In this document: positions 1 through 50,222 of the stretch, one piece after another
How the letters are laid out: each line of letters starts with the position of its first letter
How positions within the stretch are numbered: the first letter of the stretch is position 1
Virus record (IMG/VR): IMGVR_UViG_3300015245_000045
Coordinates: 1-50,222 of that record
DNA: 50,222 bases
DNA from: a virus
Reading direction: 5' to 3' (one strand)
The notes under the pieces: model-generated
Database searches by the model: none
What the model was told of the DNA's origin: nothing
Seen by the model: the letters and a program-made list of their open reading frames with translations, nothing else
Program-made: the position numbers and the translations under genes

Positions 1-15
1 CGCTCCAACGGAAAA
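1..15. repeat. 15-bp direct terminal repeat, left copy
   Basis: The first 15 bases (cgctccaacggaaaa) are identical to the last 15 bases of the window. This is the signature of a circular assembly or of a circularly closed phage map. It lies in the non-coding gap between the last rightward gene and the methyltransferase gene, where cos or pac sites often lie in HK97-type phages. The sequence alone cannot separate an assembly overlap from a real terminal redundancy. Confidence 0.85.
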
Positions 16-39
16 TTTTTCTCTAAAAAAGGCCCTTTC

Positions 40-1317
40 ATGCCGCAAGAAAAGCTGCAAATCGAGCACCTCGCAATCGATGCGTTGAAGCCCTACGCGC
101 GCAACCCGAGGACGCACTCGCCAGAGCAGATCGCGCAGATCGCGGCCAGCATTGGCGAGTTCGGGTTTACCAACCCGATCCTGATCGACGAGGCCAACGG
201 CGTGATCGCGGGGCATGGCCGGCTATTGGCGGCCAGTCAGCGCGGGTTGACCGAGGTTCCTTGCCTAAGACTGGCCGGTCTTTCGGAGTCGCAGAAGAAG
301 GCGCTGGTGATCGCGGACAACAAGCTGGCGCTCAACGCCGGGTGGGACAACGCGCTGCTGCTGGGCGAGTTGCAATCGCTGGAGGGCTTGGGCTTCGATC
401 TGGCGCTGACGGGCTTCTCGCTCGACGAGATCCGCACGCTGGAAGACCCCACGCATGGAGGCCGAACCGGCGACGACGACGCACCCGAGTTGCGGCCCAA
501 CGCGGTCAGCGCAACAGGCGAGATCTGGCGCTTGGGTGCCCATCGGCTGCTGTGCGACGACGCGACATCGATGGGCGCGGTGCGCGCGTTGATGGCCGGC
601 GACTTGGCCGACCTTCTGCTTACCGATCCACCGTACAACGTCGCCTACGTTGGAAAGACGAAGCAGCGCATGAAGATCCAGAACGACGCGATGAAGAACG
701 ACGCCTTCCGGGGCTTCTTGCGGCAGGCGTTCACTGCGGCCGACTCGGTGCTGAAGCCCGGCGCGGTCTTCTACATCTGGCACGCCGACACCGAGGGCTA
801 CAACTTCCGCGGCGCGGCGGTGGACGTCGGTTGGGAGTTGCGCCAGACCTTGATCTGGAACAAGAACTCGATGGTGTTCGGACGGCAGGACTATCACTGG
901 AAGCACGAGCCCTGCCTCTACGGCTGGAAGTCTGGCGCCTCGCACCTGTGGGCCAGCGACCGCACGCAGACCACCGTGCTGGAGTTCGAATGGCCGAGCC
1001 GCAGCGACCTGCACCCGACGATGAAGCCGGTGGCGCTGATCCAGTATCAGATCGAGAACAACACGAAGGGCGAGGACGTGGTGCTGGACCTCTTTGGCGG
1101 CTCCGGTACCACGCTGATCGCCTGCGAGAAGAAGGGGCGCCGGGCGCGGATGATGGAACTGGACCCGTGCTACTGCGACGTGATCATTCGGCGGTGGCAG
1201 GAGTACTCGGGCCAGACCGCCACGCGCGAGAGCGACGGCGTCACCTTCGACGCGCTGGTCGCGGCGGCGAGCGCGCAGGCCGCAGCTGCTCCAGCGGCGC
1301 AGGAGGAGGCAGCGTGA
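40..1317 (+). CDS. ParB-like domain plus DNA N6-adenine/N4-cytosine methyltransferase
   Basis: A 425-residue DNA modification methylase. Residues about 5-95 look like a ParB/Srx-type nuclease or DNA-binding domain (ARNPRTHSPEQIAQIAASI, then VIAGHGRLLAA). Residues about 160-395 form the SAM-dependent methyltransferase. The catalytic motif IV, DPPY, is at 196-199 and the SAM-binding motif I, FGGSGTT, at 352-358. Motif IV before motif I is the beta-class arrangement. The start has a short AAGG upstream. The gene overlaps the small terminase gene by 4 nt (GTGA), so the two are translationally coupled. Such ParB-methylase fusions commonly sit just upstream of terminase genes in phages. Self-modification against restriction is the likely role, but the target site cannot be read from sequence. 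Confidence 0.93.
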   Translation: MPQEKLQIEHLAIDALKPYARNPRTHSPEQIAQIAASIGEFGFTNPILIDEANGVIAGHGRLLAASQRGLTEVPCLRLAGLSESQKKALVIADNKLALNAGWDNALLLGELQSLEGLGFDLALTGFSLDEIRTLEDPTHGGRTGDDDAPELRPNAVSATGEIWRLGAHRLLCDDATSMGAVRALMAGDLADLLLTDPPYNVAYVGKTKQRMKIQNDAMKNDAFRGFLRQAFTAADSVLKPGAVFYIWHADTEGYNFRGAAVDVGWELRQTLIWNKNSMVFGRQDYHWKHEPCLYGWKSGASHLWASDRTQTTVLEFEWPSRSDLHPTMKPVALIQYQIENNTKGEDVVLDLFGGSGTTLIACEKKGRRARMMELDPCYCDVIIRRWQEYSGQTATRESDGVTFDALVAAASAQAAAAPAAQEEAA

Positions 1318-1745
1318 CGGTCCCGGGCGTCGGCGGGCGCAGGAAGATCGAGCGCAACGAAGACACCGCCAAGCTGGTGCAGTCGATGGCCGGCTTCGGC
1401 CTCACCGTGATCGAGATCGGCAAGGTGATCGGCATGTCGCAGCCGACCGTCCACAAGCTCTACATGCCCGAGTTGGAGAGCGGCCACATCGTTGCCAATA
1501 TGAAAGTGGCCGAGAGCCTCTTTCGGATGGCCACGCACAAGACGCACCCCAACGTCGCCGCCGCGATCTGGTGGAGCAAGACGCGCATGGGCTGGAGCGA
1601 GCGCGGCGAGGACATGGGCAAGAAGGAGGCGGCCGAGATCCTTGGCCGGGCAGCAGCCAAGAACACCAAGTGGGACGGCCTGCTGGACACGGAAGAAGAT
1701 GAAGCTCCCGCCGCCGACGACTCCACCGACGCCCGCGACAAATAG
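1314..1745 (+). CDS. terminase small subunit (putative)
   Basis: A 143-residue protein starting at GTG 1314, with a strong AGGAGG Shine-Dalgarno about 7 nt upstream inside the end of the methylase gene. The N-terminal half contains a helix-turn-helix-like segment (LTVIEIGKVIGMSQPTVHKL, about residues 27-46), as expected for DNA recognition at the packaging site. The rest is helical and charged (WWSKTRMGWSER). Its 3' end overlaps the large terminase start by 47 nt. Position directly before the large subunit and size support the call; the family was not verified by a search. Confidence 0.8.
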   Translation: MTVPGVGGRRKIERNEDTAKLVQSMAGFGLTVIEIGKVIGMSQPTVHKLYMPELESGHIVANMKVAESLFRMATHKTHPNVAAAIWWSKTRMGWSERGEDMGKKEAAEILGRAAAKNTKWDGLLDTEEDEAPAADDSTDARDK

Positions 1746-3432
1746 CATCGCGCACGCGGTCCACCACGCGGTCACGCCGGCCGCGAAGTGGAACCCGTCG
1801 TGCCCCGATTGGGAGGACCGCATCCGGCGACGGCGTTCACTGATGCCCACGCTGCCGCTGATCGACAAGCAGGCCAAGCGCGCCGTTGCCATCTTCGACC
1901 GCCTGCGCCTGCCAGACGTCGAAGGCCAGCCCTTCATGCGCGACGCCTGCGGTCAGTGGTTCCGCGAGATCGTCGCAGCGGTCTTCGGCTCGTGGGACCC
2001 GGTCACCAAGCAGCGGTGGCTGCGCGAGTTTTTCCTGCTCATCCCGAAGAAGAACGCCAAGACCACCGGCGGCGCCGCGCTGATGGTGGTGGCGATGCTG
2101 ATGAACCACCGCCCGCGCGCCGAGTTCCTGTTCGTGGCGCCCACGCACGAGGTGAGCGAACTGGCCTTCAACCAAGCGGTCGGGATGATCGAGGCCGACG
2201 ACGTCTTGAGGGCCAAGTGCTACATCCAAACCCATTACAAGAAAATCACCTATCGGCCCACCGGCGCCTTCCTGAAGGTGAAGTCGTTTGACCCGAAGGT
2301 GGTGACGGGCTCCAAGCCGGCGGGCGTGCTGCTGGACGAGTTGCACGTCATCGCCGAGGCGCCAGAGGCCGACCGCGTCATCGGCCAGTTGCGCGGCGGT
2401 CTGGTCTCGCAGGCCGAGGGCTTTCTGGTGACCATCACCACGCAGAGCGAGCGCCCGCCGAGCGGCGTCTTCAAGAACGAACTCAACAAGGCCCGGGCGG
2501 TGCGCGACGGCAAGCTGGACGCACCGCTGCTGCCGATCCTCTACGAGTTCCCGCGCGACGTGAACTGGCGCGACCCGGCCAACTGGACGATGGTGACGCC
2601 CAACGAGGGCCGCAGCGTGAGCGTCGCGCGCCTGCTGCCCGACTACGAGGGCGCGGTCGCGGCGGGCGAGGGCGAGTTGCGCCGGTGGGCCTCGCAGCAC
2701 TTGAACGTCGAGATCGGTCTGGCGCTGCAGAGCGACCGCTGGCCCGGCGCGATCTTCTGGAGCGACTGCGTCTACCCGGGCCTCACGCTGGAGCGCGTGC
2801 TCGGGACCTGCGATGCGCTGGCGGTGGGCATCGACGCGGGTGGCCCGGAGGACTGGATGGGCCTGTGCGTGCTTGGGCGCGAGGTCGGCACGCGGCGCTG
2901 GCTGGCGTGGCACCACGCATGGGTCCATCGCAAGGCGCTCGAGAAGTACAAGGGCGAGGCGCAGAAGTGGCTGGACTTCGAGGCCGATGGCGACCTCACC
3001 ATCGTTGAAGAGATCGGCCCCGACGTCGACGAACTGGTGGCGCTGGTGACGCAGGTCTACGACACCGGCTATTTGATCCGCGTCGGGCTCGACCCGGCCG
3101 GCAGCGCGAAGGTGCTGCACGAGGCGCTCATCCTCGACGGCGGTCTGCCCGAGGAACTGTTCATCGGCATCGGCCAAGGCTGGCGGCTGGTCGGCATCAT
3201 GAAGCTGGTCGAGCGCCGCCTCGCCAGCCGCACGCTCGTGCATTCGGGCTGCACGCTGATGGACTACTGCGTTGGCAACGCGCGGGTCGAAGAGCGGGGC
3301 AACGCCAGCCTCATCACCAAGGCAATCAGCCGGGGCAAGATCGACCCGCTGATGGCGCTGCTGGACGCGGCCGAATGCCTCGCGCTGGCGCGCGCCCCGG
3401 TCGACCCGGACGCCATGATCGCCCCGGTATAA
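1699..3432 (+). CDS. terL: terminase large subunit (packaging ATPase/nuclease)
   Basis: A 577-residue packaging motor from ATG 1699 (GGAAGAAG just upstream; an in-frame ATG at 1642 would overlap the small subunit gene even more). The ATPase domain has a deviant Walker A, PKKNAKTT, at about 116-123. Walker B is VLLDELH at about 210-216, and the coupling motif is TITTQSE at about 245-251. The nuclease domain begins at AVGIDAGG (Asp about 379), with a later GLDPAGSA acidic motif. This pattern matches the HK97/Terminase_1 family used by cos-type phages. The enzyme translocates DNA into the prohead through the portal and cuts the concatemer. The HNH endonuclease gene at 49620 is its near neighbour on the circular map, also typical of cos phages. 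Confidence 0.96.
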   Translation: MKLPPPTTPPTPATNSIAHAVHHAVTPAAKWNPSCPDWEDRIRRRRSLMPTLPLIDKQAKRAVAIFDRLRLPDVEGQPFMRDACGQWFREIVAAVFGSWDPVTKQRWLREFFLLIPKKNAKTTGGAALMVVAMLMNHRPRAEFLFVAPTHEVSELAFNQAVGMIEADDVLRAKCYIQTHYKKITYRPTGAFLKVKSFDPKVVTGSKPAGVLLDELHVIAEAPEADRVIGQLRGGLVSQAEGFLVTITTQSERPPSGVFKNELNKARAVRDGKLDAPLLPILYEFPRDVNWRDPANWTMVTPNEGRSVSVARLLPDYEGAVAAGEGELRRWASQHLNVEIGLALQSDRWPGAIFWSDCVYPGLTLERVLGTCDALAVGIDAGGPEDWMGLCVLGREVGTRRWLAWHHAWVHRKALEKYKGEAQKWLDFEADGDLTIVEEIGPDVDELVALVTQVYDTGYLIRVGLDPAGSAKVLHEALILDGGLPEELFIGIGQGWRLVGIMKLVERRLASRTLVHSGCTLMDYCVGNARVEERGNASLITKAISRGKIDPLMALLDAAECLALARAPVDPDAMIAPV

Positions 3433-3540
3433 ACCCGGGATTCGTTGTCAAAGTGACATATGGTTTCCGGTGTTTTCCGGTTTTGTCGTAAAACTCGGGT
3501 TTTTGATGATCAGTTCACAGTTGTCAACGGAGGTCTATCG
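3433..3540 (+). promoter_or_regulatory. non-coding leader with internal repeats before gene 3541
   Basis: A 108-bp gap after the terminase gene, more AT-rich than its surroundings. It carries short direct repeats: gttgtcaa occurs twice and tttccgg twice. It ends in a strong Shine-Dalgarno (GGAGG at 3529-3533). It probably carries the promoter of the small-gene island, but I see no convincing -35/-10 pair. The claim is limited to a leader or regulatory gap. Confidence 0.4.
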
Positions 3541-4716
3541 ATGGGCAAGGAAGCCTTAGCAACCCTAGAGGCGCTGCCACCCGGCACGCCGGAACCACCG
3601 GAAGCCCTGAGCCGGATAAGAAACAAGGGCGTCGTTTTCAGGAGCGCGAAAAAGGTCCTCGTCTGTTGGGGCTGGCAGGAATGGAGAGTGGTGCGGCCGG
3701 CGCTCCAGAAGCACATCAAGGCCCACGGACGCAGGGACCTCGCGGCGGCCTTGATGGCAGCGCAAAAGCTCCTCCCCCTCGACATGCGCCGCAGCGACTC
3801 GTCCATCACCACGCAGTGCGCCACCAGCGCGAAGCCCGACGTCTTGGAGATCGTGGCCTTCCTTGTCGAGCAGCGCCGAACGGGCGGCCCCAACCCGCAG
3901 CCGCTCAAGCTGGTCCCGCCACCGCCCAAGGCCAAGGCTGCGCCTCCCAAGCCCGCACAGCGCGCTGCAGCGGCGCCAGCGCCCTCAATAGCCCCAACGC
4001 CCGCACCCGCTCCCATCGCCGCCGCAGCGGCCCCGTACGACCCCGCGCTGGCGGCCTTCATGGCGACGCCCATCGGCGCGCTGCTGCCGGGCCTGAAGAC
4101 GTTCATGCTGCAGGCGGTACGCGATGCACTGGCGCCGCACCACGCGGCCATCGCCGAGGTGGTACGCACGGCGGTCATTGAGGTCATTGGCGGGCCAGCA
4201 CCAGAGGCCACGACAGCCCCGCTGCCGGCCCCGGCGCCCGAGGTGGAGGCGATACCCGCACCGGCCTCAAAAGCGGCGCCAGAAGCGGACGTGGCACCTG
4301 CGGTCGACGTGACGCCGCAACTGGAGCAGATCGCCGCGCTGATGCCGCCCGCGCCCCACGACATGGAGTCGCAACTGGCGCTCGCGGCCAAGGCCCTCGG
4401 CCTGCCGGCCAGCAAGCGCGAGTCGGTGGTGGTCGTTGGCCTGCACCCGAGCGTCGAGCAGGAGGTGGAGAGGTTCTACGGGCGGGCCTTCCGCTTCATC
4501 TTCAAGCGCCCGGACGCGTTCAACGCCTGCGGCGACCTGCCGGCGTCGACCGACGCGATCCTGCTGTGCCGCAAGAAGTACCTGCCCGCCGAACTGTTGT
4601 CGGCCACCCGTCGCTACAACATTCCGACGTCGCACATTCAGAACAACTCGGGCGCGGTGCTCGGCGCGCTGCGCGAGATGTTCCCCGAGTCGGCTGGCGA
4701 CATGCACATCCGGTGA
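3541..4716 (+). CDS. hypothetical protein, Pro/Ala linker, DUF2325-like C-terminus
   Basis: A 391-residue protein of unknown function. ATG 3541 is chosen over the in-frame ATG 3460 because GGAGG lies 7 nt upstream. Residues 1-120 are a compact basic region (WGWQEWRVVRPALQKHIKAH). Residues about 125-275 are low-complexity Pro/Ala-rich linker. The last about 100 residues form an alpha/beta region: a VVVVGLHPS strand-loop, then a DAILLCRKKYLPAELL segment and a serine/asparagine-rich turn before a final helix. This recalls DUF2325, a small domain of unknown role; I infer that from pattern only. It is the first gene of the island after the terminase. Confidence 0.8.
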   Translation: MGKEALATLEALPPGTPEPPEALSRIRNKGVVFRSAKKVLVCWGWQEWRVVRPALQKHIKAHGRRDLAAALMAAQKLLPLDMRRSDSSITTQCATSAKPDVLEIVAFLVEQRRTGGPNPQPLKLVPPPPKAKAAPPKPAQRAAAAPAPSIAPTPAPAPIAAAAAPYDPALAAFMATPIGALLPGLKTFMLQAVRDALAPHHAAIAEVVRTAVIEVIGGPAPEATTAPLPAPAPEVEAIPAPASKAAPEADVAPAVDVTPQLEQIAALMPPAPHDMESQLALAAKALGLPASKRESVVVVGLHPSVEQEVERFYGRAFRFIFKRPDAFNACGDLPASTDAILLCRKKYLPAELLSATRRYNIPTSHIQNNSGAVLGALREMFPESAGDMHIR

Positions 4717-4727
4717 GGCGCTGGACC

Positions 4728-4955
4728 ATGACCCTGACCCCCGACGAGATCCAAGCCATGATCGATGCCGTGCCCGACCGTGAGTGGGACGGCTACGGCC
4801 CGGCCGAGGCATACCACCGCGCCGTGCGCGACATGGAGGCGCGCTTCCGCCAGATCGGCGTGGCCGAGGCGCAGATCATCGAACGCGACGCTGCCCTTCG
4901 CCAGATCGCGCGCGACGTGCGCCGCGAGTTCGGCTTCGACGCAAGCCCGCCATGA
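4728..4955 (+). CDS. hypothetical small helical protein
   Basis: A 75-residue acidic, mostly helical protein (MTLTPDEIQAMIDAVP start, long Glu/Arg-rich helix after residue 30). ATG 4728 follows the previous gene closely, and the stop overlaps the next start (ATGA at 4952). No family recognised. The coupled overlap and sensible composition support a real gene. Confidence 0.65.
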   Translation: MTLTPDEIQAMIDAVPDREWDGYGPAEAYHRAVRDMEARFRQIGVAEAQIIERDAALRQIARDVRREFGFDASPP

Positions 4956-5188
4956 CCGCCGGCCGCCTTGTCTTCCTGATGCCCATCGCGGCGATGCTCG
5001 TGCGCCCCGGGCGCTACGAGGTCACCAACGACGCCATGTTGCACGTGGGCCAGACTGTCCCCGTTGAGGTCGACGCCGAGGGCCGCTGCTTCCAACTCAA
5101 CCCGGCCGGCGAGCGCGATGGCGAACTGGCCCGCGACGGCTGGACCGAAGACGCTCGCGCGGTCCTTCTCGAAAGGCCGCTGCCATGA
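4952..5188 (+). CDS. hypothetical protein
   Basis: A 78-residue protein beginning MTAGRLVFLMPIAAML, followed by a small beta-rich region with Asp/Glu-rich loops. The start overlaps the preceding stop and the end overlaps the next start by 4 nt. The first 15 residues are hydrophobic but too short and too early to call a signal peptide confidently. Function unknown. Confidence 0.65.
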   Translation: MTAGRLVFLMPIAAMLVRPGRYEVTNDAMLHVGQTVPVEVDAEGRCFQLNPAGERDGELARDGWTEDARAVLLERPLP

Positions 5189-5325
5189 ACGCCGAGCGCG
5201 TCTTCTGCGCCGTCCTCGGCGGCGTCCTCGCCGCGTCGATGCCCGGCACGCTCGCCGGGCTCGTGGGCGTCTTCATGGTGGGCCTCGTCGCCTTCGAGTA
5301 CTGGCTCACCCATCACAACCGATAG
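5185..5325 (+). CDS. small membrane protein, 46 aa
   Basis: A 46-residue ORF, short enough to be missed by length cut-offs. It starts MNAERVFCAVLGGVLAAS and has two closely spaced hydrophobic segments (about 6-19 and 22-38) rich in Gly, Ala and Val, ending in a short His/Arg tail. Its start overlaps the previous stop by 4 nt (ATGA). It could be a holin-like or other membrane peptide, but nothing else links it to lysis. Confidence 0.6.
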   Translation: MNAERVFCAVLGGVLAASMPGTLAGLVGVFMVGLVAFEYWLTHHNR

Positions 5326-5335
5326 GAAGGAAACC

Positions 5336-5800
5336 ATGACGATCCAATTCGACGAAACGATCCGCGCGGTCCTGTTCCGCTCGGGCGACGAGTGCGACTG
5401 GATGGCCGGCATCAACGAGCAGGCTGACGGCACCATCACCGTGCGCTATCGCATGCGCTACGACCACCCGGACACGAACCCCGACGAGGCGAACAGCGAC
5501 AAGGACAAGCGAAGCTGGTACTCGATGCGGCTCAAGCCGCGCGACGGGAAAAGCCTCGCGGACGTGATCGTGGCGATCCAGAAGATCAGCGACGCCCTCG
5601 GCGCGAACGGGTTCACGCCCCCGGGCGGCGTCGCGACGAAGCTCGAACGCGGCTCGATGACCGTCGAGCAGTTCGTCGACGCATACCTCGCGCTTCCCTT
5701 CGCACGCGTGCGCCGCGTCAAGTTGCCCGGCGGTGCCGAGTTCGACGTCCACGGGGCGACTGGCGAAGTCACTCGCAAGAAACGCGTGGGCGAGCGATGA
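5336..5800 (+). CDS. hypothetical protein
   Basis: A 154-residue soluble protein with a good Shine-Dalgarno (GGAAGG, about 7 nt before ATG 5336). The N-terminal half looks like a beta-sheet domain (FDETIRAVLFRSGDECDWMA). The C-terminal half is helical, then basic (TRKKRVGER). The stop overlaps the next start by 4 nt. No family recognised. Confidence 0.75.
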   Translation: MTIQFDETIRAVLFRSGDECDWMAGINEQADGTITVRYRMRYDHPDTNPDEANSDKDKRSWYSMRLKPRDGKSLADVIVAIQKISDALGANGFTPPGGVATKLERGSMTVEQFVDAYLALPFARVRRVKLPGGAEFDVHGATGEVTRKKRVGER

Positions 5801-6261
5801 CCCCGGGCGTCTTTCCCCCCGGCCCGTGGGACGACGAGCCCGACCACGAGGTGTGGCGCGAGGCGACTTCGAACCTGCTCTGCGCCATCGTGCGGCACGA
5901 TGACTTCGGCTCGCTCTGCGGCTATGTCCGCATCCCGAAGGTCTGTCCGCTGCACGGCCAAGCGCGCGACGTCGTCGGCGAACTGGTGCGCGTCCACGGC
6001 GGGATCACCTTCGCGGACGAGGCGAACACGGGTGCGCTTCCGCGTGGCTGGTGGGTCGGCTTCGATACTGGTCACGGCTTCGACGAGCAGCCCGGGATGA
6101 TCGCGTTCAAGGAGCAGTTCCGGCGCGAGCGGCCAGACCTTCATCACGACGACGATCAGCCGCCGGCGTTCCGCGACAAGTACCGCACGTGGGCCTACGT
6201 GCGCGCCGAGGTCGAGTCGCTGGCGCAGCAACTGGCGGCGCTGCCGAAGGACGCCCTGTGA
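5797..6261 (+). CDS. conserved phage protein of unknown function (GFDxGHGFD motif)
   Basis: A 154-residue protein with the pattern GYVRIP...CPLHG...VHGGITF...WWVGFDTGHGFDE. From general knowledge, many phages of high-GC hosts carry a protein with this order of motifs (GYVG.P..HP, VHGG.T, WW.GFD..H), with no established function. Conserved His, Asp, Trp and Cys suggest a metal or nucleotide site, which is inference. It is coupled by 4-nt overlaps on both sides. Confidence 0.75.
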   Translation: MTPGVFPPGPWDDEPDHEVWREATSNLLCAIVRHDDFGSLCGYVRIPKVCPLHGQARDVVGELVRVHGGITFADEANTGALPRGWWVGFDTGHGFDEQPGMIAFKEQFRRERPDLHHDDDQPPAFRDKYRTWAYVRAEVESLAQQLAALPKDAL

Positions 6262-6935
6262 CCTTTCCGTTCGCCAACCCGCCGCCCATCGGCGTGGGCA
6301 CCATCGAGCCGCAGACCGAAGCCTTCGTGAAGATGTGGCAGAACGCCACGCCAGCCCAACAGACCATGCTCGGCGAGGCGCACCAGCACTACGAGCGCGA
6401 GATCCAACGCTTCATCGACGAGGGCCACAACGGGCCAAGCATCGCCGCCTCGGTCCACGCCATGATCGACGCCAGCGTGAAACAGACGCTCAAGACGCCC
6501 AACGGACAGAAGGTCCAGTGCAAGCGCGGCTGCGCCGGGTGCTGCTCGCTGCATATCAGCGCCACGCGCGAGGAAGCCGCGCTGCTGCTGGTCTACACCG
6601 AGGCCAAGGGCATCGCGCTCGACTGGCAGAAGGTCGAGCGGCAGGCCACGTGGAACCTCGCCGAGTGGAATGAAGCCAGCGCGGCCGAACGGCGCTGCGT
6701 CTTCCTCGGCGCCGACAACGCGTGCCGGGTCTACGAGCACCGGCCAAGCGCCTGCCGCAAATATCTCGTGATGAGCGCGGCGAAGTACTGCGACACCGTG
6801 CGCTTTCCCGGCCACGAGGTCGCCATCCTCGCTCCCTTCGAAGGCGAGATCGTCGCCTCGGCCTCGCTGGCGGTGCTGGCGTCCGGGAGCCTGACACGCA
6901 TGCTGCTGGAGGCCCGCCGCGATGGCACTGCCTGA
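6258..6935 (+). CDS. YkgJ-like cysteine-cluster protein
   Basis: A 225-residue protein from GTG 6258, which overlaps the previous stop. It carries the metal or Fe-S cluster pattern of the YkgJ (CxxCxxCC) family: Cys88, Cys92, Cys95 and Cys96, then Cys147-VFL, Cys156 and HRPSACRKY around Cys166, with a further Cys at 178. Residues 1-80 are a helical extension. Function in phage is unknown; the family is often annotated as zinc- or iron-chelating. It is the largest of a run of Cys-rich proteins in this island. Confidence 0.82.
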   Translation: MTFPFANPPPIGVGTIEPQTEAFVKMWQNATPAQQTMLGEAHQHYEREIQRFIDEGHNGPSIAASVHAMIDASVKQTLKTPNGQKVQCKRGCAGCCSLHISATREEAALLLVYTEAKGIALDWQKVERQATWNLAEWNEASAAERRCVFLGADNACRVYEHRPSACRKYLVMSAAKYCDTVRFPGHEVAILAPFEGEIVASASLAVLASGSLTRMLLEARRDGTA

Positions 6936-7203
6936 ACACGAGCAACCCGGGCACTGCCCGTACTGCCGGCGGGTCCATGAATGCGCCTCGGGCACCACCA
7001 CCGAGGCGGCCCCGCTCGACGGCGACGTGAGTTTCTGCATCGGCTGCGGGCGCTTCGGCTTCTTTGACTCCAGCGTGGTGCCGGGCGGCGTGCGCAAGGC
7101 CACGCTGCAGGAGCAGGTCTCGCTCACCACCGACAAGAACTGCTTTCGACTTCGGTGGGCGTGGGAGCAGACCATCGCTCACTTGGGAAAGGTCAAACCA
7201 TGA
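6922..7203 (+). CDS. small double CxxC zinc-ribbon-like protein
   Basis: A 93-residue protein with two Cys pairs, HCPYCRR at about 11-17 and FCIGCGRFGFF at about 38-48, a classic zinc-ribbon arrangement. The C-terminal half is helical. Its start lies 14 nt inside the preceding gene and its stop overlaps the next ATG. No specific family recognised; metal binding is inferred from the Cys spacing. Confidence 0.72.
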   Translation: MALPEHEQPGHCPYCRRVHECASGTTTEAAPLDGDVSFCIGCGRFGFFDSSVVPGGVRKATLQEQVSLTTDKNCFRLRWAWEQTIAHLGKVKP

Positions 7204-7358
7204 GGCTGCCGTACTGGCTGGTGATCTTCGTCTTCATGCTCAACCTCGGCCTCATGTTTTGGGCGCTGGAGAACCCACGCGAGCGCCGCCTGCCGTTCGT
7301 CTTCAGCATCGCGTTGTGCGTTGCGCTGCCGCACGTCCCCACCAAGAGGACCTTATGA
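7200..7358 (+). CDS. small two-TM membrane protein, 52 aa
   Basis: The ATG at 7200 gives 52 residues: MRLPYWLVIFVFMLNLGLMF is one hydrophobic segment, a charged loop (NPRERR) follows, then a second hydrophobic stretch to about residue 44. A hairpin membrane topology is likely. The size would fit a holin-like or superinfection peptide, but that is only a possibility. It overlaps both neighbours by 4 nt. Confidence 0.65.
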   Translation: MRLPYWLVIFVFMLNLGLMFWALENPRERRLPFVFSIALCVALPHVPTKRTL

Positions 7359-7600
7359 AAATCCACCTCGACTACCGCAACCCCACGCCGAGTCATTGCG
7401 ACGTGGCCTTCTTTCTCGACGGGGCGCTGGCCGGCACGCTGACGCTGCGGCAGAACGAACTGATCGGCTTTCAGCAGGTCATCGTCAACGGCATGCATTC
7501 GCGCTTCGACACGTTCGTGGCCACCGGCAACCCGGACCCGGTCGACGGGTGGGGCGAGCGCGTACTGGTGACGCCCCCGTGGCGCGCGGCGGACGCATGA
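7355..7600 (+). CDS. hypothetical protein
   Basis: An 81-residue soluble protein starting MKIHLDYRNPTPSHCDVAFF at ATG 7355, which overlaps the previous stop (ATGA). It seems beta-rich, with a WGERVLVTPPW end. No family recognised. The 4-nt overlaps at both ends support it. Confidence 0.68.
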   Translation: MKIHLDYRNPTPSHCDVAFFLDGALAGTLTLRQNELIGFQQVIVNGMHSRFDTFVATGNPDPVDGWGERVLVTPPWRAADA

Positions 7601-7821
7601 CCGGGTACGTGCTGGCCTGCGGGCCTTGTATCGCCTGTGGGCGCCCCTTCATGTTCAACCCGGTGCACGTGCCCTCATCCACGGCGCTTACTGGCCTGCG
7701 CGAGCCGCTCTGCCGTTCCTGCATGGACCGCATCAACGCGAAGCGCGCGGACATGGGCCTCGACCCGTTCCCGATCCTGCCCGACGCCTACGAGGCCGCA
7801 TCCGAAGAGGACTTGCCATGA
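7597..7821 (+). CDS. small Cys-rich protein, possible zinc finger
   Basis: A 74-residue protein with CGPCIACGRPF near the N-terminus (Cys 8, 11 and 14) and CRSCMDRIN at about 39-47. The four-Cys pattern suggests a single zinc site. The C-terminus is acidic. Coupled by ATGA overlap at both ends. Function unknown. Confidence 0.7.
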   Translation: MTGYVLACGPCIACGRPFMFNPVHVPSSTALTGLREPLCRSCMDRINAKRADMGLDPFPILPDAYEAASEEDLP

Positions 7822-8096
7822 CCGGGGACGCGACCCCGTGCGCGTGGTGCGGCGAGCCGATCCTGCCGGGCGACTTGCTGGCGCCCATTCATGGCACGAC
7901 CGAGCATTGGGAGTGCGGACTTCGGTCCGTGGCCGGCGGCCTCAATCACCAGATGGGCACATGCACTTGCTGCGGCGGTACGGACCCGCCTGACCCGCCG
8001 GGCATGACGCGGCGGCAGGCTGCGCTGGCGGCGACCGACTACTACCTCAACAACTCGCCGTGGCGGACGTTCACGGACGGAGGGCCCGACGCATGA
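7818..8096 (+). CDS. small Cys-rich protein, two Cys motifs
   Basis: A 92-residue protein with CAWCGEPILPGD (about 8-19), a single Cys/His element (HWECGLRSVAGG) and TCTCCGGTD (about 48-56). The first half resembles small zinc-binding proteins with a CxxCxxxI..GD core. The C-terminal third has an aromatic helix (ATDYYLNNSPW). Coupled to both neighbours. Function unknown. Confidence 0.7.
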   Translation: MTGDATPCAWCGEPILPGDLLAPIHGTTEHWECGLRSVAGGLNHQMGTCTCCGGTDPPDPPGMTRRQAALAATDYYLNNSPWRTFTDGGPDA

Positions 8097-8359
8097 AGAC
8101 CAACGGCCCCGGCAAATACGATTGGCTCGCCAGCCGCGCCCGACTGGAGAGCGACGCGGGGCTGGTCGCGGTGCTGGTGATGGGCGGCTCGCTCGGCCAC
8201 GGCTTCGCGGTGCAGGCCCGCAACCCCGCGCTGGTGCGCCAGCTACCGGACATGCTTGAAGCGATGGCGGCCAACATCCGCCGGGAGAACGACCTTGCAA
8301 ACGACCAACCCACCAAGCCAGACCAACCCGCTGCGCCCGGACCTGCCGACCCCGCCTGA
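8093..8359 (+). CDS. hypothetical protein
   Basis: An 88-residue protein: a compact N-terminal domain (ALVRQLPDMLEAMAANIRRE helix at about 43-62) and a Pro/Ala-rich tail (GPADPA). ATG 8093 overlaps the previous stop. Its last 65 nt overlap the following gene if that gene starts at TTG 8295. Function unknown. Confidence 0.6.
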   Translation: MKTNGPGKYDWLASRARLESDAGLVAVLVMGGSLGHGFAVQARNPALVRQLPDMLEAMAANIRRENDLANDQPTKPDQPAAPGPADPA

Positions 8360-8996
8360 CCGGATCGCGCGCCTGCCCGTCGACAAGCGGGGCTTCCCGG
8401 TGCCGCGCTTTGTCGCGCTGGTCGACGGCGAGCCCGACCATCGGCTCATCGACCCGCGCTACATGCCGCACGCCGTGCGCCTCAACCAATGCTGGATCTG
8501 CGGCCAGACGCTCGGCGCCTTCAAGACCTTCCTGCTCGGGCCAATGTGTACGATCAACCGCGTCTCCAGCGAGCCGCCCATGCACCGCGACTGCGCGCTC
8601 TACGCGGTCACCGCCTGCCCGTTCCTTTCGAAGCCCCACATGCGCCGCCGGGACGCTGGCATGCCCGACGCACTGGTCGATCCCCCGGGCGGCTTCATCA
8701 AGCGCAACCCGGGCACGATGTGCGCGTGGACGACGCGCGGCTACAAGGCCGAGGTTCATCCCAAGGGCGACGGCACGCGCGGGCTACTCTTCTTCGTCGA
8801 CGCGCCGACCGCGATGGAGTGGTTCCGCGAAGGCCGCGCTGCCACGCGCGAGGAGGTGGTGGAGGCCATCGCCAGCGGCCTGCCCGTGCTGAAGGAGGTC
8901 GCCGAGCAGGATGGCCTCAAGGCGGTCTACCACCTCGGCTTTCAGACTGGCGAGTTGATGAAGCTGCTCGACGCGTTCGGGCCTGCGCCCGCATGA
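8295..8996 (+). CDS. conserved phage protein with CWICG motif
   Basis: A 233-residue protein. The start is uncertain: TTG 8295 has GGGAGA about 6 nt upstream, while ATG 8256 lies deep inside the previous gene. The conserved-looking core begins about residue 26 (RLPVDKRGFPVPRF), so the later GTG at 8400 is unlikely. Motifs are CWICGQTLGAF, LLGPMCTINR, EPPMHRDCA and ACPFL, which suggest a zinc site. From general knowledge similar proteins occur in many phages without assigned function. The C-terminal half (after about 120) is an alpha/beta domain. Confidence 0.75.
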   Translation: MQTTNPPSQTNPLRPDLPTPPDRIARLPVDKRGFPVPRFVALVDGEPDHRLIDPRYMPHAVRLNQCWICGQTLGAFKTFLLGPMCTINRVSSEPPMHRDCALYAVTACPFLSKPHMRRRDAGMPDALVDPPGGFIKRNPGTMCAWTTRGYKAEVHPKGDGTRGLLFFVDAPTAMEWFREGRAATREEVVEAIASGLPVLKEVAEQDGLKAVYHLGFQTGELMKLLDAFGPAPA

Positions 8997-9214
8997 CCTA
9001 CCCGGCCAAGATCATCGCCTCGGTGCGCTACGCCGGGCGCACGCCGATGGACCTGCGCACAACGCTGTGGATCGACGGCCAGTGCGTCGAGGGCGTCGTC
9101 GCGCTGGCGGTCAAGCCGGGCGCCGCGCGGAAGTACCGCATGGAGATCGAGGTGGAGGTCGACGACCTCGTCTTCTTCTTCCCGGACGGCACGCACCAGC
9201 GGGCGGTGGTATGA
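8993..9214 (+). CDS. hypothetical beta-rich protein
   Basis: A 73-residue protein, mostly alternating hydrophobic strands (KIIASVRYAG, MEIEVEVDDLVFFFPDG). ATG 8993 overlaps the previous stop and its own stop overlaps the next ATG. Function unknown. Confidence 0.65.
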   Translation: MTYPAKIIASVRYAGRTPMDLRTTLWIDGQCVEGVVALAVKPGAARKYRMEIEVEVDDLVFFFPDGTHQRAVV

Positions 9215-9624
9215 GGCCCGCGCCCCCGGCCATCGTGCGCGCCGTCGAGTGGCTGGTCGTACACCTGAAGCTGCCCTTCCTGCCGGCGCTGCCCTTTCGC
9301 ACGTGGATGGCGATCTGCGGGATCACCTTCGCGGTCAGCCTCGCCAACGCAGCCGGCGGCCTGCTCGGCTTCTGGACGTCCAGCAACGACGTTGCCAACG
9401 CGGCGGTGCTGGTGTTCATCCTGCTCGCGGTGACCCCGCTCTACTTTCCGCCGCGCGTGGTCTTCGTCGCCTTCCGCCTCGACAGCGAGACCATCGGGTG
9501 GGTCGAGATCAACGAGGGCGACGCATGGGTGCTGCACCGCGAGCCGAACTGGCGCGTGCGCCGGCTGGTGGTCCAGAACGGCAAGGTCATCGAGGACCAC
9601 GCGCTGGAGACGAAAGAAACGTGA
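9211..9624 (+). CDS. membrane protein with two TM segments
   Basis: A 137-residue protein. Two hydrophobic segments at about 34-52 (ICGITFAVSLANAAGGLLGF) and 62-80 (ANAAVLVFILLAVTPLYF) are followed by a soluble C-terminal domain of about 55 residues (WVEINEGDAWVLHREPNW). The start overlaps the previous stop by 4 nt. The stop lies within the first 55-bp regulatory repeat, so this gene ends the first transcription block of the island. Function unknown. Confidence 0.72.
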   Translation: MRPAPPAIVRAVEWLVVHLKLPFLPALPFRTWMAICGITFAVSLANAAGGLLGFWTSSNDVANAAVLVFILLAVTPLYFPPRVVFVAFRLDSETIGWVEINEGDAWVLHREPNWRVRRLVVQNGKVIEDHALETKET

Positions 9625-9675
9625 AATAGTTATTATGGACTTTTGAAAAGCATGTTATAGTCCAGTCATCGCAAC
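9621..9675 (+). promoter_or_regulatory. 55-bp regulatory repeat, copy 1 (promoter candidate)
   Basis: First of three near-identical 55-bp elements, each starting at the TGA stop of the gene before it (gTGAaat) and ending catcgcaac. The conserved core is tttgaaaagcatgttata. It contains an extended -10 element, TG-T-TATAGT, at 9653-9661. No strong -35 hexamer is evident at 17 bp. The element sits about 25 nt before the next start codon. I read it as a promoter or operator module serving gene 9701. Confidence 0.75.
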
Positions 9676-9700
9676 AACGAACCAACGAACGGACCTCACC

Positions 9701-10111
9701 ATGTTTACCAAGCAAGCCATCGTCGCCACCTTCCCCGCCTACATGATCGCCGAGCGCGAAGCGGACCACACGGGCTACATCAACATCACCACCGCCGACC
9801 GCCTCGGCCTCGACAGCGGCAAGGGCTTCTTCCGCGAATACAGCCCGGGCAGCGTGGTCAGCTACGCCCTCGAATCCGGCCGCTGTCCCATCGAAGCCAT
9901 CGAGCGCAGCACGGCCCGCAAGGAAGCCCTGCATTGGATCAACGCCTGCGGCTCGGCGCTGACCGCCCACAAGCAGGCGCAGCGCACGCTGGTGCAGGTT
10001 CGCTTCGGCATGAAGGTCTGCTTCGAAGGCCGCCGCTTCACCATCGAGAGCGACTGGAACAACAACCTCAAGCTGGTGCCGGTCGCCGCTGAAGAGAAGG
10101 CCGCCGCCTAA
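9701..10111 (+). CDS. hypothetical protein downstream of regulatory repeat 1
   Basis: A 136-residue soluble protein (MFTKQAIVATFPAYMIAERE start; GSVVSYALESGRCPIEAIER central helix; FEGRRFTIESDW near the end). It is the first gene after regulatory repeat copy 1. The Shine-Dalgarno is weak (acggacc). Function unknown; no motif recognised. Confidence 0.75.
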   Translation: MFTKQAIVATFPAYMIAEREADHTGYINITTADRLGLDSGKGFFREYSPGSVVSYALESGRCPIEAIERSTARKEALHWINACGSALTAHKQAQRTLVQVRFGMKVCFEGRRFTIESDWNNNLKLVPVAAEEKAAA

Positions 10112-10120
10112 GACCAAACC

Positions 10121-10138
10121 GCCCGGCCAGCGCCGGGC
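10121..10138 (+). terminator. GC-rich hairpin without T-tract
   Basis: A perfect 7-bp inverted repeat, gcccggc / gccgggc, with a 4-nt loop lies just after the stop of gene 9701. No T-run follows, so it is not a canonical intrinsic terminator. It could attenuate transcription or protect an mRNA end. Confidence 0.4.
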
Positions 10139-10149
10139 GCCTCCAGCCC

Positions 10150-10338
10150 ATGACCAACTCAACCCTGCGCGAGACCCGCTACGCCAACCTGCGCTACCAC
10201 CAAACGCCGGCCGGCTGGCGCGTCGTCGACTGCCATGAGCCCGGCCGCTTCGCCGACGTGGGCCCCATCTACGCGACCCGCGCCGAACTGCTGGCCGACC
10301 TCGACCGCTACGCCAGCGAGACGTGGGGCTACGCATGA
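10150..10338 (+). CDS. hypothetical small protein
   Basis: A 62-residue protein starting MTNSTLRETRYANLRYHQTP, with a GWRVVDCHEPGRF element and a C-terminal helix. Its stop overlaps the next start (ATGA). No family recognised. Confidence 0.62.
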   Translation: MTNSTLRETRYANLRYHQTPAGWRVVDCHEPGRFADVGPIYATRAELLADLDRYASETWGYA

Positions 10339-10655
10339 AGCCGATCAGCGTCGCCCTCTACACGGCCGCCAACGGCCGCGAGGCGCTGTCGATAGACGGC
10401 GAACTCGCAACATTGCAGGCGCTCGTCGGCGGCTGGATCGAGGCGCTGGCGATGCCCGACGGGCTCACGCTGGTGTGCAACGAGGAAGGGCGCCTGCAGG
10501 ACCTCCAGCCCCACCACGCGGTCCTGCTGGCGAGCGGCGTGCCGCAGGTCATCGTGGGCGACTTCTTCGTCTGCCGCACGACCGGGAGCAACTTCGCCGG
10601 GCTGCGTCCCGGAGATCTCGTGCTGCTGGACCAGTACGTGCGACCGATGGCGTGA
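10335..10655 (+). CDS. DUF3846-like protein
   Basis: A 106-residue protein (ATG 10335, overlapping the previous stop). The order of motifs LQALVGGWIEAL, then LVCNEEGRLQDL, then VIVGDFFVCR matches what I know of DUF3846, a family of phage and plasmid proteins of unknown function. It ends within regulatory repeat copy 2. The assignment is by motif recognition only. Confidence 0.75.
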   Translation: MKPISVALYTAANGREALSIDGELATLQALVGGWIEALAMPDGLTLVCNEEGRLQDLQPHHAVLLASGVPQVIVGDFFVCRTTGSNFAGLRPGDLVLLDQYVRPMA

Positions 10656-10706
10656 AATGGATAACATGCTAATTTGAAAAGCATGTTATACTTGCGTCAT
10701 CGCAAC
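10652..10706 (+). promoter_or_regulatory. 55-bp regulatory repeat, copy 2 (promoter candidate)
   Basis: Second copy of the 55-bp element, again beginning at the stop codon of the gene before it. The extended -10 reads TG-T-TATACT. In this copy the flanks form an inverted repeat, ataacatgc ... gcatgttat, separated by 11 nt, which could bind a dimeric regulator. It precedes gene 10723 by 16 nt. Confidence 0.75.
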
Positions 10707-10722
10707 CCGAAAGGCACTGACA

Positions 10723-10944
10723 ATGACCGCTACCCACATCACCGCCGCCGCGCAGGAATACCACCAGCGCGCCACCGCCATCGACGAGCAGATCGCCCGC
10801 ATCATCGACGGCCTCGAAGCCCACAAGGCCAAGGCCGCGCTGAAGCCGGCCGACTGGTGCTTCGCTGGCGACCTCGGCTACTACCTCACGCAACTGACCG
10901 GCGTCGCCGACAGCCTGCACAAGACTGGCGAGTACGCGGTATGA
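10723..10944 (+). CDS. hypothetical helical protein
   Basis: A 73-residue mostly helical protein (AAAQEYHQRATAIDEQIARI) after regulatory repeat copy 2. The sequence aggcactgaca just before the start recurs, with one change, before genes 12158 and 12958. The stop overlaps the next ATG. Function unknown. Confidence 0.65.
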   Translation: MTATHITAAAQEYHQRATAIDEQIARIIDGLEAHKAKAALKPADWCFAGDLGYYLTQLTGVADSLHKTGEYAV

Positions 10945-11327
10945 AAGCCACGTTCAAGGCGGTCAACGCCGCCATCGCCGCCAAGGGCTACAAGGCCGAA
11001 CTGATCAAGGGCGCCGGCTACTTCTACTTCGTCGGCGACGACGTGCGTATCGACGCCCCGAGCACCTACACCTACCGGCTGACCGACTTCACGGTCGAGG
11101 AGTGGATGGCCGAGTTCGCGGCCTGCGTCGACGCCAAGCCGGCCAGCACCGCCAGCCTGATCGACGTGCTCAACGACCCCGAGGGCCGCGCGCAGGTCGA
11201 GGCCATCGAGGACATTCTGGTGTCCCTGCGCAACCGGCCGGACGACGCGGTGCTCCAGCGCCTGCTCGCTGGCGCGCGGGCCAGCCTGAAGGCGAGCCAC
11301 GGCTATGACTACGGAGGCGCGGAATGA
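10941..11327 (+). CDS. conserved phage protein of unknown function
   Basis: A 128-residue protein. Residues 1-60 (FKAVNAAIAAKGYKAELIKG, GYFYFVGDD, then TVEEWMAEF) resemble a small phage domain seen in many genomes with the order KxxxxxxGxxxELxKGxGYFYF. The C-terminal half is helical. Coupled to both neighbours by 4-nt overlaps. Function unknown. Confidence 0.72.
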   Translation: MKATFKAVNAAIAAKGYKAELIKGAGYFYFVGDDVRIDAPSTYTYRLTDFTVEEWMAEFAACVDAKPASTASLIDVLNDPEGRAQVEAIEDILVSLRNRPDDAVLQRLLAGARASLKASHGYDYGGAE

Positions 11328-11509
11328 AGCCTTGGATCGTCACCTACTACAACCCGGTCACCGAGAAGCGCCACGTGCTGATCGACGACATCGACGAGCA
11401 CACGGCCGACGCGGTGGTCGACCGCTTCGGCGACGAGGGCGACCAGTACCACCGGCTTCCCGAGGTGCGCAAGGAGCGCGCGGTCGAGGCGACGGAGGGC
11501 GCGCAATGA
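11324..11509 (+). CDS. hypothetical small protein
   Basis: A 61-residue acidic protein starting MKPWIVTYYNPVTEKRHVLI. The start overlaps the previous stop and the stop overlaps the next start. No family recognised. Confidence 0.62.
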   Translation: MKPWIVTYYNPVTEKRHVLIDDIDEHTADAVVDRFGDEGDQYHRLPEVRKERAVEATEGAQ

Positions 11510-12087
11510 GCACGAAGAAGCTCTACGCCGAGATCGACGTTCGGGCGAAGGACGCCGAGGGCTGGCCGGCGGTCGTCCCGGCCATGACCGAGGACGAGGC
11601 CATCCGGGCTGCGCGGCGCCTCTGGCGCTACTCGCTCGGCCAGACGTTCACGGGCGTGGTCAAGGTGACCAGCGGCAACCGGCGCAACCGGATCGCGTGG
11701 GCGGGTTCGACGCGTGCCATCCACGTGAACCCGTCGCGCGGGTGGAAGCACCTCGTGCATGAACTGTCGCACTGGCTGGACTACGTCGCCAACGGCACCT
11801 CGCAGCATGGCAAGCACCACGCGCGCTTCGAGGCGAAGCTGGTGCGCGAGGTCGTGCGACGCGGCTACCTCGACGGCAAGCTGGCGACGCCAGACAAGCC
11901 CGAGCCGGCGCCGCTGCCGGCCGAGGACGCCAAGCTGCTCGGCCAGCGCAAGAAGCTCGACGCGCTACTGGCGCGCGCGGCCCGATGGGAGGCCAAGCGC
12001 AAGCGCGCCGAGAACGCCCTGAAGAAGATCGGCAAGTCGGCGCGCTACTACGAGCGGGCCATCGAGAAGGCTGCCGCCGATGCGTGA
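11506..12087 (+). CDS. SprT-like zinc metallopeptidase domain protein
   Basis: A 193-residue protein from ATG 11506. The zinc-binding motif HELSH is at 85-89 (Glu86 catalytic), followed by HGKHHARFE at 101-109, which provides a candidate third ligand. This is the layout of small SprT-like or gluzincin-type peptidases. The C-terminal 70 residues are a basic coiled-coil-like tail (AKRKRAENALKKIGK) that could bind DNA. Substrate unknown. The stop lies in regulatory repeat copy 3. Confidence 0.75.
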   Translation: MSTKKLYAEIDVRAKDAEGWPAVVPAMTEDEAIRAARRLWRYSLGQTFTGVVKVTSGNRRNRIAWAGSTRAIHVNPSRGWKHLVHELSHWLDYVANGTSQHGKHHARFEAKLVREVVRRGYLDGKLATPDKPEPAPLPAEDAKLLGQRKKLDALLARAARWEAKRKRAENALKKIGKSARYYERAIEKAAADA

Positions 12088-12138
12088 AATAGTTACTATG
12101 GCACTTTGAAAAGGATGTTATACTTATGCCATCGCAAC
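12084..12138 (+). promoter_or_regulatory. 55-bp regulatory repeat, copy 3 (promoter candidate)
   Basis: Third copy, with the same length and the same placement over the stop codon of the previous gene. The core is tttgaaaaggatgttatact, with an extended -10 TG-T-TATACT. It shares gtgaaatagtta and tatgg with copy 1. It precedes gene 12158. Confidence 0.75.
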
Positions 12139-12157
12139 GAACTACTGAAGCACTGAC

Positions 12158-12406
12158 ATGACACAAGCCACCGCCACCCGCCGCCCGGCCCTGCACATCG
12201 AATTTGACACGCGCAGCTATGTGCGCTCGCACGGCCGCGAACCACGCGGCACCGGCTCATGGGCCTTCGAGTTCAACGACGAAGCCGCGACGCACTGGGT
12301 GCCGGGCTCGCGCACCTACACCGAGGCCAAGAAGTACATCAAGGCCCTCGTGCTGGCGAACGCCGCCGAGCACCTCGAAGCCGCCATCATCACCATCCTG
12401 CCGTAA
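12158..12406 (+). CDS. hypothetical protein downstream of regulatory repeat 3
   Basis: An 82-residue protein with a beta-strand then helix pattern (FDTRSYVRSHGREPRGTGSW, YTEAKKYIKALVLANAAEHL). The leader aagcactgaca resembles those of genes 10723 and 12958. Function unknown. Confidence 0.68.
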   Translation: MTQATATRRPALHIEFDTRSYVRSHGREPRGTGSWAFEFNDEAATHWVPGSRTYTEAKKYIKALVLANAAEHLEAAIITILP

Positions 12407-12425
12407 GGCAGAAGGACCTCCAGCC

Positions 12426-12707
12426 ATGAAAGACGAAGCCAACAGCCCGCGCCCGCCGGGCGACCGGGGGCAAGGCCGCATGGCCTACGCGCCGGAAGAC
12501 AAGCGGCGCCCGCGCAGCATCGCGTTGACCGACGCGCAGTGGGAGCAGTTCCGCGCGCTCGGCACTGACTGGCTGATCGAGAAGCTGGCCGACGACGTGA
12601 AGCCATCGCTGACCGCCGCCGAGCGCCGCGAACTGTCCAAGCTGCGCGCCTTCGCTTTCGCGGTCAAGCAGCACGCCAGCGCGCTCGGGAAGGTCACCGC
12701 CGCATGA
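12426..12707 (+). CDS. hypothetical small helical protein
   Basis: A 93-residue protein: a disordered charged N-terminus, then RSIALTDAQWEQFRALGTDW and further helices. The ALTDAQWEQFRALG segment recalls ribbon-helix-helix-like or plasmid-protein helices, but that is weak. Preceded by an AAGGACC Shine-Dalgarno-like sequence; the stop overlaps the next ATG. Confidence 0.65.
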   Translation: MKDEANSPRPPGDRGQGRMAYAPEDKRRPRSIALTDAQWEQFRALGTDWLIEKLADDVKPSLTAAERRELSKLRAFAFAVKQHASALGKVTAA

Positions 12708-12925
12708 ACGACGAGATCGAGCGGGCCATCCGCACGCTCATGGCCCTCCAGCAGCGAAGCCGGCGCCAGCGCGCACAGACGGCCTCCACGCGCGCCGGCA
12801 ACGCCTACTTGGACGTGACCCGCCACCTCGACGGTGCGGTGCGCTGTCTGCGCCAAGCCACCTTCAGCGTGCAGGAAGCCGAGACGGCCGAGCACGCGCC
12901 CCGCATCCCCGGGATGCCCTACTAA
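12704..12925 (+). CDS. hypothetical small helical protein
   Basis: A 73-residue Arg/Ala-rich helical protein (MNDEIERAIRTLMALQQRS). ATG 12704 overlaps the previous stop. No family recognised. Confidence 0.6.
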   Translation: MNDEIERAIRTLMALQQRSRRQRAQTASTRAGNAYLDVTRHLDGAVRCLRQATFSVQEAETAEHAPRIPGMPY

Positions 12926-12957
12926 CCTTTTCCAACCACCAACCGATAGGCACTGAC

Positions 12958-13260
12958 ATGACCACCACCACCAAGCTCCCCCACGGTTTTTTCCGCGCCC
13001 CGCGCGAGTTTCTCGACAACTTCGAGTGGTACAACCGTGCCCAAACCGCCGCGCTGGAGTTCGCGCTGGCCTGCGCCGAGGACGCCGCGCGCAAGGCCCG
13101 GGGCGAGCCCGAGCCGCCTGCACCCAATGGCGACTCGACGCTGCGCCCGAAGACCCTCACGGACTGGATGTTCCGCCAAGCCCTGATCAGCGCGGTCGAG
13201 GACGCCTACGAGGCCGGCGGCAAGGCCGCAGCGAAGGCGCTGGCGAAGGAGGCGGCGTGA
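12958..13260 (+). CDS. hypothetical protein
   Basis: A 100-residue mostly helical protein (HGFFRAPREFLDNFEWYNRA, then LTDWMFRQALISAVEDAYEA). The leader aggcactgaca matches that of gene 10723. Its end overlaps the GTG start of the lipoprotein gene. Function unknown. Confidence 0.65.
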   Translation: MTTTTKLPHGFFRAPREFLDNFEWYNRAQTAALEFALACAEDAARKARGEPEPPAPNGDSTLRPKTLTDWMFRQALISAVEDAYEAGGKAAAKALAKEAA

Positions 13261-13685
13261 AGCTGAAGCTCATCGCCGGCCTTGCGCTGGCGCTCGTGCT
13301 CGCCGCGTGCGACAGCGGCTCGGGCCGGGCATCGTCCCCGGCGGCTTCCCTCGCGCCCGTCAGCGCCCCGGCTCCCAAGGGCTGCTCGGCGGCCGGCTTC
13401 GAGATCGTCAGCCACAACGCCCGGCGCGACGACAGCGGCTTCCTTGACGACGACATGATCGTCTCGGCCTCCGTGAAGAACAACAACCCGGTCGCGTGCG
13501 CCGCGAAGATCGAGGTCGAGGTCCGCGACAGCGCGGGTAAGGTGATGGGCACCGCGAGCGGCTGGACTGGCAGCGAGAACTTCGCGCCCGGCGACACCCG
13601 CAACGCGGACGTGATCGTGCCCAAGGCGCTCGCCGCGCTCGGCCCGGCCTACGGGGTGCGGGCGGTCGAGTCGGTCATCTGGTGA
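13257..13685 (+). CDS. putative lipoprotein
   Basis: A 142-residue protein starting at GTG 13257 (GTGA overlap, AAGGAGG about 6 nt upstream). The N-terminus KLKLIAGLALALVLAAC is a lipoprotein signal peptide with lipobox LAAC. A Ser/Pro-rich linker follows, then a beta-rich domain (DDDMIVSASVKNNNPVACAA, later GDTRNADVIVP) that looks like an immunoglobulin-like fold with one Cys pair. It is probably anchored in an envelope membrane. Superinfection exclusion or host modification is possible but not shown. Confidence 0.8.
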   Translation: MKLKLIAGLALALVLAACDSGSGRASSPAASLAPVSAPAPKGCSAAGFEIVSHNARRDDSGFLDDDMIVSASVKNNNPVACAAKIEVEVRDSAGKVMGTASGWTGSENFAPGDTRNADVIVPKALAALGPAYGVRAVESVIW

Positions 13686-13691
13686 GGCGCG

Positions 13692-14057
13692 ATGAACTTC
13701 GATCTGAAGCGGCCCTGCAAGGACTGTCCCTTCATCATCGACACGTCGATGGCGCTCTCGCCCGGGCGCATGCTCGGGATCGCCGAGGCCCTGCGCGACG
13801 ACTGGACGGTCTTCCCGTGCCACAAGACGACGCACCTGCGGGGCGACGACGAGGACGATGGCGAGGACGATGCGCCCGGCTACACCTACGACGGCAGCGA
13901 GCAGGCGTGCATGGGCGCGCTGGCCTTCACGCTGCGCGAGCACGGCATGCTGCCGGTGATGGCGCGCATCGCCTGCGCGCGGGGCACGCTGGACGTGGCG
14001 ACCATCAAGGCCAACGAGCCGCTGGTGGAGCAGCCGGGCAACTGGCCGACCAACTGA
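13692..14057 (+). CDS. DUF6283-like Cys-rich protein
   Basis: A 121-residue protein with RPCKDCPFIID at the N-terminus and FPCHKTTH at about 39-46, then an acidic loop (DDEDDGEDD) and a CMGALAF element. The combination CxxCPF, FPCHKT and C.GAL matches my knowledge of DUF6283, a family of unknown function. Metal binding is likely from the Cys/His set. The gene sits 6 nt after the lipoprotein gene. Confidence 0.72.
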   Translation: MNFDLKRPCKDCPFIIDTSMALSPGRMLGIAEALRDDWTVFPCHKTTHLRGDDEDDGEDDAPGYTYDGSEQACMGALAFTLREHGMLPVMARIACARGTLDVATIKANEPLVEQPGNWPTN

Positions 14058-14154
14058 CCCCACCGATTGAGTACCGCACTGTCTGCGCCCCCCGGGGACC
14101 GGGACGCAGGCGGGGTGATCTTGCCCCCCAACCCGATTAGATGGACTGATCGAT

Positions 14155-14400
14155 ATGAAACGACTTCTCTGCCCCGCCCTCGCGGCGGCCTCCCTCATCA
14201 CAACCACCGGCTGCGCCAACATGACCGACGAGCAGCGCGCCGCTCTCGGTGGGGCCATCGTCGGCGGCCTCGCCGTGGCGGGCGCTGTGGTGGCCTCACA
14301 GCCGCGCTACTATGCCCCGCCGCCGGTGGTCTACGTGGCCCCGCCCCGGTCAACGACCTGCCAACGCTTCGGGAACACCGTCCATTGCAACTCGTGGTAA
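14155..14400 (+). CDS. putative small lipoprotein, Gly-zipper type
   Basis: An 81-residue protein. MKRLLCPALAAASLITTTGC is a lipoprotein signal peptide with a TTGC lipobox. The mature part has a glycine-rich hydrophobic segment (GGAIVGGLAVAGAVVAS) typical of glycine-zipper membrane elements, and a Pro/Tyr-rich C-terminus with two Cys. The 97-bp gap upstream shows no obvious promoter. A role at the host envelope is inferred. Confidence 0.72.
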   Translation: MKRLLCPALAAASLITTTGCANMTDEQRAALGGAIVGGLAVAGAVVASQPRYYAPPPVVYVAPPRSTTCQRFGNTVHCNSW

Positions 14401-14582
14401 TCCGCCAGCACCCGACCGTCGAAGATCTCCAGCGCCGCATGCGCGATGCCCGCGCGCGTGGCGACGAGCGCGAGATGGTCACGGTGATGGAGCAACTGGC
14501 GCGAATCGAGATCCGCGATCTGACGCCAGAGCAGCGCGCAGTGCAGGAGGAGTTCATTGCCAAGCAGACCCGGCTCCCGTAG
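14394..14582 (+). CDS. hypothetical small helical protein (start uncertain)
   Basis: From GTG 14394, overlapping the lipoprotein stop, 62 residues of charged helices (TVEDLQRRMRDARARGDERE). An ATG at 14439 would give 47 residues. No clear Shine-Dalgarno. It is the last gene before the terminator. Moderate support only. Confidence 0.45.
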   Translation: MVIRQHPTVEDLQRRMRDARARGDEREMVTVMEQLARIEIRDLTPEQRAVQEEFIAKQTRLP

Positions 14583-14620
14583 CATCGCCTGCCTCCGTTC
14601 TTCACGACGATAGACCTCCA

Positions 14621-14653
14621 GCCACCCCGGCTCACCCCGGGTGGCTTTTTTTT
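14621..14653 (+). terminator. intrinsic terminator ending the small-gene island
   Basis: A 7-bp stem gccaccc (14621-14627) / gggtggc (14639-14645) is followed at once by eight T residues (14646-14653). This is a strong rho-independent terminator on the + strand. It separates the island of small genes from the capsid genes and implies a new promoter for the virion operon, or antitermination. Confidence 0.88.
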
Positions 14654-14700
14654 CGTCCCGGGCAGACACTCCGCGTTTTCCACTTCCGAGGGGACCGACC

Positions 14701-15141
14701 GTGAACCTTTCGCTGACCAACACCACGCAGGAGCCCGAGACCATCGCGGCGCCCGATGGCTCCTTCGCCGACGCGCTGACGCCCGGCACGCCCTACGACC
14801 TCAACAACGCGGCCGAGGTCCTCGTCATCGGTGACAAGCCCGACGTGCGCGAGCAACTCCAGCAGGCGGCCAGCGTCATCACCGGGGTGGTGAAGCACCT
14901 CCTCATGCTGATCGCGGGGCGCAAGCAGCAGCAGCAGTACGCGGCCGAACTGGTCGACGTGACGATCCTGAACCGGGGCGAGAAGGCGGTCCGGGTGATC
15001 CTTGGGGACGGCACCACCGACGTGGAGATCGAGCCGGGCGAGTCGACGCGCTGCAAGGCGCTCGGCTACCTCGAACTGCGCGAACTGGGCGACCTCGACC
15101 AGTCGCAGGTCGACGGCGGGACGCAGACGGCGCTGGCCTGA
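14701..15141 (+). CDS. hypothetical protein at the start of the virion operon
   Basis: A 146-residue protein from GTG 14701, with GAGGGGA about 7 nt upstream. It has a beta-rich N-terminus (NLSLTNTTQEPETIAAPDGS), a central helix (REQLQQAASVITGVVKHLLM), a Gln run, and a C-terminal beta segment (VRVILGDGTTDVEIEPGEST). It could be a structural or assembly protein, since it heads the virion operon after the terminator. No family recognised. Confidence 0.7.
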   Translation: MNLSLTNTTQEPETIAAPDGSFADALTPGTPYDLNNAAEVLVIGDKPDVREQLQQAASVITGVVKHLLMLIAGRKQQQQYAAELVDVTILNRGEKAVRVILGDGTTDVEIEPGESTRCKALGYLELRELGDLDQSQVDGGTQTALA

Positions 15142-15144
15142 GAC

Positions 15145-15360
15145 ATGGCGAAGTGGCGGTGCCCGGCCTGCGGGCATGAGGTCGAAGCCCTCCTGCGTCC
15201 GGGAGCGGCATCGGCGCCCGTCACCGTCTGCGTCCACAACAACGCGCCGGCCAAGCTGACCAGCACCAGCAGGGACAACGCGGACGGGAGCCGGGCTATC
15301 GACATCTACATTGAGGCCAAAGCTCGGCCCAAGCCTCCGCCGCAGCAACCTCCGGTTTGA
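15145..15360 (+). CDS. zinc-ribbon mini-protein sharing a motif with the tape measure C-terminus
   Basis: A 71-residue protein. CPACGHE at residues 6-12 is half of a zinc ribbon. Residues about 25-58 read VTVCVHNNAPAKLTST, then DNADGSRAIDIYIEA. This closely parallels the C-terminal region of the tape measure protein (VTVNVHNNSSAEVATTS, DNSDGSRQIDIYIEQ). The protein ends in a Pro-rich tail. The copy suggests interaction with a shared partner, or gene duplication. Function unknown. Confidence 0.7.
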   Translation: MAKWRCPACGHEVEALLRPGAASAPVTVCVHNNAPAKLTSTSRDNADGSRAIDIYIEAKARPKPPPQQPPV

Positions 15361-15415
15361 CGGGCCTCGTGGCGCGCTGCACAATCGCGCGCAAAGATTC
15401 ACTGAGGACGCCTCC

Positions 15416-15565
15416 ATGAGCCCAACCCGGCAACGCCCGGGTCGCTCGGAGCGCCAGCAGTCTCGCAACGGTGGTACCCCGCAGCAGCAGGGTCGCGTCA
15501 ATCCGGCTTCACAAGCTGGTGCGCCGCGTGACCGCCGACCCCCGCAACCGCAATCCGGTCGCTGA
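15416..15565 (+). CDS. possible 49-aa basic peptide overlapping the protease start
   Basis: ATG 15416 has a good GAGGA Shine-Dalgarno 8 nt upstream and opens 49 codons of a Arg/Gln/Pro-rich peptide (MSPTRQRPGRSERQQSRNGG). It overlaps the first 95 nt of the protease frame. It may be a real leader peptide that couples translation into the protease gene, or only the visible end of a start-site ambiguity. Low confidence. Confidence 0.35.
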   Translation: MSPTRQRPGRSERQQSRNGGTPQQQGRVNPASQAGAPRDRRPPQPQSGR

Positions 15566-16232
15566 CCTCGACCCGCTCGGCGTCTGCCGATCCACGCTCG
15601 CGCTGGAGAACGCCGAGGTCATCCGCTCGCCCACGGCCGGCGGTGCTCCACGCTTTGTCATCTCCACCGATCAGGTCGACCTGCATGGCGACATCGTCGT
15701 GCAGGCCGGGCTGGTGCCGGTCGAAGACCGCATCCCGGCGCAGGTCGACCACTCCGGGAAGATGCGCGACCTGATCGGGTACTGGAAAAACATCAAGACC
15801 GAGTCCAAGCGCACGCTGGCCGACCTCGTGCTCTTCGACCCCGGCGTCTCGAAGATGGCCGACATGATCCGGGCGCTGCACGAAGCCGGCATCCGCATGG
15901 CGGCCAGCATCGGCTTCCACCCCGACCTTGAGGACGGCGGCTACGAGTTGCTGCGCGACCCTGCGAACGACTGGGTGACGGGCGTGAAGTACCTGCGCGC
16001 GAAGCTGGTGGAGACCTCGGTGGTCGTTGTACCCGCGAACCCGGGCGCGCTGTCCGTTCGCAGTCTGGACATTGCCAAGCACTTCGGCATCAGCGCCGAG
16101 CGCATGCAGAAATTTGTCGTAAGCGAGTCATCGCAGCAGCTGCTGCGCCAGATGCCCCGCCACGACGCACTGGCCCGAGCCGCAGCAGCGGTGCAGAAGG
16201 CCGATGCCATCCTGAAAGGGGTCCCATCATGA
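15471..16232 (+). CDS. HK97-family prohead protease
   Basis: About 253 residues from GTG 15471; GTG 15519 or 15528 are alternative starts and none has a good Shine-Dalgarno. Family features are VDHSGKMRDLIG with His94, AASIGF at about 145-150, and ETSVVVVPANPGA with Ser183. These match the U35 serine protease (herpesvirus assemblin-like) that matures the capsid by cutting the delta domain of the major capsid protein. The stop overlaps the capsid gene start by 4 nt. Placement directly before the capsid gene is canonical. Confidence 0.9.
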   Translation: MVPRSSRVASIRLHKLVRRVTADPRNRNPVADLDPLGVCRSTLALENAEVIRSPTAGGAPRFVISTDQVDLHGDIVVQAGLVPVEDRIPAQVDHSGKMRDLIGYWKNIKTESKRTLADLVLFDPGVSKMADMIRALHEAGIRMAASIGFHPDLEDGGYELLRDPANDWVTGVKYLRAKLVETSVVVVPANPGALSVRSLDIAKHFGISAERMQKFVVSESSQQLLRQMPRHDALARAAAAVQKADAILKGVPS

Positions 16233-17674
16233 CCCTCGCAGAAAAGCTCATCGCCAAGCGTGGCGAGATCGTCGCCAACAAGGACGCGCTCACCGCACTC
16301 ACCACCAAGGACTCGCTGGACGACTCCGAGATGGTTCAACTGGACGAACTGACCTCGACTTCCGAGCGGCTCGCCAAGGAGTACGCCGCTTATGACCGCG
16401 CCGAGAAGGCGCTCTCCGCTGGCGCGCTGCCGGCGTTGAGCGGTGCCCCGGCCGCTCGCAGTGCCCCGGCCACCGCTGGCGCCCCGGCGGTGCTGACGCG
16501 GGGCTTCCGCAGGGAAGTGAACCCCATCGACATCCTCGTGCGCAGCGCGCTGATCGCGCTGGACTCGAATGTGACTCGCGAACCCGTCGAGTCGGTCATT
16601 GCCCGGCGCTATCCCGATGACCTGCACGTGATCGAGACCTCCAAGCTGCTCGTCTCGTGGGGCGCTGGCCCGAACGGCATCGTCACGCGCGCGGCGCAGA
16701 CGCCGGCCATGACCAACGTGCAGGGATGGGCGCAGGAACTGGTGCGCGAGGGCTTCGCCGCCTTCATGGACGCGCTCGAAGTCGAGGCGATCGTCCCGCG
16801 CCTGCCGCTGGACAAGTACGAGTTCGACCTCTACGGGAAGATCACCATCCCGTACCGCGAAGCCGGCCAGAAGCCCGACCTGCGCGGCACCTTCCGCGCC
16901 GAGGGCGCCCCGATCCGCGTGGGCCGCACGACCGTCAAGAGCAAGTCGCTCACCCCGAAGTCGATGGGTGTGATCGGTGAGTTCACCAAGGAACTGCTGC
17001 GCCGTTCGACGCCCAACATCGAAGAGGCGGTCCGCAAGTGGATGCTGGAGGACACGGCCATTGCGCTCGACGGCATCTTCTTCGACGCCGTTGCCGGGAC
17101 CTTGATCCGCCCGGCTGGCCTGCGCAACGGCATCGCGCCTGAAGACACCGGCGCCTCCTCGGGCAACCTGCCCAACAACATCGACGCCGACCTGATGGCC
17201 CGGATCTCGGTGCTGGCGAAGTACAACATGCTCAAGCGCCCGGTGTGGGTCATGAACCCGGTGAACGCCATCGCGCTCTCCTTCGCCAAGACGGCGACGG
17301 GCGACACGGCCTATCCCTCGATGAACACCGAGGGGCAGGGCACGCTGGCGAAGATCCCGGTCTACGCATCGACCACGATGCCCGCCGACGTGGTGTTCCT
17401 GCTCGACGCGGCCTTCGTCGGCTTCGCTGGTGGCGCCCCGATCTTCGAGGGCTCGGACAGCGCCACGGTCCACGAGGAAGACGGCGAGCCGAACGCGGAC
17501 GGCGTGACTGGCGACACCGTCAAGCCCATCGACACGGCGGCGCCCGTTCGCTCATGGTTCCAAACCAACAGCGCGGGCGTGAAGGCCACGTGGGAGATCG
17601 ACTGGGCAACCGAGCAGGCGCACGCGGTGCAGGTCATCACTGGCGTGGCGTGGGGCACGCCGGCTGCGGCGTAA
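16229..17674 (+). CDS. major capsid protein, HK97 fold
   Basis: A 481-residue protein, ATG 16229 overlapping the protease stop. Residues about 1-65 form the charged coiled-coil delta/scaffold region. An Ala/Pro/Gly linker (about 70-88) precedes the HK97-fold body. Typical landmarks are FMDALEVEAIVPRLPLDKYE, RVGRTTVKSKSLTPKSMG, WMLEDTAIALDGIFFD and VMNPVNAIALSF. The delta region would be removed by the neighbouring protease. The length fits the family, and the C-terminus holds an acidic insertion near HEEDGEPNADGVTGD. Confidence 0.93.
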   Translation: MTLAEKLIAKRGEIVANKDALTALTTKDSLDDSEMVQLDELTSTSERLAKEYAAYDRAEKALSAGALPALSGAPAARSAPATAGAPAVLTRGFRREVNPIDILVRSALIALDSNVTREPVESVIARRYPDDLHVIETSKLLVSWGAGPNGIVTRAAQTPAMTNVQGWAQELVREGFAAFMDALEVEAIVPRLPLDKYEFDLYGKITIPYREAGQKPDLRGTFRAEGAPIRVGRTTVKSKSLTPKSMGVIGEFTKELLRRSTPNIEEAVRKWMLEDTAIALDGIFFDAVAGTLIRPAGLRNGIAPEDTGASSGNLPNNIDADLMARISVLAKYNMLKRPVWVMNPVNAIALSFAKTATGDTAYPSMNTEGQGTLAKIPVYASTTMPADVVFLLDAAFVGFAGGAPIFEGSDSATVHEEDGEPNADGVTGDTVKPIDTAAPVRSWFQTNSAGVKATWEIDWATEQAHAVQVITGVAWGTPAAA

Positions 17675-17686
17675 AGGACACGCAAA

Positions 17687-18481
17687 ATGGCCGAGTCCGC
17701 CAAGTCCTCAAAGGGCGTGTCGATGTACCTCTCGAAGGGGGGGACCGAGCCGGCCACCGTCAAGCCGACGGCGATCAGCAAGGCCAACCCTGCGGTGGTC
17801 ACCGCGCCCGCGCCAGCCGCACCCGCTCCGGCCTATGCGCCGGGGCAGGTCATCTACATGCACGACACCGGGTTCACGGAACTCGACGAGAAGTTCTTCA
17901 CCATAGACGCGGTGGTCGACGCGACGGGCTTCTCGCTGCTCGGCTCCGACACGACCGACAGCAAGGGCGTGCTCGGTGCCAACGCCGAGTTCGAGGTCTA
18001 CGACAACGCGAACCTGATCAAGATGTGCTTGAACAACTTTGCGTTCAACCTCGAAGCCCCGGGCACGATCCCGGCCGGCACGTACTGCAACCCGACCGCG
18101 ACGCTGCCCTCGACGGCGACCGCTGTCGGCGGTGCGACGCTGGGCGGCTGGATCGACAAGGACGACCTCGCCTATCGGGAGTTGCTGCTCGCGGAAGAGG
18201 ACGGCGAGACCCGGGTGTTCGTGATCGTGCTTCCGCAGAATCAAGGCGAGATCATTTCGTCGATGACGATCTCGGGGATCACGTGGGATATCCCGCTGGA
18301 GGGCGGGATGGCCTTCACGGCGACCGGTGTCCTGCAATCGAAGCCGCGCCATATCTTCGCGGCGGTCGAGGACCCCGAGGCGCTCGCCGCGCCGGTCAGC
18401 GAACCGAGCACCGGCCCCGCGCCGATCCCGCCGGCACCACCGGCCAGCCCGCCGGAGACCGTCGAACCCGCGACCGCTTGA
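17687..18481 (+). CDS. putative major tail tube protein
   Basis: A 264-residue protein. The N-terminus SAKSSKGVSMYLSKGG and AISKANPAVVTA resemble tail tube proteins of siphoviruses of high-GC proteobacteria. The body has beta-sheet elements (FAFNLEAPGTIPAGTYC, MTISGITWDIPLEGGMAFTA). The Ala/Pro-rich C-terminal tail (PIPPAPPASPPE) and a similar insertion near residue 45 are flexible linkers. Its place between capsid and portal genes is unusual, so a head decoration role is an alternative. A strong terminator follows. Confidence 0.6.
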   Translation: MAESAKSSKGVSMYLSKGGTEPATVKPTAISKANPAVVTAPAPAAPAPAYAPGQVIYMHDTGFTELDEKFFTIDAVVDATGFSLLGSDTTDSKGVLGANAEFEVYDNANLIKMCLNNFAFNLEAPGTIPAGTYCNPTATLPSTATAVGGATLGGWIDKDDLAYRELLLAEEDGETRVFVIVLPQNQGEIISSMTISGITWDIPLEGGMAFTATGVLQSKPRHIFAAVEDPEALAAPVSEPSTGPAPIPPAPPASPPETVEPATA

Positions 18482-18535
18482 ACTGGGGTGTGCATTCTTT
18501 CTCCTCCTACCTCCTCTTTCCTCGCACACCTTTTG

Positions 18536-18571
18536 GGGCCGGTCCGGTCGTATCCGGCCCGGTCCCTTTTT
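18536..18571 (+). terminator. probable intrinsic terminator after tail tube gene
   Basis: Stem gggccgg (18536-18542) / ccggccc (18554-18560) with an 11-nt loop, then ggtccc and five T residues (18567-18571). The 6-nt gap between stem and T-run weakens it. It lies in the 111-bp gap after the tail tube gene, where it could set high capsid and tail tube expression apart from downstream genes. Confidence 0.6.
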
Positions 18572-18592
18572 CATTCTTGAAGGAGTCCCGCG

Positions 18593-19159
18593 ATGGCCAC
18601 CAGTACCACCAAGACGAAACCGGCGCCGGCACCCGCACCCGCCGCCGACGCGATCAAGGCGGCAAGCGCACAGCCTGTCGCCGCGCCCGCTGCGCACCCG
18701 CCAATGAGTGCCTACGCCAACGCGTGGGTCTACCGGCCGAAGGTCGCGCTCGCGGGAAACCGGACCGGCTTCGTCTGGGTCCTCAAGGCTGACCTTGCGA
18801 CGATGATCGCGGCCGGCGATGCGGTCGACCCGTACACCACGCCCTACCTGCCTGCGATCACCAACACGCCGGCGCCGGCGCCGGCACCCGCTCCGGGTCC
18901 GGCACCCGCTCCGACGTCTATCGCGATCCTGTCCTTCTCGGCCGAGAGTCCGACGCGCTGCACGGTGAGTGCGGCGGACGCTGCGAAGCTGGCGAACGGC
19001 GCCACGGTCACGGCCACCGCGTTTTCCGCGCCGCACGAGGATCTCAACGGCTCCAGCGGCACCGTGGCCAACCTCACCACGCAGGACTTCCAACTGCAGG
19101 GCGTCGATATGACTGCCGTCGACGTCGGGGGCGTGACCGCCACGGCCACGGTCAGCTAA
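18593..19159 (+). CDS. hypothetical virion-region protein with Pro/Ala linkers
   Basis: A 188-residue protein, GGAG about 8 nt upstream of ATG 18593. A Lys/Pro/Ala-rich N-terminus (about 1-35) leads to a small domain (YANAWVYRPKVALAGNRTGF). A second PAPAPAPG-type linker follows at about 92-103, then a C-terminal beta domain (SIAILSFSAESPTRCTVS) that looks Ig-like. It may be a capsid decoration or adhesion protein. No family assignment. Confidence 0.65.
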   Translation: MATSTTKTKPAPAPAPAADAIKAASAQPVAAPAAHPPMSAYANAWVYRPKVALAGNRTGFVWVLKADLATMIAAGDAVDPYTTPYLPAITNTPAPAPAPAPGPAPAPTSIAILSFSAESPTRCTVSAADAAKLANGATVTATAFSAPHEDLNGSSGTVANLTTQDFQLQGVDMTAVDVGGVTATATVS

Positions 19160-19172
19160 GAGGGCCCGCGCT

Positions 19173-20642
19173 GTGGCCTTCACTCTGGTGCCCTCGGGCT
19201 TTACCTCGCTGGTCGCGCGGGTGCGCAAGTCGTGGGAAGCGGCCGAGGGCTCGTGGCGCGGCCCGTTCTTCGGGCAGGGCGAGTTGACCGGCGCGACGTT
19301 CGAACTGGGCGCCATCGAGGACGGCTTCCAACGCAACCTCGCGGTGCCGACTGGCGGCGCCCGGCTGATCCCGATGGTGTACGCGGCGGTCATGGCGAAC
19401 GCGAAGGCGGGCGCGACCTGCTGGCCCAAGCACATGCGCGAAAGCACGCCGGGCAGCAAGAAGTTCGACCAGATCACCACCAGCCCGGCCTCGCGCATCT
19501 TCCGCGAGGCCAACCCGTACGAGACGTGGCCGGTCTTCCTGCTCAACATGCTCGCCACACTCGGCTTCGACGGCCAAGCCTACGCGCTGGCGGTGCGCGA
19601 TGACCGGGGCGCCGTGAAGCAGCTGCACCGGATGCCACGCGGCACCATGTCGCCGCGCATCAGCCCCGTCGACGGCAGCGTCTTCTATGGCGTGGGCGGC
19701 AATCAGTTCCTGCCCGACCTCGATGGGCTGGACTACGTGGTGCCGGCGCGCGACGTCTGGCATCTGCGCCAGCACTGCCCGCGCCACCCGCTCATGGGCG
19801 AGCCGGCCTGCAACGCGGCGGCTCTGGCGATGGGAACCAACGTCGCGCTCTCGCGTTCGCAGGCGGTCTTCTTCGCGCGCATGTCGCGGCCCTCGGGCGT
19901 GCTGGTGAGCGACCAGCAACTCAATCAAGACCAGATGACCCGGCTGCGGGCCAACTGGGATGCGCAGTCGGCCAAGCTGGCGCAGGGCGGCGTGCCGATC
20001 CTTGGCAACGGCGTCAAGTGGGTGGGCATGGCGCTGTCCAGCGAGGACTCGCAACTCACCGAGGCGCAGCGCATGTCGGGTGAGGACATTGCCCGGGTGT
20101 ATGGCGTGCCGCTGCCGGTGGTGGGCGAGTTGTCGCACGCGACCATGACCAACGTCGAGCAGCTGGTGAGCCTCTGGCTTTCCACCGGCCTCACTTCCCT
20201 GCTGGAGTTGATCGAGCGCGACTTGAATCGCCTGTTCGGCTTCGACGGTTATGGCGAGTACGTCGACCTCGACCCGAAGGCGCTGCTGCGCACCGACTTC
20301 GCCGGGCGCATCGAGGCGCTGTGCAAGGGCATCCAAGGATCGCTCTTCAAGCCCAACGAAGCGCGCGCCTTCGAGGACCTCTCGCCGGTCGACGCGGGCG
20401 ACAAGCTCTACGCGCAGGCGCAGATGCAGGAACTGGGCACCAAGCTGGAAAGCGCGACCGCGCCGGGCGACGCCGCTGGCGGCACAGCCCCGCCGACCGT
20501 GGCCGACCCGAACGCCGAGCCGGCGGCCAACGACGACAGCGCGCAGGCGCCGAACGCGGCCGATGCCAAGGCGTGGGCCGAATGGGCGGTCGAGCGGGCC
20601 ATGAAGCGCGCGCTCGCCGCGCCAGAGGAGATCTCGCCATGA
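19173..20642 (+). CDS. portal protein, HK97 family
   Basis: A 489-residue protein from GTG 19173. Family features include [20 protein letters not shown], the [11 protein letters not shown] and [10 protein letters not shown] segments, and [20 protein letters not shown]. The stem and clip helices follow ([40 protein letters not shown]). The portal is the dodecameric vertex through which terminase pumps DNA. The disordered acidic C-terminus ([16 protein letters not shown]) ends in a helix. It lies after the capsid genes rather than before them, an unusual order. Its stop overlaps the collagen-like gene start. Confidence 0.93.
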
Positions 20643-21661
20643 CCGCCGCCGCCGCTGCCGTTCGCCTGCCCGACATCACCACGCTCGACGCGGTCGGGGG
20701 AATCCTCGGGCGCGAGTTGGGCACGCGCGACGCCCGGCTGAAGGCGCTCGAAGACCGCGAGCCCATTCCCGGCCCACCCGGACCGCCCGGGCCACCGGGA
20801 CTGGCGCAGGAAGGCCCGCCGGGGCCTCCGGGTGCGTCGATCAAGGGCGACCCGGGGGAACCGGGCCAGCCCGGGCCTGCGGGCCCACCGGGCGAAGCTG
20901 TGGCCGGGCCGCCGGGCCCGCCCGGGGAAAGCGTCAAGGGCGATCCGGGCGAGCGGGGTGAACCCGGGCCGCCCGGGGCCAGCGTGGAGGGCCCTCCCGG
21001 GCCCGCTGGGCCGCCCGGCGAAAGCGTGCGGGGGGATATGGGCCCTCCGGGCGATCAGGGCGCCACGGGCCTGTGTGGGGCTGGCATCGATTCCCCGGCA
21101 TGGGCGCCCGGCATCCACCGCGAGGGCGTGCTGGTGCAGCACCACCTCGGGCAGCACTTCCGCGCCCGCAAGGACACGGCCAGCGAGCCGCCCGGCGAGG
21201 ACTGGGAGCGCATCGGCACCGCCGGCTTCCGGCTGGCCGGCGGCTTCATGGAAGGGCGCCAGTACCTCGAAGGCGATCTCTTCGTGCGCGACTATGGCCT
21301 GTTCGTCTGGAGCGCCGGTGAGGCCCACCTGTGGGCCGGGCGGGGCGCCAAGGGGGACCCGGGCCCGCGTGGCATCCCGGGCCAGAACGGTGCCCCGGGC
21401 AAGGCCGGCGACGATGGCGCCAGCATCGAAGCCTTCGAGGTGCGCGGCTCCAAGGTGGTCATCGTCCAGCGCACGGCCGGCGGCGAGATGCGCGACTTCG
21501 TGGTCGACCTTGTGCCGACGCTGGAGGCCACGCTGGAGATCTTTCAGAACCGGCTCGAGATCGAGGTGCAGCGCATGGAGGAGCGATTCGACGTGCGGCT
21601 GGCGAAGGCGCTGGACGGCCGCGTGGTGGTCGAGTCGAAAGACTGGAGGGCGCCGAAGTGA
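20639..21661 (+). CDS. collagen-like Gly-X-Y repeat protein
   Basis: A 340-residue protein. After a helical N-terminus (residues 1-42) comes a long Gly-X-Y tract at about 45-146, rich in GPP, GDP and GES triplets. A globular Trp-rich region follows at about 150-232 ([17 protein letters not shown]), a second short Gly-X-Y tract at 236-261 ([20 protein letters not shown]), and a C-terminal coiled coil at about 293-325. Such proteins form trimeric rods on virions. The ATG overlaps the portal stop. It is probably a structural spike or fibre at the head or neck; exact location is unknown. Confidence 0.85.
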
Positions 21662-21975
21662 CCCGCCCGCCCGCGCTCCTGCTCACGCTCGCCTTCGCGC
21701 TGGTGCTGGTCGCCTGCGGGACGACCGCGAGCAGCAAGCGCGACCTCGAAGTCGAAGGCACGCTGCCGCGCGCCATCGGGCTCGGCGCCTTCGCCTCGTC
21801 GTGCCTCTTCCTCTGCTACGTCCGCGCGCAGACCACGCAGGGCGACGTCGTGCGCGAGGACGCTGGCGCCGACTCGATCACCGTCCACCGCGAAGCGACC
21901 GAGGACATTCATGGCAACGCGGGCAAGCCGAACAAACCGCGCCTCGCCGTCAAGCCGGCCGCGAAGAAGGAGTAA
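21658..21975 (+). CDS. putative small lipoprotein
   Basis: A 105-residue protein from GTG 21658 (GGAGGG upstream, GTGA overlap). [19 protein letters not shown] is a signal peptide with lipobox LVAC. A second hydrophobic segment at about 41-55 and a Lys/Pro-rich tail follow. It lies inside the virion operon between the collagen-like gene and a tiny membrane protein gene. It could be an outer-membrane spanin-like or exclusion lipoprotein; neither is shown. Confidence 0.68.
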
Positions 21976-21981
21976 CGCCAT

Positions 21982-22128
21982 ATGGTCTCCCTGATCTTTC
22001 TCATCGCCGCCGTCGTGCTCTTCGTCCTCGCGGCGGTCGGCGTGCCCTCGCCACCGAAGTTCAACTTCATCGCGGCGGGGCTGGCCTGCTTCGCGCTGTC
22101 CTCGCTGCTGGTGGGGCGCCTGCCATGA
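21982..22128 (+). CDS. small membrane protein, 48 aa
   Basis: A 48-residue ORF, short enough to be missed by length cut-offs. It has two hydrophobic segments, LIFLIAAVVLFVLAAVGV and FIAAGLACFALSSLLVG, separated by a short PSPPKFN turn. AAGGAG lies about 10 nt upstream and the stop overlaps the connector gene start. Similar tiny hairpin membrane proteins are common next to portal or connector genes in actinobacterial and proteobacterial phages. Function unknown. Confidence 0.65.
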   Translation: MVSLIFLIAAVVLFVLAAVGVPSPPKFNFIAAGLACFALSSLLVGRLP

Positions 22129-22826
22129 CGTGGGACATCGCCACCGCCAAGCGCCGGCTCGGCATCCCGACCGACAACACCGACAAGGACGACGACATCA
22201 AGAGCGCGATGGATGGCGCACTGGCGGCGGCCGAGTCGTACTGCGACCGGCGCTTCCTGAAGCAGGATGACGTGCAGGAGTTCACCCCGCCATACGCTGC
22301 CACGCTGCTGGTGCGGCGCTACCCGCTGGTGAGCCTGACCTCGCTGGCGCCGCTGGACCCGCAGCCCGACCCTGCGCCGGACCCGATTGCCATCCCGCAG
22401 CAGTGGCGCATGGACAAGAAGCACGGCATGGTCTTCGTCGTCGGCATGGCTCCCTACATCGACATGCTTGCCCCGGTCGGCTCGACGCCGCCGCCGGCCA
22501 ACGTGTTCATGGTGGGCGGGCGGCCCGGCTTCATCCTGTCCTTCGTCGGCGGCTACGACCCGCTGCCGGCGGATCTCGAAATGGCGCTGTGGATGGTCTT
22601 CGACTCGGTGTGGGGCGCGACGCCGGGGTGGGGCGCTGACGCCGGCACGCAGGGCGGTGGCGTGGTGAAGGGCTTTGGCATCGACGGGATGCGTCTGGAC
22701 TACGACAACACCACCGGCAGCGGCTCGGTCGGCTCGGGCAAGGTCGACGCATGGGGCGTGCTGCCGGCCAACGCTGTGGGCATCCTCGACTCGTATCGCG
22801 CCGAGTCGGCCGCGCTCGGGGGCTGA
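22125..22826 (+). CDS. head-tail connector (gp6-like) protein
   Basis: A 233-residue protein. The N-terminus MTWDIATAKRRLGIP and the DGALAAAESYCDRRF helix are typical of gp6/gp15-type head-completion adaptors. The middle has LLVRRYPLVSLTSL, and the C-terminal half a long helix before VKGFGIDGMRLDY. It joins the portal to the tail stopper. The protein is longer than the about 110-residue minimal family and has a Pro-rich insertion (DPQPDPAPDPIAIP). ATGA overlap with the next gene. Confidence 0.75.
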   Translation: MTWDIATAKRRLGIPTDNTDKDDDIKSAMDGALAAAESYCDRRFLKQDDVQEFTPPYAATLLVRRYPLVSLTSLAPLDPQPDPAPDPIAIPQQWRMDKKHGMVFVVGMAPYIDMLAPVGSTPPPANVFMVGGRPGFILSFVGGYDPLPADLEMALWMVFDSVWGATPGWGADAGTQGGGVVKGFGIDGMRLDYDNTTGSGSVGSGKVDAWGVLPANAVGILDSYRAESAALGG

Positions 22827-23194
22827 TGGTGAACGTCCTTGCCCGCGACTACAGCCGCGAGTTTGCCAAGGCGCTCGCGCGCATGGGCACGCCCGGGACG
22901 TTCGGCCGCGCCAAGGACGCGCCCGGCACGCCCGGGCTGGCGCTGAAGTTCCTCATGAAGCACCCGGGCCTGCGCGACGACGCCATTGTCAACAGCTACG
23001 GCATCAACGCGCAGATCATCACGCTGCCGCCGCTGGCCGAGTTCCTCGACACGCCGCCCGAGAAGTTCGATTGGGTCATCGAGGCCGGCACCGCTGGCAA
23101 GGACCTGCCGTACGTCTTCGACTCGGTGGTGCGTAAGGAGTTTGGCGGCGTGCTGATCGCATGGACCGCCTTCGTGCGCGGAAAGGGAGCCTGA
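22826..23194 (+). CDS. putative head-tail joining protein
   Basis: A 122-residue protein between connector and tail terminator-like genes. It contains LKFLMKHPGLRDDAIVNSYG and EFLDTPPEKFDWVIEAG segments. Its position suggests a head completion or neck role, but no motif confirms this. It overlaps the previous stop by 1-3 nt (TGATG). Confidence 0.6.
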   Translation: MVNVLARDYSREFAKALARMGTPGTFGRAKDAPGTPGLALKFLMKHPGLRDDAIVNSYGINAQIITLPPLAEFLDTPPEKFDWVIEAGTAGKDLPYVFDSVVRKEFGGVLIAWTAFVRGKGA

Positions 23195-23196
23195 CC

Positions 23197-23655
23197 ATGT
23201 CGAGCCTCTATGTACGCGACACCGTCCGGGGCTGGCTCAAGTCGGCCAGCGGGATCGTCCTGCCGTTCTTCGACACCATCAACGCCGAGGTTGACCCGCC
23301 GCTGCTCAACGCCCCGTGGTCGACGCTCGTTTTCGTCTCGGCCAACTCCACCAAGATCACCTACTGCGGCCTCATGGAAGAGCGCGGGACCTTCGACTTC
23401 GTTGCGCTCGGCCAAGCCGGCGTGGGCGACCGCGACCTCATCGCGGCGGCCGAGAACGATGTGGCGATCCTGCTGGCGCAGATCGATGCGCCGCACCGCC
23501 TCACGCTCCTGCGCGCGACGCCGCCCGAGGACTTCCTGCAGGCCGGCTCGACGCCTTGGTACACGGTGTCGATGGTCATCGATTACCTCTACGAGCAACC
23601 CATTTCAGGCACGACCGCGACGGTCAACAAAGGAGCAAATCATGCAGCTGCGTGA
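23197..23655 (+). CDS. putative tail completion/terminator protein
   Basis: A 152-residue protein starting MSSLYVRDTVRGWLKSASG. The size, the alpha/beta pattern with DVAILLAQIDAPHRLTLL, and the place between neck protein and tail chaperone fit a tail terminator (lambda gpU/HK97 gp10-like). No sequence motif proves it. Its last 14 nt overlap the chaperone start. Confidence 0.55.
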   Translation: MSSLYVRDTVRGWLKSASGIVLPFFDTINAEVDPPLLNAPWSTLVFVSANSTKITYCGLMEERGTFDFVALGQAGVGDRDLIAAAENDVAILLAQIDAPHRLTLLRATPPEDFLQAGSTPWYTVSMVIDYLYEQPISGTTATVNKGANHAAA

Positions 23656-23923
23656 GAAGAAGGTCGGTCCCTACACCATCCGCGAACTCTCGATGCGCGA
23701 GACCATGCGGATCATGCGCGAGATCCCCGATGGCCCCGAGCACCGCGAGGCGCGCGGCGCGGCGATGCTTGGCGCCAGTGTCACCAACGGCTCGGGTAAA
23801 CCGATGGGCGAGGCGGTCCTCGACGTCGGCGCGTCGACGTACTCGCTGCTCATGGCGGCGCACAGCCAAGTGAACGAGACCCCGACCTTCGAGCCCGTCG
23901 AAGGTGACGCGGGAAACGGCTAA
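23642..23923 (+). CDS. tail assembly chaperone, short form (G-like)
   Basis: A 93-residue protein from ATG 23642, with AAGGAG about 7 nt upstream. IRELSMRETMRIMREIPD is a typical chaperone helix. It stops at TAA 23921, directly after the slippery heptamer g-gga-aac. By analogy with lambda G/GT, the short form is made most of the time and a -1 shift yields a longer fusion. It lies before the tape measure gene, as expected. Confidence 0.82.
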   Translation: MQLREKKVGPYTIRELSMRETMRIMREIPDGPEHREARGAAMLGASVTNGSGKPMGEAVLDVGASTYSLLMAAHSQVNETPTFEPVEGDAGNG

Positions 23924-24186
23924 CCGCGCTGGAGCGCGGTCTTCATCAACTCGCGATCACGCTGCACAAGACGGTCGGCGAACTCCTCGACACCATGACC
24001 CCAACTGAATACGCCACGTGGAACGTCTACTTCGAAGAGCAGGCAGTCCATCGCCAGCGCGCCGAGAACCGCGCGAAGGGCGTCGTCGACTTCACCGACC
24101 CGAAGGCGTCAGCGCAGTTGATCGGCATGGTGCGCGGCGGCGTCGCTGGCGCAAGCGGCAGGGCCCGCCCGAAGGTGCGCGAATGA
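23642..24186 (+). CDS. tail assembly chaperone, -1 frameshift fusion (G-T-like)
   Basis: Predicted 181-residue fusion: zero frame to C23917, then -1 frame from that same base (CGG CTA ACC) to the stop at 24186. The downstream part reads LTALERGLHQLAITLHK, then the T-like domain MTPTEYATWNVYFEEQAV. An internal ATG at 23995 could also start this part alone. The signal has all canonical parts: heptamer, 5-nt spacer and hairpin. The fusion is inferred from sequence and gene order, not from protein data. Confidence 0.8.
23911..23940 (+). promoter_or_regulatory. programmed -1 ribosomal frameshift signal
   Basis: The slippery heptamer GGGAAAC lies at 23911-23917, in the correct phase (G GGA AAC) for a -1 slip. 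A 5-nt spacer contains the start of the zero-frame TAA. A perfect 7-bp hairpin follows, accgcgc (23923-23929) / gcgcggt (23934-23940), with loop tgga. The -1 frame is open for 89 codons after the slip. Confidence 0.85.
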
Positions 24187-24983
24187 CCGACTACGCCGTC
24201 ACGATCCCGGATGGCCCATCGGCGTTGCTGCCCGTCGTTGCCTCGAAGACGATCCGCGCGCGCGATGGCAACGTCGGCGAGAAGCTCAAGCTGGACGTGA
24301 CCGGGTGGGGCATCAATCAGATCCGCGAACTGCTCGTGGCCATCACCGGCAACGAGATGCAGGCGCAGATAAACATCCAGAACCCGCCGGCCTTCGCCGA
24401 GGTCGACGGCATGCGCGGTCGCGGTATTGCCAATGCACAGAAGAAGGTCACCGTCTCCTTTGGCATGCGCCTGAAGGTGCAGGCGTTGAACGAACTCAAG
24501 CGCGCCCTGATGGCGGCCATCGGGCACTCCACGCGGCGTGACTCGGGGCGGCTGTCGAACCCGGCGAACTGGGAGTTCCGCTATGTGCGCAACGGCCGCG
24601 CGACCGCGCTTCCGCTGTCGGGCGCCTCCGGTATTCCGATGGGACAAAACGACTTCATCACGCTCATGCCCAAGGGGGTCGTCAATGGCGAAGGCACCGC
24701 GTATGCGACCGCAGTGAACAAGCGCGTGACCGGCTCGGGGAAGCTGTCGTTCCGGCGCACCGCGAAGGGCAAGGTCAGGAAGCACGATCAGGGGATCGGC
24801 TTCTTGGCGCTGGCTGCGCGCGCGGCGGGCGCCTCGCAACTGTTCTCGGGCTTCAACGTGCTCTCGGGCTTCACCGAGAAGTACGCGCTCCCGGGCGAGG
24901 TCGTCAACCGCCGGGGCCCGGTCTCGCACGGGCCGTTCCGCACCGGCTACATCAAGATCAGTCCGAAGACGGGCAAACGGTAA
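24183..24983 (+). CDS. hypothetical basic protein between chaperone and tape measure
   Basis: A 266-residue protein, ATG 24183 overlapping the chaperone stop. Landmarks are GWGINQIRELLVAITGNEMQ and a repeated basic pattern (RRTAKGKVRKHDQG). It ends in a glycine-rich beta region with SHGPFRTGYIKISPKTGKR. Tape measure genes usually follow chaperones directly, so this is an extra gene, perhaps a tail protein or a tape measure partner. No family recognised. Confidence 0.72.
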   Translation: MTDYAVTIPDGPSALLPVVASKTIRARDGNVGEKLKLDVTGWGINQIRELLVAITGNEMQAQINIQNPPAFAEVDGMRGRGIANAQKKVTVSFGMRLKVQALNELKRALMAAIGHSTRRDSGRLSNPANWEFRYVRNGRATALPLSGASGIPMGQNDFITLMPKGVVNGEGTAYATAVNKRVTGSGKLSFRRTAKGKVRKHDQGIGFLALAARAAGASQLFSGFNVLSGFTEKYALPGEVVNRRGPVSHGPFRTGYIKISPKTGKR

Positions 24984-24993
24984 GGGGGCGACC

Positions 24994-27324
24994 GTGGACG
25001 AAGGACTCAAGCGCCTCATTGAACTCGGCGTCAACGCGACGCCGGCACTGAGCGAACTGGACAAGGTCAGCGGCGCGGCGAAGAAGGCCGGCGACGACGT
25101 GGGCGGCGTGCAGGGCCAGTTGACCAACTTCGCCGATACGCTCAAGGGCGTGTTCGCCGGGCTCGGCATCGCCGAACTGGCGAAGCAGGCGGTGGAGGGC
25201 TTCTTCAGCATGGTCGACGCCATCGACCAGATGGGCAAGAGCGCGCAGCAGCTTGGCGTCACGGTCGAGAAGGCGCAGGAACTCCAGTACGCGCTCTCCT
25301 TCGCCGGGCTCAAGGACGGCGACAGCATTGCCATGCTCGGGCGTCTCTCGGACAAGCTGGCCGACATCGGCGACACCAGCAATGACACCTCACGCAAGCT
25401 GCGCGAGATGGGCATCGCCGCTGGCGACGACGTGGAGACCGCGATCAAGAAGATGGCCGACGTCTTCGCGAACGCCCCGGACGGCATCGACAAGACCGCG
25501 CTCGCCATCGAGATCTTCGGCAAGAAGGTCGGCCTGCAGATGGTGCCGTACCTCAACGACGGGGCCGACGCCATCGAGGCGGCAATGAAGCAGGCGGGAG
25601 CATTCGGAGAGGTCAGCGCCGAGACCGCCAAGCAGGCGGCCGACTTCAACGACAACATGGCCCGGCTGAGCAAGGCGATGCAGGCGATTGGCTATGTGAT
25701 CGCCGAGTACCTCCTGCCGCCGCTGTCCTCGACGGTCGAGTGGATCGTGAAGAACATCGACGAGATCAAGAAGTGGGGCGGTCTCATCATCAAGATCACC
25801 AGCCCGGTCTTTACGCTGGCCTCGGCCGTGACGACGCTCAAGAACGCGTTCTCCGGGAGCGTCGAGGTCGCCACGGACGGCGTGAACACGTTCGCTGGCG
25901 CGGCGAAGGCATACGAAGAAGCCGCAGCGAAGGCGGGCAAGACCGGCGTCATTCCCGGCGCGCAGAGCGACCTCGACAAGGCGGCCGACAGCGCCAAAAA
26001 GGCGGCCGACAAGTTCGCGCTTCTGCCCAAGGAGATCGACCGCCTGCGCACCGAGATGGGCAAGCTGGACCCGACGGTCGGCGACAACGCGCTGGTGATC
26101 GAGTCGTACAACCGCCAGATCGATGCGATGCAAAAGACGCTCGACGGCGCGACGCCCAAGGCCGCCAAGCACGCGAAGGCGGTCAAGGAGGTCAAGACCG
26201 AATACGACAAGTGGGTCGAGTCGATGATGAAGGCGCAGACGCAGACCGACGACTCGGGCAAGGAGATTGCGTGGCTGCAGCAGAACCTCGCCGCGCTGGC
26301 GGCCACGGGCGACACGTCGAGCGTCGCCTTTCAGAAGTGGTCAAAGGAGTTGCGCACGCTCCAGCCCGACGCCCTCGCCGACGCGCTGGACAAGATCAAC
26401 AAGTCGGCCAAGGAGTTTGAGACGGCGCCCGGGATCATCACGGGCATGCAGATGGCGCTCGAAGGGCTCGAAGGCGCCGGGAAGGGCGCGAGCGAGCAGG
26501 CGGTCCTGCTGCGCAAGGAGATCGAGAAGCTCAAGGAGTCGCAAGACCCGACCGGGGCGACCAAGGCGGTCCAGAACATCAAGGACGCGATGGAAGCCGG
26601 GCAGAACCTGCAGGCTCAAATCGACGCGATCAACAAGGCGATGGACGCGGGCGACATTCCGACCGCATGGGGCGAAGCAGCGAAGAACAAGCTGCTCCAG
26701 ATCGGCGACACCGCCAAGACGACGAAGACCGACGTGGAGACCCTCGGCGAGTCGATCCTGAAGGCGAGCAGCCAGTTCGTCACCAACTTCGTCGACTCGG
26801 CCATCGAGGGCTTCGGCAAGACCAAGGCGTCGTTCTCCGACATGGTGACCGACATGATCAAGATGATCGCCAAGCTGATCGTCCAGTGGGAGATCGCCGC
26901 CGCGCTCAAGTCGGCCGGCGGGACCGATGGCATCCTCGCCGCGTTCACCGGCACCAAAGCCAAGGGCGGGGCGTGGAACGCCTCGGGCATCGAGTACATG
27001 GCGACGGGCGGCATCATCGGCGGCCCGACCTTCTTCTCCAATCGCGGCCGGCTCACGGTCGCGGGCGAGGCCGGTCCCGAGGCAGTCGTTCCGCTCCAGC
27101 GCAGCGCCTCGGGCGACCTCGGCGTCGCGGCCTCGCCGGTCACGGTCAACGTCCACAACAACTCCTCTGCCGAGGTCGCGACGACCTCCAAGGACAACTC
27201 GGACGGCTCGCGCCAGATCGATATCTACATCGAGCAGAAGGTGAAGTCGATGCTCACCAGCGGCACGCTCGACCGCACGATGCGCACCTCCTATGGCGTC
27301 GGGCGTCAACCCGCCGCAGGTTGA
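24994..27324 (+). CDS. tail tape measure protein
   Basis: A 776-residue protein from GTG 24994 (AAGGGGG about 6 nt upstream). It is Ala/Lys-rich and mostly helical, with extended coiled-coil segments (AADSAKKAADKFALLPKE, AEPGQNLQAQ-type heptads) as in tape measures. A Gly-rich region (ATGGIIGGPTFFSNRGRL, about 670-690) and PEAVVPLQR precede a terminal motif VTVNVHNN...DGSRQIDIYIE. Length sets tail length; at about 1.5 angstrom per residue the tail would be somewhat over 100 nm. The C-terminal motif is shared with gene 15145. Confidence 0.9.
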   Translation: MDEGLKRLIELGVNATPALSELDKVSGAAKKAGDDVGGVQGQLTNFADTLKGVFAGLGIAELAKQAVEGFFSMVDAIDQMGKSAQQLGVTVEKAQELQYALSFAGLKDGDSIAMLGRLSDKLADIGDTSNDTSRKLREMGIAAGDDVETAIKKMADVFANAPDGIDKTALAIEIFGKKVGLQMVPYLNDGADAIEAAMKQAGAFGEVSAETAKQAADFNDNMARLSKAMQAIGYVIAEYLLPPLSSTVEWIVKNIDEIKKWGGLIIKITSPVFTLASAVTTLKNAFSGSVEVATDGVNTFAGAAKAYEEAAAKAGKTGVIPGAQSDLDKAADSAKKAADKFALLPKEIDRLRTEMGKLDPTVGDNALVIESYNRQIDAMQKTLDGATPKAAKHAKAVKEVKTEYDKWVESMMKAQTQTDDSGKEIAWLQQNLAALAATGDTSSVAFQKWSKELRTLQPDALADALDKINKSAKEFETAPGIITGMQMALEGLEGAGKGASEQAVLLRKEIEKLKESQDPTGATKAVQNIKDAMEAGQNLQAQIDAINKAMDAGDIPTAWGEAAKNKLLQIGDTAKTTKTDVETLGESILKASSQFVTNFVDSAIEGFGKTKASFSDMVTDMIKMIAKLIVQWEIAAALKSAGGTDGILAAFTGTKAKGGAWNASGIEYMATGGIIGGPTFFSNRGRLTVAGEAGPEAVVPLQRSASGDLGVAASPVTVNVHNNSSAEVATTSKDNSDGSRQIDIYIEQKVKSMLTSGTLDRTMRTSYGVGRQPAAG

Positions 27325-27338
27325 GAAAGGACCCCGTC

Positions 27339-27716
27339 ATGCCCGTACAGATTGGCCCACGGCCTGCCTCCCTCGATGGCTGCTTTCAGACGTGGAGCGA
27401 GCACGACGCGGCCAGCGTCATCCGCTCCGATATGGATATGGGCGGCTACACCAAGGTGCGCCGTCGCACCACCGAGCCGGTGCTGCAGGTCGAGGCCGGC
27501 GTCACGCTGCCCGCGACGCTCTATGAGGACTTCAAGACGTGGTTCCGGGTCAACTCCGGCTCGGGCGTCTTTCCCACGCGCGTGAAGCGACCCGATGGGC
27601 GCGAGATCGTGATGCGCTTCGCCGCGCCCCCGGTCTTCGAGTGGCCCGAGGCCAACAGGGACGTCTTCCACGCGGCGGTCACGCTGGAGCAAATGCCCGC
27701 GTGGAGCACGCTCTAG
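27339..27716 (+). CDS. minor tail protein (DUF6441/phage tail-like, unassigned)
   Basis: A 125-residue protein directly after the tape measure gene. It has IGPRPASLDGCFQTW, then RTTEPVLQVEAGVTLPATLY and a C-terminal FEWPEANRDVFHAAV. Size and position match the small proteins between tape measure and tail tip in lambda-like tails (gpM-like region). The precise family is not established. GAAAGGACC lies before ATG 27339. Confidence 0.65.
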   Translation: MPVQIGPRPASLDGCFQTWSEHDAASVIRSDMDMGGYTKVRRRTTEPVLQVEAGVTLPATLYEDFKTWFRVNSGSGVFPTRVKRPDGREIVMRFAAPPVFEWPEANRDVFHAAVTLEQMPAWSTL

Positions 27717-27730
27717 AAAGGGCCGCCGAC

Positions 27731-28195
27731 ATGGTTCAACCGCAAAACATTCCTTCCGCGCTCGCGTCATCGAGCGAGGTCGTGTGGCTGGCGCTGCTGA
27801 CGATCACGGCGTCCGGCTATCCGCCGCTCTACGTGGTCAACAACTCGACGCCCGTCGTGAGCCGGGGCATCCAGTTCGAGCCTTACCCGTTCTCGCTCAC
27901 GCTGCCGGCCGACGACTCCGACACCCTGCCATCGGTCAACCTCGTGATCAGCAATCTGGACAACGCGATCACCGAGTTCGTTCGCGCGCAACTGCTGCCG
28001 CCGAACATCGCCATCGAGGTCGTGACCAGCGCCTATCCCGACATCGTTGAGAAGTCGCTCACCTTCCTGAAGCTGGTCTCGGTGTCCTATGACGCGATGA
28101 ACCTCACCGGGACGTTGAACGTCGATGACTTCCTGACGCAAGGCTTCCCGGCCGAAAGCTACGTGCCACCGCAGTTCCCGGGGTTGTTCCTGTGA
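27731..28195 (+). CDS. DUF1833-type minor tail protein
   Basis: A 154-residue protein. IQFEPYPFSLTLPADDSDTL, VNLVISNLDNAITEFV and the closing TQGFPAESYVPPQFPG match the pattern I know for DUF1833, a lambda gpL-region minor tail protein at the tail tip. AAAGGGCC precedes ATG 27731. The stop overlaps the GTG of the peptidase gene. Confidence 0.78.
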   Translation: MVQPQNIPSALASSSEVVWLALLTITASGYPPLYVVNNSTPVVSRGIQFEPYPFSLTLPADDSDTLPSVNLVISNLDNAITEFVRAQLLPPNIAIEVVTSAYPDIVEKSLTFLKLVSVSYDAMNLTGTLNVDDFLTQGFPAESYVPPQFPGLFL

Positions 28196-28635
28196 CCGCC
28201 GCCTTCGCCTCCACGCGCGCGCCGACCTATCGCCGGATGCACGTGGCCGAACTGGTCGGCATCCCGTACCTCGAACTCGGCCGCACGCTGCAGGGCGCGG
28301 ACTGTTGGGGCATCTGCCTGATCGCGGGGCGGCACCTCTTCGGGCTCGAATTTCCCGAGTTCTTCTACTCGGCCGCCGACATGCTGGACGAGGCGTGCGA
28401 GCACATCCGGCGCGAGACGAGTGGCCCGCGCTGGACCGCGCTCCCCGAGGGCGGCCCGTACCCGCGCGCGGCCATCCACATCTTCCGTGTGAAGGGCTAC
28501 GAGACCCATTGCGGCATCCACCTTGGCGGTGGCGAGTTCCTGCATTCCCTCGCGGGGCGCAACAGTTGCGTCGAGTCGCTCTTTGGCGCGGACTGGCGCC
28601 AGCGCAAGACGGGCTCCTTCGCATGGACACCGTGA
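28192..28635 (+). CDS. NlpC/P60-family tail peptidase (gpK-like)
   Basis: A 147-residue protein from GTG 28192. The catalytic Cys38 lies in GADCWGICL, and His106 in ETHCGIHLGGGEFLHS. This is the C40 papain-like fold of NlpC/P60 peptidases. Lambda gpK has the same domain and sits in the same gene position, before the tail tip protein. It probably cuts murein or trims tail proteins during assembly or infection. It is not placed or built like a lysis endolysin. Confidence 0.85.
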   Translation: MTAAFASTRAPTYRRMHVAELVGIPYLELGRTLQGADCWGICLIAGRHLFGLEFPEFFYSAADMLDEACEHIRRETSGPRWTALPEGGPYPRAAIHIFRVKGYETHCGIHLGGGEFLHSLAGRNSCVESLFGADWRQRKTGSFAWTP

Positions 28636-31600
28636 ACTGCTCGACTGTCATCGACAACGACTCGGGCGAGGTCGTCGAGCCCGCGCGCCTGCTGCTGCCC
28701 GGCGGCCGGCGCGAGGAGATCGCCATCGAGGCCGGCGCCAGCGTGGCCGAGTTGGTGAGCAAGGTCCCCGAGGACCTGCGCCCCTATGTGCAGGTCTTCA
28801 ACCACGGCGTGCTGGTGACCGATTGGGAGAACTTCTACCTGCGCGAGGGCGACCGCATCCTGCTGGCAGTCACGCCCGGCGGCGGCAAGGGCACCGGCAA
28901 GCAGATCGTCGGCGCGATCCTGATGATCGTGGTCGCGATCTACGCGGGCCCGGCCGCTGGCGCGATTGCTGGCGTGGGCGCCAGCGCGGCCGAGGTCGCG
29001 GTCATTCAAGTGGGTATCACGCTGGTCGCGTCGATGGTGATCAACGCGCTCATCGCCCCGCCCACGGTCAGCACCAAGGCGGCGACCGCAGCGAACACTT
29101 CGCCGACCTCCTACACGCTGACGGGCCAGTCGAACTCGGCGCGCATCTTCTCGCCGTGCATGACGATTTACGGCATGTACAAGGTGATGCCCGCGCTGGC
29201 GTCGAACCCGAACGTCGACAGCTTCATGCAGTCCTCGCAGATCAGCGCGCTCTATGACTTCGGCCTCGGCTACGTCAACGTCTACGACCTACGCATCGGC
29301 GACGTGCCGGTCGGTGAGTATTCCCCGGCGCTCGTGTGGCACCCCAACTCCTACTGCGACGACCTTCAACTGAATCCGACCCGGATCGGTTACGACCAGT
29401 ACGTCTTCGAGATGCAGCGCAACAGCCCTGTGATCGTTCGCACGAAGCCGCTCGCGACGAGCGCGGCGCTGGACATTCAATTCCCCCGGGGCATCTTTCA
29501 GGCGTCGCAACTGTGGGGCAACCTCCCGTGGGGCGCCGACTTTATCGGGTACTGGCGCGTGGCCGACACGGGCACGTGGCAGGAGATTCCGATTGACTGG
29601 TATCAGGGCGGCGGCAAGCAATACGTCGACCAACTCGTCGGGATCACCTATGGCGTGCCCGCGTGGTTCGCCGACACGAACTACAACCCTTCGACCTCGC
29701 CACCCGACCTTCGTGACAAGACCGCGCAGTGGAAAGCGAATCAGACGACCGACCCTTACGCGGCATACAACGGCGCCGTGCCGGACCCGTATGTGATCTT
29801 TCACTACCCAAGCGGCGAGATCAACGAGAGCAATTACTTTGCACGCTATCCCGAGGTGCGCGCGGTCGGCTGGACGAAGTCCGCAAAGAACCACTTCGAA
29901 AGCATCGGCAGCCGCGAGGGGCGCGAGCCGGGCGTCCCCGTCATCTACGACCGGGCTTACTTCTTCGTCTCGATGGGTCTCACGTACAACCCGGCAAGCT
30001 CACCGGACGACCTGCACATGTACGACATGCTCATGTTCGGTCAAACGGCGAACGAAGGCGGCGCCGGGTGGATCTTCAGCAGTGCAAACGGGTTGGCCCC
30101 GAAGGTGGCCACGCAGGTCGTGCCGTGGGTCTGGACCATCGTCGACCCGACGGCGTGGAACCCGGACGTCTACCTCGCGCGTTACCCCGACGTGGCCCGT
30201 GCCGGTCTCGACCCGTGGCAGCACTTCACGCAGTTTGGCGCCTTCGAGGGGCGCAACCCGTACGTGAGCACCGGGGCCATGTCGGTGCGACTCGTGGCCA
30301 ACTGGATCGGCGTCTACTGGATGCGGATCAATCTGACCTTCCCGGGGCCGGGCGCTTACGAGATTCAGGTCACGCGGACGGACAAGATCGAGGACGGCAG
30401 CGACACCAGCATCGCCAATACCACGCAGGGCGCGATCTCGGCGCGCTTCAACGAGTCGACCATCGGCCTGCTGCGCTCCTTCGAGCAGGGCCTGCCGGTC
30501 ACGCCGCGCCTGCGTCACTCGATGCTGGAGATGCGCGTGGTCGCGACCGAGAAGCTCACGGGCGTCGTACAGAACCTCTCGGCCATCGTGGTCTCGGTGC
30601 TCCCGGTCACCAACAACGGCGCCGACTTCTACTGGGCCGAGACCCGCAACCCGGCGTGGATCGCGCTGGACATTCTCACCAGCGAGAAGAACCCCAAGCC
30701 GTTGTTGCGCTCGCAGATCGACTGGCCCTCGTGGCTTCACCTCGTCGCAATCTGCGACTCCCTGCGTTCGTACGTCGTCAACGGCACGCCCTACACCGGC
30801 GCGCGCTACACGTGCGATATCGTCGTGGAGGAGACCTCGACGGTGAAGACCCTTGTCGAGTCAATCCTCTCGGCCTGCCGCGCCTCGATGGTCCTCACCA
30901 GCGCCGGCACGTGGGGCGTGCTGGTCGACGAGGAGAAGACCACGCCGCGCCAGATGATCACGCCGGCCAACTCGTGGGGCTTCTCGGGCGCGCGCACCTT
31001 CTCGCAGATGCCCCACGCGCTGCGCGTGAACTTCATCAACAACGCCAACAACGCTTACACCAAGGACGAGGTCCTCGTCTATTGGGACGGCTACAGCGCG
31101 GCCAACGCGACGATCTTCGAGACGCTGGACACCTATGGCGTCACCGACTTCCCGCACGCGTGGGCTTATGGGCGGTACATGATGGCGCAGGGCATCCTGC
31201 GCTCGGAGATCTTCACGCTCTCGATGGACGTCGAGAACCTGCTGGTGCAGCGCGGCGACACGGTGCTGGTCGCGCACGACGTTCCGCTCATCGGCGGCGT
31301 GCCCTGCCGCGTGGTCGAGGTCTACTACGTCGACGGTGTCCAGCAAGCCGTGAAGGTCGACCAGATGCTGACGCTCTATCCCACGGGCTATGCGGTTCGC
31401 ACGTCGAGCAATGGCTGGATGCGAACTGGCGCCGTGGTGGGCGCGCAGAGCGGCGACACGTACATCCTCGACGCGGGTTCAATCTCGCCCGATGACTTGA
31501 TCGTCCTTGGCGACTTCAACCGGACCGTGCAGACGTACCTCGTGCAACGCATCGACCCCGGACCGGACCTCTCGGCGCAACTGACGTTGTGCAAGTACGA

Positions 31601-33077
31601 CCCGGCGGTCTATCAGGCCGACCAAGGCGCGTTGCCCGGGTGGGACCCCGGCTTCGGGCGCGACTACATCAACGGCACCGACCTTTCGTCGTGGGCCATG
31701 ACCGCGACGCAGACCCTCTACTACGTCAATCGGATGCCCTTCGTCGACGTGCAGTTGCGCTGGACGTCTGGCGGTTGGAATCTCGACCACAACGAGGTGT
31801 CGGTCATGCTCCCGAACGGGACGCGGGTGGCAGTCGGCCGGGGCTGGATGGACTGCAAGTGGACGCTCGATGCGGTCGCTGACCGGGGAACCTACTTCGA
31901 CATTCCGCTCCAGCTTCAAGCGGTGCCCATCAACTCCAACGGCTTCCAAGGGCAGGCGGCCTACTGCTCGATCACGCTGCTGCCCGACCGTGCCGCGCCC
32001 GCGCCAGTTCCGGTCTTCGGCGTCAATGTGCAGAAGGAGACGGTCGATATCACGTGGCAGGCGCCGGCCGAGCCCGACGTCGGCGCCTACGTGCTCAAGT
32101 TCTCGCCGCAGACCGACGAGCCGAACTGGGACAGCGCGCAGGACCTTGCAAGCTATCAGTGGCCCGTCGTCCATGCGAGCGCCGGGGCGCGCACGGGTTC
32201 CTACGGTATCCGCGTGGTCGACACGAGCGGCAACCTTTCGACGGTCGTCTGGCGCCGCACGACGGTCGCGTTCCTCCCGGATATCAATGTCATCACGGTC
32301 CTGAACGACGCGCTCCTCACCCCGCCGTGGCCGGGCGTCCTCTCGGCCGCGAAGGTCGTCGGGCGCGAGGTCATGAACGCGGGCGAGTGGGGCGCCGTGC
32401 AGCCCGACGCGATCTACTATTGCAGTTACCCCGTCGACCTCGGCGACGTCTACGAGGCGCGCGTCTCCTCGAAGATCGAAGCCTACGGGATGACCGGCGA
32501 CGACCTGATGGTGAACTGGGTTCCTTCGCTGGCCGAACTGACCGCCATGTCGCACAGCACGGCGACGACGAATTTCTGGAACTCGTGGCTGGAGGTCCGG
32601 GTCGCCAACGAGATGAAGTTCATGGACGCGTGGGTCCCGACTATCTCGACGATCAACCCGATTGCGGACGGCGCCGACTCGGCGTGGAGCGCATGGCGCC
32701 CGGTCTACACGGTCGGCGACTTCACCGGGCGCATCTTTCAATTCCGCATCCAGTTGCAGAGCCGCAACCCGGGCGTGAAGGCGGTCTGCCGCTCCGGGCG
32801 CATCGAGGTGGACATGCCCGACCGGATCGACAGCTATGGCGACGTGTACGTGCCCACGGGTGGCGTCGACTTCGAGTTCCCGGTCGCGTTCCGCTCGCTC
32901 GAAGCGGTCGCGATCACCATCGACGGGAACGCCTCGCCGGTCGTCGCCAACGTCTCGAACAAGACGAACGAGGGCTTTCGTCTCACGCTCACCAACACGC
33001 TCACGCAGGCGCTCACCGCCGGGCAGGTCGACATCATGGCGCAGGGCTACGGGCGCAAGGGCCTGACCTCTATCTGA
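28632..33077 (+). CDS. J-like tail tip / host specificity protein with FnIII domain
   Basis: A 1481-residue protein. GTG 28632 overlaps the peptidase stop; ATG 28623 is the alternative. The N-terminus (about 20-90) is beta-grasp-like (AGASVAELVSKVPEDLRPYV), followed by Gly/Ala hydrophobic segments (about 95-155) as in lambda gpI/J tail proteins. Two repeats of the type YPDV..AG.DPWQHF..FG.FEGRNP lie at about 395-434 and 508-544. The central hub domain has TCDIVVEETSTVKTLVES and MLTLYPTGYAVRT segments. A fibronectin type III-like domain is at about 1123-1215 (VDITWQAPAEPDVGAYVLKF). It probably forms the tail tip and binds the host. Confidence 0.88.
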   Translation: MNCSTVIDNDSGEVVEPARLLLPGGRREEIAIEAGASVAELVSKVPEDLRPYVQVFNHGVLVTDWENFYLREGDRILLAVTPGGGKGTGKQIVGAILMIVVAIYAGPAAGAIAGVGASAAEVAVIQVGITLVASMVINALIAPPTVSTKAATAANTSPTSYTLTGQSNSARIFSPCMTIYGMYKVMPALASNPNVDSFMQSSQISALYDFGLGYVNVYDLRIGDVPVGEYSPALVWHPNSYCDDLQLNPTRIGYDQYVFEMQRNSPVIVRTKPLATSAALDIQFPRGIFQASQLWGNLPWGADFIGYWRVADTGTWQEIPIDWYQGGGKQYVDQLVGITYGVPAWFADTNYNPSTSPPDLRDKTAQWKANQTTDPYAAYNGAVPDPYVIFHYPSGEINESNYFARYPEVRAVGWTKSAKNHFESIGSREGREPGVPVIYDRAYFFVSMGLTYNPASSPDDLHMYDMLMFGQTANEGGAGWIFSSANGLAPKVATQVVPWVWTIVDPTAWNPDVYLARYPDVARAGLDPWQHFTQFGAFEGRNPYVSTGAMSVRLVANWIGVYWMRINLTFPGPGAYEIQVTRTDKIEDGSDTSIANTTQGAISARFNESTIGLLRSFEQGLPVTPRLRHSMLEMRVVATEKLTGVVQNLSAIVVSVLPVTNNGADFYWAETRNPAWIALDILTSEKNPKPLLRSQIDWPSWLHLVAICDSLRSYVVNGTPYTGARYTCDIVVEETSTVKTLVESILSACRASMVLTSAGTWGVLVDEEKTTPRQMITPANSWGFSGARTFSQMPHALRVNFINNANNAYTKDEVLVYWDGYSAANATIFETLDTYGVTDFPHAWAYGRYMMAQGILRSEIFTLSMDVENLLVQRGDTVLVAHDVPLIGGVPCRVVEVYYVDGVQQAVKVDQMLTLYPTGYAVRTSSNGWMRTGAVVGAQSGDTYILDAGSISPDDLIVLGDFNRTVQTYLVQRIDPGPDLSAQLTLCKYDPAVYQADQGALPGWDPGFGRDYINGTDLSSWAMTATQTLYYVNRMPFVDVQLRWTSGGWNLDHNEVSVMLPNGTRVAVGRGWMDCKWTLDAVADRGTYFDIPLQLQAVPINSNGFQGQAAYCSITLLPDRAAPAPVPVFGVNVQKETVDITWQAPAEPDVGAYVLKFSPQTDEPNWDSAQDLASYQWPVVHASAGARTGSYGIRVVDTSGNLSTVVWRRTTVAFLPDINVITVLNDALLTPPWPGVLSAAKVVGREVMNAGEWGAVQPDAIYYCSYPVDLGDVYEARVSSKIEAYGMTGDDLMVNWVPSLAELTAMSHSTATTNFWNSWLEVRVANEMKFMDAWVPTISTINPIADGADSAWSAWRPVYTVGDFTGRIFQFRIQLQSRNPGVKAVCRSGRIEVDMPDRIDSYGDVYVPTGGVDFEFPVAFRSLEAVAITIDGNASPVVANVSNKTNEGFRLTLTNTLTQALTAGQVDIMAQGYGRKGLTSI

Positions 33078-33105
33078 ACGCCGCACCACGCAGGAGAATC
33101 ACACC

Positions 33106-34020
33106 ATGACGCAGCCCCTCGCGACTGACTTCCCCATCGACCCGACCACCACCAGCGGGACCGCGCTGGCCGATATCCTGAACCGCTTTGCGGGCTCGGT
33201 CGGCACCAGCAACGCCGGAGCGACCGCGCCCGCGAAGATCACCGGCGGGATGCTCTGGTTCGACACCAGCGTGACCCCGGCCATCCTGCGCGTGCGCAAC
33301 GCCGCGAATACGTCGTGGCTCGTCTTGCCCAACAACGGCGACGTGGCCGGCTCGCTCACCGCGATGGGCATCCCGAATCAGAACCTTATGTCGGTATCGA
33401 ACACCGGCTCTCTGACGCTCGGCAGCATCGCCAATCAGCCCGCGCAGTTGCTGCTCAACAAGTTGAGCACCAACGTAGCGAACTACATCAACGGCATGCT
33501 CAATGGAAGACCGCTGTGGCAGTTCATCATGGGCGGCGCCGATGCAGCAGGCAACCTGAGCATCAATGCATTCAACGATGCAGGCGCCTTTGCCGGAACG
33601 CCATTGACAATTGATCGCGCGTCGATGCGCGTGGGGGTGGTCACGGCGCCAACGGGGGATCGTGGACCGAGCGTTGCAACGACACTGTTTGTCGGAAACG
33701 AGTTGGCAGGATCGCCCTCTGGCAACGGCTGGCAGCGTATGCCCACCGGGGCAATCGTCGAGTGGGGTGAGGCGGCCATTACGCTCGACGCTGGCGGCAA
33801 TGGCCTTGTCAACTTTCCGCTGGCCTATCCGAACAAGGCGACATCTGTCGTCGTCGGGAACGGCGATGCGGGGCCGGGTGCCGGGGCCGTGTTTCTGTCC
33901 TTGCTGCGTACCGGGGGGTGGCCCTCGAAGGCCGCGTTCGCGGTACATGGGGCGGACAAGTCCGGCACTGCGCTCGCATCGTGGGTGATCACCGTCCACT
34001 GGGCCTCGTTCGGCAATTGA
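33106..34020 (+). CDS. tail fibre protein with gp53-like C-terminus
   Basis: A 304-residue protein, strong AGGAG upstream of ATG 33106. The N-terminus has ITGGMLWFDTSVTPAILRVR, typical of fibre shafts that attach to tails. The C-terminal region PTGAIVEWGEAAITL, FPLAYPNKATSVVVGNGD and a final ASWVITVHWASFGN resembles the gp53-like receptor-binding tip. The DNA around 33380-33640 is less GC-rich than its neighbours, which fits mosaic exchange of fibre modules. Confidence 0.8.
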   Translation: MTQPLATDFPIDPTTTSGTALADILNRFAGSVGTSNAGATAPAKITGGMLWFDTSVTPAILRVRNAANTSWLVLPNNGDVAGSLTAMGIPNQNLMSVSNTGSLTLGSIANQPAQLLLNKLSTNVANYINGMLNGRPLWQFIMGGADAAGNLSINAFNDAGAFAGTPLTIDRASMRVGVVTAPTGDRGPSVATTLFVGNELAGSPSGNGWQRMPTGAIVEWGEAAITLDAGGNGLVNFPLAYPNKATSVVVGNGDAGPGAGAVFLSLLRTGGWPSKAAFAVHGADKSGTALASWVITVHWASFGN

Positions 34021-34039
34021 AATCGAAAAAGGGGAAACC

Positions 34040-34465
34040 ATGCAGTACTACTACAGCGCGGCCACGAACGGCTTTTACGTTGACATGGTTCACTTCGACG
34101 CCGAGGTGCCTGATGACCTGCAGCCTATCAATGAGCAGAGTTACCTCGCGGTGGTAGGCAGTGGCGCCGGCTGGACGCCCGGGCCCGATGGCTTGCCCGT
34201 GCCCAACCCGATGCCCGTGATGCCCGTCACGCCAGCCGACCCGGACCTGCCCGTCTATTCAGATGGCGCGGGCAATGATTCCGTGCGGATGGTGAAGTTC
34301 ACCGACAAGTTCGGGCGTCCTCCCCTTCAGACGGAACCTGTGTGGGCCGACGCGCCGGTGGCACAGTCCACGGACAACTATGCGCCGCGCCCGGCCGATG
34401 ACGCCGCAGCGGCGCGCATGCCCTTGCGCGAGTACGGCAACCCGCCCGATGGAGCAACCTCATGA
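34040..34465 (+). CDS. tail fibre assembly-like protein
   Basis: A 141-residue protein with AAAGGGG before ATG 34040. MQYYYSAATNGFYVDMVHFD and DDLQPINEQSYLAVVG resemble the N-terminal part of tail fibre assembly chaperones. The middle is Pro-rich with MPVMPVTPADPD, and the C-terminus is disordered. It directly follows the fibre gene, as such chaperones do. It may travel with the virion. Confidence 0.65.
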   Translation: MQYYYSAATNGFYVDMVHFDAEVPDDLQPINEQSYLAVVGSGAGWTPGPDGLPVPNPMPVMPVTPADPDLPVYSDGAGNDSVRMVKFTDKFGRPPLQTEPVWADAPVAQSTDNYAPRPADDAAAARMPLREYGNPPDGATS

Positions 34466-34677
34466 TCCTCGACCTCAACGAGCAGCAAGTGGGCTTTGTG
34501 CTGAGCACGCTCGCCGGGCGCCCCTACGCCGAAGTGGCGGACCTGATCTCGGTCATCCACCAGCAGGCCAGCGCGCAGTTGGCGCCCAAGCATGTCGAGC
34601 CGGGCACCCCGGTGCTGCGCGCGATCAACGGCAGCGGCGAACGCGCGGACCAGATAGACGAAGCCCCCGGGCACTGA
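34462..34677 (+). CDS. hypothetical protein at end of virion operon
   Basis: A 71-residue protein, ATG overlapping the previous stop. MILDLNEQQVGFVLSTLAGR is a helix; PYAEVADLISVIHQQASAQL is another. The 3' end overlaps the strong hairpin that closes the operon. Function unknown. Confidence 0.65.
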   Translation: MILDLNEQQVGFVLSTLAGRPYAEVADLISVIHQQASAQLAPKHVEPGTPVLRAINGSGERADQIDEAPGH

Positions 34678-34694
34678 CAAGTGGCGGGGGCTTC
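34660..34694. terminator. long hairpin between convergent operons
   Basis: A perfect 9-bp stem gaagccccc (34660-34668) / gggggcttc (34686-34694) has an inner stem cact/agtg in its loop. It lies between the + strand virion operon and the - strand integrase gene. There is no T-run on either side, so it is a terminator-like or transcription-barrier hairpin rather than a textbook intrinsic terminator. Confidence 0.6.
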
Positions 34695-34824
34695 TGGCCG
34701 GGGGGACCCGGGGCGGGGCTGATGGACAACCCTGCTTCGGACCGGTTGGCGGCGATTCTAAACCGGGGCGCGGCTACCCTAGCAGCCTGCGCGGCGCGGC
34801 CCGCTGTGGGGCCGCTGTGGGCCT
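34695..34824. other. non-coding gap between convergent operons
   Basis: About 130 bp, strongly G-rich. It contains a repeated gctgtgggg/gctgtgggc pair and the potential stem ggccc/gggcc at the integrase end. I see no gene in it. It may contain the terminator of the leftward operon. Confidence 0.4.
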
Positions 34825-36069
34825 TCAATAGCCCGGAATCGCCAGCGCCTGCTTGGCCTCGTCCTGCTCCAGAAGGTGGGCGTAGTTCAACTCCAGCATC
34901 CGCATCGAGGTCCCGGCCAGTTGGGCGACGCGCATGGGCGGCACCTCCGGGTTCGACAGCAGGTCGGTGATGCGGCTATGGCGCAGCGAGTACATCGTGA
35001 TATTCGACGGCAGGCCAGCGGCGGCGACCGCCGGCTTCACCACGTACTTCCACGCGTCCTTGTTCCACCCGCTGCCGTCGTGGCGCGGAAAGAGCAGGGC
35101 GGTCGGCAGCTTGGCGCTGGCGGCTTCCCGGAACAGGACCTTGCTGCGCTCGTCGTCCGGCAGGCGCACCCAACGCGCGTCGTGGCCCTTGTCGGTCTGT
35201 TCCTCGCCGCCCGCGATCAGCAACTGGTGGCGGGCCTTGTTGTAGTCGGCCACGGTCAGTTCGGCGAGCGCCTTGGGGCGGATCGGCGCGATCAGCATGG
35301 CGCGCATGAAGCGCCCGAGGGCCGGGTCCAGCGCGTCGACCTCCTGCAGCAGCTTGGCGCGCTTGGGCAGCGGGATCACCGAGACGGCGCCGCGCGATTT
35401 GCGGGCCTTGCTGATGGTCTTGAGCGGCACCTTCCATGCGACGTCGGTGGCTACGTGACCGGCCTCGTAGGCGTCGTTCAACGTGGCCCGCAGCGGGGCC
35501 ACTTCCCGGTTGATGGTGGCTGGCGCGCGCTTGCGCCCGCCGGTCGAGTTGTAGGCTTTCCCGCCTTGGGTCGTGGGCAGTTCGGAGAACCACTTCATGA
35601 AGCCTTTGAAGTCGGCCGTGGTCAGCTTGGCGAGGGGCTTGTCGGCCCACGTTCCCCATGCCAGAAACCGGTCCAGCCGGCGCCGCGCGTCGTCGGCCGA
35701 AACGTCCCCATGCTTGGCCCGCGTGGTGGCCACGAAGTCGTCGGTGGCCTCGCGCAGCGTCTTGCGGCTGCTGGCGCGGATATCGAGCCCGGCGACCTCG
35801 GTGCGGTCGACCTCGGAGAACCACCTGTTCGCCGCCGCCAGTGCCGCGTCGTAGCGTTCCCCCTCGGGCATGTCGTCGAAGGCGCCCAAGCCGTATTCCT
35901 TGGGCTTCCCGGCGACCTTGACCTTGGCGACCCAACTGCCGGTGCTGCCGGCGGTCATGAGCCGGAAGCCGAGGTAACGGTTGTTGCGAATCGCGCTCCA
36001 GTACGGGTTCGTGCGCGGGGTCAGTTCTCGCCGCACCTTGGCGACGTTGAGTTTGATTTCGGTTGCCAT
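34825..36069 (-). CDS. int: tyrosine-recombinase integrase
   Basis: A 414-residue integrase. ATG 36069 has GGAAGGGA about 6 nt upstream; an earlier in-frame ATG at 36147 adds 26 residues. An N-terminal arm-binding region (about 1-90) and core-binding domain (about 105-215) precede the catalytic domain. Arg264 is in APIRPKALAELT, Arg363 in YSLRHSRITDLL, and the nucleophile Tyr396 in AGTSMRMLELNYAHLL. The usual His of the HxxR box is Tyr360, and the GH position is Gly-Thr, as seen in the GTS subfamily. It integrates the phage at a tRNA-Val gene, inferred from the adjacent attP. Confidence 0.93.
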   Translation of the reverse strand: MATEIKLNVAKVRRELTPRTNPYWSAIRNNRYLGFRLMTAGSTGSWVAKVKVAGKPKEYGLGAFDDMPEGERYDAALAAANRWFSEVDRTEVAGLDIRASSRKTLREATDDFVATTRAKHGDVSADDARRRLDRFLAWGTWADKPLAKLTTADFKGFMKWFSELPTTQGGKAYNSTGGRKRAPATINREVAPLRATLNDAYEAGHVATDVAWKVPLKTISKARKSRGAVSVIPLPKRAKLLQEVDALDPALGRFMRAMLIAPIRPKALAELTVADYNKARHQLLIAGGEEQTDKGHDARWVRLPDDERSKVLFREAASAKLPTALLFPRHDGSGWNKDAWKYVVKPAVAAAGLPSNITMYSLRHSRITDLLSNPEVPPMRVAQLAGTSMRMLELNYAHLLEQDEAKQALAIPGY

Positions 36070-36129
36070 TTGGGTCCCTTCCAATAGGCGGTTGCGAGCG
36101 CGGTGGTGGGGCTGGTGGGTCCCACCAAA

Positions 36130-36144
36130 CTCCCACCTTTCGCT
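36130..36144 (+). repeat. candidate integrase arm-type site, copy 1
   Basis: The 15-bp sequence ctcccacctttcgct lies between the integrase start and the attP core. Identical copies lie at 36393-36407 and, inverted, at 36486-36500. Their placement on both sides of the core matches arm-type sites bound by the N-terminal domain of tyrosine integrases. Confidence 0.6.
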
Positions 36145-36278
36145 CAAAAATACGGTGCATTCCTATGCACCAGCGTGAAGTGGGAAATGAGGCAGACCCT
36201 CTGGAAACCCGCATGAACACTAGCGTTTTCGCTTTTTCCCACTACGCAGCAGTTTACCGCAAAACGCCAACCCCCGCC

Positions 36279-36323
36279 TTCACACTGCTGGGGTCGGAGG
36301 TTCGAAACCTCCACCGCCCACCA
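36279..36323 (+). other. attP core: 3' half of tRNA-Val(CAC)
   Basis: The sequence is the 3' half of a tRNA from anticodon loop to CCA: anticodon CAC at 36281-36283, 3' anticodon stem tgctg, variable loop gggtc, T-arm ggagg-ttcgaaa-cctcc, acceptor strand accgccc, discriminator A, then CCA at 36321-36323. Numbering from position 34 to 76 fits exactly. The 5' half is absent, so it is not a functional tRNA gene. It would restore the 3' end of the host gene after integration. Confidence 0.85.
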
Positions 36324-36379
36324 AAATTCTCCAAAGAAATCATAGGCTTACGGCACCAGCGGCCGACTTTCGGCCAAAA

Positions 36380-36407
36380 CTCCCACCTTCAACTCCCACC
36401 TTTCGCT
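36380..36407 (+). repeat. candidate integrase arm-type sites, copy 2 with a partial copy
   Basis: A full 15-bp copy of the arm repeat at 36393-36407 is preceded by a partial copy, ctcccacctt, at 36380-36389. The spacing is 13 nt start to start. They lie on the opposite side of the attP core from the integrase gene. Confidence 0.6.
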
Positions 36408-36485
36408 TTGGAAAGGCGGGTCCCACCGTGCGTCGTGGTGGGACCGGGCCCCCGTGGGGGCGCCCGATGGGCTACTGGCGGTGGG

Positions 36486-36500
36486 AGCGAAAGGTGGGAG
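36486..36500 (-). repeat. candidate integrase arm-type site, copy 3 (inverted)
   Basis: Inverted perfect copy of the 15-bp arm repeat. Around it, further gtggga motifs occur at short intervals (36481, 36508, 36520), which may be degenerate sites for integrase or the excisionase-like protein encoded next to it. Confidence 0.55.
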
Positions 36501-36614
36501 CCGGCGGTGGGACCGGCGGGTGGGACCCGGGCATTGCGCCGGGGTCGGCCCGGGTTGGCTCGGGGTCCCGGGTTGCGGACTAGGGCCTCGCCGTGATAGG
36601 CCCGCCGGGGGCCT

Positions 36615-37031
36615 CTAGCGGCCCGCAGGCGCGTCCGTCTTGCGCGGACGGCCGATGGGCTTGCCTGACGGGTACGTCGCCTGCACGGCCTTCCTGCGGG
36701 GCTGCTGGCCGGTGCCGGCGCCAGCCGGGCGCCCCATGCGCGCGGCGCGGTCTGGCCGGGCGCTGGACATGCCGCCCGGCTGCGCTGCCCGCTCCTGATT
36801 CGACTCGGCCTGCAGGCGCTTCACCCACGCCTCGGCGGCCTGCGGGGTGATCCGCACGGCGCCCAAAATCTCCACCACCTCCGGGCCCCGGCCAGCGCGG
36901 CGCAGCTTGTGATAAAGCCCCACGGAAATGTTGTGCCGCTGGCAGAACTCGGCGATGGTCATAAGGGCCTTGTCGGGGGCCTTTTCCGGGGCCTCATCCG
37001 CGCTCGGCGGGGCCAGTACATCGGTGGTCAT
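36615..37031 (-). CDS. excisionase-like DNA-binding protein with AT-hook-like tail
   Basis: A 138-residue protein. ATG 37031 has AGGAG about 7 nt upstream. Residues about 23-73 form a winged helix or HTH of the Xis/AlpA/MerR type (MTIAEFCQRHNISVGLYHKL, GAVRITPQAAEAWVKRL). The C-terminal third is disordered and basic, ending with a GRPRK AT-hook-like motif. It lies between integrase and the rest of the leftward operon, the usual place for an excision or integration directionality factor. It could instead be a regulator. Confidence 0.7.
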   Translation of the reverse strand: MTTDVLAPPSADEAPEKAPDKALMTIAEFCQRHNISVGLYHKLRRAGRGPEVVEILGAVRITPQAAEAWVKRLQAESNQERAAQPGGMSSARPDRAARMGRPAGAGTGQQPRRKAVQATYPSGKPIGRPRKTDAPAGR

Positions 37032-37450
37032 GCGTCGCTCCTTTTCTGTAAATCCGTGCGCTCCCACGTGCCCGGGACGGCCAGCATCGAGCGGGCCCGG
37101 ATCTCGGCATCCGTGGGGTTGTTCGCGCGTACCCGGACCGAGACGGTGGTGGCGTCCTGCCGGTGCTTGAACGCCACCTCGAAGGGCTCCAGTTCGACCG
37201 CAAGATCGGGGTTCATCGTTCCCGGGATATCGGCGCGCTGCGCGTCCCACCGGCCGAGCAGGTCGCGCAGCAGTTCCTGCCCATCGCGGCGGTCGACGTT
37301 GGCCACGTACTGCGCGGTCTTCTCGACGGAGACGACCAGCACGAAGCCGAGCGTGGTGCCGCCGGCCATGTCGCGCAGCAGCTGCTCCAGCGCGCTCGCC
37401 AGCGGCTGCAGACCGCCCGCGACCTTGAGCATGCGTTCGTGCGGGCTCAT
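37028..37450 (-). CDS. hypothetical protein
   Basis: A 140-residue protein; ATG 37450 overlaps the upstream stop (ATGA), and GTG 37459 is an alternative. It starts MSPHERMLKVAGGLQPLASA, a helical segment, followed by a beta-rich part (TTLGFVLVVSVEKTAQYVAN; AVELEPFEVAFKHRQDATTV). No family recognised. It is coupled to the excisionase-like gene. Confidence 0.68.
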   Translation of the reverse strand: MSPHERMLKVAGGLQPLASALEQLLRDMAGGTTLGFVLVVSVEKTAQYVANVDRRDGQELLRDLLGRWDAQRADIPGTMNPDLAVELEPFEVAFKHRQDATTVSVRVRANNPTDAEIRARSMLAVPGTWERTDLQKRSDA

Positions 37451-37602
37451 GCGAGGCACCCCGACTCGAAGAGGCGCAGGGCGATGGCGGTGGTCGACAG
37501 CGCCAGCGAGAACCCGGAAAGCCAGAGGGCGAGCGTGGCGCGGCGGTGGATGACCCGCAGGGCTTGCGCCGGGGTCAGCTTGGCGAGGTCATCTAAGGTC
37601 AT
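37447..37602 (-). CDS. small membrane protein, 51 aa
   Basis: A 51-residue ORF within a longer open frame. ATG 37602 has AGGAG about 9 nt upstream. MTLDDLAKLTPAQALRVIHR is amphipathic; LALWLSGFSLALSTTAIALR is one transmembrane segment. The stop overlaps the next start by 4 nt. Function unknown. Confidence 0.6.
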   Translation of the reverse strand: MTLDDLAKLTPAQALRVIHRRATLALWLSGFSLALSTTAIALRLFESGCLA

Positions 37603-37613
37603 CAAATCGGCTC

Positions 37614-38069
37614 CTAGAAAGGCAGTGGTTCTTCGAAGGGCATCATGGCGAAGAGGTCCTCGGTCGGCGCGATGCTCTTCACCTCGACCTCGACGCGCGG
37701 GTTGCTGCGGTCGATATGGTGGATGACCAGCTTCCACCGGACCTGCCGGTCGTTGCAGTACACGCCCGACTGCACCAGATGCCGCGCCTTGGTGAACTTG
37801 TCGACGGCGAAGTGGTCCTGCAGGGCGTCCAGCACCACGCTCTCGTCGAGGTCGGGGCGCTCGCTCATGTAGTGGATGTGCAGGCGCACCGCGACCGGGC
37901 CCTGCAGGCGCACGCGAACGGCCGGCGGGATCTGGCGGCGCGCATCGCGCATGAAGGCAATCGCCTCCTTCGACTTGATCAGCCGGGGCTTGTTGTTGAA
38001 CTGGACGAGCCGGCGCGAGTTCGCCTTGCTGGCGGCTTGGCCGAGGATGGTGAACTTCAGCGCGTCCAT
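37614..38069 (-). CDS. RusA-like Holliday junction resolvase
   Basis: A 151-residue protein. ILGQAASKANSRRLVQ near the N-terminus, and RPDLDESVVLDALQDHF at about 71-87 with Asp73, Asp75 and Asp81, are the RusA hallmarks. NDRQVRWKLVIHHI at about 106-119 matches the conserved (D)DxxV segment. RusA enzymes are dimeric nucleases that cut four-way junctions. This phage would use it in recombination or to resolve DNA before packaging. It lies in the same operon as the YqaJ-type exonuclease. Confidence 0.82.
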   Translation of the reverse strand: MDALKFTILGQAASKANSRRLVQFNNKPRLIKSKEAIAFMRDARRQIPPAVRVRLQGPVAVRLHIHYMSERPDLDESVVLDALQDHFAVDKFTKARHLVQSGVYCNDRQVRWKLVIHHIDRSNPRVEVEVKSIAPTEDLFAMMPFEEPLPF

Positions 38070-38072
38070 GAT

Positions 38073-38354
38073 TCACAGCGAGGCGGGCTTGCAGATGGGC
38101 AGGCCATCGCGGCACACGGGCGGTGGCGGCGCTGGTGGTACTGCCGGCCTCGGTCGCGGCTTCGCGGCCCTTGGCGGGGCTGGCAGCAGCCCTTGTGCCG
38201 GCACGCATTCGCCGACCCATATCGAGGGCCGCGTGCGTTCGAGGAAGTCGCGGCAGTTGCGCTCCGAGTCGAAGCGCAGGGCCACGTCGGTCCAGCTTGC
38301 CCCGCCGGTCCAGATCAGCACCCAAACGACGCCAGCGGCGACAGCGGGGGTCAC
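38073..38354 (-). CDS. hypothetical membrane-anchored protein
   Basis: A 93-residue protein from GTG 38354 (GTGA overlap). TPAVAAGVVWVLIWTGGA is an N-terminal membrane segment or signal anchor. The next 45 residues hold two Cys, and the C-terminal third is Pro-rich (RPRPAVPPAPPPPVC). Function unknown; an envelope location is likely. Confidence 0.6.
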   Translation of the reverse strand: MTPAVAAGVVWVLIWTGGASWTDVALRFDSERNCRDFLERTRPSIWVGECVPAQGLLPAPPRAAKPRPRPAVPPAPPPPVCRDGLPICKPASL

Positions 38355-38683
38355 GCGAAGTCCTCGTCGGGGCACACGAAGACGTCGCCTGCGATCTGGT
38401 GCGTGGTGCCTTCGATGCAGTTGGCGAGGTAAAGCGCGGACGCTTTCTCGTTGATCGGCTTCAGCGCGCGGATCGGGCGCATCTCGGTCCAGCCATCGTG
38501 CTCGACGGCTTCGGTGAGCCAGCCGGCGTCGTCGCAGATCATCACCTGCATCGGCAGGCCGAGGTGGTGCAGCGTCACGCTGTCCAGCGTCTCGGCGCCG
38601 AGCAACTGGCGGATCTCGCTCATCGGCATGCGGCCGGTGAACTCGAGTTCGCTGCCGTCGGTCCTGATCAATTTGCGCATCAT
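38351..38683 (-). CDS. DUF3846-like or related hypothetical protein
   Basis: A 110-residue protein. The N-terminal KLIRTDGSELEFTGRMPMSE and the C-terminal NEKASALYLANCIEGTTHQI plus AGDVFVCPDED recall DUF3846-type proteins (N..A..LY, I.GDV.V). The link is weaker than for gene 10335. The start overlaps the upstream stop by 4 nt. Confidence 0.62.
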   Translation of the reverse strand: MMRKLIRTDGSELEFTGRMPMSEIRQLLGAETLDSVTLHHLGLPMQVMICDDAGWLTEAVEHDGWTEMRPIRALKPINEKASALYLANCIEGTTHQIAGDVFVCPDEDFA

Positions 38684-39060
38684 TCGCCGCTCCCGAAGTC
38701 CTCGTCGCCCGCGTCGATGGACTCGGCCAGCATGCGGCAGTGGTCGGCCACCGCGTTGAGGTCGGCCTTCGTCTCGCTGGCCGGGCGCGAGCGGTCGCCG
38801 AAGAACTGCTGCACCGCGTTCATGAGGTCGTCGTAGGTCATGGTCGGTCCTTTCGTTGTTGCGTCGTACTCGGCCAGCACGCGCCGGCCTTCATCGGTCA
38901 AGAACTCGTGCGGCGAAGGCGGGTCGTGCGACCAGTCCGTCCACCCGAGGTGGTAGCAGTCGAAGCCGGTGCGCCCATGCGGGCGCCGCGACGGCCCGGC
39001 GGCCAGCGTGCGCAGCCACCTCACGCGCGACGGGGTGAGCGTTGGCGTGAGGTGCCTCAT
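38680..39060 (-). CDS. hypothetical protein, winged-helix-like N-terminus
   Basis: A 126-residue protein. LTPSRVRWLRTLAAGPSRRP, CYHLGWTDWSH and HEFLTDEGRRVLAEYD look like a small winged-helix phage domain (LTxxxxxxLxxL ... GW ... LTxxGrxxL). The C-terminal helical part begins near MTYDDLMNAVQQFF, which could be an internal start. ATG 39060 overlaps the upstream stop by one base (TGATG). Confidence 0.65.
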   Translation of the reverse strand: MRHLTPTLTPSRVRWLRTLAAGPSRRPHGRTGFDCYHLGWTDWSHDPPSPHEFLTDEGRRVLAEYDATTKGPTMTYDDLMNAVQQFFGDRSRPASETKADLNAVADHCRMLAESIDAGDEDFGSGE

Positions 39061-39512
39061 CACACAGCCCGCAGCAGGCGTTGCTCGTCGCCCTGCGCGG
39101 CGACGACCCTGTTGGCGCGCTTGGCCCGTGCTTGGCGCGGCTCGGGCAGCACGAGCGGCTCGACCACCTTGGCGCGCTTCTTCTCCCACTCGTCGATGCT
39201 GGCCTGCGTGATCCGCTGCTGGCCGAGCATGACGGTCACCGCCGGGGTCTCGTTGCGCTTGCGGGCGCGGTTGAAGCGCGTCCGGCTGAAGCCGTACATG
39301 AGGCACCACTCGGTGATGGTGTACGCGCGCCGGCCCGGGCCCGCAGAGGGCGCCAGCAGCGCGTCGATGGCGGCTTGGTCGTCGGGGGCATACCCGGCGG
39401 CCAGCAGCATCCCGCGCGCGTCCTCTTCAGCGGCACGGCGTGCGTGGGTCTTTTTGTCAGCGCGCGCTTGGCGTGCGACCAGAGCAGCGTGTGGGTCGTC
39501 TTCGTCGGCCAT
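39060..39512 (-). CDS. HTH DNA-binding protein
   Basis: A 150-residue protein. The central segment YTITEWCLMYGFSRTRFNRA, then ITQASIDEWEKKRAK, is an excisionase/MerR-like winged helix. Flanking parts are basic and Ala-rich. It may regulate the leftward operon or act in recombination. It is the second such protein in this operon (see 36615). Confidence 0.7.
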   Translation of the reverse strand: MADEDDPHAALVARQARADKKTHARRAAEEDARGMLLAAGYAPDDQAAIDALLAPSAGPGRRAYTITEWCLMYGFSRTRFNRARKRNETPAVTVMLGQQRITQASIDEWEKKRAKVVEPLVLPEPRQARAKRANRVVAAQGDEQRLLRAV

Positions 39513-39521
39513 GATGGGTCT

Positions 39522-40091
39522 TCAGCGGGTGCCAACGAATGCCTCCTCGACGCTCTGCTGTCGGCCAGCCTTGGGGGTCGCGGTGGCGCTGCCGACCGCC
39601 GGCTCCGGGTGCTCGCGCTCGATGGCCATCGGCAGGTCGCGCTTGAGCAGCATCCCCAACTTGCCGAGCACGCGCTCGTCCTTGCAGACGGTGCGTACGC
39701 GGAAGGTGATCGCCACGGTGCCGCCATCCATCGACTCGATCACGAAGTGGTCAGCGGTGCAGTCGCCGAGCACGAGGTCGCTCTTGCCCGCGATCCCGTG
39801 CTTGATGATCAGCTTGATGCCGGTCACCTCCTCGGTCCACTTGATCGGCGCCAGCGCCGGGAAGACGCGCGCCGACAGCGGCGGCTCGACGCCATCGACC
39901 GGGCGCTGCTTGCTGTCCGGGCTCACGTAGAGCGCGCGACGCAGTTCCGGGTGGAAATGCGCGAGCGCCTCGTTGCCCGTGGTCCAGCACAGCTTGAGGT
40001 CGATGGCGGTCACGTCCTCGTCTCCATGCTTCTCGGTGCGCACATTCAGGTGCGCGAACTCCACCTCGTCTGCTGAAATTTCGAAGTTCAT
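39522..40091 (-). CDS. conserved phage protein of unknown function
   Basis: A 189-residue protein. ATG 40091 has AAGGGG about 6 nt upstream, better than the in-frame ATG 40106. Landmarks FAHLNVRTEKHGDEDVTAID, AHFHPELRRALY and DCTADHFVIESMDGGTVAIT match a widespread unassigned phage protein, often found in recombination or replication regions. The C-terminus is disordered (PEPAVGSATATPKAG). Confidence 0.75.
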   Translation of the reverse strand: MNFEISADEVEFAHLNVRTEKHGDEDVTAIDLKLCWTTGNEALAHFHPELRRALYVSPDSKQRPVDGVEPPLSARVFPALAPIKWTEEVTGIKLIIKHGIAGKSDLVLGDCTADHFVIESMDGGTVAITFRVRTVCKDERVLGKLGMLLKRDLPMAIEREHPEPAVGSATATPKAGRQQSVEEAFVGTR

Positions 40092-40170
40092 CTCTAGCCC
40101 CTTCATCGGTCAAAGTTTGGAAATAAGGAGGCGTCCGGCTGATGGTCAGTCGCCCCCGGTCATAACTTCT

Positions 40171-40383
40171 TCATGGCGCCCTGCTCGTTGATGTTTTGGC
40201 GTCCCCCCGGCGCTGCAGCCGCAGGACCGCGCATGCGAGGCGGTCGAACTTCTGCTCGGCGTTCTTGCTGGCGATCAGGTCCTCTGTCTTGCGACCTTTG
40301 AAGTACGTGGCCTGCGCGACACGCATGTCGACGCCAGCGCGCACCACCGCCAGCAACTCCTCGATCTGTTCCTCTGTCGTCAT
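40171..40383 (-). CDS. hypothetical small protein
   Basis: A 70-residue charged helical protein starting MTTEEQIEELLAVVRAGVDM. ATG 40383 has AAGGA about 8 nt upstream; a GTG at 40386 is an alternative. The stop of the upstream gene overlaps (TGATG). Function unknown. Confidence 0.6.
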   Translation of the reverse strand: MTTEEQIEELLAVVRAGVDMRVAQATYFKGRKTEDLIASKNAEQKFDRLACAVLRLQRRGDAKTSTSRAP

Positions 40384-40688
40384 CACGTCGATTCCTTTCC
40401 CCCGGCGGTCGCGCGCGGCGAACCGTCCGGCTCGTACCAGAAGGTGATGCGGTGCTTCTCCTTCATCATGGAAAAGTACTCAAGCTGCGCCGAGCGCGCC
40501 TTGATGATCTTGCCCGCACCGTTGTGCAGTTCGCCTGCGCGCTGGCGGTCGATGGTGTCGGCGCGCAGGGCATTGATGGTGTCCCACACCAGCGAGGTAA
40601 CGCCGGTGATGGTGTCGTCGTAGTGGCGCTCTGGCATCGGCCTCTTGGCATCGGTACTGGCCGGCGGCGGCTTCTTGTCGTTGGGCAT
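40383..40688 (-). CDS. hypothetical protein
   Basis: A 101-residue protein: a Pro/Lys-rich start, a helical core (SLVWDTINALRADTIDRQRA, GKIIKARSAQLEYFSMMKEK) and a disordered end. AAAAGGA precedes ATG 40688. From general knowledge, phage recombination operons often carry a similar short helical protein. Function unknown. Confidence 0.65.
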   Translation of the reverse strand: MPNDKKPPPASTDAKRPMPERHYDDTITGVTSLVWDTINALRADTIDRQRAGELHNGAGKIIKARSAQLEYFSMMKEKHRITFWYEPDGSPRATAGGKEST

Positions 40689-40717
40689 GAAAGGTCCATC
40701 CTTTTCGTTGGGGTTGA

Positions 40718-41533
40718 TCAGCGGTCCAGTTCGCGGCGCAGCAGCACCAGAGCGCGCGTTGCCTCGATCAGACCGGGAGGAATGTCGCTCGCCGGAATAG
40801 ACAATCCGCGCTTACGCAGCTTGCGAATCACGAAGCTACGTGCGACTCGCTCGGCCGCGCTCTTGCGCGCGCGACGTTTCACGGCGCGAATCTGCAGGCG
40901 CACCGCCGGGTCAGCGCGGTATCGCCGGTTGCGTTCGACATAGCGCACCTTGGCGTCATCGCGTCGCAGGCAGGTCTCTAGCAGGCGCAACCACATTGCA
41001 GCTTCGCGCGCCTCGCGTGCCTCTTCACACGCAGCCGCGCGAGCCAACGCCCGTGCTTCCTTCTCTGGGCGGGCACGCTCGTCGCGCCATGCCTTGAAGC
41101 GGGCACGGCTTGCCTCGGTGCGCTGGCGCAGCCGATCGCGTTCACGCACTTCCTGCCGGCGCGAATAGTCGCGCTGCCGCTGGAGCCGATTGCCGCGAGC
41201 GCAAGCACTGCACACGAACGCCGTGCGCGCGAATGGCATCTGCTCGCCGCACTGCTGGCAGGGTTTGGTCGCGGGGATGATCCCTGCGTGCTGCTGGGCG
41301 TACTTCGCGTTGAGCACGTGGGCGCGCGTGCATGGGGGACAACGGGCCGGCGCCGGTCCGCGCCGGTGCGGGTGTTCGGACGGCTCATTGCAGCGGGAAC
41401 ACGTGAGCGTGACGGGCGGCATCGGCGCGCGAGGTTCGCTCGGTGGGCTGCAGGTCGTGCAGCAGATGCGCGGGCGCCCGAGGCCCCCGAGGTTGAGCGG
41501 AACGGGGCGGAAGCCGCAGCGAGCGCAGTTCAT
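40718..41533 (-). CDS. Cys-rich multi-zinc-finger-like protein with basic coiled coil
   Basis: A 271-residue protein. Four CxxC-type elements lie in the first 125 residues (NCARCGFRP, CCTTC, LTCSRCNE plus RCPPC, PCQQCGEQ and VCSAC). A long basic helical region follows (RQEVRERDRLRQRTEASRAR). It ends with a DIPPGLIEATRALVLLRRE segment. Zinc binding and nucleic acid contact are likely from composition. It may be a regulator or a degenerate HNH-like protein; no family is recognised. Confidence 0.7.
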   Translation of the reverse strand: MNCARCGFRPVPLNLGGLGRPRICCTTCSPPSEPRAPMPPVTLTCSRCNEPSEHPHRRGPAPARCPPCTRAHVLNAKYAQQHAGIIPATKPCQQCGEQMPFARTAFVCSACARGNRLQRQRDYSRRQEVRERDRLRQRTEASRARFKAWRDERARPEKEARALARAAACEEAREAREAAMWLRLLETCLRRDDAKVRYVERNRRYRADPAVRLQIRAVKRRARKSAAERVARSFVIRKLRKRGLSIPASDIPPGLIEATRALVLLRRELDR

Positions 41534-41545
41534 CGGGGCCGCCTC

Positions 41546-42787
41546 TCAATCCCTCGGGAACCGCTGCTCCAGCAGCGCGGCGAGCGACTCGTAGTCGGGC
41601 TTCGCCAGATGGCGCGCGCGGTCGATCACCAGCATCGCGGCGTCCTCGTCGACGGCCTTCATCAACTGGTCGCGCAGCGTGGTGGCGTCCGGGCCGCCGC
41701 TCGCAAGATCGCTCTCCTGCTGATCGACCGGGCCTTGGCCGGTGACGGTCACCTTCGCATCGTTGGCCGGGGCGCCTGCAGGCCGCGCATCGGCCGCTGG
41801 TGCGCTCGCGGGCGGCGGCGGGGCCTCGGCGTTGCCCTTGCCCTGCTTGCGCGCCTTGAGCGATTCCTTGACCTTCTCGGCCGCGCTGGTGCTGGCCGGC
41901 GCGGCGGCGCCATCGGGCCCGGGCGGCGGCGCCGCAGCTGCCCCATCGCCCTCGGTCTTGTTCTCCATCACGCTCGCCCACGTGGTCTCGCCATCCTTGA
42001 TCGCGCCATAGACCGAGCGCAGTTCGGACAGTTCGGCGGGCGAGCACGTGCCAATGTCGTGCCCAAGGAAGGTCGCCAGTTGCGTCGCCTTCACGCCCAC
42101 GCCGGCGAAGGCATCGGCAAGGCGCTTGCGCTCGGCGTCCGGGTCCCTCGCCGCATCGTCGACGCGCACCTCGCGCAGCAGTTCTTCGGCTTCCTCTTGC
42201 AGGTCCCCCGGCACCAGCCGCAGCGCCAGCGTGCGCACCGACTTGGAGATCAGGGCGCGGCGCTTGTTGAGCATGTCGTCGTCGCTGGCCGGCACGGTGT
42301 AGACGAGGTTCCCGTAGGTGTTGCGCCGCACGCTGATGTACGTCCCGTCGTCGGACGCCTTCGAGCGTTCGACCGTCTTGCTGATCGGCACGTCCTCCGA
42401 GTAGGTGACGTTGGTGCGGTCGACGTCCGTGACGGTCACGCGCTGGACCTCCTTCGCATCGTCCTCGTAGACCATCTGCTGATCGATATCGATGTTGGTC
42501 ATGCAGATGATCGCGGTCTCGGCGAAGCGGATGCTCAAGCCCTCGACGCCCTTGCCGATGGGCTTGCGGTAGATCGCGCTGCGCGCGAAGGCGGGCCGCC
42601 GGCACTGCTTCAGGAGGTCTTGGCGGACCTGATCCATCGAGCGCGGCTGGCGCAGCGCGATCTCGTAGCGCGCCGAGATCCGCGCGCGGGCCGCCGCCGC
42701 CGCTGCGGTCGACGCCATCTCGTGGCTGTGGACAGCGGGGACGCGATTGTTGGGGCCCGTGCCGGGCGGAAGGATCATGTCGTTCAT
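41546..42787 (-). CDS. putative recombination partner protein (single-strand annealing candidate)
   Basis: A 413-residue protein. ATG 42787 has GGAG about 7 nt upstream, better than GTG/ATG 42838. The N-terminal two thirds form one domain (ARISARYEIALRQPRSMDQV, GLSIRFAETAIICMTNID, VYTVPASDDDMLNKRRALIS). An Ala/Pro-rich linker follows (about 265-335), then a short C-terminal domain (DRARHLAKPDYESLAALLEQ). It directly follows the YqaJ-type exonuclease gene, where RecT/Erf/Sak-type annealing proteins usually lie. The function is inferred mainly from context. Confidence 0.7.
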   Translation of the reverse strand: MNDMILPPGTGPNNRVPAVHSHEMASTAAAAAARARISARYEIALRQPRSMDQVRQDLLKQCRRPAFARSAIYRKPIGKGVEGLSIRFAETAIICMTNIDIDQQMVYEDDAKEVQRVTVTDVDRTNVTYSEDVPISKTVERSKASDDGTYISVRRNTYGNLVYTVPASDDDMLNKRRALISKSVRTLALRLVPGDLQEEAEELLREVRVDDAARDPDAERKRLADAFAGVGVKATQLATFLGHDIGTCSPAELSELRSVYGAIKDGETTWASVMENKTEGDGAAAAPPPGPDGAAAPASTSAAEKVKESLKARKQGKGNAEAPPPPASAPAADARPAGAPANDAKVTVTGQGPVDQQESDLASGGPDATTLRDQLMKAVDEDAAMLVIDRARHLAKPDYESLAALLEQRFPRD

Positions 42788-42838
42788 CGGGTACTCCGGG
42801 TGGTGGTTGGGGTTTTCGGGATTCGGCGAAACGCGCAA

Positions 42839-43861
42839 TCAGGCAGCAGCCTTGAGCAGGAAGCGCCGGGATGCCTTGCCCGCGCGCATGTAATCGGTAT
42901 AAAGGCCCGGGTGCTCGGCGGCGAACGCCTCGGCGTCGAAGCGGCGCGGTGCGGCGGCCAGCTTCCACGTCACCAGCGGGTGCCCGTCGACGTCCACCAG
43001 CGTGTCGCCGTGGTCGGCCAGCGCGGTCATCAACGTGGCCTTGCACTCGGCCTCGACCGCTTCGAGGTCCTTGCGGTGCTCGACGGCGTCGCGCAGCGTC
43101 CTGATCGCCTCGTGCAGGTCCAGATCGGCCACCACCGCGCCCTTGGCGGCAAGTGCGCCCCACCGCAGCTTCACGTCCTCGATGCCCTCGGGCGGCGGCG
43201 GGTCCGCGTTCACCACGCGCTGCCAGAACTCGGCCTCGGCCTCGACGATCAACTCCTGCAGTTCGCGGTCGGCCGGCACCTCGTAGATTCGAAAGTCGTT
43301 CCCGCCGATCAGCACCGCGACGTCGGTCACGTCGACGCGCAGGATGCGCATGTAGTGCTGCGTCTGGACGGTGTAGACCATCGGGATATCGGCGCTGCCG
43401 GGCTCGCCCCACCCCTCGCTGGAGCGCGCGGTCTTGCCCTCGTAGATCCGGGAGGTGAAGGGCGTGAGCAGGCCCGGCCGGCGCGCGATGCCGTCGAGGT
43501 TCGCCAGCATCCACGGGTACTCGCTGCTGCGGAACGTGGTGTTGGGCACGTCGACCTCATGGCCGGTGCGCTGCGCGTAGACCTGCCGCACCAGCGGCTC
43601 CATCAAGCGGCCCCACAAGAGCGGGCCGTTGTCCTCATCGAGGCGCGGCGGCAGTTGGCCACGCTTGTCCAGCCACAACTCGAAGGGCGTGGTCCAGTGC
43701 GAGAGGCCCAACGCAGCGGCCGCGTCCGAGCCGCCGATGCCGGTGCGCCGCAGCGCCTGCCACTCGGGCGAGCCGGCCACCATCGGCGGCTCCATGATCA
43801 GCGCACTGCGCGCGGGCGGCGTGGACGGCTGCTCGGCGGTCAGCAGGGCAGCGGTGCTCAT
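42839..43861 (-). CDS. YqaJ-type viral recombinase / exonuclease
   Basis: A 340-residue protein from ATG 43861 (ATGA overlap, GGAG upstream). Motifs: WQALRRTGIGGSDAAAALGL (about 34-53), WGRLMEP with Glu88, NLDGIARRPG with Asp123, then YEGKTA with Glu141 and Lys143, and QTQHYM. This is the PD-(D/E)xK active site of the YqaJ/lambda exonuclease family. It chews 5' ends to make single strands for the partner protein encoded just downstream. The C-terminal part (about 230-340) is helical. Confidence 0.9.
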   Translation of the reverse strand: MSTAALLTAEQPSTPPARSALIMEPPMVAGSPEWQALRRTGIGGSDAAAALGLSHWTTPFELWLDKRGQLPPRLDEDNGPLLWGRLMEPLVRQVYAQRTGHEVDVPNTTFRSSEYPWMLANLDGIARRPGLLTPFTSRIYEGKTARSSEGWGEPGSADIPMVYTVQTQHYMRILRVDVTDVAVLIGGNDFRIYEVPADRELQELIVEAEAEFWQRVVNADPPPPEGIEDVKLRWGALAAKGAVVADLDLHEAIRTLRDAVEHRKDLEAVEAECKATLMTALADHGDTLVDVDGHPLVTWKLAAAPRRFDAEAFAAEHPGLYTDYMRAGKASRRFLLKAAA

Positions 43862-43971
43862 GACTGCTGCTCCGACTCGGTGGTGAGGATCACCGTCACC
43901 ACCAAGCACAGCGTGATGAAGCCGCCGGCCAGCAGCCAGACCATCACGTCCAGAATGCGGCCCGCGCTCAT
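43858..43971 (-). CDS. tiny membrane protein, 37 aa
   Basis: A 37-residue ORF, below usual length limits. It consists of one transmembrane segment (VMVWLLAGGFITLCLVVTV) with short charged ends. Its start overlaps the stop of gene 43968 (ATGA) and its stop overlaps the exonuclease start. The coupled overlaps are the main support. Confidence 0.5.
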   Translation of the reverse strand: MSAGRILDVMVWLLAGGFITLCLVVTVILTTESEQQS

Positions 43972-44141
43972 GGCGAACCCCACTTGGTCAAGAGCATCAC
44001 GGCCACCGAGATCTGCCCGGCCAGCAGGCCCGCGCAGAACCATGTGAGCGGCGCGCGCAGCAGCCGCTGGACACGGTGGACCTCGATGGTGTCCGGGGCG
44101 AAAGCATGGGCCCGATGGGTGGGCGGCAAGACGGAGTTCAT
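43968..44141 (-). CDS. small membrane protein, 57 aa
   Basis: A 57-residue ORF, short enough to be missed by length cut-offs. It starts MNSVLPPTHRAHAFAP with AAGGAG about 8 nt upstream, an excellent Shine-Dalgarno. A basic helix (VHRVQRLLRAPL) leads into one transmembrane segment (FCAGLLAGQISVAVMLL). It is the second gene of the leftward operon. Function unknown. Confidence 0.6.
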   Translation of the reverse strand: MNSVLPPTHRAHAFAPDTIEVHRVQRLLRAPLTWFCAGLLAGQISVAVMLLTKWGSP

Positions 44142-44175
44142 CGGTTGCGTCTCCTTGCAAATGTCGGGCAGCGAA

Positions 44176-44445
44176 TCAGGCTGCGGTCATCAGGTGGACA
44201 TGCGTCGCGTGCAGGACCTGCCGCGTGAGGCGCCAGTGGTGCGGCGCTGGCGGGCCAACGAAGGCGACGTCGATGAAGCCCGGCGGATGCTTCGCTCCGA
44301 ACGGCGCGCAGGTGCCGAGCCAGTAGCACGAGGGCTCCAGCGTGCCCTCGATGAAGGAGTACCGCGCGCACCGCTCGTGCTTCTCGCAGCACACGCCAGC
44401 GCAGGCGTGGAGCCGCTCGATCTTCACGAAACGCTGACGGGTCAT
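44176..44445 (-). CDS. Cys-rich hypothetical protein, first gene of leftward operon
   Basis: An 89-residue protein with GGAG upstream of ATG 44445. It has CAGVCCEKHERCARY (Cys 15, 19, 20 and 26), further Cys at about 40 and 46, and a C-terminal PHHWRLTRQVLHATHVH. A metal site is likely. It is the first gene transcribed leftward from the control region, where lambda-like phages carry early regulatory or host-takeover genes. Function unknown. Confidence 0.68.
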   Translation of the reverse strand: MTRQRFVKIERLHACAGVCCEKHERCARYSFIEGTLEPSCYWLGTCAPFGAKHPPGFIDVAFVGPPAPHHWRLTRQVLHATHVHLMTAA

Positions 44446-45005
44446 TGCGGGGCTTCTCCGGGTTTTCGGTGTGGTTCCCGCAGCTGCGTATCGGGCTGCG
44501 GGGCGCCGACTCTATTCGCGTGAAGTGATCGTCGCAATGGTCAACAACTGTCAGCGGCCCGTGCGGCGAGCGGTTGATGTGCCATGAGAACCTTTTTTGT
44601 AAAAGTCGTCGGGCCTCGCTGGTGCATGCGCTGGCCTGTGAACGGCCGATGAACGGTAGCGGCGACACACCATGCACTGTTTTGCCTCGTTTTGCGTAAG
44701 AGATTTCATTGCCAAAGTGGAAGCCACCTATTTGTCAAAAAACGCTGTCCGGGCCTCAACTGTTGCAGACGTAAGCCTGCGTAACTGAACCCCTCTTGAG
44801 CCGCGCAGCGAGCAGTCGCACACTGCGCCTCTCCCCATGTCCGGGGCTTCACCGATCCGGTCGACGGGCAGTTGCCAATGTCGATGACGGGGTGCATGAC
44901 CGGAAGCCGGGACCTTCATCCGTAACAACCGACCCGGCGGGCCGCCTCTGGCCTGTGACGCTGCCGCATGGCGCCCGCCAGATCAGCCCCGCAAGGAGCC
45001 GCACC
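44446..45005. promoter_or_regulatory. divergent control region (early promoters/operators expected)
   Basis: A 560-bp gap between divergently transcribed genes, more AT-rich than its surroundings. On the - strand there is a consensus -35, ttgaca, at about 44734-44739, but no good -10 at 17 bp. CGTAA motifs recur at about 44694, 44771 and 44781. AAGGAG at 44993-44998 is the Shine-Dalgarno of gene 45006. I find no confident gene in it. Early promoters and Cro or repressor operators are expected here by lambda analogy. Confidence 0.6.
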
Positions 45006-45389
45006 ATGATGGACAAGGAAAACGCCACCCAACGCCTCGGGGGCACCGAAGACCAAGCCGCGCGCTGGATCGGTGTCTCGACGGCGGTCTACCGCGAGTG
45101 GCCCGAACGCCTGCTGCCAGTGATGACCGACCGCGTCTACGCGGCCATCATCCGGCGCCAGACCGCCAAGGCCCTCGGCATGACCGCGCGCCAGTTCTTC
45201 GCCGACTGGCGCGGCGAGACGGTCATCGAGTCGATGCTGGAGCGTGTCTCCATGTCGGCCATCATGGCGAACCTCATGCACCGCGTGCCACCCGAGTTCG
45301 AGCAGCGCGAAGAGCGCACGCCGCGAAAACGCCCCGCCCGCAGCTACCGCACCAACGACGCCGAGCCCGCTGCAGCAACCGCCGGGTGA
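45006..45389 (+). CDS. Cro-like HTH regulator
   Basis: A 127-residue protein from ATG 45006 (AAGGAG about 7 nt upstream; ATG 45009 is also possible). GGTEDQAARWIGVSTAVYRE, then WPERLLPVMTDRVYAAIIRR, is the Cro/YdaS-type helix-turn-helix (A..LG.S..AV..WPE.LP...DRV). The remaining about 75 residues include a dimerisation-like helix and a basic tail (RTPRKRPARSYR). As first gene of the rightward operon it is the likely Cro analogue. Confidence 0.78.
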   Translation: MMDKENATQRLGGTEDQAARWIGVSTAVYREWPERLLPVMTDRVYAAIIRRQTAKALGMTARQFFADWRGETVIESMLERVSMSAIMANLMHRVPPEFEQREERTPRKRPARSYRTNDAEPAAATAG

Positions 45390-45394
45390 CCGCG

Positions 45395-46072
45395 ATGAAC
45401 GCGCAGGTTGCACTTCGCAGCGTCGACGCCATCGACGTCTCGCCGGCACGCTACACGGCGATGTGCCTCGCCATCGCGGCATGCCATGACGTCGACGAGA
45501 TCAAGGACTGGCGCGACAAGACCCGGGCGCTGGAGGTCTACGCCAAGCAGGCCATGAACGTCGATGCCGAGCGCCAAGCAGCGCAGGTTCGCATCCGTGC
45601 CGAGACCCGCACCGGCGAACTGCTGGCCGAACTGCACAAGGCCACGCCGAAGGATGTGGCCTCGATGGGCGGCCACGCGAAGGCCGGCAACGTGCTACCG
45701 GCTACGGTGGCCGATAGCAGCCCTTACCGCCAAGCGATTGAGCGGGCCAACATCCCGCCGCGCACCGCGCAGCGGTTTCAAGAACTGGCGGCGGTCAAGC
45801 GGTCGCAGCCCGAAGACTACGAGGCCGCGCTGGACGCGCCCGGGGTGCCGACAACCGCAGGCGTTCTTCGCGCGGCCAACGGTGCCACGCGCATGGACGA
45901 CGAGTCGCTTTGGATATGGGGCCGGCTGCGCGACTTCGAACGCAACGGGCTGCTCCAGCGTGATCAGCGCGAGATCTTCGAAGGCATGACAGAGTCGATG
46001 CAGGCCGACGTGCGGCGCCTGCTGCCGCAGGTGTCGTGGTGGCTGGCGAAACTCGAGCAGGTGTCGTCATGA
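45395..46072 (+). CDS. conserved phage/plasmid helical protein
   Basis: A 225-residue protein; ATG 45395, or GTG 45386 that overlaps the previous stop. Residues about 25-85 (HDVDEIKDWRDKTRALEVYA, AAQVRIRAETRTGELLAEL) match a family found in phages and plasmids near ParB-like and replication genes. The middle has an HTH-like SPYRQAIERANIPPRTAQRF, and the end is helical. A DNA-binding or partition-like role is possible, not shown. Confidence 0.72.
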   Translation: MNAQVALRSVDAIDVSPARYTAMCLAIAACHDVDEIKDWRDKTRALEVYAKQAMNVDAERQAAQVRIRAETRTGELLAELHKATPKDVASMGGHAKAGNVLPATVADSSPYRQAIERANIPPRTAQRFQELAAVKRSQPEDYEAALDAPGVPTTAGVLRAANGATRMDDESLWIWGRLRDFERNGLLQRDQREIFEGMTESMQADVRRLLPQVSWWLAKLEQVSS

Positions 46073-46551
46073 GGCGCGGTCGCAAGCGCATCGCGCAGAC
46101 CGAGCAGGTGATGTGCATGCTGCGCGAGGAGTACGACGCCTGCCGCAAGGTCAGCGAGATCGAGATCAAGCCGACGCTGCTGGCCGAGCGTGTGCAGAAG
46201 CGTATCGACAAGAAGGGGCGCTCACCGACGTTGACGGCGTGGATGGCCGTGCTGCAGTTGCGCAAGCTGGCGAGCGAACTGACGCGCCCGGGCGACAAGA
46301 GCGAGGACTCCACTCCGACCCACACGCTCTTCGAACTGCAACGCTACTACCCGGCGGTGCGCCAAGGCGAAGAGATCCGCGTGCTGCGTGAGCATTTGAC
46401 GGTGCCCGAGCGTCGTCAATGTGCGATGGCGTTGCGACGCGAGTCAGCAAGCAAGGCAGCCCATGCCGATGCGCTGGACGCGGAAACCGATGCTCTCATT
46501 CGCGCCGGCATCCTGCGCGAGGACGGCGAAGACCAATCGGAGGCAGCATGA
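46069..46551 (+). CDS. hypothetical protein of the replication operon
   Basis: A 160-residue mostly helical, charged protein starting MRRGRKRIAQTEQVMCMLRE. ATG 46069 overlaps the previous stop, and its stop overlaps the initiator-like gene start. LREHLTVPERRQCAMALRRE is near the C-terminal third. Placement suggests a replication accessory function. No family recognised. Confidence 0.68.
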   Translation: MRRGRKRIAQTEQVMCMLREEYDACRKVSEIEIKPTLLAERVQKRIDKKGRSPTLTAWMAVLQLRKLASELTRPGDKSEDSTPTHTLFELQRYYPAVRQGEEIRVLREHLTVPERRQCAMALRRESASKAAHADALDAETDALIRAGILREDGEDQSEAA

Positions 46552-47474
46552 CCAGCGACGACCGCAAGCTCGAAGGCTGGATGCCGCTGCTGGTCGAGAA
46601 GTACAAGCGCGACACCGAGCACCTCACCACCGAGCAGCACGGCGCCTACTTCCTGCTCCTGATGGCCGGCTGGCAGCGCGAGGGCCTGCTGCCCGACAAC
46701 GACGGCCAACTGGCGGCCATCGCCCACCTCACCCCGAGCCGCTGGCGCGCGCACCGCAGCGTCCTGCGGCCCTTCTTCAGCCCGGACGGCGCCGGCAACC
46801 TCGTCCAGAAACGTCTGCTGATCGAAGTCGAGCGCGCCAAAAAGCTGTCGGTGGTGCGCTCCGAAGCCGGCCGATTGCGAAGCAAACCACCAGCAATTGC
46901 TCCAGCAAATGCTCAACCAATTGCTACAGCAATTGCCCCACCTAATGCCCTACCAATAGCTCCAGCAAATGCACCAGCAATTGGTGGTGCTATAGCTGAG
47001 CAATTGGGGGACTACAGGGGGTCCCCGATCCCGACTTCGTCGGTCTCGGATGACCCCACACACCCTACACAAGAGAAAGAAGCTCGCGCTTCTTCCTCTT
47101 CGCGCGCGACGCCTGCGGGCGAGGCTTGCAAGGCGATGAAGGCAGCGGGGATCGCCGAGGTCAACCCGTCGAACCCGAGCCTGCTGACGATGCTGGAGCA
47201 GGGCGCCACCACGCAGGAGTTCCACTTCGCGGCCGTGAAAGCTGTGCAGGCCAACAAGGGCTTTGCCTACGCGCTCGCCATCGTGAAGGGCGCCCGGGAA
47301 GACGCCTCGCGCGTCGCGCTGGCGCCGCTGCCCAACGGGCCGGCCCTCACCGGCAGCGCGCGCTTCCTGATGGCACCGGGCACGCCGCGCGTGCTGCCCG
47401 ATGACCTGCCCGACCTCGACCTCGACGATGAACCGGAGGGCCAGCATGTCGATGCTTCTCAAGCACGCGGTTGA
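46548..47474 (+). CDS. DUF1376-type replication protein with repeat linker (O-like)
   Basis: A 308-residue protein. Residues about 10-75 (LLVEKYKRDTEHLTTEQHGA, YFLLLMAGWQREGLLPDNDG) are a DUF1376 domain, a winged-helix-like domain found in phage replication proteins. Residues about 114-153 are four-residue repeats of PAIA/PANA/PPNA type, encoded by tandem 12-bp DNA repeats. A C-terminal domain (about 185-300) carries LTMLEQGATTQEFHFAAVKA. By analogy with lambda O, the repeat DNA may be the origin bound by the protein itself. Confidence 0.75.
   Translation: MTSDDRKLEGWMPLLVEKYKRDTEHLTTEQHGAYFLLLMAGWQREGLLPDNDGQLAAIAHLTPSRWRAHRSVLRPFFSPDGAGNLVQKRLLIEVERAKKLSVVRSEAGRLRSKPPAIAPANAQPIATAIAPPNALPIAPANAPAIGGAIAEQLGDYRGSPIPTSSVSDDPTHPTQEKEARASSSSRATPAGEACKAMKAAGIAEVNPSNPSLLTMLEQGATTQEFHFAAVKAVQANKGFAYALAIVKGAREDASRVALAPLPNGPALTGSARFLMAPGTPRVLPDDLPDLDLDDEPEGQHVDASQARG
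46891..47006 (+). repeat. in-gene tandem 12-bp iterons, candidate replication origin
   Basis: Eight consecutive 12-bp units run from 46891 to 46986: cagcaattgctc, cagcaaatgctc, aaccaattgcta, cagcaattgccc, cacctaatgccc, taccaatagctc, cagcaaatgcac, cagcaattggtg. Degenerate units follow. The palindrome caattg occurs five times (46894, 46918, 46930, 46978, 47001). The tract is clearly AT-richer than the surrounding gene. Iteron and AT-rich structure within an initiator gene is the lambda ori pattern; the function is inferred. Confidence 0.65.
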
Positions 47475-48009
47475 CAACGCGTTCGACCGCCTCACCAAGA
47501 CCTACGGGCGCGAGTTCACCTCGAAGTGGGAAGGGCAGGAGACTGGCGACGTGAAGGAGCAGTGGGTGCGCGACCTCATGAGCCTGCCGCACGGGCTCGA
47601 CCAGATCGCGTGGGCGCTGCGCAACCTGCCCGAGAAGGCGCCCAACGGCGCCGCCTTTCGCCTCCTGTGCTTGCGCGCGCCATCGCCGCAGCAGGTCGCC
47701 ATGATCGAGTCGAAGGAGCCCGTGCGCGGCCCCAACGACGACGAGCGCGAGGCACACCGGGCGCTGCGCCAAGCCAGCACGGGCGCGCGCCATCCGTCCC
47801 GGCAGTGGGCCTTCGACCTGCTGGACCGCTACGAGCGCGGCGACCGCGCCATGTCCAGCGGTGCGTTGCGCATGGCGTGCGAAGTGGCCGGCGTTGTTCC
47901 ACGGGAAACCGAAAGCGGCCCGGCCAGCGCCATTACGGGCATGCGCGCCAGCGCGATCTTCGTGGACGAGTTCGATCCGTTCTACGACGAAGAGGCGCCG
48001 CGATGCTGA
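47446..48009 (+). CDS. putative replication protein (lambda P-like candidate)
   Basis: A 187-residue protein. ATG 47446 has GGAGG about 6 nt upstream and overlaps the end of the O-like gene by 29 nt. AVDNAFDRLTKTYGREFTSK, then EQWVRDLMSLPHGLDQIAWA and FRLLCLRAPSP, give a W...L...I..AL...P...FR.LC pattern. This recalls the N-terminal part of lambda P-type helicase loaders. Its place directly after an O-like gene supports that; sequence evidence is weak. Acidic C-terminus (VDEFDPFYDEEAP). Confidence 0.6.
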   Translation: MSMLLKHAVDNAFDRLTKTYGREFTSKWEGQETGDVKEQWVRDLMSLPHGLDQIAWALRNLPEKAPNGAAFRLLCLRAPSPQQVAMIESKEPVRGPNDDEREAHRALRQASTGARHPSRQWAFDLLDRYERGDRAMSSGALRMACEVAGVVPRETESGPASAITGMRASAIFVDEFDPFYDEEAPRC

Positions 48010-48200
48010 CCCGGCGCGACTACCAAGCCAAGGTGCCCGGCGCTGCTGGCCACCTCTGCAGCCGCTGCGCCATGACACGCGAAAGCCGCGCCCGGCACCC
48101 GGGCAACTGCCCCTTCAGCGAAACGCCGGTGCGCGACCTGTGCCCCTACTACGACCAGACCAAGGCGCCAGCCGCGCCCGTGGAGACGAAGCCATGTTGA
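48003..48200 (+). CDS. small Cys-rich protein
   Basis: A 65-residue protein overlapping the previous gene by 7 nt. It has HLCSRCAMTRESRARHPGNC, then PFSETPVRDLCPYYDQTKA: four Cys in a CxxC...C...C arrangement, likely a zinc site. Function unknown. The stop region overlaps the next ATG. Confidence 0.6.
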   Translation: MLTRRDYQAKVPGAAGHLCSRCAMTRESRARHPGNCPFSETPVRDLCPYYDQTKAPAAPVETKPC

Positions 48201-48382
48201 AAACCCGCGAGTACGTCCAGAAGGCGCGTCGCATCCTGAGCCTGCGCAAGAAGCCCGCGCCCGAGCCGGTGGCAACGCCAGCGACCGCCGCGCAGGGCGA
48301 CCGCCTCGAAGAACTGCGCCGGCTGCACCCCATGCCCGACCCGGCGGCCAAGAAGCCGGCGGTGCCCGAGGTCCAGAAATGA
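48194..48382 (+). CDS. hypothetical small basic protein
   Basis: A 62-residue protein starting MLKTREYVQKARRILSLRKK, a basic amphipathic helix, followed by a Pro/Ala-rich disordered tail. It overlaps both neighbours by 4-7 nt. Function unknown. Confidence 0.55.
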   Translation: MLKTREYVQKARRILSLRKKPAPEPVATPATAAQGDRLEELRRLHPMPDPAAKKPAVPEVQK

Positions 48383-48564
48383 CGATGACCACGTCGACCC
48401 TCTACGACCCACGGGTGACCTGCGCGCCCGGGATGCCCGAGCCGAGCCGCGACGTGGGCGCACAGCGCGCCAACGCGCCTGCGGTGCTACCCACGGTCCA
48501 GCCCGAGCCGCAGCGCCCGTGGTGGGCCTTCATCTGGTGGAGGTGCTATGCCCGGTCGACGTGA
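48379..48564 (+). CDS. hypothetical small protein
   Basis: A 61-residue Pro-rich protein ending PWWAFIWWRCYARST, a tryptophan-rich hydrophobic end that may touch a membrane. ATG 48379 overlaps the previous stop by 4 nt; its end overlaps the next gene by 17 nt. Existence is moderately supported. Confidence 0.5.
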   Translation: MTMTTSTLYDPRVTCAPGMPEPSRDVGAQRANAPAVLPTVQPEPQRPWWAFIWWRCYARST

Positions 48565-48754
48565 ACGCCCCGAGGTGATCGAACTGGACGAGTACGTGCC
48601 GAACTACCAGCGCCGCTGCATCGCCTGCGAGCAGCGCCCGGTGGTCGACGGGCTCAAGAACGGAAAGCAGATCCCGCTCGCCGGCCTGTGCGGGCCCTGC
48701 ACCTTCGGGACGTCGGACGCCATCTATCCCGACGAGTGGAACCGGCTCGGGTGA
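48548..48754 (+). CDS. small CxxC protein
   Basis: A 68-residue protein from ATG 48548 with GGAGG about 5 nt upstream. RRCIACEQRPVVDGLKNGKQ and LCGPCTFGTSDA give two CxxC pairs, a small zinc-ribbon pattern. Function unknown. Confidence 0.68.
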   Translation: MPGRRERPEVIELDEYVPNYQRRCIACEQRPVVDGLKNGKQIPLAGLCGPCTFGTSDAIYPDEWNRLG

Positions 48755-48760
48755 ACCGCC

Positions 48761-49615
48761 ATGAGCGACCCATTCGAGATTGAAGGCCCGGCTCACGTCA
48801 GCGTGAGTGGCGGGCGCACCAGCGGCTACATGCTGTGGCGCATGCTGCAGGCCCACGGAGGCCGCCTGCCCGCTGAAGTGATTCCGATCTTCGCCAACAC
48901 CGGCAAGGAAGATCCAGCGACGCTTCAGTTCGTGCGTGAAATGAGCGACCGCTGGAATGTGCCGATCCGGTGGGTCGAGTACCGCTACACGGAAGAGGTC
49001 GCGCTGCGCTGGCATGAAGTGGGCTTCGACAGCGCCAGCCGCGAGGGCGAGCCCTTCGAAGCTCTAGTGCGCGCCAAGCAGTATCTGCCGAACCCGGTCA
49101 CGCGCTTTTGCACCATCGAACTCAAGATCAGGCCCATCGCCAGACTTGCCAAGGCGCTCGGCCATCCCGGCACGATGGACGACCTCGAACGCGGCGCCAT
49201 CGTCGGCATCCGGGTCGACGAGCCTCGGCGGATCATCAAGATCGGAGACCGCAAGCGGATGCCGCTGGTCGCCGCTGGCGTTGATGTGCGCGAGGTCGGC
49301 GCCTTCTGGCAGGCGCAGCCCTTCGACCTGCAGTTGCCCAACATCAACGGACGCACGCTGCATGGCAACTGCGACCTGTGCTTCCTGAAACCCACCGGGC
49401 AGGTCCTTTCACTGATCAAGGAGAAGCCGGCGCGCGCGATCTGGTGGGCACACATCGAGGACGAGGTTGGCGCCTTCGCCAGTCGCAAGTTCGTGTCGAC
49501 TTCGAGGTTTAGATCCGACCGACCCAGCTATGCGCAGATGCTCGCATTCGCTGGCGATCAACGCGATATGTTCGACCCCGACGAAGAAGCCATCCCGTGC
49601 TTCTGTGGAGACTGA
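48761..49615 (+). CDS. PAPS-reductase-family (PP-loop-type) protein
   Basis: A 284-residue protein. SVSGGRTSGYMLWRML at about 14-29 is the SGGxxS nucleotide-binding (PP-loop) motif. FANTGKEDPATLQFVRE and ITRFC-type (PVTRFCTIELK) segments match phage members of the phosphoadenosine phosphosulfate reductase/adenine nucleotide alpha-hydrolase family. A Cys pair lies at GNCDLCFLKPTG, and CFCGD closes the protein, which may hold a cluster. In phages its substrate is unknown; sulfur transfer or nucleotide modification is possible. Confidence 0.85.
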   Translation: MSDPFEIEGPAHVSVSGGRTSGYMLWRMLQAHGGRLPAEVIPIFANTGKEDPATLQFVREMSDRWNVPIRWVEYRYTEEVALRWHEVGFDSASREGEPFEALVRAKQYLPNPVTRFCTIELKIRPIARLAKALGHPGTMDDLERGAIVGIRVDEPRRIIKIGDRKRMPLVAAGVDVREVGAFWQAQPFDLQLPNINGRTLHGNCDLCFLKPTGQVLSLIKEKPARAIWWAHIEDEVGAFASRKFVSTSRFRSDRPSYAQMLAFAGDQRDMFDPDEEAIPCFCGD

Positions 49616-49619
49616 CTCC

Positions 49620-49979
49620 ATGTCGCTGCGCCTTCTGAAGCCGACCATGCCCGGGCTGCGCTCCAGCCTGCCCATGCTCCAGCACCAAGCGCCAGCGCAG
49701 ATCGTCGAGCGCCTGCGTGGCAAGGGCCTGCTGCTGATGCGCAAGCGCCTGCTGGCGCGCAGTGGCTCCCTGTGCGAGTGCCCCGACTGCAAGGCCGGCT
49801 ATCCGCTGAAGCTCACGTGGGCCACGATGGAGGCCGACCACGTGGTCCCCCTCTACCAAGGTGGGGACAACTCCATCACCAACTTCAGGGCACTGCACAC
49901 CACGTGCCACGCCCGTATCACAGCGCAGCAGGCCGAGGAGCGCCGCCTCACTGGCCGGGTATGGAGTGACGACCTATGA
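49620..49979 (+). CDS. HNH endonuclease
   Basis: A 119-residue protein. Cys54 and Cys57 (CECPDC), ADHVVPLYQGGDNSITNFRA at about 72-91 with His74, and TTCHARIT around Cys96-His97 form the HNH zinc-nuclease core. HNH proteins encoded next to terminase genes assist cos cleavage in HK97-like phages. On the circular map it lies two genes before the small terminase. ATGA overlap with the next gene. Confidence 0.88.
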   Translation: MSLRLLKPTMPGLRSSLPMLQHQAPAQIVERLRGKGLLLMRKRLLARSGSLCECPDCKAGYPLKLTWATMEADHVVPLYQGGDNSITNFRALHTTCHARITAQQAEERRLTGRVWSDDL

Positions 49980-50200
49980 CGTGCGTCCTGCGCCCACCCT
50001 GCGCTGGCCTCTTCGAGTACCCGGGCCAAGGCGGGTGCGTCGTCGGCCTGACCCAAGCCAAGGGCAAGCCCATGCCTGATGAATACAAACGAATCGTGTT
50101 CATGCGATCTCTATTGGGGAATCCACGCTTCGATGTGGGGCGAGGGACGCCCCGAGGGGGGGCGCTAAAAATCGCTCCAGCCGAGGCCGGTCCAACCTAG
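49976..50200 (+). CDS. hypothetical small protein, last rightward gene
   Basis: A 74-residue ORF whose ATG overlaps the HNH stop (ATGA). CVLRPPCAGLFEYPGQGGCV at the N-terminus has three Cys. The C-terminus (RGTPRGGALKIAPAEAG) looks less protein-like, and the 3' end covers a hairpin. Moderate support. Confidence 0.5.
   Translation: MTCVLRPPCAGLFEYPGQGGCVVGLTQAKGKPMPDEYKRIVFMRSLLGNPRFDVGRGTPRGGALKIAPAEAGPT
50148..50164. other. GC hairpin near genome junction
   Basis: Stem cgcccc (50148-50153) / ggggcg (50159-50164), followed by ctaaaaatcg. No T-run on the + strand, so it is not a terminator. It lies between HNH/terminase-linked genes and the methylase gene, the area where a cos site would be expected. 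A role in packaging is only a possibility. Confidence 0.4.
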
Positions 50201-50207
50201 CCCTGCC

Positions 50208-50222
50208 CGCTCCAACGGAAAA
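50208..50222. repeat. 15-bp direct terminal repeat, right copy
   Basis: Identical to bases 1-15. Joining the ends at this repeat puts the non-coding gap between genes 49976 and 40 into one piece of about 65 bp, with no frame broken. This supports a circular map. Confidence 0.85.

Follow-up and report, generated by a model that had tools for sequence, protein, structure and literature searches.

Phage lambda carries its replication origin (39034–39160) inside gene O, where four 18-bp iterons are joined to a 38-bp AT-rich tract (PMC3349717, PMC7466680). RepA_N plasmids, pSK41 for example, also have the origin inside rep, and there the N-terminal domain of the initiator binds Rep boxes that encode the interdomain linker (PMC5703833). 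Within O the iterons occupy gene nucleotides 348–432 and are followed by an A-rich tract and then by an inverted repeat, ATTCGTCAGA-GAAT-TCTGGCGAAT, which was read by eye.

The window considered here is an IMG/VR virus record of 50,222 bases, in which a preliminary description had noticed 12-bp repeats in a gene for a DUF1376-type protein and proposed an origin by analogy with gene O. The repeats are very probably the iteron part of a phage replication origin situated inside the initiator gene, and on comparative and analogical grounds the most likely arrangement is an intragenic origin of the lambda type, carried by an initiator family so far without annotation.

The gene, its protein and its neighbour

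The gene (46548–47474, + strand) encodes 308 amino acids and is proposed to be an O-like replication initiator. Its product belongs to DUF1376 (Pfam PF07120, E 3e-15; 56.8 bits against a gathering cut-off of 30.1) and matches the PHROG annotation 'primosomal protein' (E 1.4e-17). The Pfam search gave DUF1376 only, with no match to Phage_rep_O (PF04492) or to RepA_N, and an hhalign comparison with lambda O was colinear without being significant (E 0.019, probability 2.5%). The N-terminal domain (46578–46826, + strand; Pfam match at amino acids 11–93), the putative iteron binder, is modelled confidently by AlphaFold2 as a winged helix (pLDDT 87.9). Foldseek with this domain returned winged-helix proteins at weak scores (TM reaching about 0.47, every E at 0.001 or above), with MarR-type regulators as the top matches and a plasmid initiator (PDB 4pta) among the weak ones; no sequence relatives of the domain were found in the PDB.

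The conserved C-terminal helical domain (47118–47330, + strand; GEACKAMKAAG...) is common to initiators with other N-terminal domains, and a fold search with it gave no useful PDB match. It is without a Pfam or PHROG assignment, and several different N-terminal domains are attached to it in Burkholderiales-type phages (L006–L012). Genome contigs scanned with the window protein yielded relatives of the C-terminal domain only. In eight phages that share this domain, several of them lacking a Pfam DUF1376 match, the linker likewise contains repeats or palindromes, mostly with a short-period tract next and often with a stem-loop (e.g. L007, L010 and L012). DUF1376 itself was found in 19 of 300 sampled Burkholderiales genomes (about 6%) and in many phages.

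The DUF1376 gene is overlapped by a downstream gene for 187 amino acids (47446–48009, + strand) whose product weakly resembles the helicase loader P, both against lambda P itself (hhalign E 0.0014, probability 18%) and against a PHROG P-like loader (E 0.03–0.18). By tblastn this gene is kept beside DUF1376 and C-domain relatives (L094, L049, L007, L011, L009, L087 and L053), and the next gene in other DUF1376 phages is annotated as DnaC-like or as a replicative helicase (DnaB).

The iteron array in the window and its relatives

Eight 12-bp units with the core AGCAAWTGCT form the array of the window (46892–46985, + strand), which lies in the linker between the winged-helix domain and the conserved C-terminal domain. 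Scoring against AGCAANTGCT places the unit starts at 46892, 46904, 46916, 46928, 46940, 46952, 46964 and 46976, in exact 12-bp steps, and adds two degenerate iterons 11 bp apart (starts 46988 and 46999; 46988–47008, + strand), while TRF reports a 12-bp array at 46890–46983 with 7.8 copies and 71% matches. CAATTG occurs seven times in the 50,222 bp, which is not above chance (6.4 expected); the unusual part is the clustering, with 5/7 sites inside the tract. The eight tandem units and five palindromes given in the preliminary description are thus recovered, as are its AT-richer tract (48% GC against 67% for the window, a value as low in only 180 of 50,106 overlapping 116-bp windows) and its placing of the repeat between two domains of a DUF1376-type protein, with which the Pfam match, the domain positions and the conservation of the C-terminal domain agree.

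Third codon positions are GC in a proportion of 0.125 in the tract and 0.847 in the remainder of the gene. When the window gene was resampled 20,000 times with its protein kept and codons weighted by phage codon usage, core-like sites numbered 0.45 on average and 4 at most, against the 8 observed, a count that no resampling reached. Given this result and the codon bias, the peptide does not explain the window repeat. Many relatives have a more regular array than the window, whose unit words were set against those of distant relatives only (about 50% identity in the domain).

Relatives were gathered in two sets, a discovery set of 80 DUF1376 loci found in viral contigs by a repeat-blind protein pattern, with a few annotated phages also collected, and a validation set taken from bacterial genomes by the Pfam model alone. 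The window, L017 and L028 are discovery members first noticed through their repeats, a bias from which the validation set is free. Removal of redundancy left 66 discovery and 41 validation genes (107 in all). The controls, picked mechanically, were the remaining ORFs of 360 nt or more at the same loci; because some of these may be non-genes, protein-preserving codon shuffles served as a second control.

Among the 107 genes the linker holds up to three DNA elements in the order iterons, G-poor short-period tract, stem-loop. Exact 8-mer pairs peak at lags of 11 and 12 (also 22–24) in both sets, far above the ORFs and the synonymous shuffles. In the 66 non-redundant discovery genes and 240 ORFs the counts were 21 versus 6 at lag 11 (p 6e-11), 32 versus 12 at lag 12 (p 1e-15) and 37 versus 9 at lag 6 (p 3e-21); the Pfam-picked set (41 genes, 78 ORFs) gave 11 versus 3, 14 versus 5 and 13 versus 3 at the same lags and 12 versus 1 at lag 7. 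With genes of at least 600 nt, at least one element was present in 87/95 DUF1376 genes and 14/136 control ORFs, and at least two in 53/95 and 0/136, whereas protein-preserving shuffles retained means of 32 genes with at least one element and 5 with at least two. Comparison across the family thus shows selection acting on the linker at the level of DNA, and three elements that recur in order.

In relatives the iterons lie at about gene nucleotides 340–450, and their word varies by lineage while the layout stays constant (AGCAATGCT, AGCAAATGCT, GGCAAATGGCAT, AACGNNCGTT, GGTAAACCTATA, CGCAATGCG); two relatives, L047 and L126, have AACGNNCGTT and GGTAAACC. The words GCAAATGC, GCAATTGC and AGCAATGC are present in 47, 13 and 45 copies in 88.7 kb of DUF1376 genes and in 5, 4 and 6 copies in 206 kb of control. 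Copies of the core words fall, overall, in all three reading frames, and since an 11-bp step rotates the frame, successive copies encode different residues and the array does not amount to a repeat in the protein. The PAIA/PANA repeat of the window protein is absent from relatives, in which an array at the DNA level persists in the corresponding position, with other words and frames. This favours the suggestion that DNA function has shaped the linker, and it is not the pattern that would have told against it, a protein repeat kept while the DNA changes freely. In L028 the array is inserted inside the DUF1376 domain itself.

Genes that use the same iteron word have more similar N-terminal domains (identity 0.52 versus 0.33), a difference reached in 0/2000 permutations. 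A domain that reads the word should produce such an association, and common descent alone would give it too. A second pair of the same lineage-specific iterons, mostly 11 bp apart, is seen within the coding sequence of the DUF1376 domain at gene nucleotides of about 180–230 (L078:2686–2715, also L079, L093, L111, L121 and L047).

The exact triple-core pattern matched 32 times in viral contigs. About 26 of these matches come from one marine phage group, in which the array is intergenic, and were judged unrelated; one other is an Ala/Asn repeat protein. The marine array (L019:5928–5958 and about 25 fragments, L014–L043) consists of AGCAAATGCTN units, after which come GATAAG repeats and a stretch rich in AT, and in L019 it stands between structural genes, away from DUF1376 genes, with the look of an origin or promoter. 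In an unrelated phage gene (L044:804–960) a tandem 12-bp repeat of similar DNA words encodes, in frame, an Asn-Ala-Gly-Ala protein repeat.

The short-period tract and the stem-loop

The iterons of relatives are followed by a tandem tract with a period of 6, less often 5 or 7 (TCACCT, CAGAAC, GTCACA, AACCAAT, AGAAG), which is present in 56/95 DUF1376 genes and whose coding strand contains 42% C, 34% A, 15% T and 9% G, compared with roughly 28, 25, 18 and 28% in the background. The window has ACCCCACACACCCTACACAAG (47053–47073, + strand; TRF 47053–47071), a C/A-rich tract with a 9-bp period and with G on the coding strand at its last base only. Position and composition suggest that it may be a weaker counterpart of the 5–7 bp tracts. 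In one relative (L140, gene nucleotides 450–680) the tract is expanded to 230 bp of CCCARN-type hexamers, against the usual 20–40 bp.

Next in the window is a stem-loop (47071–47100, − strand) with a perfect 7-bp core at 47077–47094, AAGAAGC-TCGC-GCTTCTT, whose loop reads TCGC on the + strand and GCGA on the − strand. The − strand folds into a 13-bp stem, at −10.6 kcal/mol (z −3.3) compared with −8.3 (z −2.2) on the + strand. Relatives have a perfect stem of 7–11 bp just 3' of the tract, lineage-specific in sequence, with a loop that is most often TNNC, TAAA or TNC and usually closed by C-G. The TNNC and TNC loops correspond, on the − strand, to GNNA and GNA, a class of very stable DNA hairpins (PMC4686876), and TAAA falls outside that class. 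Restricted-loop hairpins with stems of at least 7 bp number 28 in DUF1376 linkers and 0 in the 206 kb of control ORFs, while the mirror-image classes (GNNA, TTTA, GNA) number 1 and 3; 26 genes have such a hairpin, compared with a mean of 0.6 after codon shuffling. The peptides encoded by the stem-loop vary (EARAS, EPDGS, STNVE, VTNVT), and therefore base pairing, rather than the peptide, is conserved. Wobble pairs (15 versus 14) favour neither strand, and an Rfam search gave no match. The stem-loop is a candidate origin element that could act as DNA or as RNA.

Among 32 stem-loops, that of the window included, 31 have the first T of the loop at a third codon position, despite the varied peptide. 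Common descent or avoidance of stop codons may, at least in part, have kept the frame constant.

A proposed origin, its rivals and its known counterparts

It might be supposed that the repeat is a low-complexity PAxA linker of the protein, grown by slippage and without a function in the DNA, as a 12-bp unit that is in frame and encodes four residues would allow. This explanation is largely refuted and now very improbable, given the gap in GC3 (0.125 versus 0.85), the frame-rotating 11-bp spacing and missing peptide repeat of relatives, and the loss of most of the signal in synonymous shuffles. An operator for transcription control, by autoregulation or roadblock and with no origin involved, would also suit a winged-helix protein whose own gene carries the sites and whose top fold matches are MarR-type regulators. 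The sites are mid-gene rather than at a promoter, the G-poor tract and then the stem-loop follow them in order, and true origins occupy this place in lambda O and pSK41 Rep, all of which makes an operator improbable.

A variant rather than an opposite of the origin reading keeps the iterons alone as the origin and treats the tract and stem-loop as mRNA elements of translation, decay or termination. The near-constant frame of the stem-loop (31/32) and its single orientation are as expected of a transcribed element, and the wobble pairs favour neither strand. The coupled position directly after iterons and tract, the inverted repeat that lambda has in the corresponding position, the empty Rfam search and the predominance of GNNA/GNA loops on the − strand (PMC4686876) weigh against this variant, which is judged somewhat unlikely.

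The iteron-origin interpretation, which the preliminary description had also put forward as likely, is favoured by the comparative evidence across relatives. The check by cumulative GC skew gave it no support, the minimum of the window being at 33.5 kb and not near 46.9 kb. In the proposed mechanism the DUF1376 winged-helix domain would bind the 11–12 bp iterons, which come roughly once in each helical turn, and the bound protein would assemble into an O-some-like array, whose formation may open the adjoining G-poor tract. The C-terminal domain and the P-like downstream protein would, judging from position and weak homology, recruit DnaB; least certain of all, the stem-loop might, as a single strand, mark the spot for loading or priming. 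Codon choice, frame rotation and the absence of the peptide repeat from relatives show that the amino acids of the linker are for the most part a side effect of the DNA proposed as the origin.

A more specific proposal is possible, if tentative: that DUF1376 is a large phage initiator family with one-turn iterons of 11–12 bp, that the lineage word is read by the winged helix, and that a C(GNNA)G or C(GNA)G DNA hairpin on the template strand marks the site of helicase or primase placement, in a three-part origin distinct in its parts from that of lambda. On the general reading as an intragenic origin, a domain of unknown function gains a proposed function, and the origins of many little-studied phages become predictable from sequence. 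Lineage iteron words, paired with the N-terminal domains that should read them, form a natural data set on protein–DNA specificity, the restricted-loop stem-loop is a testable candidate origin element, and the linker exemplifies coding sequence written mainly for DNA, in which elements stay and the encoded peptide changes.

The Rac prophage protein YdaU and the DnaC/DnaB-linked DUF1376 proteins ('primosomal protein I') share the Pfam family and the replication neighbourhood, and ydaU has a hexamer tract at nucleotides 434–450, as in the family, with only a weak repeat at the iteron lag. In the open-licence papers found, no intragenic origin is described for these proteins, and a literature search for DUF1376 as an initiator or with an intragenic origin gave papers that mention the name once each; an earlier description elsewhere is possible. 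RepA_N plasmids such as pSK41 resemble the DUF1376 phages in having boxes within the initiator gene that encode the linker, and 4pta is among the weak fold matches; they differ as Firmicutes plasmids with another C-terminal domain and other repeats, and a sequence relationship was not found.

Lambda is matched in more than the iterons that suggested the analogy. Both systems have linker iterons at about nucleotides 350–430, a G-poor tract, an inverted repeat or stem-loop and then a P or weakly P-like gene. As a positive control, 11 Phage_rep_O matches from genomes were put through the same repeat search and yielded, in the corresponding position, G-poor tracts and iterons mostly of 19–24 bp. 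Unlike lambda, the DUF1376 phages have the DUF1376 domain in place of Phage_rep_O and a different C-terminal domain, iterons spaced at 11–12 bp rather than about 18–24 bp, a C/A-rich tract with a 5–7 bp period, and a hairpin with a restricted loop.
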